Shown: piece after piece, positions 1 through 64,000 of the stretch
How positions within the stretch are numbered: position 1 is the first letter of the stretch
Layout: the number at the start of each line of letters is the position of its first letter
Origin: Chryseobacterium formosum
GTDB taxonomy: Bacteria; Bacteroidota; Bacteroidia; Flavobacteriales; Weeksellaceae
Assembly: GCF_026460885.1 (NCBI RefSeq)
Contig: NZ_JAOVZW010000021.1
Coordinates: forward strand, 1-64,000
Length of the DNA stretch: 64,000 bases
Direction: 5' to 3'
Translations under genes and position numbers: made by a program
Notes under the pieces: model-generated
Databases searched by the model: none
The model's input: only the letters and a program-made list of their open reading frames with translations
What the model was told of the DNA's origin: nothing

Positions 1-128
1 TGGGAAGTGCATTAACCCTGAATTTGGATTACATGATTCCTGCAGCGAAATCATCATCTTCAGATATCTTAGGTAAACCGGCGGGAACTTATACTCAAAC
101 CGTTACGTATACTGCGACTGCTTTATAA
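1..128 (+). CDS. Pilin-like secreted protein, C-terminal end only (partial at window edge)
   Basis: The window opens inside this gene; 41 codons and a stop remain, read from base 3. The encoded tail is almost identical to the last 41 residues of the intact pilin-like protein at 847-1392, differing at one residue (PAAK instead of PAVK) and at scattered silent bases. Both end in TVTYTATAL. It is therefore a tandem paralogue of that secreted fibre-subunit candidate. Its N-terminus and promoter lie outside the window. The ordinary coding-type divergence (silent changes) suggests a real gene rather than a recent copy. Confidence 0.85.
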   Translation, partial: GSALTLNLDYMIPAAKSSSSDILGKPAGTYTQTVTYTATAL

Positions 129-259
129 TCAAATATTATTTTATATCATTAAAAAATTCGTTTGTACAAGTCTGAAATATCTTATCAACTAATGTTAAAA
201 TGGTCTGTGTTACTATGATAAGTTAATTTCAGGTAATAACTAAATAATTACAAGATAAT

Positions 260-589
260 ATGCCGAATCTAATAAAAAAGCTATTGTTTTTACTTGAAAT
301 TGGTAATCATCAATTTGATAGCATCCTTTGGAAAACCCGTCCAGAAAAAAGAAAAACTCTTGTTAATGATATTTTCAAATTTAATGTTCCCATTGGAAAA
401 AGCAAAAAAGAAATACTTGAACTTTTTGGATATGCGCCACATATTCATACTTCAATGACATGGTCTTATCCCGTAGAATCAGATAAATTTGGAAATACCC
501 TTATGTTATTATCGTTATACTTTAAAGACGAAATTGTAACAAGTATTAAGATTGAAAACAAGGGGGGTATATTTAATTATTTGAATTAA
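260..589 (+). CDS. Small hypothetical protein, BamE/SmpA-like pattern
   Basis: A 109-residue protein with no signal peptide, although the N-terminus (residues 4-14) is hydrophobic. I do not recognise a named family with certainty. Residues about 45-100 show a helix starting GKSKKEILELFG, then a Trp-Tyr strand and further strands. This pattern resembles the small two-layer folds of the BamE/SmpA type and of many Bacteroidota orphan proteins. A similar arrangement (SKDEISSFFG then W) occurs in the unknown protein at 12183-12467. It sits between a pilin-like gene end and a remnant of another pilin tail, so it may be a later insertion into the pilin array. Function unknown. Confidence 0.6.
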   Translation: MPNLIKKLLFLLEIGNHQFDSILWKTRPEKRKTLVNDIFKFNVPIGKSKKEILELFGYAPHIHTSMTWSYPVESDKFGNTLMLLSLYFKDEIVTSIKIENKGGIFNYLN

Positions 590-602
590 ATATAAGAGCC
601 TA

Positions 603-644
603 AAAAGTCAACAAACAGTAACTTATACTGCGACTGCTCTATAA
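603..644 (+). pseudogene. Remnant of a third pilin-like gene (last codons only)
   Basis: In one frame these bases read KSQQTVTYTATAL followed by TAA, matching the extreme C-terminus of the pilin-like proteins ending at 128 and 1392. There is no upstream pilin coding sequence in frame: the body has been lost or replaced by the unrelated 260-589 gene. The nucleotide sequence differs from both neighbours (for example GCTCTA rather than GCTTTA at the end), so it is the scar of a separate gene copy, not a copy of the first tail. It is followed at once by a strong terminator. Confidence 0.75.
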
Positions 645-670
645 TAAAAAACACAGCAATTATAAACTGC

Positions 671-706
671 CCTCAACACTTTCATAGTGTTGAGGTTTTT
701 TCTTTT
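671..706 (+). terminator. Rho-independent terminator
   Basis: A perfect 10-bp stem (CCTCAACACT / AGTGTTGAGG) with a 5-base loop, followed by a T-rich run TTTTTTCTTTTT. It lies 27 bases after the pilin-tail stop at 644 and would end transcription of the upstream pilin array before the intact pilin gene. Confidence 0.9.
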
Positions 707-846
707 TAAACCAAATAATTAATCTGTGTAGTTATTTTACTACATCAACTTCCATTTTCCACTACAAAGAAACTTTTATGGCCGCTGTAAATTTGCAGTA
801 TACAAAAGAGAACAATTAAACAAAATTAAAATCAAATATTACTGCC

Positions 847-1392
847 ATGAAAAAATTAATCGCAATCGCAGCCTTAACTATCGGAGCCATCATATTAGGA
901 ACTAATAATGTTCAAGCTCAAAATACAACCGCAACAACAACCGTAAACATTACCCTGAACGATGTGATCTCCATCGACGCAGGAAGTACCGCAATCGGTA
1001 ATACGGTTGACTTTAACTATGCGACTGCAGCAGACTATAACTCTGATCAAACGATTACCAAAGCCAATTCTTTGAAAGTAACTTCAACAAAAAACTTTAA
1101 TGTTAAAGTAAAAGCAGGGGGTGCTAATTTCATGAATGGAACCAACGTAATCCCTGTAAATGTTTTAACGATTAAAGCAGCTTCAGCTTCCGGAACAATG
1201 GGTGGAACAAAAAATGCTGTTGTTTTATCTGCAACGGATCAAAATTTAGTGACAAATGCTCCATTGGGAAGCGCATTAACCTTGAATTTGGATTACATGA
1301 TTCCTGCAGTGAAATCATCATCTTCAGATATCTTAGGTAAACCAGCGGGAACGTATACTCAAACAGTTACGTATACTGCGACTGCTTTATAA
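847..1392 (+). CDS. Secreted pilin-like fibre subunit
   Basis: A 181-residue protein with a clear signal peptide (residues 1-24, cleavage after VQA). The mature part is short, Thr/Ala/Asn-rich and beta-strand-like, with no cysteine, and ends in an alternating strand (TQTVTYTATAL). The C-terminal domain resembles the C-terminal domain of the adhesin-like protein at 5100-6536 and is repeated in the partial gene at 1-128. The gene precedes a PapD-like chaperone (gap 79 bases) and an usher-like barrel, as expected for the major subunit of a chaperone-usher type fibre. A TAAATTTG box at 788-795 may be its -7 element, but no clear -33 TTG is visible. The pilin role is inferred from context; the alternative is a spore-coat-U/DUF4402-like surface protein. 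Confidence 0.75.
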   Translation: MKKLIAIAALTIGAIILGTNNVQAQNTTATTTVNITLNDVISIDAGSTAIGNTVDFNYATAADYNSDQTITKANSLKVTSTKNFNVKVKAGGANFMNGTNVIPVNVLTIKAASASGTMGGTKNAVVLSATDQNLVTNAPLGSALTLNLDYMIPAVKSSSSDILGKPAGTYTQTVTYTATAL

Positions 1393-1471
1393 TAAATTTT
1401 TTAATCTATAAAGCTTTCTTTGTTACGTTTTCAGTAGTTTTGGGAATCTTTATTTTTAAACAATTTACACC

Positions 1472-2272
1472 ATGCGCAAGTTTATTCATCTTTTCATTTT
1501 CTTTATTCTTACAGCGTCTTCATCAGTTCTGGCACAAAGTATTTCGATGTCGCCTACGCGCCTTTTTTTTACCGGTAATCCAGGAGAAAAAGTGACAAAA
1601 ACGGTCACGCTGCAGAACAGCTCGGATAAGGATTATATTTTTAATCTCAACTATAAAGATTGGGCTAGGGAAGAAGACGGAAATAAAGTTTATCTTGAAG
1701 CAGGCAGTTCAAAAACATCTAATGCCGCTTGGGTGTCCACCTTAGAAAACGCAGTAACAGTTCCTGCGAGAAGTACTAAAGAGATTGTAGTAACCATGCA
1801 GATTCCGGCAAACGCATCAAAGTTTGCTGTTACAAACAGTATGTTATTTTTTACCCAACTTCCGCAGCAGGCAGATCAGGCTCGTATTCAGAACGGGATT
1901 GGTATTATTACCTTATTTGAAGTTGGACTTCACATCTTTTATACACCATCTGGAAACCAGACAAAAAGTTTGGATATTACCAATATATCAGAGGTGAATA
2001 ATGAGAATGCAGTAAACAGAAAAGTCGCAGTAAGCATCCATAACGATGGAAATACCATCAATGATGCCACTGTTGAGTTTGAATTGACCAATACAGACAG
2101 TGGTAAGGAAATAAAACTATCTGCAATTGCAATTTCCATGCTTCCCAATACTGATCAGGTCGTTCAGTTTTCTTTACCAGAAAATATTTCAGGAAACTTT
2201 CTTGGTGTAGCTATTATTAAAATGGCCGGATCCAATGATTTACGCGTAGGCGAAAAAAACTTTAAATTTTAA
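1472..2272 (+). CDS. PapD-like periplasmic fimbrial chaperone
   Basis: A 266-residue protein with a signal peptide (1-21, ending VLAQ) and two Ig-like domains (about 22-160 and 165-266). The first domain starts with the typical chaperone strand (ISMSPTRLFFTGNPGEK) and shows the usual VTLQNSSDKDY strand and a PARSTKEIVV proline/basic loop. In chaperone-usher systems such proteins cap and fold subunits by donating a strand in the periplasm. The gene lies between pilin-like and usher-like genes on the same strand, with only 9 bases before the annotated TTG of the next gene. Family assignment rests on strand pattern and context; overall identity to classical PapD would be low. Confidence 0.75.
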   Translation: MRKFIHLFIFFILTASSSVLAQSISMSPTRLFFTGNPGEKVTKTVTLQNSSDKDYIFNLNYKDWAREEDGNKVYLEAGSSKTSNAAWVSTLENAVTVPARSTKEIVVTMQIPANASKFAVTNSMLFFTQLPQQADQARIQNGIGIITLFEVGLHIFYTPSGNQTKSLDITNISEVNNENAVNRKVAVSIHNDGNTINDATVEFELTNTDSGKEIKLSAIAISMLPNTDQVVQFSLPENISGNFLGVAIIKMAGSNDLRVGEKNFKF

Positions 2273-2299
2273 AATTAAGTCTTGAAACCACAAAATGGA

Positions 2300-5089
2300 A
2301 TGCCGACATCAATCCTAAGAAGATCAATATTATTTTTTGCATTTCTTCTTCTGCATTGTTCGTTTGCCTTTGCGCAGGAAAATAAGGATGTAGAGATCCA
2401 TTTTGAAAATAACAGTGTAGCTGTTGAGAAAGGTTCTACTTTTACTAATTTCCTGGTCATTGAGAATAAAAGTTCTGAAGAAATTACCATTCAGAATGTC
2501 ACACCTTATGAAAAGTATCCGGGTTTACTTTTCTATCCCAAAAATGAATTTACCTTAGGTGCCGGTCAGTCTAAAAATTTTCCTGTGAAATTGATCGCCA
2601 ATGTGGATTTTATGAAACTGAAATCCAATGAGATTAAATTCCTGGTTTCGTACACGACATCGACGGTTAACAAAACTGAAAATGCCTCGTTCTTTGTTGA
2701 AAAAGAGGAGAACAAAAACATTGCAATTTATACGGCATCGTATGAAAATTTCATTAATCCCGCTTCTCCCGCTTCATCAATCCTTCTGATTGTAGAAAAT
2801 CAGGGTTACGGTAAACGAACCGTTAAGATTGATTTGCAATCTATTCCTGATGGTTTGGAAATGATACCAAAACAGCAAACCGTATCGCTGGAAGGTTTAG
2901 AAAAGCAAACGGTTGAGATCAAAATTACAGTCAGAAAACAGAATACGATTTTCCCAGAATTTAATATTAATGCAACCGCCACTGACGTTCTTAATAATGA
3001 AATTGTGGGAAGCAATACGCTATACTTAATTATTTTATCAAACAACAGACAAATTGCCAGAGGAAACGAAGGGGTGAGCGGAAGTAATTATGCAGAAATT
3101 GCCTATAACGAAAACAGCTCAGGTTTCAATTTTCTTCAATTGAGAGGAAACACCATGTTTCGAGTGACTGAAAATTTGAAATCTCGTTTCAATATAGGTG
3201 CGGATTACTATCATGAAGACGGCCGTTATAACCTATATGATACTTGGCTGGAGCTGGAGAGAAAAAATACGGTATTACGGGTTGGGAATGTTAATAGTAA
3301 CGATTATGATTATCCGGTTTTTGGAAGAGGTGGGAAAATGTCTACTCAATTCGATAAAAATAATCAGATTGAAGTTCTAGCGTTGGAAAATAATTACAAC
3401 CTTTATGGTACCTATTTCCAGCAAACACAAGGATCTACCATAGTGGGTGGAAAATATGGTTTTGGGAATGCTAAATCTTTTACTGGGAAAGTGTCCTACA
3501 TATTTGACCATGATCCGCGCTTTAACGTAGATACACAGGTGGCGAACGCAACAACATCATTGTTAATTAACGATAAACATACAATACGCACCGAGGTGGG
3601 ATTCAGCCACGAAAAAGGTCTTTTGAACAAAGATGAAAACGCAGGCGCTTCAATGGGAGCGAATTATGAAGGGAAAATAGGGAAATGGGATATACAATCT
3701 GTGAATTCTCTTGCCACCAAAAGTTATGCAGGGATCAAAAGAGGATCTTTTTTCTCAAATCAACGGATCAGCCGCCAATTTTCTGCTACTCAGCGTGCCT
3801 TTATTCAATATCAGAATTCACAGGTAGACCCTGAGTTCCTAAGTTTCCAGAGCACGCCAATCCAGACTGTGAATACGGCTAATTTGCGTTATTACTTCAA
3901 CAGCACAGAAGCTTTTGGATCAGGATATCAGTTTTCTGCAAAAAATTGGAATTTTCTGTTGTCTCCAAAAATTGAAAGGCAGAAAACAGCCAGTTTTTAC
4001 ACATCGCAGGAACTTTTCTCCTACCGAATGGAAGCCAACATAAGCACAACATTCGGCGCTCACGGATTGAACTGGACAGGGGAATATTCTTATTCAAAAG
4101 CAGACAATAATCCAGATTGGTTTAACAGTTTTAAAACATCTTTATCGTACAGATATAAATCATTCTCTCTTAACGGAACAGCCCAATGGAACGCAACTAA
4201 TGTTTTTGATTTAAATTCTTATTACAACAACGTAGACCGCAATTTTGCCAATTACAATGTATACGCCTCGTATAATTTCCAGATGTTCAGTAGTAATCTG
4301 ATCGGGTCTTTTTCAGCAGGAACTTTCTATTCGGAACTTTATAAAAATTTAAACAGCAATATCACCGGGAATCTGGAATATAAGATTTCGCCTTCTTGGT
4401 CCAGCACAGGTTATTTTAATCTTTCAGGATATAAATCTACGGCTGAGTATGCAAGCAGTGGTAGTTATTACCAGTTTAGAGTTGGAATTAAAAAATATTT
4501 TACCACAGCCACTGCTTTGGGAAATCATAAAGTGACGTTCCAGTTCTTTGAAGATAAAAATTTCAATGGACTTTTAGATTCAGGCGAAACAGTATTCGCT
4601 GATGAAATTGTAAAACTGCACAATTATGTCGCAATGACGGATAAGAATGGAAAGGTAATTTTTCAAAATGTGCCCGAAGGTATTTACACACTGAAAGTAA
4701 ATGAAAGTGCGGGTGCACGATTGATGATGGATCCCGTTATGATGGTCAATAAAAATATCAACCGCAAAGTAGGCTTGGTGAAAAACATAAAGATTAGTGG
4801 AAAATTAACAGAAATCAAGCAAGCCTACGATGTTTTGGAGACTGATGTAACCGGTATTGTAGTGTATGCAAAAGGTGAAGATGGCGAGATCTATACCGCC
4901 ATAGTCAACCAGAAAAATGAATTTGAGTTTTTCCTGAAAGATGGAAAATATGAACTCTATATTGAAAATGATAAATACATCTACACACAACCCACAAAAA
5001 CGATTCAGGTGACAAAAGAAGGTTATCAGGAAATCGTGATTTTTGAATATAAGAAGAAAGACACCAACATTAAGGTGAAAAAGTTTTAA
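2300..5089 (+). CDS. Usher-like outer-membrane beta-barrel with N-terminal Ig-like and C-terminal regulatory-like domains
   Basis: A protein of about 929 residues from ATG 2300; an in-frame TTG at 2282 would add six residues, but the ATG leaves a cleaner signal peptide (1-25, ending FAFAQ). Residues about 30-235 look like two Ig/NEW3-type domains. Residues about 250-740 are dominated by alternating aromatic/polar strands (YNFQMF, SLSYRYK, YQFRVG), as in a large outer-membrane barrel. The C-terminus carries a carboxypeptidase-regulatory-like fold with a calcium-loop motif DKNFNGLLDSGE near residue 755. Context between chaperone and adhesin genes suggests an usher. It lacks the recognisable FimD plug and N-terminal layout, so it would be a divergent type. 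Alternatively it is a surface barrel of unknown export role. Confidence 0.65.
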   Translation: MPTSILRRSILFFAFLLLHCSFAFAQENKDVEIHFENNSVAVEKGSTFTNFLVIENKSSEEITIQNVTPYEKYPGLLFYPKNEFTLGAGQSKNFPVKLIANVDFMKLKSNEIKFLVSYTTSTVNKTENASFFVEKEENKNIAIYTASYENFINPASPASSILLIVENQGYGKRTVKIDLQSIPDGLEMIPKQQTVSLEGLEKQTVEIKITVRKQNTIFPEFNINATATDVLNNEIVGSNTLYLIILSNNRQIARGNEGVSGSNYAEIAYNENSSGFNFLQLRGNTMFRVTENLKSRFNIGADYYHEDGRYNLYDTWLELERKNTVLRVGNVNSNDYDYPVFGRGGKMSTQFDKNNQIEVLALENNYNLYGTYFQQTQGSTIVGGKYGFGNAKSFTGKVSYIFDHDPRFNVDTQVANATTSLLINDKHTIRTEVGFSHEKGLLNKDENAGASMGANYEGKIGKWDIQSVNSLATKSYAGIKRGSFFSNQRISRQFSATQRAFIQYQNSQVDPEFLSFQSTPIQTVNTANLRYYFNSTEAFGSGYQFSAKNWNFLLSPKIERQKTASFYTSQELFSYRMEANISTTFGAHGLNWTGEYSYSKADNNPDWFNSFKTSLSYRYKSFSLNGTAQWNATNVFDLNSYYNNVDRNFANYNVYASYNFQMFSSNLIGSFSAGTFYSELYKNLNSNITGNLEYKISPSWSSTGYFNLSGYKSTAEYASSGSYYQFRVGIKKYFTTATALGNHKVTFQFFEDKNFNGLLDSGETVFADEIVKLHNYVAMTDKNGKVIFQNVPEGIYTLKVNESAGARLMMDPVMMVNKNINRKVGLVKNIKISGKLTEIKQAYDVLETDVTGIVVYAKGEDGEIYTAIVNQKNEFEFFLKDGKYELYIENDKYIYTQPTKTIQVTKEGYQEIVIFEYKKKDTNIKVKKF

Positions 5090-5099
5090 ATTTAAAGGT

Positions 5100-6536
5100 A
5101 TGAAGACGAAGAGTTTTTTTTTAGTGGGAATTTTTACTGTGTGCTTAGGGTCAACAGTTACAAAGGCTCAGGACGTATACCTGACTATCCCGGAAAATAA
5201 TATTTTTAACAGGACTGAATTTACCTCAGTACCTACAAGAGTAATGACGAATACCAACAGAACAAACTGGGATTATGGCTTTTTGGGATTTGGGGCGATT
5301 GCTCCAACTTTTACTTCTACGTCCGGACCCACTTTTACTCAATCTTCTTCTTCACTATCCACTTTACCCAATTCTGTTCTTCTATGGCAGTTGGAAAGTA
5401 TGGGAGGTCAGTTGCCATCTGTAGGACTTTCGGGTTCTTTACCAGGTTTTCAGGTTTTCAGTGCAAGTGCTGTAAAATGGTTTGAGCCGCCAACAACTGC
5501 ATTTGGGGGAGGATTCAACCGGGGAAATATTAATTTTACATTTAAAATTCCTGCTGCACAATTTACGGCCAATACCTTCCGAGCCGGAAATTATTCTATG
5601 GATATCACTCAGAATTACAACGATTTCACACCACGTAATTTTAAAACAATTTTAGTCATCCCTTCATCGATACGATGGATTACAAACTCCTTAACAAAAT
5701 ATGTTGAAATATCTTCTTTGAATGACTATCGCAGTACCAGCACGAAAGTGTGGGATTTGGGGAATACGGAAATCGCACATACGGTCGATTTTAGTTTTTG
5801 GGCAAAAGCTGCTGCTACAAGTGTTCAGTTCATGTCATCTAAAGGTGTTTCAGGAACAAGAACTATAGCCAGTATTAAATTGGGGAGTAACGGATCTGCT
5901 CTCACGACCAAAGCTTTATCGGGCACTTTTCAGAATTTTTCTGCTGCTAATATTAGTGTTGGAGCGGGAAACAGAAACAGCTTCACCCCAGAGTTGTATG
6001 TCTCTGCAGACGATTTTAAGAATAATTTTTTCGAAGCTGGAACGTATACTTTTGAATTGAACCTTAATGCAAGAAGTACTGATAATTCAATTAACAGTTT
6101 GCAAAATACAGCTGTTCAGTTAAAGGTGCTTCCTCGGTCGGAGATCACCATCCCCAGCTCGGGACGAAATGTAAACTTCAATTTTAATACCGCTGCTCAA
6201 TATACAAATGGTCAGTCACAAATGATTCCGAACCAAATTATATTATCCAATAATGAAAGTTTTGAACTGTATGTAAAATCGGACGAAAATTATTTCAAAA
6301 AAGGCGGTGTCCAGACAAATATCAATTCCAATATCTTACAAATTGGTGTGGAGGGAAGTTCTATAGATGCTCCTTTATCCAAAACACCACAAAAAATACT
6401 TTTTAACGGAACACCGGTTTTGGACCAGCAACTAGACGTAAGATATACTATACCACCTGCGGGTGCCCAAAGTTTGGTAGGGAAAGAAAATACTACGTAC
6501 TCTATTAATGTCTATTATAGCTTTACGGCAATTTAA
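5100..6536 (+). CDS. Fibre tip adhesin-like secreted protein
   Basis: A 478-residue protein with signal peptide 1-23 (ending VTKAQ), starting 10 bases after the usher-like gene. Residues about 25-340 form a unique Thr/Ser/Asn-rich beta region. Residues about 343-478 follow the same pattern as the pilin-like subunit (FNFNTAAQY; FELYVKSDENYF; LDVRYTIP; TYSINVYYSFTAI at the end). A two-domain protein with a unique N-terminal half and a pilin-like C-terminal half is the classical layout of a tip adhesin. Receptor unknown. The call is inferred from domain logic and operon position. Confidence 0.6.
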   Translation: MKTKSFFLVGIFTVCLGSTVTKAQDVYLTIPENNIFNRTEFTSVPTRVMTNTNRTNWDYGFLGFGAIAPTFTSTSGPTFTQSSSSLSTLPNSVLLWQLESMGGQLPSVGLSGSLPGFQVFSASAVKWFEPPTTAFGGGFNRGNINFTFKIPAAQFTANTFRAGNYSMDITQNYNDFTPRNFKTILVIPSSIRWITNSLTKYVEISSLNDYRSTSTKVWDLGNTEIAHTVDFSFWAKAAATSVQFMSSKGVSGTRTIASIKLGSNGSALTTKALSGTFQNFSAANISVGAGNRNSFTPELYVSADDFKNNFFEAGTYTFELNLNARSTDNSINSLQNTAVQLKVLPRSEITIPSSGRNVNFNFNTAAQYTNGQSQMIPNQIILSNNESFELYVKSDENYFKKGGVQTNINSNILQIGVEGSSIDAPLSKTPQKILFNGTPVLDQQLDVRYTIPPAGAQSLVGKENTTYSINVYYSFTAI

Positions 6537-6561
6537 CAATACTTTCTATAAAACTCTTTTT

Positions 6562-9309
6562 ATGGACCATTTTAATAACAATAATAAATTGCCGAATCAG
6601 CACGATATTGATCAATTAAATGCATTCGAAAAAAAATATGACGATGTTTTTGATTTGTTAGTGTTTGCAGCTGCTAAAATGGCCAACATAGAGCTGTGTA
6701 CCATCAGTATTACCTTGAAAGGGAAAGTATATGTTCTCGCCTCCAGTGATGGGTCCGTTAATCAAATCTATCCTCAGAATCCTCACTTTCTTTTGGATAA
6801 TCACACTTCGATTTATGAGTTTAAGAACTTGGAATTTAAATTTCATAGAAGTTATCCCATCCCTGCTCTTGAGGACACTCTCATTGCTCATTTAAATTTA
6901 TTTGGCAGGGAGGAGAAAAATTTAGGTAAACCAGAGGAAGAGCTAATCCATAAGATTCTGAACCAAGCGTCAAAATGGTTTTTGGTTAAAGAAAAAGAAC
7001 AGCTATTACTTACTTATGATGCACTTTTTGAAACATCCACTGATTTGTTAGGCGTCTTGTCTTTAGAAGGGAAATTCGTAAAACTAAATCCAGCATTTAC
7101 GAAAATATTTGGGTGGGACGATGAACAGTTCATTAGTAAAAGTTTTATTGAATATGTTCTTCCGGAAGACAAGCAATCAACTTTTCAGGCATTAGAAGCA
7201 TCTGTGCTGGGGGAAACTTTATCTCATTTTACTAACAGATACATCATAAAATCCGGAGAGGTTAAATGGATTCAGTGGACCTTCACACCTGAACTTGAAT
7301 CTGGAGTAGTATATGCCATCGGAAGAGATATTACAGAATTTACTACAAAAAAAAAATCACTCAAAAGAAGTGAGCAGAAGTATCGTGGTCTTTTTGAAAA
7401 AAATCAGGGAATAATAAGTATTCATGATACCGAAGGCAATTTTCTGGATGTCAATGAGGCCGGTTTAAAGGCTTCGGGTTTTTCCAGAGAAGAATTACTG
7501 AGCCTTAGTCTTTTTGATCTCATCATCCCGGAAAAGCATGAAAATGTAAAAGTGTACCTGAGCCAAATCAAAATAGCAAATCATGCTTCTGGTGAAATGA
7601 CCATCCGCAAGAAAAATGGAGAAAAAGCAGTCTGGCATTTTATGAGTGCTATAGACGAAGATATCGATGGCAATTTGCAGGTAATGGCTAATGCAGTGGA
7701 CATCACCGAAAGGATAAAGATGGAAAAGAAGATCTTGATAGCAAAAGAGCTGGCAGAAAAAGCCAATGTTTTAAAATCTGAGTTTGTAGCCAATATGAGC
7801 CATGAGATTAGAACCCCTTTGAATGGTATTATCGGTTTTACAGAGCTCCTTTTAGATACCAATCTGGACGAAACACAGAGGCAGTATTTAGAAATTATCA
7901 ATCAATCCGGAGTTACCTTATACAGCATCATCAATGATATTTTAGACTTCTCAAAATTGGAAAAGCAAAAACTTAAGCTTAACCTTGACAAAGTAGAGAT
8001 CGAAGAGATGATTTCAGAAGCCTTCAATATTGTTGCGTACAGTAGTACTACCAATAATCAGGTAGAAATGCTTTTTGATGTTGATGACACCATACCTAAA
8101 TATATATGGACTGATGAGATGCGCTTAAAACAGGTTTTCGTCAATCTTTTGAGCAATGCTATAAAATTTACTGAAAAAGGTGAGATTGTTCTATATGTAA
8201 AAGTTTTAGATGATTTAGGAGAAGGAAAAAAACGAATCCGGTTTGGAGTTCGCGATACAGGAATTGGAATTAACAGCGAAAACCAGGCAGAAATTTTCAA
8301 CGCATTTTCACAGGAAGATGGCGGTATTAGTAAAAGATATAGCGGGACTGGCCTTGGACTCACCATTTCAAACCAAATCTTGAACCTTGCCGGCAGTGCT
8401 TTACAGGTTGAAAGCGATCAGGGTAGGGGCAGTGACTTTTTCTTTGATATTCTGTTTGATACAGAGGAAGAGGAGTACGATTTAAGCTTAACTGATATTA
8501 AGAGAGTTTTGGTTGTGGATGATAATGAATACAATCGCAAAATCCTGAAAAGGATGTTGGAACGGAAAAATATTGAAGTTATTGAGTGTGATAGCGGGTT
8601 GAAAGCTTTGCTTTTAATCATGGATAAGTCCGATTTTGATGTAATTATTATGGATTATCATATGCCCGTTATGGATGGTATTGAAACCATCAGGAAAATA
8701 AAAAATATTATTACCGATACCACCAGTGTAGCACCGTATGTTGTTTTGTACAGCTCGTCAGATGACACAGATTTAAAAGATGCATGCGACGAATTAGAAA
8801 TAGAAAATCGACTCGTAAAACCGATTCGCATGAAACAGATGTACCAGATTTTATCCAATTTAAAGAGTTCTGAAAAGAAAAAACCGGATCAAATAAAAAC
8901 TGGTGGAAGTGAGACGAGCAGGGGCGAGATAAAAATTTTAATTGCTGAGGATAATGTCGTTAATTTGCTACTCACGAAAACTTATATAAAGGATATTATT
9001 CCTCAAGCTCTGATCATCGAGGCAAAAGATGGCACTGAAGCGGTTGAAAAATACGAAAAAGAAAATCCTGATCTTATTTTAATGGATATTCAGATGCCCC
9101 ATCTTAATGGCATTGAAGCGACAAAAAAAATAAGGGTGTTGGAAAAAAACATAGAAATCCCTATTATTGCATTAACGGCGGGGAGTCTTCCTGGTGAGAA
9201 AGAAAAGTGTATGCAAGCAGGAATGTCAGACTTTTTAACCAAACCTTTATTAAAACAAACCCTGTCTGATATGATTAAAAAATGGTTTGGCAAAGAGATC
9301 GAAAAGTAA
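6562..9309 (+). CDS. Hybrid sensor histidine kinase, GAF-PAS-PAS-HisKA-HATPase-REC-REC
   Basis: I chose ATG 6562 (915 residues), 26 bases after the adhesin stop; an upstream in-frame ATG at 6508 would overlap that gene by 29 bases. Order: GAF-like sensor (about 20-145), PAS (148-270), PAS (270-395), HisKA with NMSHEIRTPLNG (His414), HATPase with NLLSNAIKF, DTGIGI and GTGLGL boxes, receiver 1 with phospho-acceptor Asp698 (IIMDYHMP) and receiver 2 with Asp842 (LILMDIQMP). No transmembrane segment is visible, so the sensor is probably cytoplasmic, and no Hpt domain is present. It heads a three-gene signalling block directly behind the fibre genes and may control them; the signal is unknown. Confidence 0.93.
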   Translation: MDHFNNNNKLPNQHDIDQLNAFEKKYDDVFDLLVFAAAKMANIELCTISITLKGKVYVLASSDGSVNQIYPQNPHFLLDNHTSIYEFKNLEFKFHRSYPIPALEDTLIAHLNLFGREEKNLGKPEEELIHKILNQASKWFLVKEKEQLLLTYDALFETSTDLLGVLSLEGKFVKLNPAFTKIFGWDDEQFISKSFIEYVLPEDKQSTFQALEASVLGETLSHFTNRYIIKSGEVKWIQWTFTPELESGVVYAIGRDITEFTTKKKSLKRSEQKYRGLFEKNQGIISIHDTEGNFLDVNEAGLKASGFSREELLSLSLFDLIIPEKHENVKVYLSQIKIANHASGEMTIRKKNGEKAVWHFMSAIDEDIDGNLQVMANAVDITERIKMEKKILIAKELAEKANVLKSEFVANMSHEIRTPLNGIIGFTELLLDTNLDETQRQYLEIINQSGVTLYSIINDILDFSKLEKQKLKLNLDKVEIEEMISEAFNIVAYSSTTNNQVEMLFDVDDTIPKYIWTDEMRLKQVFVNLLSNAIKFTEKGEIVLYVKVLDDLGEGKKRIRFGVRDTGIGINSENQAEIFNAFSQEDGGISKRYSGTGLGLTISNQILNLAGSALQVESDQGRGSDFFFDILFDTEEEEYDLSLTDIKRVLVVDDNEYNRKILKRMLERKNIEVIECDSGLKALLLIMDKSDFDVIIMDYHMPVMDGIETIRKIKNIITDTTSVAPYVVLYSSSDDTDLKDACDELEIENRLVKPIRMKQMYQILSNLKSSEKKKPDQIKTGGSETSRGEIKILIAEDNVVNLLLTKTYIKDIIPQALIIEAKDGTEAVEKYEKENPDLILMDIQMPHLNGIEATKKIRVLEKNIEIPIIALTAGSLPGEKEKCMQAGMSDFLTKPLLKQTLSDMIKKWFGKEIEK

Positions 9310-9370
9310 ACCGCAAAATCAGCTTTAAAAGATATTGAAATGGCAATTTCTTTACATTGATACTTATATT

Positions 9371-10105
9371 ATGGAGGAATTTATCAAGGAACTGCAGATA
9401 AAAATCGAAAAACTGGAAAACGAAATCAATTTCAAGAACGGACTGATCTCGTTATTGTCTCATGATTCAAAAGAACTGTTTGGAAATTTTCTATGGCTTC
9501 TGGAAGCAATGGAACAAAAGACCATAAGTGAGGAAGATTTTTTTAAGTTGTTACCGGAGATAAAAAGAGATGCTCAAAAGAATCTGCAAACCGCTCAGGA
9601 CAGCACCGCCTGGCTAAAAACACAATATGGTGAATATAAGATTAAACCTGTGAAAATCATGGTGATGGATCTTTTTTACCATTTGGAAGAAAAATACGCT
9701 GCTGGATTAAAAGAAAAAAATATTAAATTTTATTTTAAAGGCGATCCCGAAGCATTTCTTACAACCGATTATTTGTTGCTCAAATATATTTTAGACAAGA
9801 TTTTTAATAATGCGGTAAAATACTCTTTTCCGGGAAAAGATATTTATTTACAGGAAGTTACAGTAGATGATCAGATCATACTTTCTGTGATCGACTTCGG
9901 AACTGGAATAGATGAAAAGTATTTATCTGCCATCTACACCTATGAGAACCCCATATTCAAGGGAACTGCCGGCGAAAAAGGAGTTGGATTAAGTTTGAAA
10001 ATTGTTAAAAATTTTATATCCTTGATGCATGGAAAAATCAACATCTTTTCGTCTGAAAATAATGGTACTACGGTTTCCCTTTTTTTACGTAAATTTATAG
10101 AATAA
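9371..10105 (+). CDS. Sensor histidine kinase, short, no sensor domain
   Basis: From ATG 9371 this is a 244-residue kinase (an in-frame TTG at 9335 is less likely). It begins with a coiled-coil stretch (KELQIKIEKLENEI), then a dimerisation/phosphoacceptor helix with LLSHDSKE (candidate His31), then an HATPase_c domain with FNNAVKYSF (N box), DFGTGI (G1) and GEKGVGLSL (G2). It lacks any input domain or membrane segment, so it may be driven by a partner, possibly the hybrid kinase just upstream. Its stop overlaps the start of the response-regulator gene (TAATG), implying translational coupling. Confidence 0.88.
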   Translation: MEEFIKELQIKIEKLENEINFKNGLISLLSHDSKELFGNFLWLLEAMEQKTISEEDFFKLLPEIKRDAQKNLQTAQDSTAWLKTQYGEYKIKPVKIMVMDLFYHLEEKYAAGLKEKNIKFYFKGDPEAFLTTDYLLLKYILDKIFNNAVKYSFPGKDIYLQEVTVDDQIILSVIDFGTGIDEKYLSAIYTYENPIFKGTAGEKGVGLSLKIVKNFISLMHGKINIFSSENNGTTVSLFLRKFIE

Positions 10106-10749
10106 TGGGTTTAAAAGTAAACGTGCATATTATCGTTGCAGACGATCATGGTATTGTCCGCATGGGTTTAATACAAACCATCAAACGGCTTCTACCTGAT
10201 GCTGTAATCTCTGAAGTAGAGGATTTTAAAGCACTGTACAAAGTAATTTTGAATGAAAAACTTGATCTGGCCATTATGGATGTCAATATGCCTAATGGTT
10301 CTGTTCAGGAAGCGATTGATTATATAAAAATACATCAACCAGACTTAAAAGTTCTGATATTCTCTTCTCAAGATGAAGAATTGTACGCAATGCGTTATTT
10401 AAAGATGGGTGCAGGTGGTTATCTCAGCAAGCAAAGCTCCAATTCAGTAATTGAAACCGCTTTGACGGCGATGCTTAGTACTGGCCGATATGCAAGTGAA
10501 GAAGTAAAAGAAGCGATGTTTTTAGAATCATTAAATGGTCCAACAAAAAAAACGACTCTTGAATCTCTCTCAGACCGCGAATTGCAAATTGCTAATAAGC
10601 TTGCAGAAGGTATTCCCCTCAAAGAACTTTCAAATCAATTAAACCTCCACTCATCTACGGTTAGTACCTATAAGAACCGGCTGTTTGAAAAACTGAAAAT
10701 ACGATCGATCCCTGAATTGGTGGAAATACTAAGGTTGTATAATCATTAA
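10105..10749 (+). CDS. LuxR/NarL-family response regulator
   Basis: A 214-residue regulator. An N-terminal receiver domain has an acidic DDH pocket near residue 11 and phospho-acceptor Asp59 (LAIMDVNMP). A C-terminal LuxR-type helix-turn-helix lies at about 150-210 (LSDRELQIANKLAEG; HSSTVSTYKNRLFEKL). It shares one base with the kinase gene before it and is the likely output of that kinase. The layout recalls the FimZ/BvgA class that controls fimbriae in Proteobacteria, so regulation of the 847-6536 genes is a reasonable inference but not shown by the sequence. Confidence 0.92.
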   Translation: MGLKVNVHIIVADDHGIVRMGLIQTIKRLLPDAVISEVEDFKALYKVILNEKLDLAIMDVNMPNGSVQEAIDYIKIHQPDLKVLIFSSQDEELYAMRYLKMGAGGYLSKQSSNSVIETALTAMLSTGRYASEEVKEAMFLESLNGPTKKTTLESLSDRELQIANKLAEGIPLKELSNQLNLHSSTVSTYKNRLFEKLKIRSIPELVEILRLYNH

Positions 10750-11532
10750 ACATGTTTATTGTTGGAGTTGCTGACTTTGTTGTGGCACAATTCTTATCCC
10801 GTACAACTTTTATATCAGTTTGTCAGCATAATGTAGATCTTTGATTGCTTGTATAAGCCGAAACACAGGAATGGATTTATTTTCCGATTTATTCCTTCAG
10901 TCATTTTTTCTTACTAAGAATTCAAATCTTTTCCATAAGATAATGGTATCTGCTTTACAATAAATCGTAGCAGTTATTTTGTGTGATGAATCATCATTAC
11001 GCATGACCTCAATTATTTATGCTGTCTCGCTTTTTTTGTCATTATTACTAAATTTTAAGATTAAAACATTGCAAGTACTTCCTTAAATGGTTAGTGATTT
11101 TTAGCCTGTAAATCTTCCAAACCAATGCTAAATTTCAAAGCTTCAAGATAATTTTGAATAGTATTAAAAATATGGAAGCATTATGAGTTGATAAAAATTT
11201 TCCGAATTTAACCTTATTGTGGTTGAAATTTTACTTCAAACAAAAATTTAATATATGGTATGTTATTTGTAAAGTGATGTTTTGTTAAAATTAATCTTAA
11301 TGAGATATATAAAAATTAAATATTTAGCCTTTAAAAAGTATATGAAGAGAAAAATTTTTATTGAGGATGTTGTATAGATTACTACTTACTGAAAATTGTA
11401 TCATTGAATTATAATTTTTCTGGGGAATGTTGAAGGGATAATTTTTCTCAGTGACGAAGTTTTTTGAATTTCTTCTTTTGCTGTAGTTTTATTTTATACT
11501 GTCGGTCAGATTTTCTTATTAATTGGGTTATT
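10750..11532. other. Intergenic, AT-rich, no supported gene
   Basis: About 780 bases without a supported gene. On the minus strand an ATG at 11004 opens a short frame that hits one stop and continues in the same frame to about 10810. This could be the scar of a small gene but matches nothing I recognise. No terminator or repeat stands out. Confidence 0.5.
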
Positions 11533-11910
11533 TTACGCAATGGATTGATTAGTTAGAGCCGGTTCAATAACATCTGTAAATTTTATTGAAATTGCTGCAC
11601 AATTTTTAACTTCAATCGTAAACTTTCTATGATTATTTTGTAAATAATCTCTGATGTTTTCAGTTGTGATTTGTAACATCCATATCAGGAAATTATTATG
11701 AGTAGGTAATTGTGAGGATTTATTCCAGATTTTAATGAAAACTTCTTGCAAAATGTCTGATGAATATTTTTCTGACAGACCTGAATTCAATAAAAAACCA
11801 TATAAAATAGGACTGTAAAAATCATAGATATAAGTAAATTCTTTTATTTTTCTTGTTTTGAGTAACAGAAATAGTTCGGTATCGGAATATTGTAATTGTT
11901 TGATTTTCAT
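11533..11910 (-). CDS. ECF-type sigma factor region-2 protein lacking region 4
   Basis: A 125-residue protein resembling the first half of an ECF sigma factor: helices around YIYDFYSPILYGFL, then the core-binding/promoter-melting motif SSDILQEVFIKIWNKS, then WMLQITTENIRDYL. The region-4 helix-turn-helix that normally recognises the -35 element is absent; the chain ends shortly after the linker and no continuation is visible in another frame downstream. Full-length ECF factors are about 160-200 residues. It may be a truncated gene or a sigma-2-only protein acting with a partner or as an anti-activator. No adjacent anti-sigma gene is seen. Confidence 0.65.
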   Translation of the reverse strand: MKIKQLQYSDTELFLLLKTRKIKEFTYIYDFYSPILYGFLLNSGLSEKYSSDILQEVFIKIWNKSSQLPTHNNFLIWMLQITTENIRDYLQNNHRKFTIEVKNCAAISIKFTDVIEPALTNQSIA

Positions 11911-12182
11911 GACTCAAAGAAGAATATTTTAAACTTATTAATTTTTTACAGACCCTTCTTCACAATCACTAAATTCTTTCTGTTATGTTTAACATATCAA
12001 ATGTTGTGCTAAAATTTATTTAGCTAAATTTAAAACTCTGATAAATTTTGAAATTCTATGTACTGGAAAAGAGTCTATTGCTTTTATCATAAAATTTTTT
12101 ACTCTCCTCAAATAGTAATTGGAAAATATTTCAGTTTTAGAAATTGGAATAAATATTACTGTATTTTTTGTTAAGGATGACT

Positions 12183-12467
12183 CTAAAAATTTAATATCTT
12201 ATATTCCGAACTTTGATGTTCGAAATAGTAAATGCTTTTGACTTTAAACCAAAGAAAATATATAACCAATGCAATATCTACTACTTTATCTTCTTCAAAA
12301 TTAAAGATGATTTCCTCATGAAAAATATTTAATTTATACATACGGAAAAACCAAATATAGTCATCAGATTTTCTTGAAGGTTGACCAAAAAATGAACTGA
12401 TTTCATCTTTTGAATGATGAAGATGTTTCTCAACCATCTTTTTCAGTTTTACAATATTTTTATCCAC
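12183..12467 (-). CDS. Small hypothetical protein
   Basis: A 94-residue acidic/aromatic protein from a GTG start; an internal ATG at 12437 is an alternative and gives 84 residues. I do not recognise a family. It contains SKDEISSFFGQP, then YIWFFRMYKL and an IIFNFEEDKVVDIAL strand pair. This is the same helix, Trp strand, strand order as the unknown protein at 260-589, so the two may share a small BamE-like fold. No signal peptide. It is isolated, with no operon partner. Confidence 0.5.
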   Translation of the reverse strand: MDKNIVKLKKMVEKHLHHSKDEISSFFGQPSRKSDDYIWFFRMYKLNIFHEEIIFNFEEDKVVDIALVIYFLWFKVKSIYYFEHQSSEYKILNF

Positions 12468-12831
12468 AAATATTAATAATTTAATTTAATGAATCTTGTA
12501 GTTGTGCACAAGTAGGTAAAGGTACAAAATTGTGAATTTATTTTGCTTTTCTACTGAAGAAAATGGCGTTAAAAAATATTATCTAGAGATATTTGCCTGT
12601 AAGGTTTTAATTCTTTTTCTTAATTTTATATTTGGTGTAGTAAAAGGATTTTTTATAAATGAAATCTGTATTATGTTTTATTAATTAAGGAATTATACAT
12701 ACTATCACGAATTCCTTTATTTTTCATAAAAATTTAGCACTTCTCAATTATAGAAGAGTTATAAGAATTTGTACAAAGAGGTGTGTAATAGCCAAATTAA
12801 AAACTAAAATAGGGGATTATTGCATGAAAAC
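12468..12831. other. Intergenic, no feature seen
   Basis: About 360 AT-rich bases between two minus-strand genes. I see no open frame of note and no convincing terminator or repeat. Confidence 0.5.
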
Positions 12832-13419
12832 TTATTGCGCATCATATTCTATATGAATTCCGGGATGATAGGCAGAAGCTTTTTCCATTAGATGTCTTCT
12901 TTGAATTGGGTTATTTTCAATTGCAAAAAAAAATGAACTGCCTTTTATTGTTTTGAAACTTACGATTTTATTTTGTCTTCCTCTTGCAAATACACTTGCT
13001 TTAATTTTGATCTCTTTAAGTTCAGTAAAGTGAAAATCGGGTTGTCTAAACCATGTAAATACTCTAATTTGACCTGAATAGATAATAAAAGACGGAAGAA
13101 ACTTTTCCAGCCAAAATCGGGATTCATTAATTTGTTTTAAGGTTTTCAAATCATCATTACTCATCAAGATTAATACTTCTCTGTAACTTCTAAGAAAACG
13201 AATACTGAGAATAAGCACAATGATGAGTAATATTAATAGGATTGTAAATAAGGTTGAAACAAAACTCTCAGTAGGTAAATTCAATTGTTTATTGAAAAGT
13301 GTATAGATGACAACACCAGCCGCTGTAATAGTTATAAAGATTGCTAGGATAACAATGATAATTATTTTACTCATAAAGATCTTGCTAAGAAGCAGCTTTC
13401 GGTACTCGTCATTTTGCAT
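12832..13419 (-). CDS. Hypothetical inner-membrane protein, YcxB-like layout
   Basis: A 195-residue protein with a short cytoplasmic start, two hydrophobic membrane segments (about residues 16-40 and 55-74) and a C-terminal soluble domain of about 115 residues. The soluble part has a basic FLRSYREVLILM start and strands resembling the YcxB-type pleckstrin-like domain (SGQIRVFTWFRQPDFHFTEL). Function unknown. It is a single-gene unit beside decayed DNA. The family suggestion rests only on layout. Confidence 0.55.
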   Translation of the reverse strand: MQNDEYRKLLLSKIFMSKIIIIVILAIFITITAAGVVIYTLFNKQLNLPTESFVSTLFTILLILLIIVLILSIRFLRSYREVLILMSNDDLKTLKQINESRFWLEKFLPSFIIYSGQIRVFTWFRQPDFHFTELKEIKIKASVFARGRQNKIVSFKTIKGSSFFFAIENNPIQRRHLMEKASAYHPGIHIEYDAQ

Positions 13420-13683
13420 AGGATTATATAAAACAATTATTAAATTCTATAATTGCAAGTTAAAAGCCAAAAAACAAGAGAAACGATATTTTTATCTTAA
13501 ATAATTTGTAAGATTCAATACATTATTACTTCTTTAGTTATGAGACTTGCGAAATGTTAAGCAAATATTCTAATAAATAGAGCTTAATGTTGTATCGGAT
13601 TCAGATACTACACGACTATTGTGAATAAATTACAAAGTTTAGGTATGTTAATTCTGATTTATCAAATAATCTCTATTCAATAC

Positions 13684-13835
13684 TTATTGGTTAAGCTTTT
13701 GCCAATCAATCGGTAATATAAATGAGAAGGTAGTATCTTCGTTTTGAAACTTTCGACCTGTATCGTACTATGGTGAAGTTCAATAATTTCTTTAGAGAGA
13801 TAAATTCGGGTTCCAAATGCTGATATAGTTTTACT
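13684..13835 (-). pseudogene. Decayed histidine-kinase C-terminus
   Basis: On the minus strand this reads SAFGTRIYLSKEIIELHHST and, after a one-base frame change near 13737, TTFSFILPIDWQKLNQ and a stop. The first part is a damaged ATPase G2 box plus the following helix (intact form G-T-G-I-G-L-Y-I-S-K-E-I-I-E-L-H-G-G). The second is the final strand of an HATPase_c domain. The rest of the gene is gone. I infer a kinase gene that has lost its front and acquired at least one frameshift. Confidence 0.6.
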
Positions 13836-13874
13836 ATTAATATCTTTAGATATCATTCAAATATTCGATGCTGA

Positions 13875-14147
13875 TCTTTGCCAATGGCAATAGGAGCTGT
13901 CGCCGCATCTCTAAATAGACAAGTTATTACGATGAGTGGGTGATGGAGGTTATCTATGCTTTTAGGGGATTTGGCGGTTGTTATGCAATACCAGTTTCCG
14001 ATTAAGATTTTTATTTTTAATAATCATTCGTTAGGAATGGTTAAGCTTGAAATGGAAGTTGCAGGTTACGTTGACTGGAAGACTGACATGATAAATCCGC
14101 CTTTTGATAAAATTGCAGAATTAATGAATATAAAAGGCCTAGAATAA
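13875..14147 (+). pseudogene. poxB: Decayed pyruvate oxidase-type ThDP enzyme fragment
   Basis: The frame starts SLPMAIGAVAASLNRQVITM, then a ThDP-binding loop that should read SGDGGY but is broken by an inserted G and a later lost T, creating an in-frame TGA. It resumes as SMLLGDLAVVMQYQFPIKIF, then FNNHSLGMVKLEMEVAG, DWKTDMINPPFDKIAELM and a stop. This is the ThDP-binding third of pyruvate oxidase / pyruvate:quinone dehydrogenase-like proteins. The N-terminal two-thirds and the C-terminal membrane-binding tail are missing, so it is non-functional. Confidence 0.8.
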
Positions 14148-14178
14148 AAAGATCCAGAAAAAGCTGAATCTTTTTATT
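14146..14178. terminator. Probable bidirectional terminator
   Basis: An interrupted stem, AAAAAGAT-C-CAG / CTG-A-ATCTTTTT, gives an A-tract on one side and a T-tract on the other. On the minus strand the single mismatch becomes a T-G wobble, so it best serves the AraC gene ending at 14198. On the plus strand it immediately follows the pyruvate-oxidase remnant. Confidence 0.65.
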
Positions 14179-14197
14179 CTATAAATTAAAATTAATT

Positions 14198-15085
14198 TTA
14201 TATTTCACTTTTAGTTTTCAACAATCGATATTGATTAGGAGAATATTTCATTGCAGACTTAAAATATTTTCCAAAATGAGAATTGTCATTAAATCCAAGC
14301 TCAGAAGAAATCTGTGTAACAGAAAGGGTAGTATGAAGAAGTAATCGCTCAGCCTCAAGAATAACTCTGTTTTTTATCAATTGACCTGCAGAAATATCCA
14401 GACTTTCTTTAATGAGCGCATTGAGATAGTTGGCTGTAAGATTTAGTTTTGAAGCATATTGTGAGGTCGTTTTTAAATCTTTAAAATGTTGGTTAACCAA
14501 ATTGCTGAACTCATTTATGATTTGTTTTTTATGATCAACCGATCTATTAATATGATTTTTTTTATTTGAATTTCGAATATATTTTAATACAAAAACTTTA
14601 AGCAGGAGGCAGATAATTTCTTTTCGTAATAATCTACTTTTAAAGTATTCATTTTGAAGTTCATCATAGGTTTGTGCCAGGTCAGCTAAGTTTTCATCAG
14701 ATAATTTTATAAAAGGTGCCACATCATTCAAAGCAGTATCACTCTTAATCATTTTATTTCCGGTGTAAACATAATTATAAAACGACTTTGTAAACATCAG
14801 TACGTTTCCATCGTTACACTGAATGTCTTTGAAATGATATACCTGATTGTAATTAATGAAAAAAAACTTTCCGGGTTTTACATTGAATTCCCGATCATCA
14901 ATGACGATTGATCCTTCCGCATCTTTTAAAATTAAAACGGCGTAGAATTTATTTTTAAAATGAAAGCCGGAATCAGCCTGTATCTTCTCAGCCAACTCAT
15001 GAAACGGCATCATCACAAACTCATTTCGTAAGAAAGAATGTTTATTTACTTGGCTTAAGGTGAGAGATTGAATTGTATGATTCAA
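14198..15085 (-). CDS. AraC-family transcriptional regulator
   Basis: A 295-residue regulator: an N-terminal cupin-like ligand domain (about 1-170, with EFNVKPGKFFFINYNQVYHF) and a C-terminal double helix-turn-helix (about 195-290; LTANYLNALIKESL, then VTQISSELGFNDNSHFGKYF and SPNQYR). It follows the racemase gene on the same strand but is separated from it by a terminator. Its target is not evident; the nearest candidates are the upstream racemase/GNAT/stress-protein operon and the decayed genes downstream. Confidence 0.92.
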   Translation of the reverse strand: MNHTIQSLTLSQVNKHSFLRNEFVMMPFHELAEKIQADSGFHFKNKFYAVLILKDAEGSIVIDDREFNVKPGKFFFINYNQVYHFKDIQCNDGNVLMFTKSFYNYVYTGNKMIKSDTALNDVAPFIKLSDENLADLAQTYDELQNEYFKSRLLRKEIICLLLKVFVLKYIRNSNKKNHINRSVDHKKQIINEFSNLVNQHFKDLKTTSQYASKLNLTANYLNALIKESLDISAGQLIKNRVILEAERLLLHTTLSVTQISSELGFNDNSHFGKYFKSAMKYSPNQYRLLKTKSEI

Positions 15086-15117
15086 GATTTTTAATTTTTC
15101 TACTCAAATATAAACAT

Positions 15118-15150
15118 AAAAAATACCACAATTTTGGCGTGGTATTTTTT
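15118..15150 (-). terminator. Rho-independent terminator
   Basis: An A/T-flanked stem AAATACCAC / GTGGTATTT with a 9-base loop. Read on the minus strand it ends in TTTTTT, 20 bases after the racemase stop, so it ends the 17651-15170 operon ahead of the AraC gene. Confidence 0.8.
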
Positions 15151-15169
15151 TGATATAATTATATCAATG

Positions 15170-16285
15170 TTAATTACTGTGTTCTAAAATTTTAAAGTGC
15201 TGCGGATTTAACTTGTTATCAATTACCTTATCCACATATTCAGAATTCATAGCACGTAAAACAGCCATGTAGTCCATGCTGAAATCAATCGTATCTCCCA
15301 CGTGATAATCTTTGCTGTTATCTACAAGATCCAGGATCATCATATCGGAGCTGGCCCCGATAATTGCAATCCCTGAAGAAATAGGTTGTAAATGCTTTGG
15401 GTCAATATCTAAAATTCCAACATCGAGGATTGCTCGTACAGAAGTTTTACCTTTGTTTATATCATCATGAATGGGGGTTTCACCTGTAAGATTGGTTCCG
15501 GCATTTCCAGCCGGGATCATCGGCTTCTGTACAATCTCAATGATTTCAGCAGTCAGCTGAAAAACATCATGGTGCATACCTTTAATCATTGAATCGTTGT
15601 AAACATCAGTACCAAAAAACAAAGTTTCACCCACTCTGAAATGATTAATTCCTTCCGGTATTTTGTTTTTAAACAGTAAAGGGATGGTCACTGATGATCC
15701 TGCCGAAATAAAGGGAATCTTAGTCTGATGAATTTCTTCAATAATCTCTTTAAAGCGATGAAGTTTAATCAGCTTTTTCTCGTCAGGAAGTATTCCGTTG
15801 AGGCAGTTGAGATTAGTTCCTATTCCTACAATCTCTATGTTTGGTATCTGTGCAGCTTCACCATAAAACTGCGACAGGTTCTTCACCATAATGCCTTCTC
15901 TGAGTTCTCCCATTTCCACCATAATCACAATTTTGTGGGTTTTATTTTGTTGAATGGCTTCATCAGAAAGAGCTTTAATCGTATCCAGCTCTGTATTAAA
16001 GCTGACGTCTGCATATTTTACAATGCTTCGGGCTAATCGTTTCGCAGGTGGCTTTATGTAGACTGTCTTTGTTGTTGGAGATAGCTTTTTAATATGCTTT
16101 AAGTTGCTTAAACGGGAATCGCAGACTTCTTTGTCAGAGATTTCCAAAAGACATTTGAGAAACTTTTCATTTCCGCAAAGCAGTTTCGATACTACAGCCC
16201 ATTCGATATGGTTTTCTTCGAAAAGTTGATCTAGATAATGATAGTTGTGAAGTAATTTATTTGTGTTTAAAGTAATATATGACAT
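15170..16285 (-). CDS. PLP-dependent alanine/ornithine racemase-family protein
   Basis: A 371-residue protein of the alanine racemase-like type III PLP fold. The candidate PLP-binding lysine is Lys34 in EWAVVSKLLCGN. Other family signatures are VEMGELREGI and GIGTNLNCLNG in the barrel, SAGSSVTIPLL and FRVGETLFFG, with a C-terminal beta domain. This subgroup includes ornithine racemase and YhfX-like proteins rather than the cell-wall Alr, and the substrate cannot be read from sequence. Its start is one base past the stop of the acetyltransferase gene, so the two are certainly co-transcribed. Confidence 0.8.
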   Translation of the reverse strand: MSYITLNTNKLLHNYHYLDQLFEENHIEWAVVSKLLCGNEKFLKCLLEISDKEVCDSRLSNLKHIKKLSPTTKTVYIKPPAKRLARSIVKYADVSFNTELDTIKALSDEAIQQNKTHKIVIMVEMGELREGIMVKNLSQFYGEAAQIPNIEIVGIGTNLNCLNGILPDEKKLIKLHRFKEIIEEIHQTKIPFISAGSSVTIPLLFKNKIPEGINHFRVGETLFFGTDVYNDSMIKGMHHDVFQLTAEIIEIVQKPMIPAGNAGTNLTGETPIHDDINKGKTSVRAILDVGILDIDPKHLQPISSGIAIIGASSDMMILDLVDNSKDYHVGDTIDFSMDYMAVLRAMNSEYVDKVIDNKLNPQHFKILEHSN

Positions 16286-16286
16286 T

Positions 16287-16733
16287 TTATTTTTTTAATC
16301 GCATTTCAAGATATTTACTGGAAAATCCCAGTTTCCTGTATAGATGTATTGCCGGATTTTCCGGTTCACAGTGGAGTGCGATGTCCCCCTGTGAAGAATC
16401 AATAGCGTACTGCATGAGTTTTTTCCCAATTCCCTTACCACGTACATTTTTATCAGTAGCAATGTAGACGAGAATATTTTCAGGTATATAACCGCTCATT
16501 CCGGTTTTATTGACGACTACTGCACCAACTAACTGATCTGTGCTTTCATCTCGCGCCGTAATGATCAGTCCTCCCGTTTTATTTTCTAATCCTAGCGAAT
16601 AGCTGACAGCGTCAGAAATATCTGCTTTCGGATCACCGTATTGTTCAAGATGTTCAAAAAGAAACTGAATGATTTCCTGTTGTTGGTTGGCGTTGGTTCT
16701 GTTTTCATCTGAATATTTTTGTAGTGTAATCAT
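16287..16733 (-). CDS. GNAT-family N-acetyltransferase
   Basis: A 148-residue protein with the GNAT acetyl-CoA binding motif A (VRGKGIGKKLMQYAI) after an IPENILVYIATDKN strand, and a motif B/C ending (CEPENPAIHLYRKLGF). It transfers an acetyl group from acetyl-CoA to an unknown amine. It lies between the stress-protein and racemase genes with gaps of 9 and 1 bases. The amino-acid racemase neighbour suggests a free amino acid or related amine as substrate, which is inference. Confidence 0.88.
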   Translation of the reverse strand: MITLQKYSDENRTNANQQQEIIQFLFEHLEQYGDPKADISDAVSYSLGLENKTGGLIITARDESTDQLVGAVVVNKTGMSGYIPENILVYIATDKNVRGKGIGKKLMQYAIDSSQGDIALHCEPENPAIHLYRKLGFSSKYLEMRLKK

Positions 16734-16742
16734 ATCGTTGTG

Positions 16743-17651
16743 TTATCCCGGATGTGGCAATGTAATGTCAAAACCAACATTATCTTCCGAATAGTTTTTG
16801 GTCTTGACGCTTTTGTTTTTTAAAAAAAGCAAAGGCACATCCGTATAATTAATAATCTGTTTAAAGAAATTTTCAGAAAAAAATGATTTCCAACTGTCTT
16901 CATCCTGATAATTAAGAATAATGATATCAGCATCGTCCTCTTCTGAAAATTTTGAAATTTGCGTTGCCTTGTCGCGGGTCAGTAAAAACTGCGAATGATA
17001 TTCCTGCGACTTTATGGCGATTGTCGTTCTGGCTCTTTGATAAGCATCTTTGATTTTTATCAAATCCTCATCTGTACTAATTCCCAGTAGGCTTATGACG
17101 CCGTTGTTTCTTTTAGCAATGGCAACCGAAAGATCAATTTTATTGGTTAGATCTTCCAAAACACGAATCGGAACGAGTATTTTGTCGAATGAATATTTTT
17201 TACAATCTTCGGGTACCAATAAGACAGAGCAGTTCGCCTCAGTTAATATCTGATAAGATAATGATCCTAAAATCAGTTGTGAAAAGTTTTGATGGCCAGA
17301 GCTCCCGCAGATTACGAGATCAACTGTCTCGAAATCAATAACCTCGTTAATTCCATGTATTAAACGATCATTTTTGATGACCGATTGTATTTCCAAAACA
17401 GGATATTGAGCTTTTAAAGAAATTTCAAGTTCCTTTAATGCACGTTGTGTCTTTAGAAAATTCTCATTGATTGTTTCTGCACCGATGATTTGCTTTCCTG
17501 TTCTGTCGATGATCGCATGATTGGTGATGTTGTGAAGTAAAATGATTTTTGCTTTATGACGTGCAGCAATGTGCACCGCCATTTTGACTGCATTATTTGA
17601 TTTGTCTGAGAAATCGACTGCTACTAAGATTTTCCTGATTAAATTTTGCAT
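16743..17651 (-). CDS. Tandem universal stress protein
   Basis: A 302-residue protein with two UspA domains. Domain 1 (about 5-146) starts KILVAVDFSDKS and keeps the ATP-binding motif G-x2-G-x9-G-S (CGSSGHQNFS to LGSL). Domain 2 (about 155-275) starts DKILVPIRVLEDL but lacks the motif, as is common in tandem forms. It is first in the minus-strand operon with the acetyltransferase and racemase. Such proteins respond to starvation or redox stress; partner unknown. Confidence 0.9.
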   Translation of the reverse strand: MQNLIRKILVAVDFSDKSNNAVKMAVHIAARHKAKIILLHNITNHAIIDRTGKQIIGAETINENFLKTQRALKELEISLKAQYPVLEIQSVIKNDRLIHGINEVIDFETVDLVICGSSGHQNFSQLILGSLSYQILTEANCSVLLVPEDCKKYSFDKILVPIRVLEDLTNKIDLSVAIAKRNNGVISLLGISTDEDLIKIKDAYQRARTTIAIKSQEYHSQFLLTRDKATQISKFSEEDDADIIILNYQDEDSWKSFFSENFFKQIINYTDVPLLFLKNKSVKTKNYSEDNVGFDITLPHPG

Positions 17652-18172
17652 TTTGGTTTGTGAATATTAATTCAAATTGAGAATACAAAACTAAGGTGCA
17701 TAACTTTTAAATCATGTTAAGAATGAATACAGTTATGGTATATTTTATCTTTTTTAATTAAAAATAAAGAATGACTGATCGATCGAACAAGATTCTTCAT
17801 CTAAGATAGATGCAAAATGAATGATGAATAATGTCTTAAAAGGTAATTAAAAAAAATATACACGAACTATCCGATATCAAAAGTGAAGATTTTAATGTAC
17901 TATTTGATCAGGGGGAACACAGAATCCAGTGAAAGATATGGCTTCGCAGCAGCTTATTCTTGATTTTTATACGAATGAAGAACCGACAACATTGGTGTTT
18001 CACGCACAATTTTTTTTGAAAAATGTTAAAATAAACTGAGGAGCTATTTAAGTTAAGTAAAGATCCTATAAATATAAAATGCGGCACTAAGCCGCTCTTA
18101 ATATTATAGCGTTATTAACTTTTCATAAAAATTGTTTTATGCTAAGCTAATTAAGATCAATGATCAGGTGTT
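17652..18172. other. Intergenic with a short orphan frame
   Basis: About 520 bases between two minus-strand operons. On the plus strand an ATG at 17938 opens MASQQLILDFYTNEEP and more, 33 codons ending at 18039; the frame is open back to about 17908. It looks coding in style and may be the scar of a larger gene, possibly a Crp-like sensor, but I cannot identify it. The stretch also holds the promoter of the stress-protein operon and the terminator of the receiver gene. Confidence 0.45.
18072..18100 (-). terminator. Probable terminator of the LOV kinase/receiver operon
   Basis: A GC-rich stem GCGGC / GCCGC with a 5-base loop. Read on the minus strand it is followed by ATTTTATATTT. It lies about 77 bases beyond the receiver-gene stop. 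The stem is short and the T-tract imperfect. Confidence 0.5.
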
Positions 18173-18547
18173 TTACATTTGATATTGTGTCAATACCTTT
18201 CGTATCGTGTTTGCAACATTATCCATATCAAATGGTTTAGCGATGAAATCATCGGCACCAGCATCTTTTGCAATATGCTTTCCATCTACACTTACAGAAA
18301 ATATGATTACCGGAAGTTTCTGAAATTCAGGAGTTATCCGTATCGTTTTCAATAACTGATCCCCGGATAACACAGGCATCCAAAGATCCATCAATAATAA
18401 ATCGGGTCTTACATTAGCGACCTCTTTAAGTAGATTTGTGCTGTTATTTTCTGTAAAAACAGAAAAGCCTTCCATTTCAAGCATCATTTCCAAAACCTCC
18501 AAGATTCCGGCATCATCATCACAGATCATTATTTTTTGATTGTTCAT
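18173..18547 (-). CDS. Single-domain response regulator (receiver only)
   Basis: A 124-residue CheY-like receiver: acidic pocket CDDDAG (about 8-13), phospho-acceptor Asp in LLLMDLWMP (about residue 56), the switch residue in VIIFSVS and the conserved lysine in FIAKPFD. It has no output domain. It starts 5 bases after the LOV histidine kinase gene and so is its likely partner, passing phosphate on to another protein or acting through protein contacts. Confidence 0.93.
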   Translation of the reverse strand: MNNQKIMICDDDAGILEVLEMMLEMEGFSVFTENNSTNLLKEVANVRPDLLLMDLWMPVLSGDQLLKTIRITPEFQKLPVIIFSVSVDGKHIAKDAGADDFIAKPFDMDNVANTIRKVLTQYQM

Positions 18548-18552
18548 TTAAA

Positions 18553-20079
18553 TTAGTTTTTCATAATGGGTAAAGTGAAGTTAAACGTTGATCCTGAACC
18601 AATCTCACTTTCCACCCAAAGTGTTCCCTCATGACCTGCGATGATTTCGTGGCAGATGTACAGACCTATTCCCATACCCGGGAATTTTTTCTGAATATCT
18701 CTTGCCCTGAAAAATCTTTCGAATATCTTCAATTGATCCTGCTGGCTAACGCCCATTCCATAGTCGGTAACAGATATCTTAACAAAATTTCCTACACGAG
18801 TACAGTGAACATCGATTTTATTCTGTCCGGGAGAATATTTGATCGCATTGGATACCAAATTGCTAATTACCTGAGAAATCTGTAATTCATCACCAAGTAC
18901 GGTTGAATTTGTATCAGCGCTGATCGATATAATATAAGATGGACTTGCAAACGTTAAATTTTCAACGGTATCTCTTACCAATCGGTCAATTTCAAATGGA
19001 TCCTTATGAATTTCAATGTTTCCGGACTGTATCTTTGAGGTGTCAAGAAGCTCGGATATCAAGTTATTGAGACGATCGACATTGATCGATACCTTTTCCA
19101 ATGTTGATATAAATTTCTCTGAAGATCCTTCTGGAATCATTCTCTCAAGAATCTGCACAAAACCTTTTATGGTTGTGAGCGGTGTCTTGAGCTCATGACT
19201 TGCAATTGACAGAAAATCATCTTTCCGCCTGTCAATCTCCTTTTTTTCTGTGATATCTTCAATGGCGATCAGGATCCGATCCTTATATTGACCTTCAAAT
19301 TCTATCCTGTATGCATTTACCAACATAATCTTTCTTCCGATGTAAGGAAAATCGTGTTCAACCTCAAAATCAATAACCGGATTATTAGTGGGTAATATTT
19401 TGGTCAAAAGGTTCTTCAAAGCTTCGATATCCCATTGGTGGTTTCCCAATTCGAACAGTATTTTGCCTACCGTATCTTCCTGTGTTACTTTGAATGAGTT
19501 TAAAAAATGGTTGTTTGCACTGAGCACCTTATATTCTGCATCTAATACTAGAAGACTTTCCCTTACCGTCTGTATAATACTCGAAAGAAATGCCTGATTA
19601 TCGTGCAGTTCCTGAGTGCGTTCAAGGATCTTCTTTTCCACGGAAGCTTTTTCTTCACGCAGCTCGATCTGTGACTTTTTGCGTTCCGTAATATCATTTT
19701 GTACCCCTATGAAATGAGTGACCTGTCCCTCATCATTTTTAACAGGAGAAATAATCAATTCATTCCAGAACAAGGTGCCATTCTTTCTATAGTTCCGAAT
19801 CTCAACAGTACATTCTTTACCATTTTTCACTGCATCTTTAATAATCCTCCTTTCCTCTTGTGTTCGATCCTGAGCCTGCAAAAATCTACAATTATGACCA
19901 ATGATCTCATTGTGTGTATAACCCGTAATGTTTTCAAAAGCCTTGTTGCAATAGATTATGGGATTGTCATGCTGTGTATTATCTGTAATGATAATTCCTG
20001 ATTTCGCTGAATTTAGGGCCTGTAGATAAATATTATTAAGATAATCATTTTCAGTTCCCTGATTTGTATGTGGTCTCAA
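18553..20079 (-). CDS. LOV-domain (blue-light type) sensor histidine kinase
   Basis: A 508-residue soluble kinase. Residues about 20-130 are a LOV domain with the flavin-adduct motif GHNCRFLQ (Cys64), the flavin-contacting Asn95 (NYRKNG) and Asn105 (FWNEL), and Gln126 (FIGVQND), so photochemistry looks intact. A coiled coil (about 130-160), a second PAS domain (160-280), HisKA (SIASHELKTPLTT) and HATPase_c (NLVSNAIKYS, DYGMGVS, GMGIGLYI) follow. The start is TTG at 20079: an in-frame stop lies just upstream and no ATG precedes the LOV core. A tandem duplication copies the first 49 codons and leader upstream. Confidence 0.93.
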   Translation of the reverse strand: MRPHTNQGTENDYLNNIYLQALNSAKSGIIITDNTQHDNPIIYCNKAFENITGYTHNEIIGHNCRFLQAQDRTQEERRIIKDAVKNGKECTVEIRNYRKNGTLFWNELIISPVKNDEGQVTHFIGVQNDITERKKSQIELREEKASVEKKILERTQELHDNQAFLSSIIQTVRESLLVLDAEYKVLSANNHFLNSFKVTQEDTVGKILFELGNHQWDIEALKNLLTKILPTNNPVIDFEVEHDFPYIGRKIMLVNAYRIEFEGQYKDRILIAIEDITEKKEIDRRKDDFLSIASHELKTPLTTIKGFVQILERMIPEGSSEKFISTLEKVSINVDRLNNLISELLDTSKIQSGNIEIHKDPFEIDRLVRDTVENLTFASPSYIISISADTNSTVLGDELQISQVISNLVSNAIKYSPGQNKIDVHCTRVGNFVKISVTDYGMGVSQQDQLKIFERFFRARDIQKKFPGMGIGLYICHEIIAGHEGTLWVESEIGSGSTFNFTLPIMKN

Positions 20080-20368
20080 TATTTTTTGATTTAAAATTAA
20101 CTAAATAGATGTAACGCTTTCATCTATAATGTTATGTTTTATATTTGCTATTCAAAAGCCTTGTTGCAATAGATTATGGGATTGTCATGCTGTGTATTAT
20201 CTGTAATGATAATTCCTGATTTCGCTGAATTTAGGGCCTGTAGATAAATATTATTAAGATAATCATTTTCAGTTCCCTGATTTGTATGTGGTCTCAATAT
20301 TTTTTGATTTAAAATTAACTAAATAGATGTAACGCTTTCATCTATAATGTTATGTTTTATATTTGCTA
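19933..20368. repeat. Perfect 218-bp tandem duplication covering the LOV-kinase 5' end
   Basis: Bases 19933-20150 and 20151-20368 are identical over 218 positions as far as I can compare, head to tail, with TT at the junction edges. The unit carries the first 49 codons of the LOV kinase gene plus about 70 bases of its upstream leader. The absence of mismatches points to a very recent event or to an assembly artefact. Confidence 0.92.
20148..20297 (-). pseudogene. Truncated duplicate of the LOV kinase start
   Basis: The upstream repeat copy keeps the TTG start (20297) and codons 1-49 of the kinase. It then runs into the second repeat and meets TAG at 20148-20150, directly after the codons for NKAFE. 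If transcribed it would give a 49-residue peptide ending before the LOV cysteine and place an upstream open frame on the kinase mRNA. Confidence 0.8.
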
Positions 20369-20646
20369 TTAAAATTTTGCCTGTAAATTTAATGATTAAA
20401 ATTAAATTTCAACATGCTCATCTAGTGATTTCTTAGGTTGGTAAAAAAAAAGAAATAGGAGGTAATTAAATTTGCTCAAACCAAAATATATCAAGAATTT
20501 CAAAAAAATTCGGTAAATAAGTTTGTTCTTTTTCTATTATTTAATCTTTGATACTTGCAGATTTATTGTTGCACATCTTTCATAATATTACTGTAATATG
20601 TAAATTTGATAGTTAATCGTCAAGGTATCAGAAAAATTATTAGAGC
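20298..20646. other. Divergent intergenic region
   Basis: About 350 bases between the duplicated kinase leader and the Crp/Fnr gene. A TAAATTTG box at 20601-20608 fits a plus-strand -7 element 38 bases before the Crp/Fnr start. The best TTG upstream is 29 bases away, longer than usual spacing. Nothing else is recognised. Confidence 0.4.
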
Positions 20647-21186
20647 ATGTTAAATAGCTTGGGCTTTTTTTCAGATTTTGAGGTTCAATTATTCAATCAA
20701 AATACTGAAACTAAAACCGTTGAGAAAAATGAAGTTCTTCTTTCTGAAGGTGAAATTTCAAAATCGATTTTCTTTATTAAAACCGGTGCTCTTTTTCAAC
20801 TTCAAAAGATTGATGATGAAGAGAAAATTATTGATTTGAATATTCAGAATGATTGGGTTTTCAATTTTGATAGTTTGACGAATCAAGTTCCTTCCAATAC
20901 AATTATAAAGGCATTTGCTAAATCAGAAGTTGTGGAATTAAAACTTGAAAGTTTACACAAATTGATTTCAATTTCACAAAATTTCTTGCAACTCAACAAG
21001 ATTTTTAATTCGCTGTCTATTAAAATTCATATTTATAATAATAATTTAAACCCAACTGAAAAATATGATTATCTTATTAAAAACAGACCTCAAATTATTA
21101 AAACTTTTCCTTTAAATATGATTGCCTCATATTTGAAAATACGCCAAGAAACTTTGAGTCGAGTAAGAGCTAATGTGATTTTTTGA
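20647..21186 (+). CDS. Crp/Fnr-family regulator
   Basis: A 179-residue protein with a cyclic-nucleotide-binding-like beta-roll (VEKNEVLLSEGEISKSIFFIKTGALFQLQK) and a C-terminal winged-helix remnant with recognition helix (FPLNMIASYLKIRQETLSRVRA). Bacteroidota members of this class usually lack the cAMP-contact residues and sense other signals. It is slightly short at the C-terminus compared with about 190 residues. A VOC protein and a P-loop protein follow on the same strand; a regulatory link is not evident. Confidence 0.88.
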   Translation: MLNSLGFFSDFEVQLFNQNTETKTVEKNEVLLSEGEISKSIFFIKTGALFQLQKIDDEEKIIDLNIQNDWVFNFDSLTNQVPSNTIIKAFAKSEVVELKLESLHKLISISQNFLQLNKIFNSLSIKIHIYNNNLNPTEKYDYLIKNRPQIIKTFPLNMIASYLKIRQETLSRVRANVIF

Positions 21187-21262
21187 TTTCAATCAAGTGT
21201 TGTTTCAAACTTAATTATAGAAATTTGAAAGAAAAAAAACGATTACTGATATTATTGCAAAA

Positions 21263-21592
21263 TTGCCAATGAGGCACAAACAACTTACTTTGGATTTTTA
21301 TAAAAAATTAGGTTTTACAGTTTTTGGAAATGAGTTTGATAATTATTTAATGTTGGAAAGAGATAATCTGCAGTTGCACTTTTTTGAATTTAAAAACCTT
21401 GTTCCAGACGAAAATTACGGACAGATTTATATTCGTACAACATCCATTGAGGATTTGTATAATAAATTCATCGAAAATAAAGTTCCAATACATTCCAATG
21501 GACATTTAGAAGAAAAAATTTGGGGACAAAAAGAATTTTCTATTCTTGACCCAGATAGTAATTTGATAACTTTTGGAGAAACATTAAATTAA
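21263..21592 (+). CDS. VOC-superfamily (glyoxalase/bleomycin-resistance type) protein
   Basis: A 109-residue protein with the paired beta-alpha-beta-beta-beta pattern of VOC proteins: KQLTLDFYKKLGFTV, NLQLHFFEF, YGQIYIRT, IEDLYNKFIE and EFSILDPDSNLITFGE. This subfamily resembles bleomycin-binding proteins. The normal first strand is encoded just upstream (ITDIIAKLP) in the same open frame back to 21221, but no ATG, GTG or TTG precedes it. Translation must begin at TTG 21263, ATG 21269 or an unusual codon such as ATT 21242, so the annotated protein may lack its first strand. Confidence 0.8.
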   Translation: MPMRHKQLTLDFYKKLGFTVFGNEFDNYLMLERDNLQLHFFEFKNLVPDENYGQIYIRTTSIEDLYNKFIENKVPIHSNGHLEEKIWGQKEFSILDPDSNLITFGETLN

Positions 21593-21611
21593 AAAATTCT
21601 AAAACATAATT

Positions 21612-22133
21612 ATGCGAATAGCTTTTACAGGTTCACATAGAGTCGGAAAAACAACTTTGGCAGAAGAGATTGCTGAAAGTTTACCTGATTATGAATTTAT
21701 AAATGAGCCTTACTTACAACTTGAGGAAGAAGGATATTTGTTTTCGGAAATACCGACATTGGAAGATTATATTGAACAATTCAATTTTTCAGCAAAACAC
21801 CTACAAAATAGTGATGATAATGTGATTTTTGACCGTTGTCCATTAGACCTATTGGCATATATTTATGCAATAAGCAAAAGGAAAAATATATCCTCTCTCT
21901 ACGAAGAGATGACCACGGCAATTGCTGAAATTGACCTTTTAGTTTTTGTTCCCATAGAAAAAGTAGATGTTATATCCTGTCAGGAATCAGATTTGCCCAA
22001 TCTAAGACATGAAGTGAATGATATTCTAGAAGACTGGATTGGAGATTTTAGCAATGAAATTCTAGAAGTAAGTGGAACTTTAGAGAACAGGAAAAAGCAA
22101 GTATTGGATAAGATAGCTAATATGGAAAAATAA
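21612..22133 (+). CDS. P-loop ATPase/kinase-like protein (AAA_28 type)
   Basis: A 173-residue nucleotide-binding protein. It has Walker A GSHRVGKTT at residues 7-15, a Walker B/lid-like VIFDRCPLDLLAY segment (DR-C-P-x-D, as in nucleoside/NMN-type kinases) and LLVFVPIEK. It belongs with the small AAA_28/NadR-like P-loop proteins of unknown substrate. It follows the VOC gene by 19 bases and may be co-transcribed. Confidence 0.78.
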   Translation: MRIAFTGSHRVGKTTLAEEIAESLPDYEFINEPYLQLEEEGYLFSEIPTLEDYIEQFNFSAKHLQNSDDNVIFDRCPLDLLAYIYAISKRKNISSLYEEMTTAIAEIDLLVFVPIEKVDVISCQESDLPNLRHEVNDILEDWIGDFSNEILEVSGTLENRKKQVLDKIANMEK

Positions 22134-22921
22134 AATCTTTTTTTTCATTTTTTATTCTTTATTCATAACGGTTTTCTCTATAAATTATTGAATTTTGCCA
22201 AGAATTCCTTTGCAGTAATTATTTTTTTTATATTAATAATTTTCTTTCGGTTTCCGCATATGCGAAAAGATTTTCGATGACAAAATATCAGGTATTGCGA
22301 GAGAGAGGATTTTGTAACCTCCCTTAATCTCTTTATTGATAAACGTTTCGCTGTAGCATATTCTAATTGTCCCTAAATAGGTCACCTGCAAAAAAGCGGT
22401 ATTACTTAGTAAAACTAAGAATTTTCGCTCGAATTTGCAATCTTTTTGACTGAAATTTAAACTGGTTTTTGAACTGCTCGGTTGTTGATTTGGATTTTAT
22501 TTCCCTTTTTCGAATTAGGAAAAGATTTTACTAAATTATTATATTGAATTCTTATCTGGGAACAACACTAAGTCACACTTCTAGTGAATATTTATTATCA
22601 TCAAAAATATCAAACTAGCAATTCTTGTTTTAAACTCTTTGGGATTCAGTTTTTGAAATTTAACAAATTCCAAAAGTTATTCAGTATATCAAGGCATCCT
22701 GTCACGTGAACTTAACAGGACTCTGCCAAAATCATTTATTTGAGGATATAGATAATATTTTCAAGATATTAAGTATAAATGATTTAATCAAATAAATTCA
22801 AAAATAATTCTAATTGTTGAATGTTTTAGATGATACGATTAATAAAATTTAGCTCAATTTTTTTTTATAAAAACATTTGAGCTAAATAAGATCTTTTGTT
22901 TTAAAGAAAATAAATCTGAGT
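22134..22921. other. Intergenic, AT-rich, possible gene scar
   Basis: About 790 bases between convergent genes. A minus-strand frame is open without stop from 22496 to 22233 (88 codons) but has no good start and no recognisable family. It may be a scar or chance. The 3' end holds the terminator hairpin at 22848-22886. Confidence 0.4.
22848..22886 (-). terminator. Terminator-like hairpin after the reductase operon
   Basis: A 10-bp stem TTTAGCTCAA / TTGAGCTAAA with an A/T-only 19-base loop; on the minus strand it is followed by TTTTATT. It lies 36 bases beyond the oxidoreductase stop at 22922. Confidence 0.55.
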
Positions 22922-23920
22922 TTACTTAATTTTTATAACAATTTTTCCTTTCGCATGTCCGCTTTCAACATATTCCAACGCTTCATTGGTTTGTTCAAAA
23001 GGGAAAATTTTGTCAATTACAGGTTTGATGATGTCCGCTTCAATGAGTTTTGTGATTTTCTCCAATTGATTTCCACTCGCTTTCATAAAGAGAAAAGAGT
23101 AGTCGATATTTCGTTTTTTGGCTTTTCCTCTAATGCTAAAACTTAACAATGACATCACAATCTTTAAATACCAAGGCAATCCAATTTCTTTGGCAAAATC
23201 CGGAGTTGGCGGACCTGAAATAGAAATCACCTGACCGTTTGGTTTGAGAATGTTGATTGATTTTTGTAATGTCTTATTGTCCTGACTGTTGAGTACAACA
23301 TCATAATCTTTAAGCATCGTTTCGAAATCCTGCGTTTTGTAATCAATCAAAATATCTGCTCCCAGATTCTTCAAAAGTTTAAAACTTTTTTCACTCGCAG
23401 TTGTTGCAACAGTTGCTCCCAAATGTTTTGCAAACTGAATCGCTACAGTTCCCACGCCACCTGAACCGGCCTGGATAAAGACTTTTTGTCCCTTTTTCAA
23501 ATTCGCTTTTTCAACCAATGCTTGCCACGCAGTCAATGCTACCAAAGGAATAGAAGCGGATTCTTCCATCGTTAGGTTTTTTGGTTTAAGGGCGACATCT
23601 TTTTCATTAATGGAAATAAATTCCGCAAAAGTTCCGATGTGAAAATCTGAAACCCTTGAATAAATCTCATCACCGATTTTGAATTTCTTGACATTCTTTC
23701 CAACTTGCGTGATGATTCCTGCAACATCGTGTCCTAATATCAATGGAAATTGGTAAGGTAAAAATAATTTGAATTCGCCCTTCTTGATTTTCGAATCTAA
23801 AAGATTGATGCTGGCGGAATTAACTTCTACCAAAACGTCATTGTCACCGACTTTTGGCGCAGGAACATCTGCAAGTTGAAGTCCATCTTTCGTGTAATTG
23901 TTGATGAGGAATGCTTTCAT
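22922..23920 (-). CDS. NADP-dependent zinc-free MDR oxidoreductase
   Basis: A 332-residue medium-chain dehydrogenase/reductase of the quinone-reductase type. The GroES-like half has GHDVAGIITQVG, and the Rossmann half has GSGGVGTVAIQFAKHLGA for NADP(H). The zinc ligands of alcohol dehydrogenases are missing. The C-terminus ends GHAKGKIVIKI. Such enzymes reduce quinones or alpha,beta-unsaturated carbonyls. It is last in the minus-strand operon ene-reductase/SDR/SDR/MDR, 3 bases after the SDR gene. Confidence 0.9.
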   Translation of the reverse strand: MKAFLINNYTKDGLQLADVPAPKVGDNDVLVEVNSASINLLDSKIKKGEFKLFLPYQFPLILGHDVAGIITQVGKNVKKFKIGDEIYSRVSDFHIGTFAEFISINEKDVALKPKNLTMEESASIPLVALTAWQALVEKANLKKGQKVFIQAGSGGVGTVAIQFAKHLGATVATTASEKSFKLLKNLGADILIDYKTQDFETMLKDYDVVLNSQDNKTLQKSINILKPNGQVISISGPPTPDFAKEIGLPWYLKIVMSLLSFSIRGKAKKRNIDYSFLFMKASGNQLEKITKLIEADIIKPVIDKIFPFEQTNEALEYVESGHAKGKIVIKIK

Positions 23921-23923
23921 TTC

Positions 23924-24691
23924 TTAATTTTTTAAAAGTTGATGACTCTGTTTCGGATTGATGATGTTAAAGCCCATTTTCGGAAAGAATCTATTGATAA
24001 AGCTAAAGATTTTTGCGTCACCTACTCGGATGGTGTAATGGTCTTTTGACAAACCATTGATGAGACCTTCGATCATTTTTTCAGGCGTTATTTTTTTATC
24101 TTTTCTTTCTGCGGTCATTTCTGTTGCAACAAGTGGTGGAACCAATTCAAATATTTTCACTTTGCTTCCAATGATCTTTAAATGTTCCCGAAGCGAAATG
24201 GTGTAAAATGCCAATGCGGTTTTTGAGGAGGAGTAGGTCGCCTCGATCAAGGATGGTGTAATGCTTAAAATCGAAGTCGTATTGATGATTGCAGATTCAT
24301 TTCTGGAATTTAGCATATCCAAAAAAAGATTATTCAGACGGATGACACCCAAATAATTAACTTCCATTTCGTACGTTGCACCTTCAAGATGTTTATCATT
24401 TGGAATACCGAGATTTGCAGGCGGCACAAGGACGCCTGCATTATTGTATAAAATATCAATTCCTCCTAATGCTTTTACTTGTTCAAAAAGAGATTGAGCA
24501 TCAGCTTCTTTTCCGGCATCACTTTGTATAGTGATAATGGAGGGAAATGCTTTTTTCACCGCATCCAGTTTCGATTGGGTTCTTCCTGTAATGATCACCT
24601 TGGCGCCAATTGCTAAAAATTGCTTCGCCGCTTCGAGTCCAATTCCTGACGCGCCACCTGTGATCAAAATGGTTTTTCCTTTTAATTTCAT
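23924..24691 (-). CDS. Short-chain dehydrogenase/reductase, DltE-like
   Basis: A 255-residue SDR: cofactor motif TGGASGIGLEAAK, NNAG strand, catalytic YSSSK (Tyr/Lys) and a C-terminal extension (HYTIRVGDAKIFSFINRFFP) typical of the DltE-like subgroup. It is likely NAD(P)-dependent with unknown carbonyl substrate. It is similar to the SDR gene 16 bases upstream, so the two look like a tandem duplication inside the operon. Confidence 0.9.
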   Translation of the reverse strand: MKLKGKTILITGGASGIGLEAAKQFLAIGAKVIITGRTQSKLDAVKKAFPSIITIQSDAGKEADAQSLFEQVKALGGIDILYNNAGVLVPPANLGIPNDKHLEGATYEMEVNYLGVIRLNNLFLDMLNSRNESAIINTTSILSITPSLIEATYSSSKTALAFYTISLREHLKIIGSKVKIFELVPPLVATEMTAERKDKKITPEKMIEGLINGLSKDHYTIRVGDAKIFSFINRFFPKMGFNIINPKQSHQLLKN

Positions 24692-24707
24692 AATAGAAAA
24701 TTTAAAA

Positions 24708-25436
24708 TTAATGAGGAATCTGCTCTGTGATCGGATTTACCAAATTATGGATTTTTTTCGTATCACCAACCGGAACTTCGAACTGATCTTTTTCTAAAGC
24801 TAAAAACAATTCATCTGCAACTTCAGAAGCAGGAATTCCATTAGCACCACCAATTTCTGCTGAAAATTCTGTATTGACCAATGGCGGATAAACTTCATAA
24901 ACATTCAATTTATCATTGTCTGCAAAAGTATCCCGCAATCCTTGGGTGTAACTGTGGAGCGCGGCTTTGCTGGCAGAGTATGTGGGCAAAAATTTGTTTG
25001 ATCTGAAAACAGCAATCGAAGAAATGTTGACGATTGCCGAATCTTCTTGTTCTAATAATTGTGGCAAGACCAACGAAGTGAAATGAATCACGCTGATGTA
25101 ATTGGTGTTGATTTCCTGATATGCTTTTTCAGCAGCGTTGTTTTCGCTGTTGCTGAGGTCATTCATAAAAGCAGAACCGGCATTGTTGATGATGATATTC
25201 AGATTCGGATGATTGGTTTTGAGTTCGTCTGCTATTCGGATTCGGTCTGCTTCCAAAGATAGATCACCAGCGATTGAAACGGCATTATCCAATTCTTTTA
25301 AGGCATTTTGAAGACGCGCTTCATTTCTTCCATTAATGATGATTTGATTGCCGGCATCACTTAGTTTTTTGGCAATTGCCAATCCAATTCCGGCACTTCC
25401 GCCACTGATGAATATGGTGTTTCCTGTTGTTTTCAT
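24708..25436 (-). CDS. Short-chain dehydrogenase/reductase, DltE-like
   Basis: A 242-residue SDR starting MKTTGNTIFISGGSAGIG. The open frame extends 38 codons further upstream into the ene-reductase gene, but this ATG at 25436 follows that gene's stop and starts right at the Rossmann fold. Motifs: GGSAGIG, NNAG, YSASK. It ends with the same VPVGDTKKIHNLVNP tail type as its tandem neighbour. It is second gene of the ene-reductase operon. Confidence 0.9.
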   Translation of the reverse strand: MKTTGNTIFISGGSAGIGLAIAKKLSDAGNQIIINGRNEARLQNALKELDNAVSIAGDLSLEADRIRIADELKTNHPNLNIIINNAGSAFMNDLSNSENNAAEKAYQEINTNYISVIHFTSLVLPQLLEQEDSAIVNISSIAVFRSNKFLPTYSASKAALHSYTQGLRDTFADNDKLNVYEVYPPLVNTEFSAEIGGANGIPASEVADELFLALEKDQFEVPVGDTKKIHNLVNPITEQIPH

Positions 25437-25464
25437 TTTAATATTTTTAAAATTTGGTTGAAAA

Positions 25465-26562
25465 TTATTCTGACAAAAATGGATAATCTGTGTAGCCTTT
25501 TTCGCCAGGTGTGTAAAAGGTGCTTTGGTCGGGAGCATTGAGAGGAGCATCAGTTTTGAATCGCTCTACCAGATCCGGATTTGCCAGGAAAGGAACACCA
25601 AACGATACAAGGTCGGCATCGCCCTCATTCAGTACTTTGGTAGCTGTTTCTTTGTTGAATCCTCTGTTGATGATGATGGTGCCGTTGTAGATTTTGCGGA
25701 AATGTTTTGCAACTTCCTGTATCGCATTCGGATTTTTTGAAACATCCGTAAAAGGTTCGATGAGGTGGATGTAGGCTAAACCGTATTCATTCAATCTGCT
25801 GACAATGTAATTATAGAATTCAATGGTTTCGTCATCTACGGAGATTCCCATAATACCGTTTAAAGAAGGATTCAGGCGGATTCCTACACGGCTAAGATTT
25901 ACCACATTTTTCAGTTCATCCAAAATCTCGAATAGGATTCTTGCACGATTTTCTATCGAACCACCATATTCATCCTCACGCAGATTGCTGTTCTTGCTGA
26001 AGAATTGCTGTAGCAGATAGCCATTCGCACCGTGTAATTCCACACCATCAAAACCAGCTTCGAAAGCATTGATTGCACCTTGTTTGAAATCTGACAACGT
26101 TTGTTTGATGTCATCAATGCTCATCGCTCTTGAACTTTCACTTTTTTTGAATCCGGTAGGAGTGAAGACTTCCACATTCGGGTTGTACGCAGATGGTGCT
26201 AAAGGAGCGTTGCCATTGTGATGGTCGGGATGTGAATTGGCGCCCGTATGCCAAAGTTGAGCAAAGATTTTACCTCCTTTCTCGTGAACAGCTGAGGTGG
26301 TGAGTTTCCAGCCTTCTGTTTGTGCTTGGCTGTAAATGCCCGGAACATTGATAACACCAACTGCTTCTTCACTGATGACAGTTCCTTCTGTAATAATAAG
26401 ACCTGCTGATGCACGTTGGCTGTAATATTTTGCATTCAATTCTGTGGCGGTATGTTCTGGATTGTCGGAACGGCTACGGGTTAATGGCGCCATTACCATT
26501 CTGTTTTTTAGTTGTAAATCGTTGAGTTGAAAAGGCTCAAATAAGGATGTTGTATGACTCAT
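25465..26562 (-). CDS. Alkene reductase (Old Yellow Enzyme family, NemA-like)
   Basis: A 365-residue FMN-dependent TIM-barrel enzyme. It starts LFEPFQLNDLQLKNRMVMAPLTRSRS. The substrate/FMN motif HGANGYLLQQFF has the His-x-x-Asn pair, followed by EYGGSIENRARI and the FMN-phosphate region IINRGFNKETA / DLVSFGVPFLANPDLVERF. It reduces activated C=C bonds such as those of N-ethylmaleimide or 2-cyclohexenone. It leads the operon controlled by the TetR gene just upstream, and a sequence matching the TetR-promoter palindrome lies 46 bases before its start. Confidence 0.93.
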   Translation of the reverse strand: MSHTTSLFEPFQLNDLQLKNRMVMAPLTRSRSDNPEHTATELNAKYYSQRASAGLIITEGTVISEEAVGVINVPGIYSQAQTEGWKLTTSAVHEKGGKIFAQLWHTGANSHPDHHNGNAPLAPSAYNPNVEVFTPTGFKKSESSRAMSIDDIKQTLSDFKQGAINAFEAGFDGVELHGANGYLLQQFFSKNSNLREDEYGGSIENRARILFEILDELKNVVNLSRVGIRLNPSLNGIMGISVDDETIEFYNYIVSRLNEYGLAYIHLIEPFTDVSKNPNAIQEVAKHFRKIYNGTIIINRGFNKETATKVLNEGDADLVSFGVPFLANPDLVERFKTDAPLNAPDQSTFYTPGEKGYTDYPFLSE

Positions 26563-26607
26563 AATTTTGTTGTTTTTAAATATGATATATAATAGAATAT
26601 ATTTTAA

Positions 26608-26627
26608 AATATACTTTTTAGTTTATT
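26608..26627. promoter_or_regulatory. Candidate TetR operator before the ene-reductase operon
   Basis: Minus-strand reading AATAAAC-TAAAAA-GTATATT shares ACTAAAAAGTATATT (15 bases) with the palindrome in front of the TetR gene at 27254-27273. It is an inverted repeat with 6 of 7 arm matches. This is a shared-site inference; binding is not shown. Confidence 0.65.
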
Positions 26628-26642
26628 TTTAATTAAAAAAAA

Positions 26643-27233
26643 TTAGATTGCGTATTGTTCTAATTCTGCTTTTAGATTTTTGATGAGTGATTGCATCGGT
26701 TTCATCGTGTCCATCGTTCGGCACATTACAATACCGCCTTCTACAGAAGCCACCAGTTTGAATGCAAAAACAACAGGATCGAGTTTGGTAGAATATTCGC
26801 CGTTCGCAATGCCTTCCCGCAAAATAGAGCTAAGTCCTTCTTGTCCGGCTCTGAACAATGTTGCAACCTTTTGCTTGATGACCGGGAAATTGTCATCTAC
26901 TTCCACGGCTGTGTTGAAAATTGGACAACCTCCTGAAATGTAAGTGTTTATTGGGTCTTTGTAGAAATCCAAGAAGGCTGATATTTTCGCTTTGGTTGTT
27001 TTAGCATTTGAAACTGCCAAATGCATTTTGTCAGACACTTTCTTTAGCATCAATTCAATCACTTGCTCGGTAAGGTCATCTTTATTTTCGAAGTGGCCGT
27101 AGAGACAACCTTTGGTCAGTTTTGTTTCATCCAAAACGTTGTCAATGTTCACGCCAGAGATACCCTTCTTGTTATAGAGAGGTACAGCGGTTTCCAGAAT
27201 AAATTGTTTTGTTTTTTCTGCTTTGGTCAACAT
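26643..27233 (-). CDS. TetR-family regulator (ene-reductase operon)
   Basis: A 196-residue TetR protein from ATG 27233; seven more codons are possible from ATG 27254, but that start would abut the operator. The N-terminal helix-turn-helix has GVNIDNVLDETKLTKGCLYGHFENKDDL. The ligand domain carries a Cys in SGGCPIFNTAVEVDD, also present in the TetR at 56366. It lies directly upstream of the ene-reductase operon on the same strand, and matching palindromes precede both. By analogy with NemR-NemA it may sense electrophiles, which is inference. Confidence 0.92.
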   Translation of the reverse strand: MLTKAEKTKQFILETAVPLYNKKGISGVNIDNVLDETKLTKGCLYGHFENKDDLTEQVIELMLKKVSDKMHLAVSNAKTTKAKISAFLDFYKDPINTYISGGCPIFNTAVEVDDNFPVIKQKVATLFRAGQEGLSSILREGIANGEYSTKLDPVVFAFKLVASVEGGIVMCRTMDTMKPMQSLIKNLKAELEQYAI

Positions 27234-27253
27234 TGGTCTTAAATTATGATGCA

Positions 27254-27273
27254 AATATACTAAAAAGTATATT
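27254..27273. promoter_or_regulatory. Palindromic operator at the TetR promoter
   Basis: A perfect inverted repeat AATATAC-TAAAAA-GTATATT (7-6-7) immediately upstream of the TetR start. Fifteen bases recur before the ene-reductase gene. Placement suggests autoregulation plus control of the operon. Confidence 0.75.
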
Positions 27274-27378
27274 ATGTTGTAATTTTTTTTTATCTTTGAA
27301 TGATTTTATTTTTAATCATTGTTTTTAACACGGATAAGGTGAAAAAAAACATTGACTTTATTATTCTATAAAAAATCT

Positions 27379-27843
27379 ATGGATTATATCATAAAAAATG
27401 AAAAACTCAAGCTAATCTATGAGTCAGGCAAAGGCGCCTGGACTTATCACTTGCGTATTCCAAATTCAGAACATATCGAGGGAAAGTGGGGTGAGATAAA
27501 AGTGTCAGGTTCAATTGATGATTATAAATTAGAATCGAGAAATCTTGCGCCGACTAAAGAAGGAGACAAAATTCTTTCTATAAATAATGAGATAAGAACT
27601 GCCATCAATAAAGAAGGTGGAGATACAGTTAACGTTTCACTTTACCTCATTTCCAAAAAAGAGGAAATTACAGAAAAAGAAATTTTAGATACTTTTAAAG
27701 AATCAAATGTGCTAGATGTTTTCAAGAAACTCAGCGTATTGGAAAAAAAGGAGATTTTAGATAACATTATCTCACAAAAAATGGAAGAGAAACAAATCAC
27801 GATAATTATCAAATATATAGACCACTTAAGTAAGACCGTTTAA
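27379..27843 (+). CDS. DUF1905/YdeI-like protein
   Basis: A 154-residue protein from ATG 27379 (a TTG at 27352 would add nine residues). Residues 10-85 form a DUF1905 beta-barrel (WTYHLRIP; GEIKVSGSIDDYKL; NNEIRTAINKEGGDTVNVSLYL). The C-terminal 60 residues resemble the helical YdeI/OmdA-associated domain (LSVLEKKEILDNIISQKMEEKQITIII). The family has been linked to bacteriocin protection in annotation databases but its biochemistry is unknown. It diverges from the TetR gene and may be a single-gene unit. Confidence 0.8.
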   Translation: MDYIIKNEKLKLIYESGKGAWTYHLRIPNSEHIEGKWGEIKVSGSIDDYKLESRNLAPTKEGDKILSINNEIRTAINKEGGDTVNVSLYLISKKEEITEKEILDTFKESNVLDVFKKLSVLEKKEILDNIISQKMEEKQITIIIKYIDHLSKTV

Positions 27844-27923
27844 AAAGAAAGAATTTTACAATTGCAAATGTAAGTGAACTTACTAAAAATGTTGGTTGCA
27901 AATCCTAAAGTAAATTATCAAAA

Positions 27924-28736
27924 ATGAAAACATTATTATATTTAACAGACCTTTATTATGAAGCAAAGGGTAGAAAATATTATGAGGAAGATCTGTACAT
28001 CACCTCAAAGCTAAAAGATCACTTTAATATTCTTATCGGTCATCCGCATCAGGCTATTTCAAATCTTGGAAATGCAGATCTGGTCATCTTCAGAAATACA
28101 GGTTCAGTTCTTGGTTATCAGGACTATTTTCAAAAGTTTTTGACAGCGGTCGAGCAGAAAAATATTTTGACATTCAATTCTTTCGACGGGAAAGCTGACA
28201 TTTTAGGGAAACAATATTTGATAGACCTTACAGATCAGGATTATCCTGTAATTCCAACCATCGAAAACTTGACAGAAATAGATAAAATAGGTGTTCACGA
28301 AAAATATATCGTCAAATTAAAAAATGGTGCGGATTCCATCGGAATGGAAATGCTGAGCTATGATTTATTGATCAGTTCAAATCCTATCGGGAAATTGATC
28401 CAGCCGTTGATCGATTTTGATTACGAAGTCTCTTTTTATTATTTGAACGACAAATTTCAATATGCACTTTATGCTCCTGACAAAAACAAACGTTGGGAAC
28501 TGGTTGAATATGAACCTACAGAAAGCGATCTGGAATTTTCGAAAAAATTTATTGAGTGGAATAATATAGAACGCGGAATTACAAGAGTTGATGCCTGCCG
28601 TCTGAAAGATAATAGTTTGTTGTTGGTTGAACTTGAAGATCTGAATCCTTTTCTTTCGATTGAATTATTGCCGAAAGTGAAGAGAGATCAATTTATAGGT
28701 AATTTAACTGAGGCACTGAAATCATCCTTAAACTGA
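27924..28736 (+). CDS. ATP-grasp-like protein of unknown substrate
   Basis: A 270-residue protein with the late ATP-grasp layout: a first Rossmann-like part (HFNILIGHPHQA; ADLVIFRNTGSVLGY), a nucleotide-binding lysine strand (KYIVKLKNGADSIGM), a VSFYYLNDKFQYAL strand and an acidic metal-binding end (TRVDACRLKDNSLLLVELE, then LNPFLSIELL). ATP-grasp enzymes form amide or thioester bonds through acyl-phosphates. No substrate domain identifies the product. It starts a three-gene plus-strand cluster with DUF2461 and DUF429 proteins. Confidence 0.75.
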   Translation: MKTLLYLTDLYYEAKGRKYYEEDLYITSKLKDHFNILIGHPHQAISNLGNADLVIFRNTGSVLGYQDYFQKFLTAVEQKNILTFNSFDGKADILGKQYLIDLTDQDYPVIPTIENLTEIDKIGVHEKYIVKLKNGADSIGMEMLSYDLLISSNPIGKLIQPLIDFDYEVSFYYLNDKFQYALYAPDKNKRWELVEYEPTESDLEFSKKFIEWNNIERGITRVDACRLKDNSLLLVELEDLNPFLSIELLPKVKRDQFIGNLTEALKSSLN

Positions 28737-28792
28737 AAGTTGAAGAGCTACAAAGAATTGAATTAATCAGTTAATTAGAAGAAATTCCCAGA

Positions 28793-29464
28793 ATGATCGA
28801 TCAAGAAACATTTTCATTTTTAAAAGACCTTAGCGTCAATAACAATAAAACCTGGATGACTGAAAACAAGGAACGTTATCAGAAAGTGAAAGAAGGTCTT
28901 GTAAACTACATTCAAACTTTAATTGACGAGTTTTCCGAAATAGATTCCACAATTTCAAGACTTGATGCAAGTAAGTGTATGACGAGGATCAATCGTGATA
29001 TGAGATTTGCGAAGAATGCTCCGCCGTACAAAGATGATTTCTATTTGGTATTAAATAAAAAGAAACTTCACGGCGTAACGGCTGGATATTATCTCTACAT
29101 CAAACCCGGAAATTGTTTTTTGGGCGGTGGCGTTTGGAACCCTCAGAAGCCGGAACTGGACCGCTACAGACAAGAGGTCGCTGATTATTATGATGATTTT
29201 AAGTCGATTATTGATGATGCTTCATTTAAGAAAAAATTTCCGACCGGAATACAGGGTGATGGAGCTCTAGTAAATGTTCCAAAGCAATTTGATGAGAACC
29301 ATCCTGCAGGTGAATTTTTGAGAATGAAAGGTTTCTGTACGAAAGAAAAAATTACGCAAAAGGAATTGATGTCAAAAGATTCCATAAAAACTGTGATCTC
29401 ATTTTTCGAAGCGTCCAAGCCATTGGTGGATTTTCTTAACAGGGGGATAGAATTTGAATATTGA
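28793..29464 (+). CDS. DUF2461 family protein
   Basis: A 223-residue protein matching the DUF2461/TIGR02453 pattern: FLKDLSVNNNKTWMTENKERY near the N-terminus, RINRDMRFAKNAPPYKDDF, YYLYIKPGNCFLGGGVW and a C-terminal DFLNRGIEF. The function of the family is unknown. It lies 56 bases after the ATP-grasp gene and overlaps the DUF429 gene by four bases, so the cluster is likely one mRNA. Confidence 0.9.
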   Translation: MIDQETFSFLKDLSVNNNKTWMTENKERYQKVKEGLVNYIQTLIDEFSEIDSTISRLDASKCMTRINRDMRFAKNAPPYKDDFYLVLNKKKLHGVTAGYYLYIKPGNCFLGGGVWNPQKPELDRYRQEVADYYDDFKSIIDDASFKKKFPTGIQGDGALVNVPKQFDENHPAGEFLRMKGFCTKEKITQKELMSKDSIKTVISFFEASKPLVDFLNRGIEFEY

Positions 29465-30174
29465 AATTAGTAGGAATCGACGGCTGCAGATCTGGCTGGA
29501 TAGCTATTTCGCTAAGTGACAATTGTGCTTTGCTTTTTAAAAGGCTAAGTGATATGGTTGCCCATTACGATGATGACACTCTTTTCCTCATCGATATGCC
29601 AATTGGTCTTCCATGTAAAATGATCGAGCGTGCTTGTGAAACAAGTGCTCGAAAAGAATTATCATCGCAAAGAAAATCAAGTATCTTTCCGATCCCTTGC
29701 CGCGAGGCCATCTATGCTGAAACTTATGAAATGGCAAACCGGATCAATCGCAATGTCCTTCAAAAAGGAATTTCCAAACAGACCCGGTTTATCTGTCCTA
29801 AGATCAAAGAACTGGATCACCTGCTGCTTCAGGATAAAAAACTTCAAATGAGATTCTTTGAATCTCATCCCGAATTAGCGTTCCATTATCTCAACCATAG
29901 GGTTTCAATGCAATTCAATAAGAAGACTGCGGAGGGTCAGCAGGAACGTTTGCTGCTTCTATCTCAATTTTCTCAAAATATCAATGTTATTTATAACAAT
30001 GCCATTCAAAAATTCAAGCGTATGGATGTTGCTAAGGACGACATCATAGATGCCTTATGTCTGGCAGTGACTTTAGAGGAGATCATCAAAAACAATATCT
30101 CGTTAAAGAGCTCAAATAAGGATGATAAGGATCTTGATATGAAGATTCACGTTTTCGACATTTCAGCAATATAG
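29461..30174 (+). CDS. DUF429 family protein (predicted RNase H-fold)
   Basis: A 237-residue protein starting at TTG 29461, which overlaps the DUF2461 stop; the family core begins at once with LVGIDGCRSGWIAISL, so no later start is suitable. It has an acidic second strand DTLFLIDMPIGLP, CPKIKELDHL, FFESHPELAFHYL and an Asp pair AKDDIIDALCLAV. These acidic residues are the reason DUF429 is predicted to adopt a nuclease/RNase H-like fold. It is third gene of the cluster. No experimental function is known to me. Confidence 0.88.
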   Translation: MKLVGIDGCRSGWIAISLSDNCALLFKRLSDMVAHYDDDTLFLIDMPIGLPCKMIERACETSARKELSSQRKSSIFPIPCREAIYAETYEMANRINRNVLQKGISKQTRFICPKIKELDHLLLQDKKLQMRFFESHPELAFHYLNHRVSMQFNKKTAEGQQERLLLLSQFSQNINVIYNNAIQKFKRMDVAKDDIIDALCLAVTLEEIIKNNISLKSSNKDDKDLDMKIHVFDISAI

Positions 30175-30754
30175 AAAGGAAACATTTTTTACTTACATTG
30201 TTTTGCTCCAATCATAACTGCTTCATTTTCTAATTTGTGTTCATCGTTGCTATTTGCATCGACTATTGATTGTCAATATCGATGTTTTTGAGCAAAATAT
30301 TCATTTCTAAAACCAAAAATCTTTTCGGTACTGCGAAAAGATAGTGATTTTATGTGATGTGCAATTTTCAACTTTACCTCAATAAAAGTTGATCAACTGT
30401 TCAAATCATTTAACATCAGAAAATCATACTATGGATATCGATAGAACAGAATTTATTGCAGGGATCGAAAAAATCATGGAAAGATAAGACTGCCATTAAA
30501 TAGTTGTGCTAAATCACATTATTTAAAATAAGATGTCTTTGAAATCTTAATTGTTGAATCTTTTAACAATTTTCTACGGTTAAAAGATAAGGTCATTATT
30601 TAAATTGTACAGGTATAAAATTATTTGGATAATTTTCAAATTAACGCATTCAATATCAATTATGACATTTTTTAAACTTTACGCCGAGCTTTAGCCGGGC
30701 ATATTTTCTCTTTTATCATTAATATTTAAAATAGTAGATGCGTTCAAAATCTAA
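30175..30754. other. Intergenic with an 18-codon orphan start
   Basis: About 580 bases between convergent transcripts. An ATG at 30431 opens MDIDRTEFIAGIEKIMER and stops at 30487. The sequence resembles the opening of small helix-turn-helix proteins carried by Bacteroidota integrative elements (recalled from memory), so it may be the truncated front of such a gene. The rest is AT-rich without a recognised feature. Confidence 0.4.
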
Positions 30755-31105
30755 TCAATCTTCCCGAATTTTATCACGATGGTGTTTTCCCCAATCAATC
30801 AATTCTTTTACCACGTTATGTAATGAATCACAATAGTTAGAAACTGTATATTCTACGGAAGGAGGAGAGTCATCGTAAACTTTTCGTACAATAAGCTTAT
30901 TCATTTCCAATTCTTTCAACTCTTTCGACAAGACCTTACTGGTAATCCCACCAACGGTTCTCTGTATATCACGAAAACGGCTTTTGCCTTGATGAACAGC
31001 TGTCAGTATGGGCAATTTCCACTTTCCACTTATTACATAAATTGAGTCCTGTAGGTATTTAATGTTTTGTGCAATCTCGGCATTGCTATCTTGTATATCT
31101 GGCAT
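30755..31105 (-). CDS. HxlR-family winged-helix regulator
   Basis: A 116-residue protein of the HxlR/YodB type: YVISGKWKLPILTAV (helix 1-2), RFRDIQRTVGGITSKVLSKEL (recognition helix), LEMNKLIVRKVYDDSPPSVEYTVS (wing) and a C-terminal dimer helix. Several characterised members sense quinones, aldehydes or diamide through cysteines. Here the usual N-terminal Cys is not evident; the only Cys is in the NYCDSL segment. It is divergent from the NmrA-like reductase gene. Confidence 0.92.
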   Translation of the reverse strand: MPDIQDSNAEIAQNIKYLQDSIYVISGKWKLPILTAVHQGKSRFRDIQRTVGGITSKVLSKELKELEMNKLIVRKVYDDSPPSVEYTVSNYCDSLHNVVKELIDWGKHHRDKIRED

Positions 31106-31124
31106 CCTTTAGGTAACTGGTATG

Positions 31125-31158
31125 TTTTGTAAACCAATTTGATGGTAAATTTACAAAA
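31125..31158. promoter_or_regulatory. Inverted repeat in the HxlR/NmrA divergent promoter
   Basis: TTTTGTAAA and its exact inverse TTTACAAAA are separated by 16 bases, between the HxlR start (31105) and the NmrA-like start (31172). It is a good candidate operator for control of both genes. Confidence 0.6.
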
Positions 31159-31171
31159 TAATTTAAATGAT

Positions 31172-32098
31172 ATGAGTAATAACAAATTAATAGTAGTAGC
31201 AGGTGCTGCTGGAACCCAAGGAGGAGCAGTTGTTGATGCTTTATTAGCCAAAGGTATTGCAGTAAGAGCTATTGTAAGAAATAAAAATACTGACGCTGCG
31301 AAGGCTTTGGCTGCAAGAAATGTAGATGTGGTAGAAGCATCTTTTGATGATGTAGAAAGTTTAACTGAAGCTGTGCGGGGTGGAACCGGTATATTCTCAA
31401 TGCAGATGGGTTCCCATCCGGGGAATAAGGGGGAAGAGTCACAACACGCAAAAAATCTGGTAACTGCAGCAAAGTCTGCCGGAGTGGAGCAGATCGTACA
31501 TACCTCCGTTGCCCGTGCAGGTGATCACAAAAACTTTGTTGGTTGGAATGAAGGCAAATGGGAGCCTACATATTGGGAGGAAAAAGTAGCAGCAATTGAC
31601 ATTGTGAAAGAAGCTGGTTTTTCCTACTGGACGATCATCAAGCCACCATTAATTATGGAAAATTTACTTCCCTCTAAGAGTGCGACATTATTTCCTACGA
31701 TTGCTCAAGGAAAACTGTTTTCCGCGCTTCAACCTGAAACAATATTGGATTGGATATCTCCACAGAACATTGGACAATTTGCTGCTGAAGCATTTGTACA
31801 GCCTGAGAAATTTAACAAAAAGGAATTTGCCATAGTTGGGGATAAATTAACACTGCCAGAAATAGCAGAAACACTTTCATCAGTTATCGGCAGAAAATTC
31901 GAAGTTAAAACCATAACGCAAGAAGAGGCTACAGAATTAGGCTTTCATGAACTGTCACATCAAAGTTTTTCGTGGATGAATGCTGAAGGCTATAAAGTTG
32001 ACCAGCAAGAAGCAGCAGAATTTGGAATCGAAACAGAATCGCTGAAAACCTATTTGGAAAGAAATAAATCTATTCTTTTGGCAGAATACAGTGAATAA
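31172..32098 (+). CDS. NmrA-like NAD(P)-binding protein
   Basis: A 308-residue atypical SDR from ATG 31172; the frame is open to 31139, but that would include the operator. The dinucleotide motif VVAGAAGTQGGAVVDALL (GxxGxxG) is followed by AIVRNKNTDAAK and a substrate half with WTIIKPPLIMENLL. There is no classical SDR Tyr-Lys pair in the usual place, as in NmrA/TMR-type proteins. It is probably a quinone- or redox-related reductase or sensor under HxlR control. Confidence 0.88.
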   Translation: MSNNKLIVVAGAAGTQGGAVVDALLAKGIAVRAIVRNKNTDAAKALAARNVDVVEASFDDVESLTEAVRGGTGIFSMQMGSHPGNKGEESQHAKNLVTAAKSAGVEQIVHTSVARAGDHKNFVGWNEGKWEPTYWEEKVAAIDIVKEAGFSYWTIIKPPLIMENLLPSKSATLFPTIAQGKLFSALQPETILDWISPQNIGQFAAEAFVQPEKFNKKEFAIVGDKLTLPEIAETLSSVIGRKFEVKTITQEEATELGFHELSHQSFSWMNAEGYKVDQQEAAEFGIETESLKTYLERNKSILLAEYSE

Positions 32099-32536
32099 AA
32101 TGTCGAGTTACACCTTTAGCTTAACGCAACATCCACATGGACTATAGATAAAACAGGATCGAAATTCGATGGTTATATCAATAAGGATGGTTTAGATAGG
32201 ATTTTACATCTAGACCATCTCTTTTGTTCTTGGAATAAACAATGTGTTGAAACAGATAGCTATCACAAGAAAATTATCCGAAAATTGTGAAAAAGATTAC
32301 CAAAATCTCTCGCAAATCACAACATTTAATAAGTAAAGTTTCCTAAAATAATATTTATTATAAATGTTTTTCGATAATTACAGGCTAAGAAAATGAAAAT
32401 CATTTTTTTCAAGATGATGTTGCACGCCAGATAATAACCAAAATGCTATGAGGAGATATTAACCCCGTCAAAATAATGTCTAAATAAAAAAAAAGTTCTT
32501 TTTTTGCAAAAATATTTTGGTAATTTTGCTACGTCT
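32099..32536. other. Intergenic with terminator
   Basis: About 440 bases. It holds the terminator hairpin at 32186-32227 and, at 32521-32528, a TAATTTTG box 9 bases before the AraC start at 32537 that fits a -7 element. A short frame (ATSTWTIDKTGSK onward) is open through the hairpin but is not convincing as a gene. Confidence 0.45.
32186..32227 (+). terminator. Rho-independent terminator after the NmrA-like gene
   Basis: GATGGTTTAGAT pairs with ATCTAGACCATC (11 of 12, with one T-G wobble) around a 10-base loop, followed by TCTTTTG. It lies 88 bases after the stop. Confidence 0.7.
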
Positions 32537-33436
32537 ATGAAGCCACTAATACCAATCTATACCCTCGAACAGTTTGCGGAGACCAATAACTATGCGCTTC
32601 TCAACAAAGATTTACTGTCTTGCACTGTCGGGCCTGATAATCTGGATAGTCTCGAACTGAATTTCCCGAGTAAGATCAACAGTTTTTCACTCTTGTTGGT
32701 GACGAATGGGATAGTGCGTTTAAGCATAGATTTTCAAGAGATTACATTACGGAAAAACCATATCATTTTCCTTTATCCGAGCAATGTTATTGAATTTTTG
32801 GAGGTTTCTGATGATACATCTTTTCAGGCACTTTTTATATCTTCAGACTACTTCACTAATCTGAATTTACAAATGAATTCAAATGAAGCACTGGATATTC
32901 TTTCCAATAATTTTTCAAAGGTAATTGTGCTCTGCCCGGTAAGTATGGACAATATCAGATTGAACTTCGACCGATTAAAACATCTTAATGAACCTGAAAA
33001 CGAGACGATCTTTTACAGGGAATTACAGAAGGGCATCGTAAATTTAGTGATGTACGAACTCGCCGGATATGCGCACAAGAATCAGGCTCACATTTTGAAA
33101 CCTTTCCGTAAAGAAGATATCGCGATAAAATTTGCGCATCTGGTCAATCAGCATTATCAAAAAAGGCGGGACGTTCAGTTCTACGCCGACCAGCTCTTTG
33201 TCACCAGAACCCATCTTACAAGGACGATAAAAGATGTTTATCTTAAAAACCCCAAGCAGATCATAGAAGACAAGATCATCTCTGAAGCCAAAATATTATT
33301 ACTGAAAAGTGAATTCAGCATCAGTCAGGTTATGAGGGAGTTGAGGTTTGATGACCAGCCCACATTCACGAAGTTCTTCAAAAAGAAAACCGGTTTCAGT
33401 CCGAATGCTTACCGAAAATCACTGGCAACAGCATAA
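32537..33436 (+). CDS. AraC-family regulator upstream of an RND efflux operon
   Basis: A 299-residue regulator from ATG 32537. A TTG at 32504 in frame is unlikely because a TAATTTTG promoter box falls between them. The N-terminal cupin domain (FSLLLVTNGIVRLSIDFQEITL, HIIFLYPSNVIEFLE) is followed by two helix-turn-helix motifs (YADQLFVTRTHLTRTIKDV; ISQVMRELRFDDQPTFTKFFKKKTGFSPNAYR). It is co-directional with the MFP/RND/OMF genes and is their likely regulator. Confidence 0.92.
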   Translation: MKPLIPIYTLEQFAETNNYALLNKDLLSCTVGPDNLDSLELNFPSKINSFSLLLVTNGIVRLSIDFQEITLRKNHIIFLYPSNVIEFLEVSDDTSFQALFISSDYFTNLNLQMNSNEALDILSNNFSKVIVLCPVSMDNIRLNFDRLKHLNEPENETIFYRELQKGIVNLVMYELAGYAHKNQAHILKPFRKEDIAIKFAHLVNQHYQKRRDVQFYADQLFVTRTHLTRTIKDVYLKNPKQIIEDKIISEAKILLLKSEFSISQVMRELRFDDQPTFTKFFKKKTGFSPNAYRKSLATA

Positions 33437-33447
33437 TTTTTTTTCAA

Positions 33448-33468
33448 ATTGATTCTATAGGAATCAAT
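33448..33468. repeat. Inverted repeat before the RND operon
   Basis: ATTGATTC-TATAG-GAATCAAT is a perfect 8-bp inverted repeat 12 bases after the AraC stop and about 50 bases before the operon -33 box. It has no T-tract, so an operator is more likely than a terminator. Confidence 0.4.
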
Positions 33469-33516
33469 GAGGCTTAAAAATGTTCCTTTTTGACAATATT
33501 AAGAATCTTTCTAACA

Positions 33517-33547
33517 TTGTTGTCTGACATTTTAGTCAATAATTTTG
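33517..33547 (+). promoter_or_regulatory. Bacteroidota-type promoter of the RND operon
   Basis: TAATTTTG at 33540-33547 fits the TAnnTTTG -7 element. TTG at 33517-33519 or 33520-33522 gives a 20- or 17-base spacer, within the known range for Flavobacteriia. The MFP gene starts 32 bases downstream. Confidence 0.6.
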
Positions 33548-33579
33548 TCGGCACTTAATAAGAAAAATCTTGATCATTT

Positions 33580-34755
33580 ATGAATAATTTAAGCAGAAAA
33601 TTTATTTCGGGCTCTGCCATTGTCTGTGGCCTGTTTATACTGCAATCCTGTAACAAAAATGAGCAACCGCCACAGTTTCCGCCTATGGAACTGCCTGTCT
33701 CCAAAGTAGAGCAGGGCAACGGACTTGTTTCCAAAGAATATCCCGCCAGTATCGAAGGTGTCACCGATGTCGAGATCAGACCGCAGGTTTCCGGCTATCT
33801 CCACAAAGTATATGTAGATGAAGGCGCTTATGTAAGAGCCGGACAGCCGCTTTTCCAAATCGATTCCAGAATGTACGCCGAGCAATACAATACCGCAAAA
33901 GCCGGAGTTTCAGTTGCGAGAGCCAATCTGGCCAATCTAAAGATCGACCTTGACCGTAGAAAAGAACTGGTGAAGGAAAGCATCGTTTCCAACATACAGA
34001 TCCAGCAGGCGCAGGCGGCCTACGATGGAGCAAAGGCCTCACTTTCTCAGGCTGAGGCAACAGCACAATCGGCAAGGATCAATCTTGAATTTTGTACCAT
34101 CAAAGCACCGGTGAGCGGATATCTCAACAGGATCAACTACCGCTTGGGAAGTATGATAAGTCCGGCCGGCGTAGAACCGATCACGATTCTGTCTGATTCT
34201 CATCAGGTGAACGTTTATTTCAGTATGAGTGAAAATGATTTTCTCACTTTCCAAAATTCCCAGGTCGGAAGTACTATTCAAGAAAAGATAATGAAAGCTC
34301 CATTGGTAGGATTGCAGATCGCCGATGGTCATCTTTATGAAGAAAAAGGCAAGATTGATGCAGTGGAAGGGCAATTTAATTCCAATACGGGATCAGTAAC
34401 TTTCAGAGCTAAGTTCAACAATCCGAAGAACATCATCCGTGGCGGAAATACAGGTAAAATTGTCATCGACCAGAACTTTGACAATGTAACGCTGTTTCCG
34501 ATTGCCTCTACAGTCAATATTCAGGACAAGGTCTATGTATTTTCACTTGATAAAGATAACAAGGCTGTCCAGAAAGCCATCGAGGTCTCCGGGAAAAGCG
34601 GTACCAGTTATATGGTGACCAATGGCATAAAAGCAGGAGAAACCTATATCGTTTCAGGCTTTGAAAGATTACAGCCGGGAATGCCTGTAGTTCCAAAACC
34701 TTCTAATCAACAAGCCAGTAAAACTCAGACAAAAGCTGTGGCCGGAAAAGGCTAA
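33580..34755 (+). CDS. RND efflux periplasmic adaptor (membrane fusion lipoprotein)
   Basis: A 391-residue AcrA/MexE-type adaptor with lipobox LQSC (Cys24). A lipoyl/barrel-sandwich half begins VEIRPQVSGYLHKVYVDEGAYVRAGQPLFQID, a coiled-coil hairpin follows (AKAGVSVARANLANLKIDLDR and AAYDGAKASLSQAEATAQ), then the second lipoyl half (INLEFCTIKAPVSGYL) and beta-barrel domains. It bridges the inner-membrane pump and the outer-membrane channel of a tripartite drug exporter. It is first of the three-gene operon. Confidence 0.95.
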   Translation: MNNLSRKFISGSAIVCGLFILQSCNKNEQPPQFPPMELPVSKVEQGNGLVSKEYPASIEGVTDVEIRPQVSGYLHKVYVDEGAYVRAGQPLFQIDSRMYAEQYNTAKAGVSVARANLANLKIDLDRRKELVKESIVSNIQIQQAQAAYDGAKASLSQAEATAQSARINLEFCTIKAPVSGYLNRINYRLGSMISPAGVEPITILSDSHQVNVYFSMSENDFLTFQNSQVGSTIQEKIMKAPLVGLQIADGHLYEEKGKIDAVEGQFNSNTGSVTFRAKFNNPKNIIRGGNTGKIVIDQNFDNVTLFPIASTVNIQDKVYVFSLDKDNKAVQKAIEVSGKSGTSYMVTNGIKAGETYIVSGFERLQPGMPVVPKPSNQQASKTQTKAVAGKG

Positions 34756-34792
34756 TAAGCGGATGGGATGTAATTTCAAATAATAAAATTCA

Positions 34793-37700
34793 ATGTTAAA
34801 AACGATTATAAAAAGACCGGTTCTCGCGACCGTTATATCGGTGTTGCTTGTCATCTTGGGAATTGTCGGGATGAAAACGCTTCCGATAACCTCCTTCCCG
34901 GAGATTGCCCCACCGAGTGTTACGGTAATGGCGGTCTATCCCGGAGCAAGTTCTGAAGTGATTGCAAGATCTGTGGCACCACCTTTGGAAAATGCCATCA
35001 ACGGTGTTGAGAATATGGACTATATCACATCGACTTCCAGTAATGGAAATCTGATGGTGAATGTCGTGTTCAAGCTTGGCACGGATCCCGATCAGGCGGC
35101 CGTAAACGTACAAAACAGAGTAGCACAGGCGACCAGCCAACTTCCTGCGGAGGTAAACCAGATCGGCGTGACCACGATGAAGCGTCAGAACAGTATTTTG
35201 GCGATGTTGACCATTTATTCTGAAGATCCTTCCGTAAATGATATATTCATCGAAAACTACGCAAAGATCAACCTTGTCCCAGAATTGAAACGTATCAAAG
35301 GAGTAGGAGATGCAATGGTTTTTGGTAATAAGGATTATTCTATGAGAGTCTGGCTTGATCCCCAGAAAATGGCTTCTTACAATCTGACACCACAGGAAGT
35401 GGCGGGTGCCATTCAGGTTCAGAATGTAGAGGCAGCGCCTGGAAGATTTGGAGAAAGAAGCCAAGAAGCTCTGGATTATGTCATCCGTTACAAAGGTAAA
35501 AATACCGAGCCTTCACAATATGAAAATATGCTGATCAAAGCGGGAACTGACGGAACTACCTTGAGACTGAAAGATATTGCAAAGGTGGAATTTGGATCTT
35601 ACGACTATGGAGTTTCTTCACTATATGAGAAAAAACAAGGCGTTATGGTTGCGCTTTTCCAAACCGCCGGATCAAATGCCAATGAAATTGAGATTGCGGC
35701 ACAACAAAGGGTGAAAGAGCTCTCGGCATCTTTTCCTGCTGGTGTAAAATATGAATTCGTGTACAGTTCCAAAGAATCTTTGGATCAATCGATCGATCAG
35801 GTGATCCATACCTTGATAGAAGCATTTATTTTGGTTTTCATCGTTGTGTTCATTTTCCTTCAGGATTTCAGATCGACCTTGATTCCCGCGATCGCAGTTC
35901 CAGTCTCTATTGTTGGAACGTTCTTCTTTATGAGTCTTTTCGGATTTTCGATCAACCTTTTGACCTTATTTGCCCTGGTATTGGCCATCGGAATCGTAGT
36001 AGATGATGCCATTGTTGTAGTAGAGGCCGTCCACGCCAAAATGGAACATCGGAAACTCAACGCCAGAGCGGCCACGATGTCAGCGATGAGTGAAATTACA
36101 GGAGCCATCTTTTCCATCACCTTGGTAATGGCAGCGGTTTTTGTACCGGTTGCTTTTATGGAAGGTCCGACAGGAATATTCTATCAGCAGTTTGCATTGA
36201 CATTGGCAATGGCAATCGTGATCTCTGCAGTCAATGCATTGACATTAAGTCCTGCCTTGTGTGCTATCTTGTTGAAACAGCACCACTCTCCGGGTCACGG
36301 ACACGAGCCGAAAAAATTATCATTTAAAGAAAAATTCTTTGCAGGATTCAACGCTTCATTTGACAAAATGACGTTCAGATACGGAAAGTCGGTCTTGTTC
36401 CTTTTAAAGAAAAAATGGGTTGCATTTACAGGTCTTGCCATTGTCATCGGTCTGACTGCGTGGATGTTTGTCATTACGCCAACAGGATTTATTCCCGATG
36501 AGGACCAGTCATTCCTGATGGCAACGGTAACGCTCCCACCGGGTTCTACACAAGCCCGTACAACAGATGTTGTCACCAGAGCTGAACAGATATTGAGAAA
36601 GAACCCAGCAGTCCACAGCATCGTTTCTGTGAATGGTCTCAATATGTTGAACTTCAGTACATCATCTTCAAGTGCGGTGTTTATGCTTAAGCTGAAAAAT
36701 CCTAAAGACCGTGGTGAAGTACACGAACTAGGTCAGATAATCGGTCAGCTTCAGGTAGAGGTCAGCCAGATAAAAGAAGCATCTTTCTTTGTTTTGGGAA
36801 TGCCGACCGTCCCTGGATTTGGTAACACGAGTGGTATGGAAATCGTTCTTCAGGACAAGACCGCAGGCTCTTTGGCTAAATTCAATGAAACTTCAAATGC
36901 CTTCATCGGTGCTTTGATGCAGCGACCAGAGATTGCAATGGCATTTACTACATTTAATGCATCCTTTCCACAGTATGAATTGGTGGTCGATGAAGTGAAA
37001 GCCAAACAACTGGGCGTGAATGTTTCAGATGTAATGTCTGTGATGCAGGGTTATTATGGAAGTATGCAGGCGTCAGATTTCAATAGGTTCGGAAAATATT
37101 ACCGTGTCGTGATGCAGGCTCCACCAGAATTCCGTGCCGATCCTAATTCTTTGAATGGGATCAATATCAAGAATAACGTGGGACAAATGGTTCCCGTAAG
37201 CACGGTTGCTTCACTGAAGCAAACGGCAGGTCCGGAAGTTGTTGACCATCACAATCTATTCAATGCCATCAGTATTACTGCAATGCCAGCTCCGGGATAC
37301 AGTACCGGCCAGGCAATGACCGCATTGAAAGAAGTGAGTGCAAAGAATTTACCGACAGGATTTTCTTATGACCTAAAAGGGATGGCGAGAGAAGAGCAGT
37401 CTTCAGGTGGCCAATCCGCGGTGATCTTCGGTCTGTGTTTCATCTTCGTCTACTTCATTCTTTCTGCACAGTATGAAAGTTATCTGGTCCCATTTGCAGT
37501 ACTGCTTGGAATTCCGACCGGACTGTTAGGGGTATTCGTAGGAATCTCTATTGCAGATATTGCCAATAACATCTATGTGCAGGTAGCATTGATCATGCTT
37601 ATCGGATTGCTGGCAAAAAATGCGATCCTGATTGTAGAATTTGCGATGCAGAGAAGGAAAGCGGGCAAAAGTCTGACGGCATCTGCCGTGGAAGCTGCAA

Positions 37701-37972
37701 AAGCGAGATTAAGACCAATTTTAATGACCTCTTTAGCGTTCATTGCTGGTTTGCTTCCACTATTATTTGCGACCGGGCCATCAGCGATTGGTAATAATTC
37801 CATCGGATATGCGGCCGTTTTCGGAATGTTGTTCGGAACTGTCCTTGGAGTATTTATTACGCCAGTGCTTTTCGTAGTATTCAAATACTTACAAGAATGG
37901 ATCAGCGGTAAACCATTGGATGAAAGTATCTGGGACTATGAGCCTTCAAAACTCGCAAAACATAATCACTAA
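34793..37972 (+). CDS. RND multidrug efflux transporter, HAE1/AcrB type
   Basis: A 1059-residue inner-membrane proton-drug antiporter. It has two internally similar halves with six transmembrane helices each and large periplasmic porter loops. Helix 4 carries the proton-relay pair in AIGIVVDDAIVVVE (around residue 403). The first helix region reads ATVISVLLVILGIVGM, with PGASSEVIARSVAPPLENAI as the porter start. It lies 38 bases after the adaptor gene and before its outer-membrane factor. Length fits AcrB (about 1050). Substrates unknown. Confidence 0.96.
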   Translation: MLKTIIKRPVLATVISVLLVILGIVGMKTLPITSFPEIAPPSVTVMAVYPGASSEVIARSVAPPLENAINGVENMDYITSTSSNGNLMVNVVFKLGTDPDQAAVNVQNRVAQATSQLPAEVNQIGVTTMKRQNSILAMLTIYSEDPSVNDIFIENYAKINLVPELKRIKGVGDAMVFGNKDYSMRVWLDPQKMASYNLTPQEVAGAIQVQNVEAAPGRFGERSQEALDYVIRYKGKNTEPSQYENMLIKAGTDGTTLRLKDIAKVEFGSYDYGVSSLYEKKQGVMVALFQTAGSNANEIEIAAQQRVKELSASFPAGVKYEFVYSSKESLDQSIDQVIHTLIEAFILVFIVVFIFLQDFRSTLIPAIAVPVSIVGTFFFMSLFGFSINLLTLFALVLAIGIVVDDAIVVVEAVHAKMEHRKLNARAATMSAMSEITGAIFSITLVMAAVFVPVAFMEGPTGIFYQQFALTLAMAIVISAVNALTLSPALCAILLKQHHSPGHGHEPKKLSFKEKFFAGFNASFDKMTFRYGKSVLFLLKKKWVAFTGLAIVIGLTAWMFVITPTGFIPDEDQSFLMATVTLPPGSTQARTTDVVTRAEQILRKNPAVHSIVSVNGLNMLNFSTSSSSAVFMLKLKNPKDRGEVHELGQIIGQLQVEVSQIKEASFFVLGMPTVPGFGNTSGMEIVLQDKTAGSLAKFNETSNAFIGALMQRPEIAMAFTTFNASFPQYELVVDEVKAKQLGVNVSDVMSVMQGYYGSMQASDFNRFGKYYRVVMQAPPEFRADPNSLNGINIKNNVGQMVPVSTVASLKQTAGPEVVDHHNLFNAISITAMPAPGYSTGQAMTALKEVSAKNLPTGFSYDLKGMAREEQSSGGQSAVIFGLCFIFVYFILSAQYESYLVPFAVLLGIPTGLLGVFVGISIADIANNIYVQVALIMLIGLLAKNAILIVEFAMQRRKAGKSLTASAVEAAKARLRPILMTSLAFIAGLLPLLFATGPSAIGNNSIGYAAVFGMLFGTVLGVFITPVLFVVFKYLQEWISGKPLDESIWDYEPSKLAKHNH

Positions 37973-38057
37973 TATAAATAGTTTGAGAGCCCAAAGATAA
38001 TTTAGAGTAGGCAAGATCATTTTGCCTACTCGGTTATCGGCGGATAAATAAATTACA

Positions 38058-39497
38058 ATGAAATCAAATATCAGATCATATACAAACCTTGGAGCATTTG
38101 CGGCGCTGTTGACTTTGGCTTCCTGCAACGTCCAGAAATATCAGGCGCCCGAAGCGGAATTGCCGGAAAATTTTAGAGATACGAATCAGCTTGATGTTGC
38201 GCAAGACAGTACGATCACCAGTATTGCAAAGATTCCGTACAGGGACTTCTTTACAGATCCTGTTTTATTGACCCTCATCGAAAGTGGTGTTAAAAACAAC
38301 AATGACCTCAAAGTTTCCATCAAGCAGATCGAATCTGCTGCGCTAAGTTACAACCGTGCAAAATGGGGAAATGTTCCGAATGTCAACTTAAATATAGCAA
38401 CGTCCTCTATTAACAGACCATCGGACAATAGTTTGAATGGGCTGACATTCGGACAGTTTTTGGGTCAGAGATATGTAGAGGATTATAATTCTAATGTCTC
38501 CATTTCTTGGGAAGCTGACATTTGGGGTAAAATAAAAGGTAGAAAAGAGTCTGCTTTGGCTTCTTATCTTCAGACACAGGAAGCGGCGAAGGCTGTTCAG
38601 ACACAATTGATTGCCCAAATTGCTCAGGGATATTACAATCTTTTGATGCTGGATACTCAGTTGGATATTACCAATCAGAATTTAAAACTGGTCAACAATA
38701 CATTGAGGATGATCCTCAAACAGCAGGAACTTGGGATTACCACTAGTCTTTCTGTACAGCAACAGGAAAACACACGCGATCAGATGCTGGTGACGATACC
38801 AGTGATCGAACAGTCGATAACGATCCAGGAAAATGCGTTGAGTATTCTTACAGGAAAAATGCCTGGCGAAATTAAGAGAACAATGAAACTGACGGATATG
38901 CTGACACCTGAATACAAATCGGTAGGAATTCCTGCTGAGCTTCTCAGTTACAGGCCTGATGTAAAAAGCAGCGAACTAAATGTAAGAATGGCATTTGCCA
39001 ATGTAAAAGTGGCTAAAGCGAGTATGTATCCGGTTCTGAATATTACGGCTCAGGGAGGATTGAATACTTTTAATTTCAAAAACTGGCTTGATATTCCGGG
39101 ATCTCTTTTCGGGGCTGCTGCAGGTTCGTTGGCAATGCCTTTGATCAATGGTAAACAATTGAAAACGCAGTATGAGCAGTCGAAGATTGCAATGGAACAG
39201 TCTGAGATTAATTTTAAGCAAACCGTTTTAGTAGCAGTTGGCGAGGTTTCAAACGCTTTAGCAAACATAGAATCAGCCGACAAGCAGGAGTTGATCACTG
39301 TAGGGCTGGTGGCAAGATCGGACAAGGCGGTGACGACTTCGACCAAATTGTTCCAACAGGATATGGCAACTTATCTCGATGTCATTACAGCTCAAAACAA
39401 CAAGTTGCAGGCGGAATTGAGTTTGGCCAATATCAAACTTCAGAAGCTGAATGCTGTCGTTAATCTTTATCGCTCCCTTGGAGGTGGATGGCAGTAA
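38058..39497 (+). CDS. Outer-membrane efflux lipoprotein, NodT family
   Basis: A 479-residue TolC-like channel with lipobox LASC (Cys23) and two long alpha-hairpin repeats (VSIKQIESAALSYNRAKWGN; LNVRMAFANVKVAKASMYP) typical of the NodT subgroup (OprM-like). It completes the tripartite pump encoded by 33580-39497. It starts 86 bases after the transporter gene. Confidence 0.95.
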   Translation: MKSNIRSYTNLGAFAALLTLASCNVQKYQAPEAELPENFRDTNQLDVAQDSTITSIAKIPYRDFFTDPVLLTLIESGVKNNNDLKVSIKQIESAALSYNRAKWGNVPNVNLNIATSSINRPSDNSLNGLTFGQFLGQRYVEDYNSNVSISWEADIWGKIKGRKESALASYLQTQEAAKAVQTQLIAQIAQGYYNLLMLDTQLDITNQNLKLVNNTLRMILKQQELGITTSLSVQQQENTRDQMLVTIPVIEQSITIQENALSILTGKMPGEIKRTMKLTDMLTPEYKSVGIPAELLSYRPDVKSSELNVRMAFANVKVAKASMYPVLNITAQGGLNTFNFKNWLDIPGSLFGAAAGSLAMPLINGKQLKTQYEQSKIAMEQSEINFKQTVLVAVGEVSNALANIESADKQELITVGLVARSDKAVTTSTKLFQQDMATYLDVITAQNNKLQAELSLANIKLQKLNAVVNLYRSLGGGWQ

Positions 39498-39548
39498 ATC
39501 CGGCTGAATGGATAGCAGGATCGAACAAAATTAAATTTTTTTCTTGTC

Positions 39549-39586
39549 ATAGCAGCTTGTGGTTTTACTGCCGGCTGCTATTTTAA
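39549..39586 (+). terminator. Possible terminator after the RND operon
   Basis: ATAGCAGC and GCTGCTAT form an 8-bp stem around a 17-base loop, followed by TTTAAAA. The loop is long and the T-tract short. It lies just before the TetR gene at 39598. Confidence 0.4.
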
Positions 39587-39597
39587 AATTATACATA

Positions 39598-40188
39598 ATG
39601 AGCGATACAGAAAATAAGATCAAAAACGCAACAATCGACCTCTTGTTGAAAGAAGGTAATTTCGGATTTACACTGTATGATGTTGCGGAAAGATCCAAGG
39701 CGAACCGAACAGTTATTCACTATTATTTCAGATCGAGGGATAATCTTCAGGCCATTGTTACCAAAGAGATTCTCACCACTCTTGTGCAACCTCGATACGA
39801 AACATTAACCTGTGATGATGATTTGAAAAGTAAAATTCTTAAATTTTTAGAAGAATCAGACAAGATATGTAAATTGTATCCCTATATCGATGTTTTTCTG
39901 ATGGTAAGGCATAATGTCAGCCAAGATTTGCAAAAATTTTTTCAAGATATGCTGGTAAGTTTTAAAGACCTGATTTCGGAAGTTCAGGAAGCAATTGACC
40001 GAAAAGAGATTAAATATCCTGACGCACAAATGTTTTTAAGCGATTTGTTTTCATTATCTTCCTTTTCTTACATCTTCGGCAATTTTTTTTGCACTTTGGA
40101 CATACCTTTACGTCCCAAGTCCATTTTTAATGATGGTAAAGGTAAGAATGTAAGAATTTTGGATATTCTTTTTAGCAGGAATTTATAA
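39598..40188 (+). CDS. TetR-family regulator downstream of the RND operon
   Basis: A 196-residue TetR protein from ATG 39598 (13 extra codons are possible from 39559 but would overlap the hairpin). The helix-turn-helix is FTLYDVAERSKANRTVIHYYFRSRDNL, unusual for the HYYF instead of YYHF order. The C-terminal ligand domain ends RILDILFSRNL. It is co-directional with the pump genes and may be a local repressor of them, although no matching operator was found in front of the operon. Confidence 0.9.
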   Translation: MSDTENKIKNATIDLLLKEGNFGFTLYDVAERSKANRTVIHYYFRSRDNLQAIVTKEILTTLVQPRYETLTCDDDLKSKILKFLEESDKICKLYPYIDVFLMVRHNVSQDLQKFFQDMLVSFKDLISEVQEAIDRKEIKYPDAQMFLSDLFSLSSFSYIFGNFFCTLDIPLRPKSIFNDGKGKNVRILDILFSRNL

Positions 40189-40511
40189 CTGAATCATCTT
40201 GATGTAGTTAAGACATATTGGTGGTCTTAAAGAAAGCATAAATAAAATAATCCCCAGTTTTGTGATCGATATAAATTGATTTTATAAAAATTTTGAGATT
40301 AAATTCTAATAGAATATAATTTGGTGCTTTTTTGTGCATCGTTATTTTGCTATTGTACAAATATAAATCTCAGCTATTGAATTATTTTACGGAAAGCAGT
40401 ATTTTGGTAATGATTATCTGTAGCCGTAAAAATGTGCTATAAGTCAATACTTTTGTATCTGTGGCGCATCAGATAAAATTGGAAATTTGCAGAGTAAATA
40501 ATTCGAGAACA
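40189..40511. other. Intergenic, promoter region of an AraC gene
   Basis: About 320 bases. A TACTTTTG box at 40448-40455 fits a -7 element about 57 bases before the AraC start, but no TTG lies at the expected spacing. No other feature is seen. Confidence 0.4.
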
Positions 40512-41405
40512 ATGAAACATTATAATGACCTTGGAACTTTTAGTAAAGACATCGGCATAGATGCGCCGGAGCATCCTTTGTTCAGCATAACCTTTGGACA
40601 TAAAAGTAATGGAGGTATTGATGATATCGTTTTTACTGCGGGTTTCTATATTATCTCATTTCAAAAGTTTATTTCGGGAAGTATTACCTATGGCAAAAAA
40701 GATTTTGATCACGCACGAGGTAAATTGATCTTCTTCAAGCCGAATCAAACGGTGACTTTCAAAAATGTAAAATCTGAGGACGATTGCTTTTTGATTTTGA
40801 TCAAAGAAGATTTTTTAGCAGGTACCAATCTTCACAAAGAGATCAGAGAATACGGATACTTTGATTATGAGACAAATGAAGCGCTATATCTTTCGCCAAG
40901 TGAAGAAGATACTATATGGATACTGGTCAATATAATGCATCAAGAATTACATAATAACACGGATGTTTACAGCAAATCCATTCATCTATCACATTTGCGA
41001 ACTTTCCTTACGTACGCTCAGAGGTTTTACAAAAGACAATTTATTAATAGAATCGAAACCAGCGGTGCGTATGCCAACAGGTTTCAGCAACTGATTGAAG
41101 CATATTACAAAGAAAATGAATTTCTTGAAAAGGGCCTTCCCACCGTTGCTTACATGGCTGATAAATTAAATGTATCGCCAAGATACTTGAGTGATCTTCT
41201 CAAACAGGAAACCGGTAAAACTGCTATTGAACTGATCCACATCCATTTGATAAAAGAGGCTAAGAACCTTTTGACAGATGGAAAAATGAATATATCGGAA
41301 ATTTCTTTTTCCCTTGGATTCGAAAATCCCAACTACTTCGCAAGATTATTTAAAAAGGAGGTCGGTATACCACCCAATATCTATCGGAACGAACAATTAA
41401 ACTAA
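40512..41405 (+). CDS. AraC-family regulator paired with an ene-reductase
   Basis: A 297-residue AraC protein from ATG 40512 (a GTG at 40461 is in frame but sits inside the promoter region). The N-terminal part (APEHPLFSITFGH; FYIISFQKFISGSITYGKKDFDHARGKL) and the DNA-binding part (LPTVAYMADKLNVSPRYLSDLLKQETGK; ISEISFSLGFENPNYFARLF) match the regulators at 59186 and 60992, so the three are paralogues. It is followed on the same strand by an ene-reductase gene, its likely target. Confidence 0.92.
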   Translation: MKHYNDLGTFSKDIGIDAPEHPLFSITFGHKSNGGIDDIVFTAGFYIISFQKFISGSITYGKKDFDHARGKLIFFKPNQTVTFKNVKSEDDCFLILIKEDFLAGTNLHKEIREYGYFDYETNEALYLSPSEEDTIWILVNIMHQELHNNTDVYSKSIHLSHLRTFLTYAQRFYKRQFINRIETSGAYANRFQQLIEAYYKENEFLEKGLPTVAYMADKLNVSPRYLSDLLKQETGKTAIELIHIHLIKEAKNLLTDGKMNISEISFSLGFENPNYFARLFKKEVGIPPNIYRNEQLN

Positions 41406-41506
41406 TTTTTTTTTAAATACGGACACTCAAATAAAGCAGTGAGGGAGAGCTATGCCTTTTTGTGAAATCAGAATATCAATCACTCAAATTAAAATAACAA
41501 TTTACA

Positions 41507-42634
41507 ATGAATACAAAAACAGAACAATTGTTCGAGACCTTCAAATTTAAAAACGGAATCGAAACCAAAAACAGGATTGTAATGGCACCAATGACAACTT
41601 GGGCAAGCAATGATGACTATACTGTGGCAGACGACGAAATCAGACACTATGAGTCACGAAGTAAGCAAGTTGGTCTAGTAATTACTGGCTGTACTCGCGT
41701 AATGGCAAATGGAATCGGATTTCCTAACGAATATGCGTCATACGATGATTCCTTTCTTCCTGGTCTTAAGAAACTTGCTGATGCTGCAAAAAAGGGTGGA
41801 GCACCTGCAATCCTGCAGATCTATCACGCTGGTAACAAAGCAGTCTTGGATTTTATTCCAGATAGTATTCCGGTCAGTGCAAGTGAAGTCGCATTAGCAC
41901 CATCGGCATTTTATGTAGGAGGAACAGTATCTCATGAACTTACCAATGATGAAATTCTTGATATTATTAAAGCTTTTGGAGAGACAACTCACAGAGCTAT
42001 CAAAGCTGGTTTTGATGGCGTTGAATTACATGGCGCTCATGGATTTCTTTTGCAGAATTTCTTTTCACCGTTTTATAATACAAGAACTGACAATTGGGGC
42101 GGTTCTCCTGAAAAACGTATGAACTTTGCCTTGGCAGTTATTAATGAGGTTCAGGATGTGATTAAAAAATACGCAGAAAAACCTTTCCTTGTAGGCTTTA
42201 GGCTATCTCCGGAAGAGCCGGAAAGCTACAGGGTACGCGACACATTTCCTTTTATTTATAAGCTGATCGAATCTGGAATTGATTATCTGCATGTTTCATT
42301 GGGTAACCTAATATCTCAAAAGCCTCTAGACGAACAGGACGGAAATGATACAATTTTGAAACTGATTCTTGATCACGTCAATCAAAGAATTCCCGTGATA
42401 TCGGCAGGAGGCATCAAACAGGCTGATGATGCGGTCGAAGCTATCAATTTAGGATTGTCACTCGTCGCTGTTGGTCATGGACTGATTATCAATCCTGATT
42501 GGGTTGAACGTATTTCCGAAAGTAAAAAGGCCGATGAAGTTTTAAGTTTGTCAAAGGCTGATGAACTTGCAGTACCAAAGAAGCTTCAGGCATTTATCAA
42601 GATCGCGACCGGATTTTTTCAAGTTGCTGATTAG
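41507..42634 (+). CDS. NADH-dependent flavin oxidoreductase / ene-reductase (YqjM-like)
   Basis: A 375-residue FMN TIM-barrel enzyme of the OYE family. It starts LFETFKFKNGIETKNRIVMAPM. The substrate pair is His-x-x-His in HGAHGFLLQNFFSP, unlike the His-x-x-Asn of the enzyme at 25465, which places it nearer the YqjM/thermophilic class. FMN-phosphate contacts lie in VISAGGIKQADDA and LVAVGHGLIINPDWVE. It reduces activated alkenes or enones. It lies 101 bases after its AraC partner and ends at a strong terminator. Confidence 0.9.
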   Translation: MNTKTEQLFETFKFKNGIETKNRIVMAPMTTWASNDDYTVADDEIRHYESRSKQVGLVITGCTRVMANGIGFPNEYASYDDSFLPGLKKLADAAKKGGAPAILQIYHAGNKAVLDFIPDSIPVSASEVALAPSAFYVGGTVSHELTNDEILDIIKAFGETTHRAIKAGFDGVELHGAHGFLLQNFFSPFYNTRTDNWGGSPEKRMNFALAVINEVQDVIKKYAEKPFLVGFRLSPEEPESYRVRDTFPFIYKLIESGIDYLHVSLGNLISQKPLDEQDGNDTILKLILDHVNQRIPVISAGGIKQADDAVEAINLGLSLVAVGHGLIINPDWVERISESKKADEVLSLSKADELAVPKKLQAFIKIATGFFQVAD

Positions 42635-42711
42635 CTATCCTTAATCATGTATTTTCTGACGTTATGGTTTCTTGTAAAGACTTCATTAGATGCTTATAAA
42701 TGAATATAGGG

Positions 42712-42741
42712 ACAGCACTTTTAAAGTGCTGTTCTTTTTAT
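42712..42741 (+). terminator. Rho-independent terminator after the ene-reductase
   Basis: ACAGCACTT / AAGTGCTGT, 9-bp perfect stem with a TTA loop, then TCTTTTTA. It lies 78 bases after the stop at 42634. Confidence 0.9.
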
Positions 42742-43129
42742 TTATTGCTTGAAAGTTAGAAATGATGCCATTACATGTAAAACGGTTTAATTACAATTTA
42801 TATGTTCTATATATTACCTTCCCTATTTTATGAAGCTAAAATAATTTCCACCTACACTGGTTAATCGTTTTTGAGTGTTATTTAAAATATTGATAAATCA
42901 GTTAGTTTATGGCAGTAGCGTGACTAAATAAAAAAATCTGCTTTCCAATAGTATTGAACATTTTTTAGCTACTGAAATGAGAGCCTAAATAGTTTCAGAT
43001 TTTATTATTGAAATACCAAAAAAAACGCTCTTCCAGACATTTCTTATACTAAACTGCGGAATTTTTTATCATAAAAGTATTTGTACTCTATCGTAACCTC
43101 TTTTGCTTAACAAGCAAAAAGGTTTTACG

Positions 43130-43153
43130 AAAAAAGCAGGATGTAAATCCTGC
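43130..43153 (-). terminator. Rho-independent terminator of the minus-strand efflux operon
   Basis: GCAGGAT / ATCCTGC with a 4-base loop. Read on the minus strand it runs straight into TTTTTT. It lies about 163 bases beyond the DUF2798 stop. Confidence 0.85.
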
Positions 43154-43315
43154 AAAATTATCATCGATAAATTTAAATGCATCCTCCTCTTGCTACAAAG
43201 TGATAGAGGTCAATATAGAAAATACCACTTTAACTCAAGATTTAGAGATTAAGTAGTCCGACGGTAATGAGAGTCCACCAATATTAATTCAAACAATCAT
43301 ACAATCACTAATTAT

Positions 43316-43552
43316 TCAATTACTCTTTACCTCACTTTCATTTTGCTTAAATAAACGATCGACTAACCTTTGAATAAGCGGTGCAATAATTAGAATGGTA
43401 GGAACACCTACAACGTATGCCAAACCCCAAGACTTCAACCAAATTTGAAGAAACTTGGGCTTAAGTCCAATGTTTACCAAGATCACAGTAAAAGATATTA
43501 TCCCCGTTGTTATCACTCCCATGATCAGAGCAAATGCTATTTTATTTTTCAT
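43316..43552 (-). CDS. DUF2798 family small membrane protein
   Basis: A 78-residue protein with two transmembrane helices (about 5-27 and 42-64) joined by a loop containing WLKSWGLAY, ending in a charged tail. It matches the DUF2798 pattern. Function unknown. It is last in the TetR/OMF/MFP/RND/SDR/DUF2798 minus-strand series, 30 bases after the SDR gene. Confidence 0.88.
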   Translation of the reverse strand: MKNKIAFALIMGVITTGIISFTVILVNIGLKPKFLQIWLKSWGLAYVVGVPTILIIAPLIQRLVDRLFKQNESEVKSN

Positions 43553-43582
43553 TTTTTAGATATATTGTATCAATACTGACGA

Positions 43583-44356
43583 TTATTTCTGACTTGCCAG
43601 ATTTTTCTTAATCTTCATCATGATACTGTCAGGCACAAAGTTCGGGAGTTTAGTGTTGAACCAATTTTGAAAACCTACCACCTTTTTTCCATTTCCATCC
43701 AACAGGTGTTTGATCCCCTGTTCGGCGACGATCTCAGGATGCATCGGTTTAGTTTTATGAAGATTGGTTGACTGCATTTCCTCAGTTGTAAATCCAGTAT
43801 CTGTCGTTCCTGAATAAAGAGAATTGACGATAACCCCCGTTCCTTCCAATTCAGCTGCAAGCGTATCGCTAAAGGCCATTACAAATGCTTTTGTGGCAGA
43901 ATAAACCGCAAAGTAGGGGAAGGGAAGAAATGAGAGTACAGAGCCTATGTTCATAATTCTGCCATATTTACGTTTGACCATATCTTGTGCAAAAAGCTTG
44001 GTCAATACAACCAGACTGGAAATATTCAGTTGAATCATATTTAGTTCTTCATCCAACGAAGTTTCTGTAAAATGACCGTAGTTTCCTACTCCGGCATTGT
44101 TAACCAGATGACTTACTAACAAGTTTTCATCTTTGACTTGTTTGTACAATTCTTTGGCAATATTTGGATCTGAAAGATCAGCAACGAAGTAGTGGATCAG
44201 AATGCCATACTTCTTTGTTAAATCAGATTGCATTTGCTGCAATTTTTTTTCGGTTCGGGCAACCAATATCAGGTTGTGTGCCTTCTCTGCCAACTGATAA
44301 GCCATCTCGTAACCGATTCCGGATGATGCTCCGGTGATTAAAATATATTCTTTCAT
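43583..44356 (-). CDS. Short-chain dehydrogenase/reductase
   Basis: A 257-residue SDR with TGASSGIGYEMAYQL (cofactor loop), NNAGVGNYG and catalytic YSATK. The C-terminal part (KKVVGFQNWFNTKLPNFVPDSIM) matches the membrane-associated DltE/YqjQ-like subgroup. Substrate unknown. It is encoded 30 bases after the RND transporter gene and probably belongs to the same transcript, suggesting that the operon couples efflux with chemical modification of a compound. Confidence 0.9.
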   Translation of the reverse strand: MKEYILITGASSGIGYEMAYQLAEKAHNLILVARTEKKLQQMQSDLTKKYGILIHYFVADLSDPNIAKELYKQVKDENLLVSHLVNNAGVGNYGHFTETSLDEELNMIQLNISSLVVLTKLFAQDMVKRKYGRIMNIGSVLSFLPFPYFAVYSATKAFVMAFSDTLAAELEGTGVIVNSLYSGTTDTGFTTEEMQSTNLHKTKPMHPEIVAEQGIKHLLDGNGKKVVGFQNWFNTKLPNFVPDSIMMKIKKNLASQK

Positions 44357-44386
44357 TTTTATAAAATTTGTAGTTTACTTAATAAC

Positions 44387-47300
44387 TTATATCTTTTCAT
44401 CCAGTTGCGGAGGTATCAATTTGTACATGACCGGCGTAACAATTCTGGACAATATTGTAGAGCTTATCAATCCTCCAATTAATACAATTGCCAACGGTGC
44501 AATTAGTGGATTAGGGTTCAATGCAATAGGAAGCAAACCACAGATCGCAGTAATCGAGGTTAAAACAACCGGAAGGAAACGTGTTTCACCAGCAATATGA
44601 ATGGCTTCATCAATACTGTGTCCTTCAAGTCTGAGCTGATTAGTAAAGTCAACCAAAAGAAGGGAGTTTTTAACCTGAATTCCTGATAAGCCTATAAAAC
44701 CGATGATGGAAACCAGTGACATAGGATTTCCGGTGAGAAGTAACAAGACAACACCACCCAAAATTCCCAATGGAATAATAGATAAAACAATGATGATCCC
44801 TTTAAATGTTTTGAACTGCAACAGTAAAACGGCTATAAAAAGAAAAGTACTGAGTATAATGACCGAAAGAAAATTTCCTCCCAATGCATCACCTTCTGAC
44901 TCTGCTTCCCCGGACAGCTTGTAGGAATATCCTGGTGGAAGTTTTAGCTTGTCGAGTTCAGGAACAATATCTTTAAGGATGTCATTTGCCAGTACGCCGT
45001 CTTTTGTAAGTGAGGTTACTTTTGCAAAACGGGATTTGTTGAAATGATTGATGGCCGTTGGAGATTTCTCGAAACTGATAGAAGCAATTTGGTCAATCTG
45101 AACAGGTATACCCTGGATATTGTTGACATATAAATTTTTAAGTGTATTTAAGTTCGAAAACTTTTCTCTTGGAAGTGTGATCACAACATTTCTGGAATCG
45201 CCCCGATCGTCAATATAATCCCCTACGTTCAATCCTGCGACAGCCATACGGATGACTCTATCAACGTCACTTGTCATGACCCCTAAGGTTCTTGCTTTTT
45301 CTTTATCGATTTTTATCTTTACATCAGATTTATAGGCGTTCAGCTCATTGTTGATATAGAAGGTGCCGGGATGCTTCCTCAATAATTCTTCAACTTTGAA
45401 TGAGAGGGAACGCAATGTATCCTGGTTTTCTCCGAATATTCTAACTACGATATTCGCTTCTATGGGTGTACCTTGTTCAAAATCTTTTATTTCAATCCTG
45501 GCATCAGGAAAATCTGCGAATTTTGTACGCAATTTTCTGATGAGATCGGTTTTTGATCCGGGGCTTGCTTCATCACCCATCTGCACGAAGATCTGTGCAA
45601 AATCAGGCTTGATATCCTGTTGGTGAACATTATAATAAATCTGAGGATTTCCTTTTCCAACGTTTGAGGTAAAATAGACAATTTCACTCTCTTTTTTTAA
45701 TTCTTTTTCGATCAGTTTCGTTACTCGATCACTTTCAGGAATATCGGCCTGTAGAGGCATTTTAATATTGACCAGAAACATGGGTTTTTCTGAAGTAGGG
45801 AAGAGCTTGAATCCTGCTAACGGAAATAACATAAACGCCGCGATACTCAGTACAATCGATATTCCAATGGTCGCCTTTGGCCATTTCAGAGCGATAGGCA
45901 TAATACGTTTGTACGAAACGCTTAAAAATTTTTGCAGATGTTTAAGGAAGAAATTTCCTTCCGCATGGGTGTGGGTCTTCAATATTTTACTTCCTAAAAA
46001 AGGGACTAAAGTAAGTGCCACGATCATTGATGCCAAAACACTGGTCATGACAGCCATAGGAAGGCTTCGGATGAACTCTCCGGCAATATCTGGCAGGAAT
46101 GCCAGTGGAAGAAATGCAATGACCAAGGTTGCCGTACAACCCACAACTGCAATACCGATCTGCTTGGTTCCTTTTAAGATAGCATCTTTCCTAGAGTGAC
46201 CCTCTCTGAGCCAACGCTCTATATTTTCAACGACTACGATACTGTCGTCAACTAAGAGCCCTAGTGCAACTACCAATCCTACGATACTCAACTGATTGAG
46301 GGAATATCCCAAAAGATTCATCGTGATCAGTCCCAAAGCAAGAGAAAGTGGTATGGAAATCATCACAATAATGGATGCTCTAAAACCCAAAGGTAGTAGT
46401 GTAATTACTACTAAAAGTATGGCCAAGCCAAAGTCAAAACCAAGGTGTCCAAGTCGTTTGGATACCATATCTGCCTGATCAAAATTTTTGACCATTTTGA
46501 TGTTTTCAGGTAATGTTTTGTTGAATTTTTCCAGAATAGGTTCATACTCTTCTTTCGTATTTGTGATGTTAACATTGTCTTTCATTCCGGCGGTTACCAG
46601 GATACAACGATTGCCGTTAAGTCGGGTAATGTGATTCACGGTTCCATCTTTATAGGTGACATTGGCTACATCTTTAAGATAAATTATTTTACCACCGGCA
46701 TTGTAAATTACCGTGTTGGCAACATCTGCAACATTCTTGAATTTACCACTGGTCTTGACGTTAAAAACCTTACTGTCCAAGTTGATGCTTCCTCCAGGAA
46801 TATCGGCTGCCTCGCTTTGAATACTTCCCATGACAAGATTCAAAGGGATTTTCAACTGTGCTAATTTATCAAGTTGCAGGTCGATCCTTATTTCCTGCTC
46901 CGGGATGCCTGCATACTTTACTTCACGGAGATTGGTGATCTTTTCAAGCTGGGTCTTTAATTGATCTGCTTTATCTCTCAGTGTTTTTCCAGACACCGTA
47001 TTTGAAACTAAAGCGACCTGAAGTATTTTAACATCAGAAGAGGATATTTTTTCAGTTTTAATCAGATAAATGTCCTTAGGAAGTTCACTGCTCTTTAGCG
47101 CATTGATCTCCGTTGAGATTTCCTGATACTTATTATCGACATCAACCCCGTATTTGAATTTGATTTGTATTGCAGCGACCCCATCTTCGACGGTGGTCAG
47201 GATTTTATCAATGTTTTCCAATCCATAGATCTTGTTTTCTATGGGTTTCACCACCTGCTCTTCCATGTCTTTTGGGCTGGTACCGGGATAAATGACGGTT

Positions 47301-47440
47301 ACAAGATATTGAGGAGGGTGTGTAGTGGGGTCTTCTGATCTCGGCATTGTGAAAAGCGTCAAAATACCTACCACAGCCACCAGAACGAATATGATCAGCG
47401 TAAACTGATAATTTTTAACGGAGAAATTGGTAATCTTCAT
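44387..47440 (-). CDS. RND efflux transporter (AcrB/MexB superfamily, divergent)
   Basis: A 1017-residue RND pump: MRITNF-type start (MKITNFSVKNYQFT), porter start PGTSPKDMEEQVVKPIENKIYGLENI, and helix-4 proton-relay pair in ALGLLVDDSIVVVENIERWL (around residue 398). It has internal duplication with two membrane domains. It is only distantly similar to the transporter at 34793 and lies in the group often annotated as efflux RND permease of unknown substrate. The adaptor gene precedes it by 2 bases. Confidence 0.94.
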   Translation of the reverse strand: MKITNFSVKNYQFTLIIFVLVAVVGILTLFTMPRSEDPTTHPPQYLVTVIYPGTSPKDMEEQVVKPIENKIYGLENIDKILTTVEDGVAAIQIKFKYGVDVDNKYQEISTEINALKSSELPKDIYLIKTEKISSSDVKILQVALVSNTVSGKTLRDKADQLKTQLEKITNLREVKYAGIPEQEIRIDLQLDKLAQLKIPLNLVMGSIQSEAADIPGGSINLDSKVFNVKTSGKFKNVADVANTVIYNAGGKIIYLKDVANVTYKDGTVNHITRLNGNRCILVTAGMKDNVNITNTKEEYEPILEKFNKTLPENIKMVKNFDQADMVSKRLGHLGFDFGLAILLVVITLLPLGFRASIIVMISIPLSLALGLITMNLLGYSLNQLSIVGLVVALGLLVDDSIVVVENIERWLREGHSRKDAILKGTKQIGIAVVGCTATLVIAFLPLAFLPDIAGEFIRSLPMAVMTSVLASMIVALTLVPFLGSKILKTHTHAEGNFFLKHLQKFLSVSYKRIMPIALKWPKATIGISIVLSIAAFMLFPLAGFKLFPTSEKPMFLVNIKMPLQADIPESDRVTKLIEKELKKESEIVYFTSNVGKGNPQIYYNVHQQDIKPDFAQIFVQMGDEASPGSKTDLIRKLRTKFADFPDARIEIKDFEQGTPIEANIVVRIFGENQDTLRSLSFKVEELLRKHPGTFYINNELNAYKSDVKIKIDKEKARTLGVMTSDVDRVIRMAVAGLNVGDYIDDRGDSRNVVITLPREKFSNLNTLKNLYVNNIQGIPVQIDQIASISFEKSPTAINHFNKSRFAKVTSLTKDGVLANDILKDIVPELDKLKLPPGYSYKLSGEAESEGDALGGNFLSVIILSTFLFIAVLLLQFKTFKGIIIVLSIIPLGILGGVVLLLLTGNPMSLVSIIGFIGLSGIQVKNSLLLVDFTNQLRLEGHSIDEAIHIAGETRFLPVVLTSITAICGLLPIALNPNPLIAPLAIVLIGGLISSTILSRIVTPVMYKLIPPQLDEKI

Positions 47441-47442
47441 AA

Positions 47443-48489
47443 TTACTGAATGATTTTAATAATAGATTGTTCGTTGAGGTAGGCACTGTTTGAAATGACG
47501 ATCTGATCAATTCCGAAGGGTTTTTCTTTGAGATAAACCTTATTGTTGTCAAACTTTAAAATATGTACAGCGATCTTTTTCACTCTGTTTTTACCATTTA
47601 GAGCAAAGATATACCCTTGCTCTCCATCTGCTTCCACCAATGCATTATAAGGGATAACCACTGATTTTTCGATCTGGTTTGTTTTTATCTCGGCTTTTCC
47701 AAACATACCAACTGCTGGAATTACCTGGTCAAGTTTTAATTTCAATTCGATCTGAAACGACCCGAACTCTCTGTCAGCCGCCTGTAATTTTCTAAAAACT
47801 GTAGCTTCAAATTTGTGATCAGGATAACCATCTAATGTCACTTTAGCGGATTGTCCTATTTTGATCGCTGCCCATTCTCTGTCTGTCACACCGACTTTTA
47901 ATAGATAGCTGTTGCTTTTTTGAGTGGAATTGGTCAGAAAGACAGGCATTCCTCCACCTACTATTTCTCCTTCATTCGCTACCTTTTTTGCAACGAATCC
48001 ATCCGAGACAGCATAGATTTTAGCATAGCGTTCGTTAAAGGCGGTAGCTTGTCTTGATTTTTGGGCGACTTCTAATGAAGTTCTCGTGTTCTGTAATTGT
48101 TCCAGAGAGAAGACGCTATCTTTGTAAAGATTATTGGCTCTGTTAAAGTCACGCTGTGCTTTAGCAACATTCAGGTCTGCCTGAGCAACGCCTGCTGCGA
48201 TTTCGGTAGCGTTCAATGTCGCAAGAAGTTGTCCTCTTCTAAAAAACTGTCCTTCATCTACATATATTTTGCTGATAACGCCTCCGATTTTAAACGAATA
48301 GTTTGCTTGATCTTCAGTACTGATCAGTCCTGTTGCTACGATGGAATTGGAAACATCTTCTGATGATAATGATGAAACTTTTACCGAGATGATATCCTGT
48401 CCGGATAATGGATTTTTTTCAGGTTTTTTTTCACTGCAGGACAATACGAGTAGAGTAAGAGCAATGAATGATGATTGAATTTTTTTCAT
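47443..48489 (-). CDS. RND efflux periplasmic adaptor lipoprotein
   Basis: A 348-residue adaptor with lipobox LVLSC (Cys18), a lipoyl half (KIGGVISKIYVDEGQFFRRGQLLATLN), a short coiled-coil hairpin (AQADLNVAKAQRDFNRANNLY), a second lipoyl half (YAKIYAVSDGFVAKKVANEGEIV) and C-terminal barrel (VVIPYNALVEADGEQGYIFAL). It partners the RND transporter 2 bases downstream and the TolC-like gene 6 bases upstream. Confidence 0.94.
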   Translation of the reverse strand: MKKIQSSFIALTLLVLSCSEKKPEKNPLSGQDIISVKVSSLSSEDVSNSIVATGLISTEDQANYSFKIGGVISKIYVDEGQFFRRGQLLATLNATEIAAGVAQADLNVAKAQRDFNRANNLYKDSVFSLEQLQNTRTSLEVAQKSRQATAFNERYAKIYAVSDGFVAKKVANEGEIVGGGMPVFLTNSTQKSNSYLLKVGVTDREWAAIKIGQSAKVTLDGYPDHKFEATVFRKLQAADREFGSFQIELKLKLDQVIPAVGMFGKAEIKTNQIEKSVVIPYNALVEADGEQGYIFALNGKNRVKKIAVHILKFDNNKVYLKEKPFGIDQIVISNSAYLNEQSIIKIIQ

Positions 48490-48495
48490 GATAAA

Positions 48496-49863
48496 TTATT
48501 GTATATTAAAGCTGGCATTTGCTCTTTCAATAGCTGTGTAAGCAATCCAGGTGTCAAATAGGGTAATGTTTGATTTTATTTGAGCATCGATCCATTGATT
48601 TTGGGCATCGAGAAGTTCGATGTAGATTTTTATGCCTTCTTTATATAGTTTAGACATATCGCTGTAGTAGGTCTGACTTGTTTTTAGCTGAGATTGCGCA
48701 GCCCGGTATTGTGCTATTGCACTTTCCATATTGGCCTGTCTGACTTTCAGTTCGGTTAAAAGCTCCTGCTGCACATAATCTGTTTGGGAGGTTATGGCCT
48801 GCTGTTCAGCTATGGACTGTTTGATGCGGTACGTATTTTTTCCAAAAGCGAAAAGATTCCATTCCAGAGAAATTCCAAACAAATAGTATCTTGTTTTTTG
48901 ATTGAATTTCCAGTCAAAAGCTTGGGAACCCAAATCCAGGCTGGCTCCGATCTTCGGAATGAGGTAAGACTTTGCAAGTCCTGTCAGATCGTTATTGATG
49001 TCCCTGGAAATTTTAAGTTTAGACAATTCCTCACGATTGCTGATATTGTCATTCGGAAGCTGGGATTCTTCCGGCAAAGTTGTGATGTCATCAATTACAA
49101 TGCTTTCTGTCAATGGCCGATTCAAAAGGAAATTAAAATAATATTGTGCAGATTCCTCTGTCTTCTGAGATGCGATAATAGAGGCATTGATCTTCGAAAC
49201 TTCATTTTGACTTCTGATAACTGCTGTACGATTGATTTTTCCATTCTCAAACAATTTTTTATTTACTCTTTCCCCCTCGGTAACGAGCGTTAGATAAGAT
49301 TGGTAGATCTTTGTCGCATTGGTAGCTTTAAGATAATTGTAGTAAGCCGTTTTTATTTCTTTTACCAGCTCTCTTTTGTAAAGTAGGATTTCTGTTTTTT
49401 GCAGATCGATCTGCTTTGACTTAATCTTTCTGTTGTATCCCAGCTCTGCATTTAAAATGGGCTGGTTAATGCGGAATTTGGCATCATAGAAGTTATCGGG
49501 ATTCAGTAAAATGCTTTGATTTTGAAGTTGAGGGAAAGAGCTGCTTCCTGTTAACTGGTTCAAAGTAGAGTAGACGCCATTCAAAAGATCACCTGTCGGA
49601 AAATCAATCGTTCTCCCTCCGTCTGCCTTTGTATATGTTGTAGAAAAAGTAATGTTGGGTAAGAACATACTTTTTGCTTCCCCGAGAGCATAGACACTTT
49701 TTTCAAGAATAAATGACTGTTGCTTGATGCTTTGGTTGGATTCAATGCCCTGTTGAATGTAATTGTCAAGTGTACTTTGGGCATGAGTCATTTCTGTTGG
49801 AGAAAATAAAAAAATACTCAGGCAACAGAACAGGAGCAATCTTTTTTGATTTTTATTAATCAT
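48496..49863 (-). CDS. TolC-family outer-membrane efflux protein
   Basis: A 455-residue protein with a signal peptide (ending MTHAQ at 29) and no lipobox, unlike the NodT factor at 38058. Two TolC repeats are seen (FILEKSVYALGEAKSMFLPNI early; LLTELKVRQANMESAIAQYR late), with LYKEGIKIYIELLDAQNQWIDA near the end, typical of the family. It is the first structural gene after the TetR regulator. A site resembling the TetR palindrome lies between them. Confidence 0.94.
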   Translation of the reverse strand: MINKNQKRLLLFCCLSIFLFSPTEMTHAQSTLDNYIQQGIESNQSIKQQSFILEKSVYALGEAKSMFLPNITFSTTYTKADGGRTIDFPTGDLLNGVYSTLNQLTGSSSFPQLQNQSILLNPDNFYDAKFRINQPILNAELGYNRKIKSKQIDLQKTEILLYKRELVKEIKTAYYNYLKATNATKIYQSYLTLVTEGERVNKKLFENGKINRTAVIRSQNEVSKINASIIASQKTEESAQYYFNFLLNRPLTESIVIDDITTLPEESQLPNDNISNREELSKLKISRDINNDLTGLAKSYLIPKIGASLDLGSQAFDWKFNQKTRYYLFGISLEWNLFAFGKNTYRIKQSIAEQQAITSQTDYVQQELLTELKVRQANMESAIAQYRAAQSQLKTSQTYYSDMSKLYKEGIKIYIELLDAQNQWIDAQIKSNITLFDTWIAYTAIERANASFNIQ

Positions 49864-49873
49864 TGTATTAAAT

Positions 49874-49890
49874 TTAAACAGTGTTCAATT
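49874..49890. promoter_or_regulatory. Candidate TetR operator before the TolC-like gene
   Basis: TTAAACAGTGTTCAATT shares AACAGTGTTCA (11 bases) with the palindrome upstream of the TetR gene at 50627-50643. The arms TTAAAC/GTTCAA match at 5 of 6 positions. It lies 11 bases before the TolC-like start. Confidence 0.65.
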
Positions 49891-49908
49891 ATAGGTTAAA
49901 AAAAAGGA

Positions 49909-50520
49909 TTATCCTTTTTCCAGTAGTGAAACAAAACAATCATAACCCTTTTGCATGAGTTGTTCATTTGTTTTATTTTCGAAACTAACGGTACGGTCTT
50001 TACAGAAAAGTGCACATATACCATGCATAGAAGACAGAATCATAAATGTGAAATACTCAATATCCATATCTTTAAATCGTCCTTCATTCTGACATTCTTT
50101 GATGATCCCGGAAAGATGATTGATCGCTTCTTTTGCAATTTGGAAACCTCCGTTTTCAGTTGAATTTGTCGTTGATTCCTCAACAAGAAACATCAGGTTG
50201 TAGTAATCTTTGTTATCCTGAGCGAATTTTATGAATACCCTTCCTACAGCTTTCAGTCTTTCAAAGGGTTGTGCCACACTATCTAATATTTTCATCTGAG
50301 AAAGCAACAAACTAAAACCTTCTTTATGAAGTTCGTGAAAAATCTCACTTTTATCCTTGAAGTGGAAATAGATTGTACCTGGACTATAATCTATTTCACT
50401 TGCAATATTTCGCATACTGGTGCTTTCATATCCTTTTTGAAGAAATATCTTTCTAGCCGCATCTAAAATACGTTTTCGCATTTCAAGCTTTTCTTTATTC
50501 TTTCTGTCTGTGATACTCAT
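49909..50520 (-). CDS. TetR-family regulator of the second RND operon
   Basis: A 203-residue TetR protein with a canonical N-terminus (RILDAARKIFLQKGYESTSMRNIASEIDYSPGTIYFHFKDKSEIF) and a C-terminal domain of the YcdC/AcrR-like type. It is 45 bases upstream of the TolC-like gene on the same strand. Palindromes before both genes share an 11-base core, suggesting autorepression and repression of the efflux operon. Confidence 0.94.
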   Translation of the reverse strand: MSITDRKNKEKLEMRKRILDAARKIFLQKGYESTSMRNIASEIDYSPGTIYFHFKDKSEIFHELHKEGFSLLLSQMKILDSVAQPFERLKAVGRVFIKFAQDNKDYYNLMFLVEESTTNSTENGGFQIAKEAINHLSGIIKECQNEGRFKDMDIEYFTFMILSSMHGICALFCKDRTVSFENKTNEQLMQKGYDCFVSLLEKG

Positions 50521-50626
50521 TCGATAATGAAATTAATTGTATAGAGTTATTGAAATTAATATTTTGCAAGATCAATTCCAAAACTGGAACGATGATTATA
50601 TCAAATAATAATTACTTTGCAAATAT

Positions 50627-50643
50627 ACTGAACAGTGTTCAGT
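50627..50643. promoter_or_regulatory. Palindromic operator at the TetR promoter
   Basis: ACTGAAC-AGT-GTTCAGT is a perfect 7-3-7 inverted repeat about 107 bases before the TetR start. Its core recurs in front of the TolC-like gene. Confidence 0.75.
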
Positions 50644-50685
50644 TAAAAAAATGTTTTTAAATTTATTTTTAAATTATAGTGTAGA

Positions 50686-50723
50686 ATCATAAATGTCCGG
50701 ATTGTATCAAGGACATCTATGAT
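50686..50723 (-). terminator. Hairpin after the acyl-metabolism operon
   Basis: ATCATAAATGTCC pairs with GGACATCTATGAT (12 of 13, one wobble) around a 12-base loop, 11 bases beyond the thiolase stop on the minus strand. There is no T-tract directly after it, so it may be a 3'-stabilising stem rather than a true terminator. Confidence 0.45.
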
Positions 50724-50733
50724 CCACCATTGA

Positions 50734-52005
50734 CTATTTCTCAAGGATCATCGTCACGCCCTGACCTCTTGCAGCACATATGGAAATAAGACCTTTGCCA
50801 CTTCCTTTTTCATTTAGCAACTTAGCAAGTGTTGCAATAATTCTACCACCGGTTGCTGCGAATGGATGTGCAGCTGCAAGGCTGCTTCCTTTTACGTTAA
50901 GTTTATTTCTGTCGATTGTTCCTAAAGCTTGATCTAAGCCAAACTCTTTTGAAAGCTGATCACTTTCCCATATCTTAAGTGTTGCCAATACCTGTGCAGC
51001 GAAAGCTTCATGAATTTCATAGTAATCAAACTCGCCTAATCTCATATTTGCTCTCTTTAGCATTCGGTCGGCGGCAACTACAGGGGCTAATAATAAATTA
51101 TGCTGGTTTTTTACATATTCAATACCCGCAATTTCAGCTTGTGTAATATAGGCAAGGATAGGGAGATTGTTTTTTAAAGCCCAATCCTCACTTGCCAATA
51201 AGACTGCAGAGGCACCATCAGTAAAAGGAGTAGAATTTCCCGCAGTGAGTGTGCCGTTCTGTTTATCAAATGCCGGACGTAACTTGGATAATTTTTCAAA
51301 GGTGGTATCCCTTCTCAAATTATTGTCGACAGATATTCCTAAGTATGGGGTGATCATATCATTATAAAATCCTTCGTCGTACGCCTTTGCCATATTCAAG
51401 TGGCTTAATAATGCAAGTTGATCCTGATCTTCTCTTGTAATCCCATAATATTTTGCAGTGATCTCCGTGTGTTCTCCCATGACCAAACCCGTTTCAGGCT
51501 CTTTTCCTTTATAGGGAATTGGTATAAAGTCTTTTATTTTTGCTTTCAATAATTGTTTCAATTTACCAAACGTTGACTTTTCACCATTCGCTTTGAGTAA
51601 GATCTTCCTCAACCGGGCATTGGTTTCGAAAGGAATATTACTCATTGCTTCCACACCACAGGCAATACCACTCTCTATTTGTCCCAATGCAATTTTATTG
51701 GCAATATAGATTGCTGATTCAATTCCTGTATCACAAGCCTGTTGAATATCACAACCGGGCGTAGCAGGATCAAGTGAGGTTTTCATTACTGATTCCCGAA
51801 CAAGATTACTTTCTGAAATATGTTTAATAACAGAGCCTCCTGCAACTTCACCCAATCTTTTATTATGTAGATTGTATTTGTCGATCAGCCCACTTAATGT
51901 GGCAACTAATAAATCCTGATTGGTAGCGTTGGCAAAAACTCCATTGTGTCTTACAAAGGGTGTTCGATTATATCCTACGATGGCGACTTTTTTTATTGAC
52001 ATCAT
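50734..52005 (-). CDS. FadI-like acetyl-CoA acyltransferase (thiolase)
   Basis: A 423-residue thiolase (a second Met at codon 2 is equally possible). Nucleophile Cys91 lies in DIQQACDTGIES; other motifs are AGNSTPFTDGASAVLL, the His motif SSLAAAHPFAATGGR and the C-terminal Cys in SICAARGQGVTMILE. It belongs to the long-chain FadI/acetyl-CoA acetyltransferase type and would cleave or form beta-ketoacyl-CoA. It is last of a five-gene minus-strand operon, 16 bases after the dihydrolipoyl dehydrogenase. Confidence 0.92.
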   Translation of the reverse strand: MMSIKKVAIVGYNRTPFVRHNGVFANATNQDLLVATLSGLIDKYNLHNKRLGEVAGGSVIKHISESNLVRESVMKTSLDPATPGCDIQQACDTGIESAIYIANKIALGQIESGIACGVEAMSNIPFETNARLRKILLKANGEKSTFGKLKQLLKAKIKDFIPIPYKGKEPETGLVMGEHTEITAKYYGITREDQDQLALLSHLNMAKAYDEGFYNDMITPYLGISVDNNLRRDTTFEKLSKLRPAFDKQNGTLTAGNSTPFTDGASAVLLASEDWALKNNLPILAYITQAEIAGIEYVKNQHNLLLAPVVAADRMLKRANMRLGEFDYYEIHEAFAAQVLATLKIWESDQLSKEFGLDQALGTIDRNKLNVKGSSLAAAHPFAATGGRIIATLAKLLNEKGSGKGLISICAARGQGVTMILEK

Positions 52006-52021
52006 TTTTTTTCTTTTTAAT

Positions 52022-53425
52022 TTAAGTATTGATTGCAGGCTGTCCTGAGGCCAACATATAGGCTTCTTTCAAGACTTCCGAATAGGTTGGATGGGCATAC
52101 GATATCATAAACATATCGCTGTCCGTTACTTCATATTCTAATCCGATCACGGCTTGGGCAATGAGATCTGCAGCTCGTGGACCTATAATGTGGACTCCAA
52201 GTACTTCACCATATTTTGGCTCAGACAATACTTTCGCAAAACCTTCTTTCTCCATCGCTGCTCTGGCTCTCGCACTTGCCGAAAACGGAAATTTACCTTT
52301 TCTGTACTCGATTCCTTTTGCTACTAACTCTTCTTCCGTATAACCAACCGATGCCACTTCAGGCCATGTATAAACCACGCCAGGAATTCTGTTATAATGA
52401 ATGTGTGGCTTTTGTCCGTCGATGATCTCTGCAACAAAAAAACCTTCTTCCTCAGCTTTGTGAGCCAACATTGGTCCTGCGACCACATCTCCGATGGCAT
52501 AAATTGATGGCACGGCAGTCTGGAGATTTTCGTTAGTTTTTATTATCCCTTTGTCATCAAGCTGTATATCTGTGTTTTCCAATCCCAAACCTTCAGTATA
52601 AGGTCTTCGACCTACAGCCATTAAAACATATTCAGCTTCTAAACTAAATTCTTTTTTATTTTCATCTCTGTAATAAACAACAGCCTTGTCGCCTTGGTTC
52701 TCTACACCGTAAACACTTTTGCTGAGCTGAATTTCAATTCCCTGTTTCTTTAAAATTTTTCTCAAGCTTGTACCCAATTCAAGATCCATTGTCGAGATGA
52801 GTTCCTTTGCATACTCTATGATAGTCACCTTCGTACCTATGCGACTATAAATGGAAGCCATTTCTACTCCAATAACTCCGCCACCGATGATGATCAAGCT
52901 TTTTGGTTTTTCACTTAAAGTTAAAGCTTCTGTTGATGTAATGATTCTTTTCTTATCAATTTTAATATTGGGTAGAGATGCCGGTTTCGAGCCTGTAGCA
53001 ATAATAAAATGTTTAGATTTGATTTCTGTCGATTTGTTATCAGGACTTTTTACGGTAATTTCCGAATTGTTTTTAAATTGAGCAATACCCTCAAATACAG
53101 TAATTTTATTTTTATCCATTAAAAAATTCAATCCTTTAGTATTTTGAGTAACCACCTCATTTTTCCTCGTGATAAATTGCTGAAAATTCAGCTTGACTTC
53201 ATCCACTTCAATACCGTGTTTATCAAAAGTTTCTATTGCCTGATGATAATGTTCTGAGCTGTCCAGCAAAGCTTTGGTAGGAATGCATCCTACGTTAGTA
53301 CATGTTCCGCCTAAGGTCGGATATTTTTCTACAATGGCTGTTTTATAGCCTAACTGAGCACATCGTATTGCTGCGACGTATCCACCAGGTCCAGATCCAA
53401 TTACTGTGATATCAAAAGTTTCCAT
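52022..53425 (-). CDS. lpdA: Dihydrolipoyl dehydrogenase
   Basis: A 467-residue flavoprotein disulfide reductase. FAD loop GSGPGGYVAAIRCA, redox disulfide GGTCTNVGCIPTKAL (Cys42, Cys47), NAD loop GGGVIGVEMASIYSRIG, second FAD motif SIYAIGDVVAGPMLAHKA and catalytic His-Glu in YAHPTYSEVLKEA. It reoxidises dihydrolipoamide in 2-oxoacid dehydrogenase or glycine-cleavage complexes. No E1/E2 partner is encoded here; its place between two thiolases is unusual and may mark a second, pathway-specific copy. Confidence 0.93.
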   Translation of the reverse strand: METFDITVIGSGPGGYVAAIRCAQLGYKTAIVEKYPTLGGTCTNVGCIPTKALLDSSEHYHQAIETFDKHGIEVDEVKLNFQQFITRKNEVVTQNTKGLNFLMDKNKITVFEGIAQFKNNSEITVKSPDNKSTEIKSKHFIIATGSKPASLPNIKIDKKRIITSTEALTLSEKPKSLIIIGGGVIGVEMASIYSRIGTKVTIIEYAKELISTMDLELGTSLRKILKKQGIEIQLSKSVYGVENQGDKAVVYYRDENKKEFSLEAEYVLMAVGRRPYTEGLGLENTDIQLDDKGIIKTNENLQTAVPSIYAIGDVVAGPMLAHKAEEEGFFVAEIIDGQKPHIHYNRIPGVVYTWPEVASVGYTEEELVAKGIEYRKGKFPFSASARARAAMEKEGFAKVLSEPKYGEVLGVHIIGPRAADLIAQAVIGLEYEVTDSDMFMISYAHPTYSEVLKEAYMLASGQPAINT

Positions 53426-53438
53426 GTTGATTCTATTT

Positions 53439-54617
53439 TTAGTTCATTAAATTTTCAATTACAATGGCGGTTGCGCCACCTCCGCCGTTGCAGATAGCTG
53501 CTACGCCATATTTACCTTTTTCATGCTGAAGTACAGAGACCAAAGTGCAAATTATTCTGGCTCCTGAAGCACCCAATGGATGTCCCAACGCCACAGCCCC
53601 ACCATAGACATTGATCTTTTGAGGATCTATTCCTAATTCAATCTGGTTTGCCAGTGCTACATCCGCATATGCTTCATTAATTTCAAAAAAGTCGATATCC
53701 TCCAACTGAAGATTTGCTTTTTTTAAAGCTTTTGGGATGGCAATCGATGGGGCAGTGGTAAACCATTCCGGAGCCTGCGCCGCATCTGCATATCCGATAA
53801 TTTTTGCCAGAGGTTTAAGATTGTACTGCTCAAGGGCTTCTTTTGATGCCAATAATATAGCCGCTGCGCCGTCATTCAGATTACTTGCATTAGCAGCAGT
53901 GATGGTACCGCCCTCAACAAAAGAAGGTTTTAATTTTGAAACTTTTTCGGGAATTATTTTGTAGATATCTTCGTCCTCAGTAATAACCGTTTCTCCCTGT
54001 TTTTGTTTTAGTGTAAAAGGAATGACTTCATTTTTAAATTTCCCTTCTTTTGTAGCTTTAGCAGCTTTTTCATAAGATTTCAAGGCATATCCATCCTGCT
54101 GTTCTCGGGTTAATTTATATTTTTCTACGCAAAGTTCAGCAGCATTTCCCATGTGGAAATCATTATAGACATCCGTTAATCCGTCTTTAAGTAAACCATC
54201 AATCAATATTTCATTACCCAGTTTGTTGATTTTTCTTTTATTGGTGTAATGTGGGACGTTGCTCATACTTTCCATTCCTCCGGTGATGACTATGTTTTCC
54301 AGTCCCAGCTGAATTTGCTGAGCTCCAAGAATGGTTGCTTTCATACCTGCAGCACAAACTTTATTAACGGTTGTGCAATCTGTCTCGTCAGGAATTCCTG
54401 CAAATTTTGATGCTTGTCGTGCAGGGGATTGCCCAAGATTTGCAGACAGTACATTTCCCATGTAAACACTATCAATATCCTTAGGATTGATGTTGACGTT
54501 TTCGATTGTCCCTTTGATGGCTGCTGCCCCAAGATCTGTCGCTGAAACTTCTGAAAAATTTCCCAAAAATCCACCAATAGGAGTTCGTTTAGCTGTTATT
54601 ATAAATACTTCTTTCAT
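53439..54617 (-). CDS. Acetyl-CoA C-acetyltransferase (thiolase)
   Basis: A 391-residue thiolase starting MKEVFIITAKRTPIGGF at ATG 54617; 23 additional codons to 54686 would overlap the FabF-like gene. Nucleophile Cys88 (VNKVCAAGMKA), AANASNLNDGAAAILL, His in ALGHPLGASGARI and the second Cys in AAICNGGGGATAI. It is of the biosynthetic AtoB/PhaA type. With the downstream FadI-like enzyme it gives the operon two thiolases of different classes. Confidence 0.93.
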   Translation of the reverse strand: MKEVFIITAKRTPIGGFLGNFSEVSATDLGAAAIKGTIENVNINPKDIDSVYMGNVLSANLGQSPARQASKFAGIPDETDCTTVNKVCAAGMKATILGAQQIQLGLENIVITGGMESMSNVPHYTNKRKINKLGNEILIDGLLKDGLTDVYNDFHMGNAAELCVEKYKLTREQQDGYALKSYEKAAKATKEGKFKNEVIPFTLKQKQGETVITEDEDIYKIIPEKVSKLKPSFVEGGTITAANASNLNDGAAAILLASKEALEQYNLKPLAKIIGYADAAQAPEWFTTAPSIAIPKALKKANLQLEDIDFFEINEAYADVALANQIELGIDPQKINVYGGAVALGHPLGASGARIICTLVSVLQHEKGKYGVAAICNGGGGATAIVIENLMN

Positions 54618-54633
54618 TTTAATAGAATTAAAT

Positions 54634-55872
54634 TTAAATTTCACGGAAAACAACAGTTGAGTTATGCCCTCCAAATCCAAAAGCATTACTCATTGCCGTT
54701 TTAATTGTTTTTTGTACCGGCTCATTCATTACGATTTGAATTCCTTCAGGAATATTTTCATCAAGGTTTTCGATGTTGATCGTTGGTGGAATAATATTTT
54801 CGTTAATGGATTTGATAGCGAGAATAGCTTCGATTGCTCCCGCAGCTCCCAATAAGTGACCGGTCATCGATTTTGATGAACTCACCCATAAGTTGCTTGA
54901 ACCCTTGAAAGTTTTATGAACAGCATTGAGCTCAGCAATATCTCCTACAGGCGTAGAAGTTGCATGGAGGTTCAAATAATCTAAGTCAGATGGATTAAGT
55001 TTTGCCTCTTCTAATGCCAACTGCATTGCTTTTGAAGCACCTATTCCTTCCGGATGTGGTGATGTCATATGGTACGCGTCTGCAGTCATGGAAGCACCAA
55101 CCAACTCTGCATAAATTTTAGCACCTCTTTTCTTAGCATATTCATATTCTTCTAAAATAAGTGCACCTGCACCTTCTCCCATTACAAAACCATCACGATC
55201 TCTGTCAAAAGGGCGACTCGCAGTAAGAGAATCCTGATTCCGAACCGACATTGCTTTCATTGAAGAAAAACCTCCAATCGAAGCAGCAGTGATAGGAGCC
55301 TCTGAACCACCGGTAACAAATATTTTTGCCTTACCCAAACGGATGTAATTAAAAGAATCCATAATTGCTGTGTTGGAAGTAGCACAAGCTGATACGGTTG
55401 TGTAATTGATTCCCTGCAAACCAAATTTCATTGATATCATTCCGGAAGCCATATTGACAATAAGTTTTGGAACAAAAAATGGACTGAACCTCGGAACGTA
55501 ATCTCCTTTCACATAGTTTTCGACCTCGCTTTCAAATGTTTCCATGCCTCCCTGTCCAACTCTCCATATGACACCGATGTCAAAAGGATCAAGTTTTGAT
55601 ATTTCCAAACCGGAATCATGCAATGCCTGTGAAGCACTGTACAAAGCATATTGCGTAAATAAATCACTTCTCTTAATTTCGTTACGGTCAAGATATTTTT
55701 GAGGGTCAAAATCTTTAATTTCACATGCAATCTGTGTTCGGAATTTCGAGGCATCAAATCGGGTAATTTGATTTGCGCTGCTAAATCCATTTATAGAATT
55801 TTCCCAAAAAGCATTGATGTCATTTCCCATAGGATTGACTGTACCTAAACCGGTTACTACAACTCTTTTCAT
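54634..55872 (-). CDS. Beta-ketoacyl-ACP synthase II-like (FabF family)
   Basis: A 412-residue condensing enzyme with a complete Cys-His-His triad: Cys163 (VSACATSNTAI), His303 (LHATSTPVGD) and His339 (KSMTGHLLGAAGA). The segment normally reading G-S-G-x-G-G before the active site here reads WRVGQGG (about residues 103-109), a visible departure. It would extend acyl-ACP or a related thioester by malonyl condensation. Its operon (thioesterase, thiolases, Lpd) suggests a specialised role rather than the housekeeping FabF. Its start overlaps the thioesterase stop by 4 bases. Confidence 0.9.
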   Translation of the reverse strand: MKRVVVTGLGTVNPMGNDINAFWENSINGFSSANQITRFDASKFRTQIACEIKDFDPQKYLDRNEIKRSDLFTQYALYSASQALHDSGLEISKLDPFDIGVIWRVGQGGMETFESEVENYVKGDYVPRFSPFFVPKLIVNMASGMISMKFGLQGINYTTVSACATSNTAIMDSFNYIRLGKAKIFVTGGSEAPITAASIGGFSSMKAMSVRNQDSLTASRPFDRDRDGFVMGEGAGALILEEYEYAKKRGAKIYAELVGASMTADAYHMTSPHPEGIGASKAMQLALEEAKLNPSDLDYLNLHATSTPVGDIAELNAVHKTFKGSSNLWVSSSKSMTGHLLGAAGAIEAILAIKSINENIIPPTINIENLDENIPEGIQIVMNEPVQKTIKTAMSNAFGFGGHNSTVVFREI

Positions 55873-56306
55873 TGGTGTTTTTTTATTTCTGTTTTAAATA
55901 GATTAGATGTACCCTTTGCTATTAATCGGCTTTTGTCTCCGTTCCAGATTTCACATTCGGCATTGATGAATTGTTTTCCTTTTTTAATAATCGTTGTTTT
56001 TGCAACAATACTTTCGTTGCCGGTTACAGAAGAAAAATAATCAATGACGTTATTGATGGTGGTATAAAAATGTGCTTCATTTAATGAAAACATTGTTGCA
56101 CCAATGATATCGTCAACAATAGCAGCTGTAACTCCGCCATGTAAATTGCCTACAGGGTTTAGCCATTCTGGACGAATTTGATATTTGAATTCCAGCGTTC
56201 CTGGCTCAGCCGCAACGATAATGGGATTTAGCCACCGCATAAAGGGGGACGGTGATTCTGTGAATTCTTTTCCTATGGAAGACTGAATTTTTTCTAACGG
56301 TGTCAT
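55869..56306 (-). CDS. PaaI/hotdog-fold thioesterase
   Basis: A 145-residue hotdog protein with the PaaI-type core: NPVGNLHGGVTAAIVDDIIG, with the HGG motif and Asp on the long helix, then VIDYFSSVTGNESIVAKTTI and FINAECEIW. Such enzymes hydrolyse acyl- or aryl-CoA thioesters. It is first gene of the operon; a perfect 14-base palindrome lies 28 bases before its start. Confidence 0.9.
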   Translation of the reverse strand: MTPLEKIQSSIGKEFTESPSPFMRWLNPIIVAAEPGTLEFKYQIRPEWLNPVGNLHGGVTAAIVDDIIGATMFSLNEAHFYTTINNVIDYFSSVTGNESIVAKTTIIKKGKQFINAECEIWNGDKSRLIAKGTSNLFKTEIKKHQ

Positions 56307-56333
56307 ATATTTTTATTTACTGATTACTTAAAT

Positions 56334-56347
56334 ATACCGATCGGTAT
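56334..56347. promoter_or_regulatory. Palindromic operator before the acyl-metabolism operon
   Basis: ATACCGATCGGTAT is a perfect 14-base palindrome between the TetR gene and the thioesterase gene. The related ATACCGAAAGGTAT occurs at the TetR promoter (56994-57007). Shared arms ATACC/GGTAT suggest one regulator. Confidence 0.75.
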
Positions 56348-56365
56348 CTGTATGGGTAAAAAATT

Positions 56366-56959
56366 TTATTTTACAATTTCCTCATCAATGATTTTCTTAA
56401 TTCTGTCCAGCATTAAATGAAGATTTTCTGGCTCATCTGAAATTTTTGCGAGCAGAATTCCACCCTCAAGCATCATTATAAATGACTTAGAGTATTCAAC
56501 AACATTAATGTCATTTTTAAAAAGTCCTTTATTTCTGCCATCATCTATTATCGCAGAAATATTGTCTTCCCAATTTTCAAAAGTTGATCTCACCAATACT
56601 TTCATCGCAGGCATTACGTCGTCTGATTCTGTTGCTGAGTTAAGATATGGACAACCTCCATTATCAGAAACATATTTCCAGTTCTTTCGATAAAAATCCA
56701 GAAATGCTATCAGTTTTTCATACGCATTATCCTTTTTGGAGATCCAGGCTTTGGTTTTTTTTGAAAGTTCTTTAGTGTTATATGTAAAGACGGCAAGTCC
56801 TACTTCTTCCTTATTTAAAAAATTACCATAGATACTCCCTTTAGTTAAGCCTGTAGCATTCGTTATATCTGACAAAGAAGTACCTGCGTAACCTTTTTTA
56901 TTAAAGATAGGAGCTGTTTTTTCAATAATGAATTGCCGTGTTTGTTCTGACTTTGTCAT
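56366..56959 (-). CDS. TetR-family regulator of the acyl-metabolism operon
   Basis: A 197-residue TetR protein: QFIIEKTAPIFNKKGYAGTSLSDITNATGLTKGSIYGNFLNKEEV (DNA-binding part), then a ligand domain with NGGCPYLNSATESDD, close in sequence to the regulator at 26643. Both belong to the same TetR subgroup with a conserved Cys. It lies 60 bases upstream of the thioesterase gene, and matching palindromes flank it on both sides. Confidence 0.93.
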   Translation of the reverse strand: MTKSEQTRQFIIEKTAPIFNKKGYAGTSLSDITNATGLTKGSIYGNFLNKEEVGLAVFTYNTKELSKKTKAWISKKDNAYEKLIAFLDFYRKNWKYVSDNGGCPYLNSATESDDVMPAMKVLVRSTFENWEDNISAIIDDGRNKGLFKNDINVVEYSKSFIMMLEGGILLAKISDEPENLHLMLDRIKKIIDEEIVK

Positions 56960-56993
56960 TTATATACTAATTATAAAACAAAGATACAAAATA

Positions 56994-57007
56994 ATACCGA
57001 AAGGTAT
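56994..57007. promoter_or_regulatory. Palindromic operator at the TetR promoter
   Basis: ATACCGAAAGGTAT, an inverted repeat ATACC-N4-GGTAT, 35 bases before the TetR start. It matches the perfect palindrome at 56334-56347 in both arms. Confidence 0.7.
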
Positions 57008-57123
57008 ATTTTATTTTTGATAATTTCGAAGTTCTGCGTAATCAGTTATTATGCGCATAATAAAGCTGAAAATGTCGAAAGTCATCTAAAAGAAATATTT
57101 TCACTAATTAAGTATTTACACAT

Positions 57124-57389
57124 ATGAAGTTAATAAATTTTAAAAGTACAATCAAACTGATGGCTGTAACCATAGCCATCAGTTTAAATTTCCTGAATGT
57201 ACCATATGCATAATCCCTAAAACAGACTATTTAAATGGTTCCGTCTAATGATTGGGTGTTGGTGATCACGTTGGTGCGTTATACAGCACTAAATATGCTG
57301 AAAAACTATATAAAAAAACGTACACTAACGACTCAGAACTGTACTATTTTATACTGGATGGTTCAGATGTGGAGTTATTACATTGGTAA
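57124..57389 (+). pseudogene. Decayed secreted-protein gene
   Basis: ATG 57124 opens a signal peptide (MKLINFKSTIKLMAVTIAIS onward, ending VPYA) that stops at TAA 57211-57213. From 57252 a different frame reads GVGDHVGALYSTKYAEKLYK, then TNDSELYYFILDGSDVELLH and a stop at 57389. The pieces look like parts of one exported protein broken by frameshift and deletion. A perfect 12-bp hairpin lies inside the signal-peptide codons (57154-57185). I do not recognise the family. Confidence 0.5.
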
Positions 57390-57469
57390 AACCACTAATA
57401 AACGTCGGAATCAATGATTCACTAATGTATCAAGGTAGGAATAACATCGCAAAATAGGTAGTGCTGTCA

Positions 57470-57640
57470 ATGCAAATAATTAAAAAAAAGTTCATTGGGA
57501 ACTATTCCTACAAGACTTATTACACAAGCATTAATCATAATGTTAAGAAACTGATAAAAGAGGGAGTTGGTATTAATAGCATTAGCAGATGTAAAACGAC
57601 CGTACCTAAAAATCTTGAAAATCCCCTCGGGCATAGTTAA
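57470..57640 (+). pseudogene. IS1-like transposase N-terminal fragment
   Basis: A 56-codon frame with KKKFIGNYSYKTYYTSINHN, then VKKLIKEGVGINSISRCKTT and a stop. It resembles the zinc-ribbon/helix-turn-helix front of IS1-family transposases in Flavobacteriia (usual form: IKEGVGIRSISR..L.IS..T). Just beyond the stop, IPKSFTIEKQMK recalls the sequence before the catalytic Asp. The catalytic core and any terminal inverted repeats are missing. Identified by memory of the family, so moderate confidence. Confidence 0.45.
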
Positions 57641-57827
57641 GCCACCTATATTCCGAAGAGTTTTACAATCGAAAAACAGATGAAATAAAAAGAAACCAAA
57701 GTCTATCTTCCGACCTACTATTTGACATAACTAAGTCGCTGTTCACTTTTGGCTACATCAACAGTCGTTTTGGATAAATCCAACGTTTAAAGTTGTGCCA
57801 ACTTTGCATTAACAAACAACGTTAATC

Positions 57828-58766
57828 ATGAAAAAAGAAACTAAAAATTGGACATCTTCAAATATTCCTCAAAGAAATAATGGTTTAGCTGTCATCACAG
57901 GTAGTACAGAAGGTATTGGATTTGAAGATGCTTTGGCATTATCTTCTGCCGGTTGGGACGTGATTGTAATGGGACGAAATACTCAAAAAGGAGCTGATGC
58001 AATTGCTAAAATCCAACAAATTAATCCGAAGGCAAAAGTGAGTTTTGAAAAAATGGACCTTGCAGATCTATCCTCAATAAAAGCATTTTCTTCGAGAATG
58101 ATTGAAAGAGGCGAAGCCATCGATCTGCTCATCAACAATGCTGGCGTAATGACACCACCCAATAGGCTCGAAACTGCCGATGGTTTTGAGTTACAATTCG
58201 GGACAAATCATATTGGTCATTTTGCATTGACAGCCCAATTGCTTCCTTTGTTTCGTAAAGCACCTAACGCTCGTGTGGTTACCGTTTCAAGCATAGCCAA
58301 TCGAAGCGGGCAAATTAATTTTGATGACCTGCAGTCAACAGCTTCGTATGTTCCGGGGAAAGCATACAGCCAGGCAAAAATTGCGAACTTAATGTTTGCT
58401 TTAGAACTTCAGCGACGAAGTGAAAAGCACAGTTGGGGCATTACAAGTATTGCTTCTCACCCGGGTGTTTCCCGAACCAATCTATTGATAACTGGTGCAG
58501 GCAAATGGAGTACTCCGGGAATTATGCGAAGATTTTTTCCGTTTTTATTTCAGCCACAGTCACAAGGAGCATTACCCACTTTATTTGCAGCCACGTCGCC
58601 GGAGGCTCAAGGCGGTCTGTATTATGGACCTAACCAAATGAGTGAAACCCGTGGCTTTCCATCTCTCGCAAAAATCCCTGAACAAGCAAATGATTTAGAA
58701 GTTGCTCAAAAATTATGGGAAGTATCGCAAAAGTTAGCAAAGGTTGAGTTTAGTATTTCGATATAA
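57828..58766 (+). CDS. Short-chain dehydrogenase/reductase, retinol-dehydrogenase-like
   Basis: A 312-residue SDR with TGSTEGIGFEDALAL (cofactor loop), INNAGVMTPP, FGTNHIGHFALTAQLL, VVTVSSIANRSG and catalytic YSQAK. The long C-terminus (QSQGALPTLFAATSPEAQGG) is typical of the WWOX/retinol-dehydrogenase-like SDRs. It is probably NADP(H)-linked with an unknown lipophilic carbonyl or alcohol as substrate. It leads a plus-strand series with a DoxX-like protein and an AraC regulator. Confidence 0.92.
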   Translation: MKKETKNWTSSNIPQRNNGLAVITGSTEGIGFEDALALSSAGWDVIVMGRNTQKGADAIAKIQQINPKAKVSFEKMDLADLSSIKAFSSRMIERGEAIDLLINNAGVMTPPNRLETADGFELQFGTNHIGHFALTAQLLPLFRKAPNARVVTVSSIANRSGQINFDDLQSTASYVPGKAYSQAKIANLMFALELQRRSEKHSWGITSIASHPGVSRTNLLITGAGKWSTPGIMRRFFPFLFQPQSQGALPTLFAATSPEAQGGLYYGPNQMSETRGFPSLAKIPEQANDLEVAQKLWEVSQKLAKVEFSISI

Positions 58767-58815
58767 TTTAAAAGAATTCAATAAATTAGTAACGTAAGTT
58801 TTTAAAAACAAAACG

Positions 58816-59172
58816 ATGGTAAAAAGTATAATTTCTTTGGTATTGTTATTAGTGTCGGTTTTTCTGGCATTCAAACACGGTTGGGACACATTTAATTACA
58901 AAAAAAATCCCGAAGCGATGAAAATGATGAGTGAATTAGGCATTACCGAAACAATGATACCCATTTTCGGTGGGGTTACATTATTGGTAGGTGTATTGTT
59001 GCTTATCCCCAAAACATTTTTCTTGGGCAATGTGCTCAATGCTATTTCTATAGTAATCATTATGGCGTTGGCAATGAGGATCGGAAATTTTAAAATGGTA
59101 CTGATGGAAATTCCGTTTTTAATGATGCCTTTGGTTTTGATTTGGCTGAAATATCCGTTTTTAAAAAATTAA
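58816..59172 (+). CDS. DoxX-like small membrane protein
   Basis: A 118-residue protein with four hydrophobic segments (about 4-22, 46-66, 70-88 and 95-113), consistent with the DoxX/DoxD-like four-helix fold; MKMMSELGITETMIPIFGGVTLLVG is typical. Such proteins often accompany oxidoreductase genes and may handle membrane redox partners. It is encoded 49 bases after the SDR and 13 bases before the AraC gene. Confidence 0.82.
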   Translation: MVKSIISLVLLLVSVFLAFKHGWDTFNYKKNPEAMKMMSELGITETMIPIFGGVTLLVGVLLLIPKTFFLGNVLNAISIVIIMALAMRIGNFKMVLMEIPFLMMPLVLIWLKYPFLKN

Positions 59173-59185
59173 TCAAATCTGTCTT

Positions 59186-60088
59186 ATGGAAAAGCCAATC
59201 CGAATAAAAACCATTTCTGAGTTGCACAAATTAATGGGTTTGCCTAAACCGCATCATCCATTGATTGAACTCATTGATCTATCCAAACAAAAAAAGGATA
59301 CAGGAATTTTTGCTGTACTATTTGATTTGTATGTGATTACTTTAAAAAGAGGTTGCGACAAACTGTTTTACGGACAGCAACAATATGATTTTGATGAGGG
59401 CGTAATGGCATTTTTATCGCCCGGACAAATTTTACGCGGAGAAAGTGATAACATTCCGGAAAATATAGACGGCTGGATGTTGTTTATCCATCCCGATTTT
59501 TTATGGAATACTTCTTTGGCTAAAAAAATAAAACAATACGATTTTTTTGGTTACACCATCAATGAGGCCTTATTTTTATCGGATAAGGAAGAAACAATGA
59601 TAAATGGTATTGTTGAAAACATCAAAAACGAATATCAAACAAACATCGACCAGTTTAGCCAGGACATCATCATTTCACATTTAGAAACTTTGTTGAATTA
59701 TTCGGAGCGGTTTTACCAACGACAATTCATTACCCGTAAAAAAACGAACCATCAAATCCTCGACCGGTTGGAAGTATTACTTTCAGCTTATTTCAACAGT
59801 GATGATTTGGTTTTAAAGGGATTACCAACCGTTCAATACATTTCGGACCACTTAAATGTATCGCCAACCTATCTGCGTAGTTTACTCAAAACATTGACAG
59901 GCTTGAATACCCAACAGCATATTCACGAAAAACTGATTGAAAAAGCAAAGGAAAAATTGTCAACTACGGATTTAACGGTAAGTGAAATTGCTTATGAATT
60001 AGGCTTTGAGCATATGCAATCGTTCAGCAAATTGTTTAAAGAAAAGACCAGCCAAAGTCCGTTGGCGTTTAGGGCTGGTTTTAATTAA
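59186..60088 (+). CDS. AraC-family regulator (paralogue 2)
   Basis: A 300-residue AraC protein. N-terminal ligand part: ISELHKLMGLPKPHHPLIEL, YGQQQYDFDEGVMAFLSPGQ, MLFIHPDFLWNTSLAKKIKQYDFFGY. DNA-binding part: LPTVQYISDHLNVSPTYLRSLLKTLTG and VSEIAYELGFEHMQSFSKLF. It is closely similar to the regulator at 60992 along its whole length and more distantly to 40512. It is sandwiched between SDR genes, its probable targets. Confidence 0.93.
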   Translation: MEKPIRIKTISELHKLMGLPKPHHPLIELIDLSKQKKDTGIFAVLFDLYVITLKRGCDKLFYGQQQYDFDEGVMAFLSPGQILRGESDNIPENIDGWMLFIHPDFLWNTSLAKKIKQYDFFGYTINEALFLSDKEETMINGIVENIKNEYQTNIDQFSQDIIISHLETLLNYSERFYQRQFITRKKTNHQILDRLEVLLSAYFNSDDLVLKGLPTVQYISDHLNVSPTYLRSLLKTLTGLNTQQHIHEKLIEKAKEKLSTTDLTVSEIAYELGFEHMQSFSKLFKEKTSQSPLAFRAGFN

Positions 60089-60212
60089 AAAACGGCATCC
60101 ATTTTTAAACTATAAACATCCCACGATTTTGTTATAATAAACCTCAATTGGGTTACAAACAACATTTTAGATAGAATGACCTTTGTTTTTCAAACATTTA
60201 AAATTAAAAGAA

Positions 60213-60971
60213 ATGAAAAAGGCATTAATTACAGGAGCGAACAAAGGCATTGGTTTAGAGGTAGCAAAACAATTGTTACAAAAAGGGTATTATGTTTATC
60301 TGGGTAGCAGAGATTTAAAAAATGGTAAAGAAGCCGTCGAAAAATTAAAAAAAGAAGGGCTCGAAAATGTTGAATTGTTAGAAATAGACGTTACGAATCA
60401 GCATTCGGTAAACACTGCCCGGATTGAATTGGGTAGGAAAATACAGGTACTGGATGTGCTGATCAATAATGCTGGTATAAATGGAATAGAATTTAACGAT
60501 GGCAAACCTTTAATGCATACCGCAACAGAAACGGATGTAGATGTTTACAAGAAAGTATATGAGGTAAATGTTTACGGTGTGATAAGAGTTACGCAAGCGT
60601 TCCTAGATTTATTGCGAAATTCATCAGCACCGAGAATTGTCAATGTAAGTTCAAGCCAGGGCTCGCTCACTTTACACAGCGATCCAAATTTTATTCATTA
60701 CAACTTTAAAGGCTCGGTATATCAATCTTCAAAATCAGCCCTAAATATGTACACCGTTGTACTGGCGTATGAATTGAAGGACTTGCCTTTTAAGGTAAAT
60801 GCAGTTAGCCCAGGTTCTACAAAGACAGATTTTAACCATAATTTGGGGCAAGGTTCTGTCGTAGATGCCGGTAACAGAATAGTAAAATATGCCATCATTG
60901 GCGAGGACGGGCCGACAGGTAAATTTTTCTCTGAAGATATGAATACGGTTACCGGCGAAATTCCGTGGTAG
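60213..60971 (+). CDS. Short-chain dehydrogenase/reductase, carbonyl-reductase-like
   Basis: A 252-residue SDR from ATG 60213 (a TTG at 60183 is in frame but less likely). TGANKGIGLEVAKQL, LEIDVTNQHSV, INNAGINGIEF, YGVIRVTQAFLDLL, VNVSSSQGSL, catalytic YQSSK and AVSPGSTKTDFN. It is of the carbonyl reductase CBR1-like class that reduces quinones and small ketones with NADPH. It lies between two paralogous AraC genes on the same strand. Confidence 0.92.
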   Translation: MKKALITGANKGIGLEVAKQLLQKGYYVYLGSRDLKNGKEAVEKLKKEGLENVELLEIDVTNQHSVNTARIELGRKIQVLDVLINNAGINGIEFNDGKPLMHTATETDVDVYKKVYEVNVYGVIRVTQAFLDLLRNSSAPRIVNVSSSQGSLTLHSDPNFIHYNFKGSVYQSSKSALNMYTVVLAYELKDLPFKVNAVSPGSTKTDFNHNLGQGSVVDAGNRIVKYAIIGEDGPTGKFFSEDMNTVTGEIPW

Positions 60972-60991
60972 AAAATCACTAAATTTATGAG

Positions 60992-61909
60992 ATGAAAAAG
61001 GACAAAAACATTCCTTACCATTACAATTCACTTACAGAGTTGCATCGGATGCTCGGGTTACCTAAACCCTTGCACCCGTTGATTAGTTTTTTCGACAATA
61101 CCAATAAAAAGATAGATTACAGCAACATCGCAGACGTGCGAACTTCAGCATTTTACAAGATCTCTTATAAGTCGAATCTTAGCGGGCAGTTAAAATACGG
61201 GCAACATTATTATGACTTTGATGAAGGCGGATTATTTTTTGTATCGCCTAATCAGGTTACTGCAAACAGCGATAATAACGGCGATCAATCTGGTTATACT
61301 TTACTGATTCATCCCGACTTTTTATTGACTTATCCTTTAGCAAATAAGATAAAGCAATATGGCTTTTTCGGCTATTCTGCCGATGAAGCATTGCATCTTT
61401 CAGATAAAGAAAAAGATACTATTATTTCAATTTTCAAAAATATTGATGAAGAATTACAAAGCAGAATCGATGATTTCAGTCAAGATGTAATGATCTCACA
61501 AATAGAAACTTTACTCAATTACAGCAATCGATTTTACAAGAGACAATTCATCACCCGAAAACAGGTAAATAACGACCTTTTACAAAAAATGGAGAAAATT
61601 TTGGATGAACTATTTAAAGATGAAAATCTGGCAATCCAAGGTATTCCTACAGTCCAGTATCTTTCCGAAGGCCTCCATCTTTCGCCAAGCTATTTGAGTG
61701 ATATGTTACGTTCTTTAACAGGGCAAAATGTACAGCAACACATTCAAAACAAGATTATTGAAAAAGCAAAAGAAAAATTATCTACTTCTGATTTATCAAT
61801 TTCAGAAATAGCCTATGAATTAGGATTTGAATATTCGCAATCTTTCAGTCGCTTATTTAAAGCTAAAACCAATCAAAGCCCGCTTGAGTTTAGGTCTAGT
61901 TTTAATTAG
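60992..61909 (+). CDS. AraC-family regulator (paralogue 3)
   Basis: A 305-residue AraC protein sharing most motifs with the regulator at 59186: LTELHRMLGLPKPLHPLISF, YGQHYYDFDEGGLFFVSPNQ, LLIHPDFLLTYPLANKIKQYGFFGY, RFYKRQFITRKQVN, IPTVQYLSEGLHLSPSYLSDML and ISEIAYELGFEYSQSFSRLF. The 3' flanks of the two genes also share GATTTTGTTATAA. It is most likely a tandem duplicate that diverged after insertion or retention of the SDR between them. Confidence 0.93.
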   Translation: MKKDKNIPYHYNSLTELHRMLGLPKPLHPLISFFDNTNKKIDYSNIADVRTSAFYKISYKSNLSGQLKYGQHYYDFDEGGLFFVSPNQVTANSDNNGDQSGYTLLIHPDFLLTYPLANKIKQYGFFGYSADEALHLSDKEKDTIISIFKNIDEELQSRIDDFSQDVMISQIETLLNYSNRFYKRQFITRKQVNNDLLQKMEKILDELFKDENLAIQGIPTVQYLSEGLHLSPSYLSDMLRSLTGQNVQQHIQNKIIEKAKEKLSTSDLSISEIAYELGFEYSQSFSRLFKAKTNQSPLEFRSSFN

Positions 61910-61978
61910 AAACATCATCTACTTTTAATAACTAAAAACCATCCGAGATTTTGTTATAAAACCAACCTGAGTCACTTT

Positions 61979-61992
61979 TTACCAAATGGTAA
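61979..61992. promoter_or_regulatory. Candidate Crp/Fnr operator, site 1
   Basis: TTACCAAATGGTAA, an inverted repeat TTACCA-AA-TGGTAA, 35 bases before the Crp/Fnr start. An 18-base identical block (CTTTTTACCAAATGGTAA) recurs in front of the SDR gene at 62607-62620. Confidence 0.75.
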
Positions 61993-62027
61993 TTCTTTAA
62001 TTAAAATCGCTTCCTAACTTTACAACA

Positions 62028-62597
62028 ATGGAAAAATTAATTGAATATATACTGCATTTTGGCAATTTGAACCAACAGCAAATCGACTTTATCAAAAGCA
62101 AGGCAACGGAATTGGAACTGAAGAAAGATGATTATTTTTCCGAAGCAGGAAAAATTCCCAAATACATTGGTTTCGTTTTGGAGGGCGTTTTTCGTTTTTG
62201 CTATTACAATAATAAGGGCGAAGAAATAACCTATTATTTTATCAGCGAAAACAGTTTTGTTTCGGACCAGCAAAAATTTGATGCACAGGCAGCAGCAACT
62301 GATTACATACAGGCTGTTACCGATTGTAAAATGCTGGTGTTCTCTAAAAAAGATTGGGACGAAATTTTAAATACAATTCTGGATTGGGATAAGATTGCTG
62401 CTAAAATAACACACAAATGTTTAACCGAAGCGATGGACAGAAGAAGTCCGTTGGTTTCGGAAGATGGGACTACCCGTTACCTGTCATTCCTCGAAAAATA
62501 TCCAATGCTTATCAACCGTGTTCCGCTTTCATTTGTCGCTTCGTACTTGGGCGTTACCCAACAATCGTTGAGTAGAATCAGAAAAAACATCCGCTAA
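62028..62597 (+). CDS. Crp/Fnr-family regulator
   Basis: A 189-residue Crp-like protein: beta-roll (LKKDDYFSEAGKIPKYIGFVLEGVFRFCYY; GEEITYYFISENSFVSD), long helix, and C-terminal helix-turn-helix (VPLSFVASYLGVTQQSLSRIRK). It lacks the Fnr cysteine cluster. The palindrome TTACCAAATGGTAA lies before this gene and before the following SDR, indicating autoregulation and control of that gene. Confidence 0.93.
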   Translation: MEKLIEYILHFGNLNQQQIDFIKSKATELELKKDDYFSEAGKIPKYIGFVLEGVFRFCYYNNKGEEITYYFISENSFVSDQQKFDAQAAATDYIQAVTDCKMLVFSKKDWDEILNTILDWDKIAAKITHKCLTEAMDRRSPLVSEDGTTRYLSFLEKYPMLINRVPLSFVASYLGVTQQSLSRIRKNIR

Positions 62598-62606
62598 AAA
62601 TCTCTT

Positions 62607-62620
62607 TTTACCAAATGGTA
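62607..62620. promoter_or_regulatory. Candidate Crp/Fnr operator, site 2
   Basis: A second copy of TTACCAAATGGTAA, 57 bases before the SDR start and 10 bases after the Crp/Fnr stop, within the same 18-base block as site 1. Confidence 0.75.
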
Positions 62621-62676
62621 AATGTTTTCATTTTTGAAGTTCGGAAATTTGTATCATTAATTTAAAACAAAAGATT

Positions 62677-63540
62677 ATGAGCAAAAAAGTTGTATTAATA
62701 ACAGGAACAAATAGTGGATTTGGATGGCTTACCGCAAAAAGTGTTGCAGCATTGGGACACCAGGTTTACGCAACAATGAGAGATACAAAAGGTAAAAATT
62801 CAGATAAAGCAAAAGCCCTTTCAGAGATAGAAAACATTACCGTTCTGGATGTTGCTCTTACAGACGAAAATAGTGTGCAGAACGCCATAGATACCATCAT
62901 CGCAAAAGAAGGAACAATAGATGTTTTGGTAAACAATGCGGGTTTTAGCAGAAACGGTGTGGCCGAAAGTTTTACCACCGCCGATGTGCAGGAAATACTC
63001 GATATCAATGTCATCGCACCTTGGCGATTGATGAAATTGGTGTTGCCATTTATGCGTAAACAATCCGAAGGTCTGATCATTAATGTCACCAGCGGATTTG
63101 GTACCGTTTCATTTCCTTTTGCCACAATGTACAGTGCTTCAAAATTTGGTTTGGAAGGCATTAGTGAAGGTTTGCATTACGAAGTAAGACCTTTGGGTAT
63201 TGACGTTGCCATCCTGCAGCCGGGTGCTTTCCCGACAGAGATGTCACAAAAATTCAACCCTGGTTCTGATGCTTCGGTTAACGATGCTTATCAAGCGATA
63301 GCAGATTATCCTAATAAAATGGGGGCTGCTATTGGTAAGGCATTCGAAACTTTAAATCCTAATCCACAAGATGTTGCAGACGCCGTGGTAAATTTAATCA
63401 GCTTACCCAAAGGTCAGCGCCCGATAAGAACTAATGTTGACCCTTTCACAGGACAATACCTCCAAGCTGCAAATGATGCTGTTCAAGTGCAATATGAGAA
63501 AGCGTTAACTGCCTTTGGAATGGGAGATTTATTGAAGTAA
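62677..63540 (+). CDS. Short-chain dehydrogenase/reductase, classical
   Basis: A 287-residue SDR: TGTNSGFGWLTAKSV (cofactor loop), VLDVALTDENSV, VNNAGFSRNGVAESF, VTSGFGTVSFPFATM, catalytic YSASK and ILQPGAFPTEMS. It belongs to the oxidoreductase group that includes 17-beta-HSD-like SDRs. It lies 79 bases after the Crp/Fnr gene and carries the same palindrome in its promoter, so it is the best-supported target of that regulator. A strong terminator follows. Confidence 0.93.
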   Translation: MSKKVVLITGTNSGFGWLTAKSVAALGHQVYATMRDTKGKNSDKAKALSEIENITVLDVALTDENSVQNAIDTIIAKEGTIDVLVNNAGFSRNGVAESFTTADVQEILDINVIAPWRLMKLVLPFMRKQSEGLIINVTSGFGTVSFPFATMYSASKFGLEGISEGLHYEVRPLGIDVAILQPGAFPTEMSQKFNPGSDASVNDAYQAIADYPNKMGAAIGKAFETLNPNPQDVADAVVNLISLPKGQRPIRTNVDPFTGQYLQAANDAVQVQYEKALTAFGMGDLLK

Positions 63541-63618
63541 AATATTGGAACCTCAAATTTTACTGCAGTCTACCGTCCTAAAAATCCGATGCAGATTACA
63601 GGTCAAAAATAATTTATT

Positions 63619-63653
63619 ATACCAAAGCAAAACGTTTTTGCTTTGGTATTTTG
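63619..63653 (+). terminator. Rho-independent terminator after the SDR
   Basis: ATACCAAAGCAAAA / TTTTGCTTTGGTAT, a 14-bp perfect stem with a 3-base loop followed by TTTG. It lies 78 bases past the stop at 63540. Confidence 0.9.
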
Positions 63654-63760
63654 TTTAATAAGTAAAGAATAAAAAAGTAACAGCTTTTTTGATGATCAAT
63701 ACTATTAAAATGTCAAATTTTTAAAAATTTGATATATATTTAAGTATATAAATTTTCCAT

Positions 63761-64000
63761 ATGCTTAAAGATTTTGAATTTTATCTTTTCCTGGTTTTCT
63801 TGATTACGATGCTTATCATGCTGGCCAATAAAATTAAAGTTGCATATCCTGTTTTACTGGTATTGGCGGGACTTGCCATAAGCTTTATTCCTGGTGTGCC
63901 ACCCATTAAAATAGAGCCCGAATTACTGTTCATCATTTTTCTACCACCTTTACTATACGAAGCTGCCTGGTCAACCTCATGGAAAGAGCTTTGGCGATGG
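63761..64000 (+). CDS. CPA1-type Na+/H+ antiporter, N-terminus only (partial at window edge)
   Basis: The first 80 codons of a membrane protein. Helix 1 is FEFYLFLVFLITMLIMLANK, then a short loop, helix 2 YPVLLVLAGLAISFIPGVP, and LLFIIFLPPLLYEAAWSTSW, the conserved LPPLLYEAA motif of NhaP/CPA1 monovalent cation:proton antiporters. The rest lies beyond the window. It is a separate unit behind a terminator. Confidence 0.85.
   Translation, partial: MLKDFEFYLFLVFLITMLIMLANKIKVAYPVLLVLAGLAISFIPGVPPIKIEPELLFIIFLPPLLYEAAWSTSWKELWRW

Follow-up and report, generated by a model that had tools for sequence, protein, structure and literature searches.

Introduction

Several described systems resemble the locus analyzed here. 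The chaperone-usher systems (FimC/FimD, EcpB/EcpC, and the archaic Csu system) share with it the gene set, a two-Ig chaperone as judged by profile, an adhesin with a C-terminal pilin domain, and an alternating N-terminal pilin segment. They differ from it in that the usher-like protein of our locus has neither a match to PF00577 nor a canonical N-domain, its barrel being linked to theirs only via a second usher class, and in that its pilins bear no detectable relation to canonical pilins. In the accessible part of one paper (PMC4654587), archaic chaperone-usher systems are recorded from proteobacteria, Cyanobacteria, and Deinococcus-Thermus. Among the literature matches listed, which were judged by title and start of the abstract and whose coverage is partial, there is no description of a chaperone-usher system in Bacteroidota and no homolog characterized under another name, in keeping with the view of a first-pass annotation of this DNA that the system may be undescribed.

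The FimA/Mfa1 (type V) fimbriae have the phylum and their fimbrial nature in common with our locus, but the four proteins encoded here possess neither a lipobox nor a FimA/Mfa Pfam match. The WxL/WxLIP clusters (DUF916-DUF3324) of Gram-positive bacteria likewise contain a two-Ig protein, related by profile homology, next to a small and a large protein with a common C-terminal domain (PMC10599100, accessible part); in contrast to them, our locus has an outer-membrane partner, and its chaperone lacks a C-terminal helix in the structural model. The same part of that paper reports an AlphaFold2 model in which a strand of WxLIP completes the WxL sandwich, and the words chaperone, PapD, and FimC do not occur in its text (PMC10599100).

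Results

Organization and conservation of the locus

The window, i.e., the whole stretch of 64,000 nucleotides of Chryseobacterium formosum that we analyzed, carries at positions 847-6536 four co-directional genes for a pilin, a chaperone, a large outer-membrane-type protein, and an adhesin (Table 1), separated by intergenic gaps of 79, 9, and 10 bp. This gene order had been reported by the first-pass annotation, and the set is nearly whole in 29 related loci (28 labeled Chryseobacterium, one Weeksellaceae; some contigs are incomplete). The start of the usher-like gene had to be corrected: position 2300, given previously, is an internal ATG, and the gene begins at a TTG at 2282.

Table 1. Features of the fiber locus and its neighborhood (positions refer to the window)
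Feature	Position	Strand	Basis or remark
3' end of a further tandem pilin gene, truncated at contig start	3..124	+	pilin profile match
Pilin, 181 aa	847..1392	+	
Periplasmic chaperone, 266 aa, two Ig-like domains, PapD/WxLIP superfamily	1472..2272	+	
Predicted chaperone donor strand	about 1898-1942	+	alternation pattern
Usher-like outer-membrane protein, 935 aa, TTG start	2282..5089	+	
N-terminal Ig-like domain pair, residues 33-252	2378..3037	+	model residues about 35-250
Predicted beta-barrel region, residues 253-745	3038..4516	+	global profile alignment to class II barrel
Two C-terminal beta-sandwich domains	4517..5086	+	class II usher match 99.4%
D-x-N-x-N loop DKNFNGLLDSGE, residues 758-769	4553-4588	+	
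Putative tip adhesin, 478 aa	5100..6536	+	
Histidine-kinase-like protein, possible regulator	9335..10105	+	neighbor kept in 23/24 loci >14 kb
LuxR-type response regulator, possible regulator	10105..10749	+	neighbor kept in 24/24 loci >14 kb

All 29 related loci contain the adhesin; the chaperone and the usher each occur in 28, and the pilin, the second kinase, and the response regulator each in 27. In the 24 loci that exceed 14 kb, the pilin, chaperone, adhesin, and response regulator are present in 24, and the usher and second kinase in 23. The usher relatives (n = 27) are 78-87% identical to the window protein. Given these 29 loci, the four-gene set is conserved beyond chance. Only 4 of them have a match that covers 60% of the large hybrid kinase encoded at 6508-9309.

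Most of the related loci contain several pilin genes. The tandem pilin genes of C. formosum were probably split by the assembly, because the window starts, and another contig of the same genome (C27) terminates, inside a pilin gene of the tandem kind. Two further clusters of this type are located on contigs C34 and C16 of the same genome. The pilin 3' end at window positions 3-124, the multiple pilin genes, and the two conserved regulators at 9335-10749 are additions to the first-pass annotation. In the following, the window's class of proteins is referred to as class I, and a second class found in Bacteroidota as class II.

Pilins, adhesin, and a link to the solved TLP structures

The window pilin is presumably cut by signal peptidase I before Gln25, and its residues 31-37 (within window positions 919-963) alternate between hydrophobic and polar side chains and are the predicted donor strand; the corresponding columns of the pilin alignment rank third among 150 windows for alternation. 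With the signal cut placed by a simple pattern in 48 pilin-domain proteins, 23-40 residues separate it from the first common strand in 37 proteins and 8-19 residues in the other 11, which lack the predicted donor-strand segment and may represent tip subunits. As proposed earlier, the adhesin has two domains: its C-terminal ~144 residues match the pilin profile (window positions 6102-6530, E 6.2e-22), with the pilin domain spanning about 6102-6533, and we putatively place it at the fiber tip.

No Pfam match was found for the window pilin or adhesin, no WxL match among the 12 pilins scanned, and no FimA/Mfa match among the window proteins and these 12 pilins. The locus had also been set apart from the lipoprotein-based Mfa1/FimA route, and a lipobox is missing from the first 40 residues in each of the four proteins; type V fimbriae were rejected on the grounds of the missing lipobox and Pfam match. 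Profile comparison (with one adhesin of 471 aa excluded from the pilin sequences) yielded no match between class I and canonical pilins (5.8%). With 22 sequences, class I and class II pilins scored 89.8% across 35 columns, and with 48 sequences 33.5% across 15 columns; since the score fell in the larger set, we do not claim kinship between the two.

The most useful link of the analysis is that to the structures TLP-1 (9IKJ) and TLP-2 (9IKK), which we take to be helical fibrils from pond water (CryoSeek); each entry contains 16 chains of the sequence. With 22 class I pilins in the profile, TLP-2 was matched at 5.1e-9 and TLP-1 at 2e-8 (0.018 and 0.054, respectively, with an earlier profile of 12 sequences), and a single pilin from locus L104 also gave a match (4.9e-9). 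The strongest match came from a pilin of locus L169, whose residues 24-255 align with residues 2-236 of TLP-2 (E 3.7e-57), i.e., over the full mature length from the presumed end of the signal peptide to near the C-terminus; a class I usher gene and a chaperone gene are located 732 bp and 144 bp, respectively, from the gene of this pilin. In 9 of the 18 clusters opened here, a pilin shares 42-55% identity with TLP-2 over the latter's first ~100 residues. While a pilin from a class I cluster thus matches TLP over its full length, the window pilin itself is a remote relative, linked by the profile (5.1e-9) and not by a pairwise match. A 55-residue TLP fragment used as query found no match in 296 genomes. 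According to a passage in a review, pond filaments of this sort have not been conclusively identified.

A chaperone related to both PapD and WxLIP

By profile comparison, the class I chaperone family is homologous to PapD-type chaperones: profiles of 15 and 30 sequences scored 96.5% over 206 columns and 96.9% over 207 columns, respectively, against nine canonical members, with reversed controls at 0.1% each. When nine members of the family were scanned singly against Pfam, PapD_N was hit weakly in two (best E 0.004) and WxLIP_PGBD in six (best 7.5e-8). The window chaperone itself stays below the Pfam cut-off for WxLIP_PGBD; a third chaperone of the same genome is above it for WxLIP_HBD and below it for PGBD. 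Against three actinobacterial DUF916-type proteins the family scored 98.4% over 232 columns (reversed, 0.1%), whereas canonical chaperones did not match DUF916 (0.9%). The chaperone is at least as near to the Gram-positive WxLIP (DUF916) proteins as to the PapD type, and that a single family appears by profile to be tied to both is the most unexpected computed result of this study.

The predicted structure of the chaperone consists of two beta-sandwich domains and is of modest confidence (pLDDT 63.8, pTM 0.49). Its top solved matches are the WxLIP entries 9i25 and 9i1y (Z 12.2 and 11.8, rmsd ~13 across both domains), followed over one domain each by CsuC 6fq0 (Z 11.6, rmsd 2.2 over 121), which fits the N-domain of the model, and CfaA 4y2o (Z 11.3, rmsd 2.6 over 119). 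Unrelated Ig-like proteins (axonemal proteins, GH2 enzymes, transglutaminases) reach Z scores level with or above those of the chaperone-usher chaperones. This modest and unspecific fold match is in line with the profile result but is no proof of it; the PapD-like fold assumed before is favored by the prediction, though its best match is WxLIP.

The window chaperone aligns Arg30 (1559-1561) with Arg8 and His154 (1931-1933) with Lys112 of FimC. In the Arg8 column, 12 of 16 chaperones have Arg and four do not; at Lys112, 13 of the 16 have Lys or His, the latter being the residue of the window protein. Of 237 windows examined for alternation, 5 of the 12 strongest begin at residues 143-149. A search of viral contigs found no relatives of the chaperone.

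These data bear on the idea that the locus is a Gram-negative relative of the WxL/WxLIP systems, in which the two-Ig protein would stabilize a surface assembly that is not a polymer, with the barrel serving solely as its anchor and no long fiber being formed. The DUF916 score, the top fold match, the WxLIP_HBD match of the third chaperone, and the pairing of small and large proteins with a common C-terminal domain and a two-Ig protein in WxL clusters (PMC10599100, accessible part) are what it would lead one to expect. We nevertheless regard it as unlikely: the loci carry multiple pilin copies with an alternating N-terminal segment, related pilins match PDB entries of 16 chains, the usher-like protein is tied through class II to true ushers (see below), and the C-terminus of the chaperone is modeled as a strand (residues 257-265) and not as a helix, so that the C-terminal transmembrane helix of WxLIP has no counterpart in the model.

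A diverged usher-like protein connected to canonical ushers via a second class

In agreement with the statement that the large protein is not a recognizable FimD-type usher, we found no match to the Pfam Usher family (PF00577) in it, and none above the cut-off in 198 genomes of the phylum, while E. coli was positive among 14 controls. A single sub-threshold match in these 198 genomes pointed to the class II ushers, which were matched (E ≤1e-10, partial matches counted) in 65 of 296 genomes; relatives on plasmids of Polaromonas, Novosphingobium, and Pseudoalteromonas adjoin DUF4402 pilins and a chaperone-size gene. For profile comparisons, ushers were trimmed to their first 1000 residues. Class II scored 97.4% against canonical ushers with 7 sequences (reversed, 1.7%) and 99.1% over 567 columns with 26 sequences, a set from which L139, having no ORF ≥780 aa, was omitted. 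Class I in turn matches class II over both C-terminal domains (99.4%) and, in the barrel, at 67.6% in global mode (reversed, 2.5%) and 24-26% in local mode. Between class I and canonical barrels we found no direct similarity (0.4%, equal to the reversed control).

The two Ig-like domains with which the protein had been said to open are seen in the model, and the calcium-loop motif described near its C-terminus is DKNFNGLLDSGE, in a stretch with sub-threshold Pfam matches to SdrD_B/CarboxypepD_reg. The canonical usher N-domain is absent, with the two Ig-like domains in its place: class I N-domains matched neither those of seven canonical ushers (0.2%) nor those of class II (0.8%), and class II did not match the canonical N-domain either (0.3%). 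The Ig pair scored 93.8% against class I chaperones (reversed, 0.6%); since it scored 27.7% against canonical and 3.8% against class II chaperones, this similarity may reflect the broad Ig-like superfamily only. In the AlphaFold2 model (mean pLDDT 42.6), the barrel did not fold, with residues 244-857 below 50 for nearly the entire length. A strand count from residue alternation was dropped, as it failed to tell barrel from other beta regions. Because the modeled barrel is of low confidence and has no direct match to canonical barrels, we infer the usher role of this 935-residue protein through a chain of homology from class I to class II to canonical ushers.

The lack of direct similarity to canonical ushers and the low-confidence barrel model would also suit a self-polymerizing extracellular fiber of the TasA kind, with the outer-membrane protein acting as an export or anchoring barrel without usher kin; the similarity of class I to class II across both C-terminal domains, and weakly across the barrel, makes this reading about as improbable as the WxL-type assembly. 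That Proteobacteria donated an ordinary archaic chaperone-usher operon, as the gene order and the fit of the chaperone N-domain to CsuC might suggest, is highly implausible and unsupported in view of the PF00577 result in the 198 genomes with its positive E. coli control, the different usher N-domain, and the broad spread in Bacteroidia.

Distribution of class I clusters

Class I usher matches (E ≤1e-20) occur in 51 of 395 genomes of the class Bacteroidia; in 29 of the 51, 8 of which had contributed to the profile, a single alignment covers nearly the full profile. The first diverse usher profile had matched 34 of 395 genomes of the phylum at 1e-6, 22 of them over the common C-terminal domain only. 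From the 51 genomes we opened 18 loci in addition to eight opened earlier. Within the fetched stretches, all 18 contain a pilin match (two of them weak, E about 1e-3) and 14 a chaperone match, with the matches sometimes on opposite strands; in the remaining four, no chaperone was found within the stretch. A plasmid of Deinococcus deserti carries a pilin-size gene, a chaperone match (6.8e-23), and a barrel-size protein with a weak usher match. The spread through Bacteroidia, like the closeness of the chaperone to WxLIP and the match of pilins from clusters of the same type to 9IKJ/9IKK, goes beyond the first-pass annotation.

Discussion

We consider it likely that the locus is an operon for surface fibers whose diverged parts work together in the manner of a chaperone-usher system. 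A divergent chaperone-usher-like variant in Bacteroidota, as the first-pass annotation had suggested, is the best-supported reading of the sequences because the chaperone is homologous to the PapD type, the usher is linked to canonical ushers via class II, and the adhesin and pilins have a domain in common. Since the canonical usher N-domain was looked for and not found, we place the system outside the classical, alternative, and archaic clades and regard it as a new variant.

For fibers on Chryseobacterium, the barrel architecture, and strand exchange, we infer the following course of events. The pilins, the chaperone, and the adhesin would reach the periplasm via ordinary signal peptides, as read from their sequences. 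There, the two-Ig chaperone, by its homology to PapD-type and WxLIP proteins, would lend a beta strand to the open groove of an unfinished pilin. Homology through the class II ushers suggests that the 935-residue outer-membrane protein takes in the chaperone-pilin complexes, that the next pilin there displaces the chaperone strand with its own N-terminal strand, and that the growing fiber is exported with the tip adhesin first. The N-terminal Ig pair of the usher probably stands in for the canonical usher N-domain. The shaft would consist of pilins, and the tip of a protein that has the pilin domain but no N-terminal strand.

More tentatively, and with somewhat less than even confidence, we propose that these clusters form a separate chaperone-usher-like branch in Bacteroidota with a chaperone akin to WxLIP and an usher whose N-domain is a chaperone-like Ig pair engaged in strand exchange, that this branch builds the TLP fibers of natural waters, and that the WxL clusters are its usher-less relatives.

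If true, Bacteroidota would possess a widespread route of fiber assembly alongside Mfa1/FimA, and PapD-type chaperones and WxLIP, which have been studied separately, would be joined. The environmental fibers that are structurally solved and, according to the passage in the review, unidentified would then have a gene cluster.

Related loci within and outside Bacteroidota

The genome of Chryseobacterium formosum contains a third chaperone-usher-like cluster (L128), whose chaperone scores above the Pfam cut-off for WxLIP_HBD, a domain of Gram-positive WxLIP proteins. The second paralogous cluster, represented at loci L067, L064, L065, L066, and L108, possesses near its pilins a gene of 276-282 aa; judged by the look of its sequence, the product is a putative AraC-type regulator. 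In two Chryseobacterium records (L028 and L030), the usher gene is in pieces. L130 and L131 each hold a window-type pilin gene, with neither a chaperone nor an usher gene within the surrounding ~9 kb. A gene trio on plasmid 2 of Deinococcus deserti, a species outside Bacteroidota, includes a chaperone that carries the annotation FimB/Mfa2.

Positions of the additional clusters and window-type pilin genes
Locus	Feature	Positions
L170 (Deinococcus deserti plasmid 2)	Adjacent pilin-size gene, matching chaperone, barrel-size protein	4465-8313
L128 (G000:C16, own genome)	Third chaperone-usher-like cluster	6514-11769
L130	Window-type pilin gene	4414-5064
L131	Window-type pilin gene	4317-4862

Clusters with class II ushers, the second Bacteroidota class, are followed by genes whose products are a protein of ~620 aa, a small one, and one of 265 aa (L099, L100, and L101). 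FliG-like domains are present in the ~620-aa protein of L099, and class II clusters are possibly linked to a motility-type complex.
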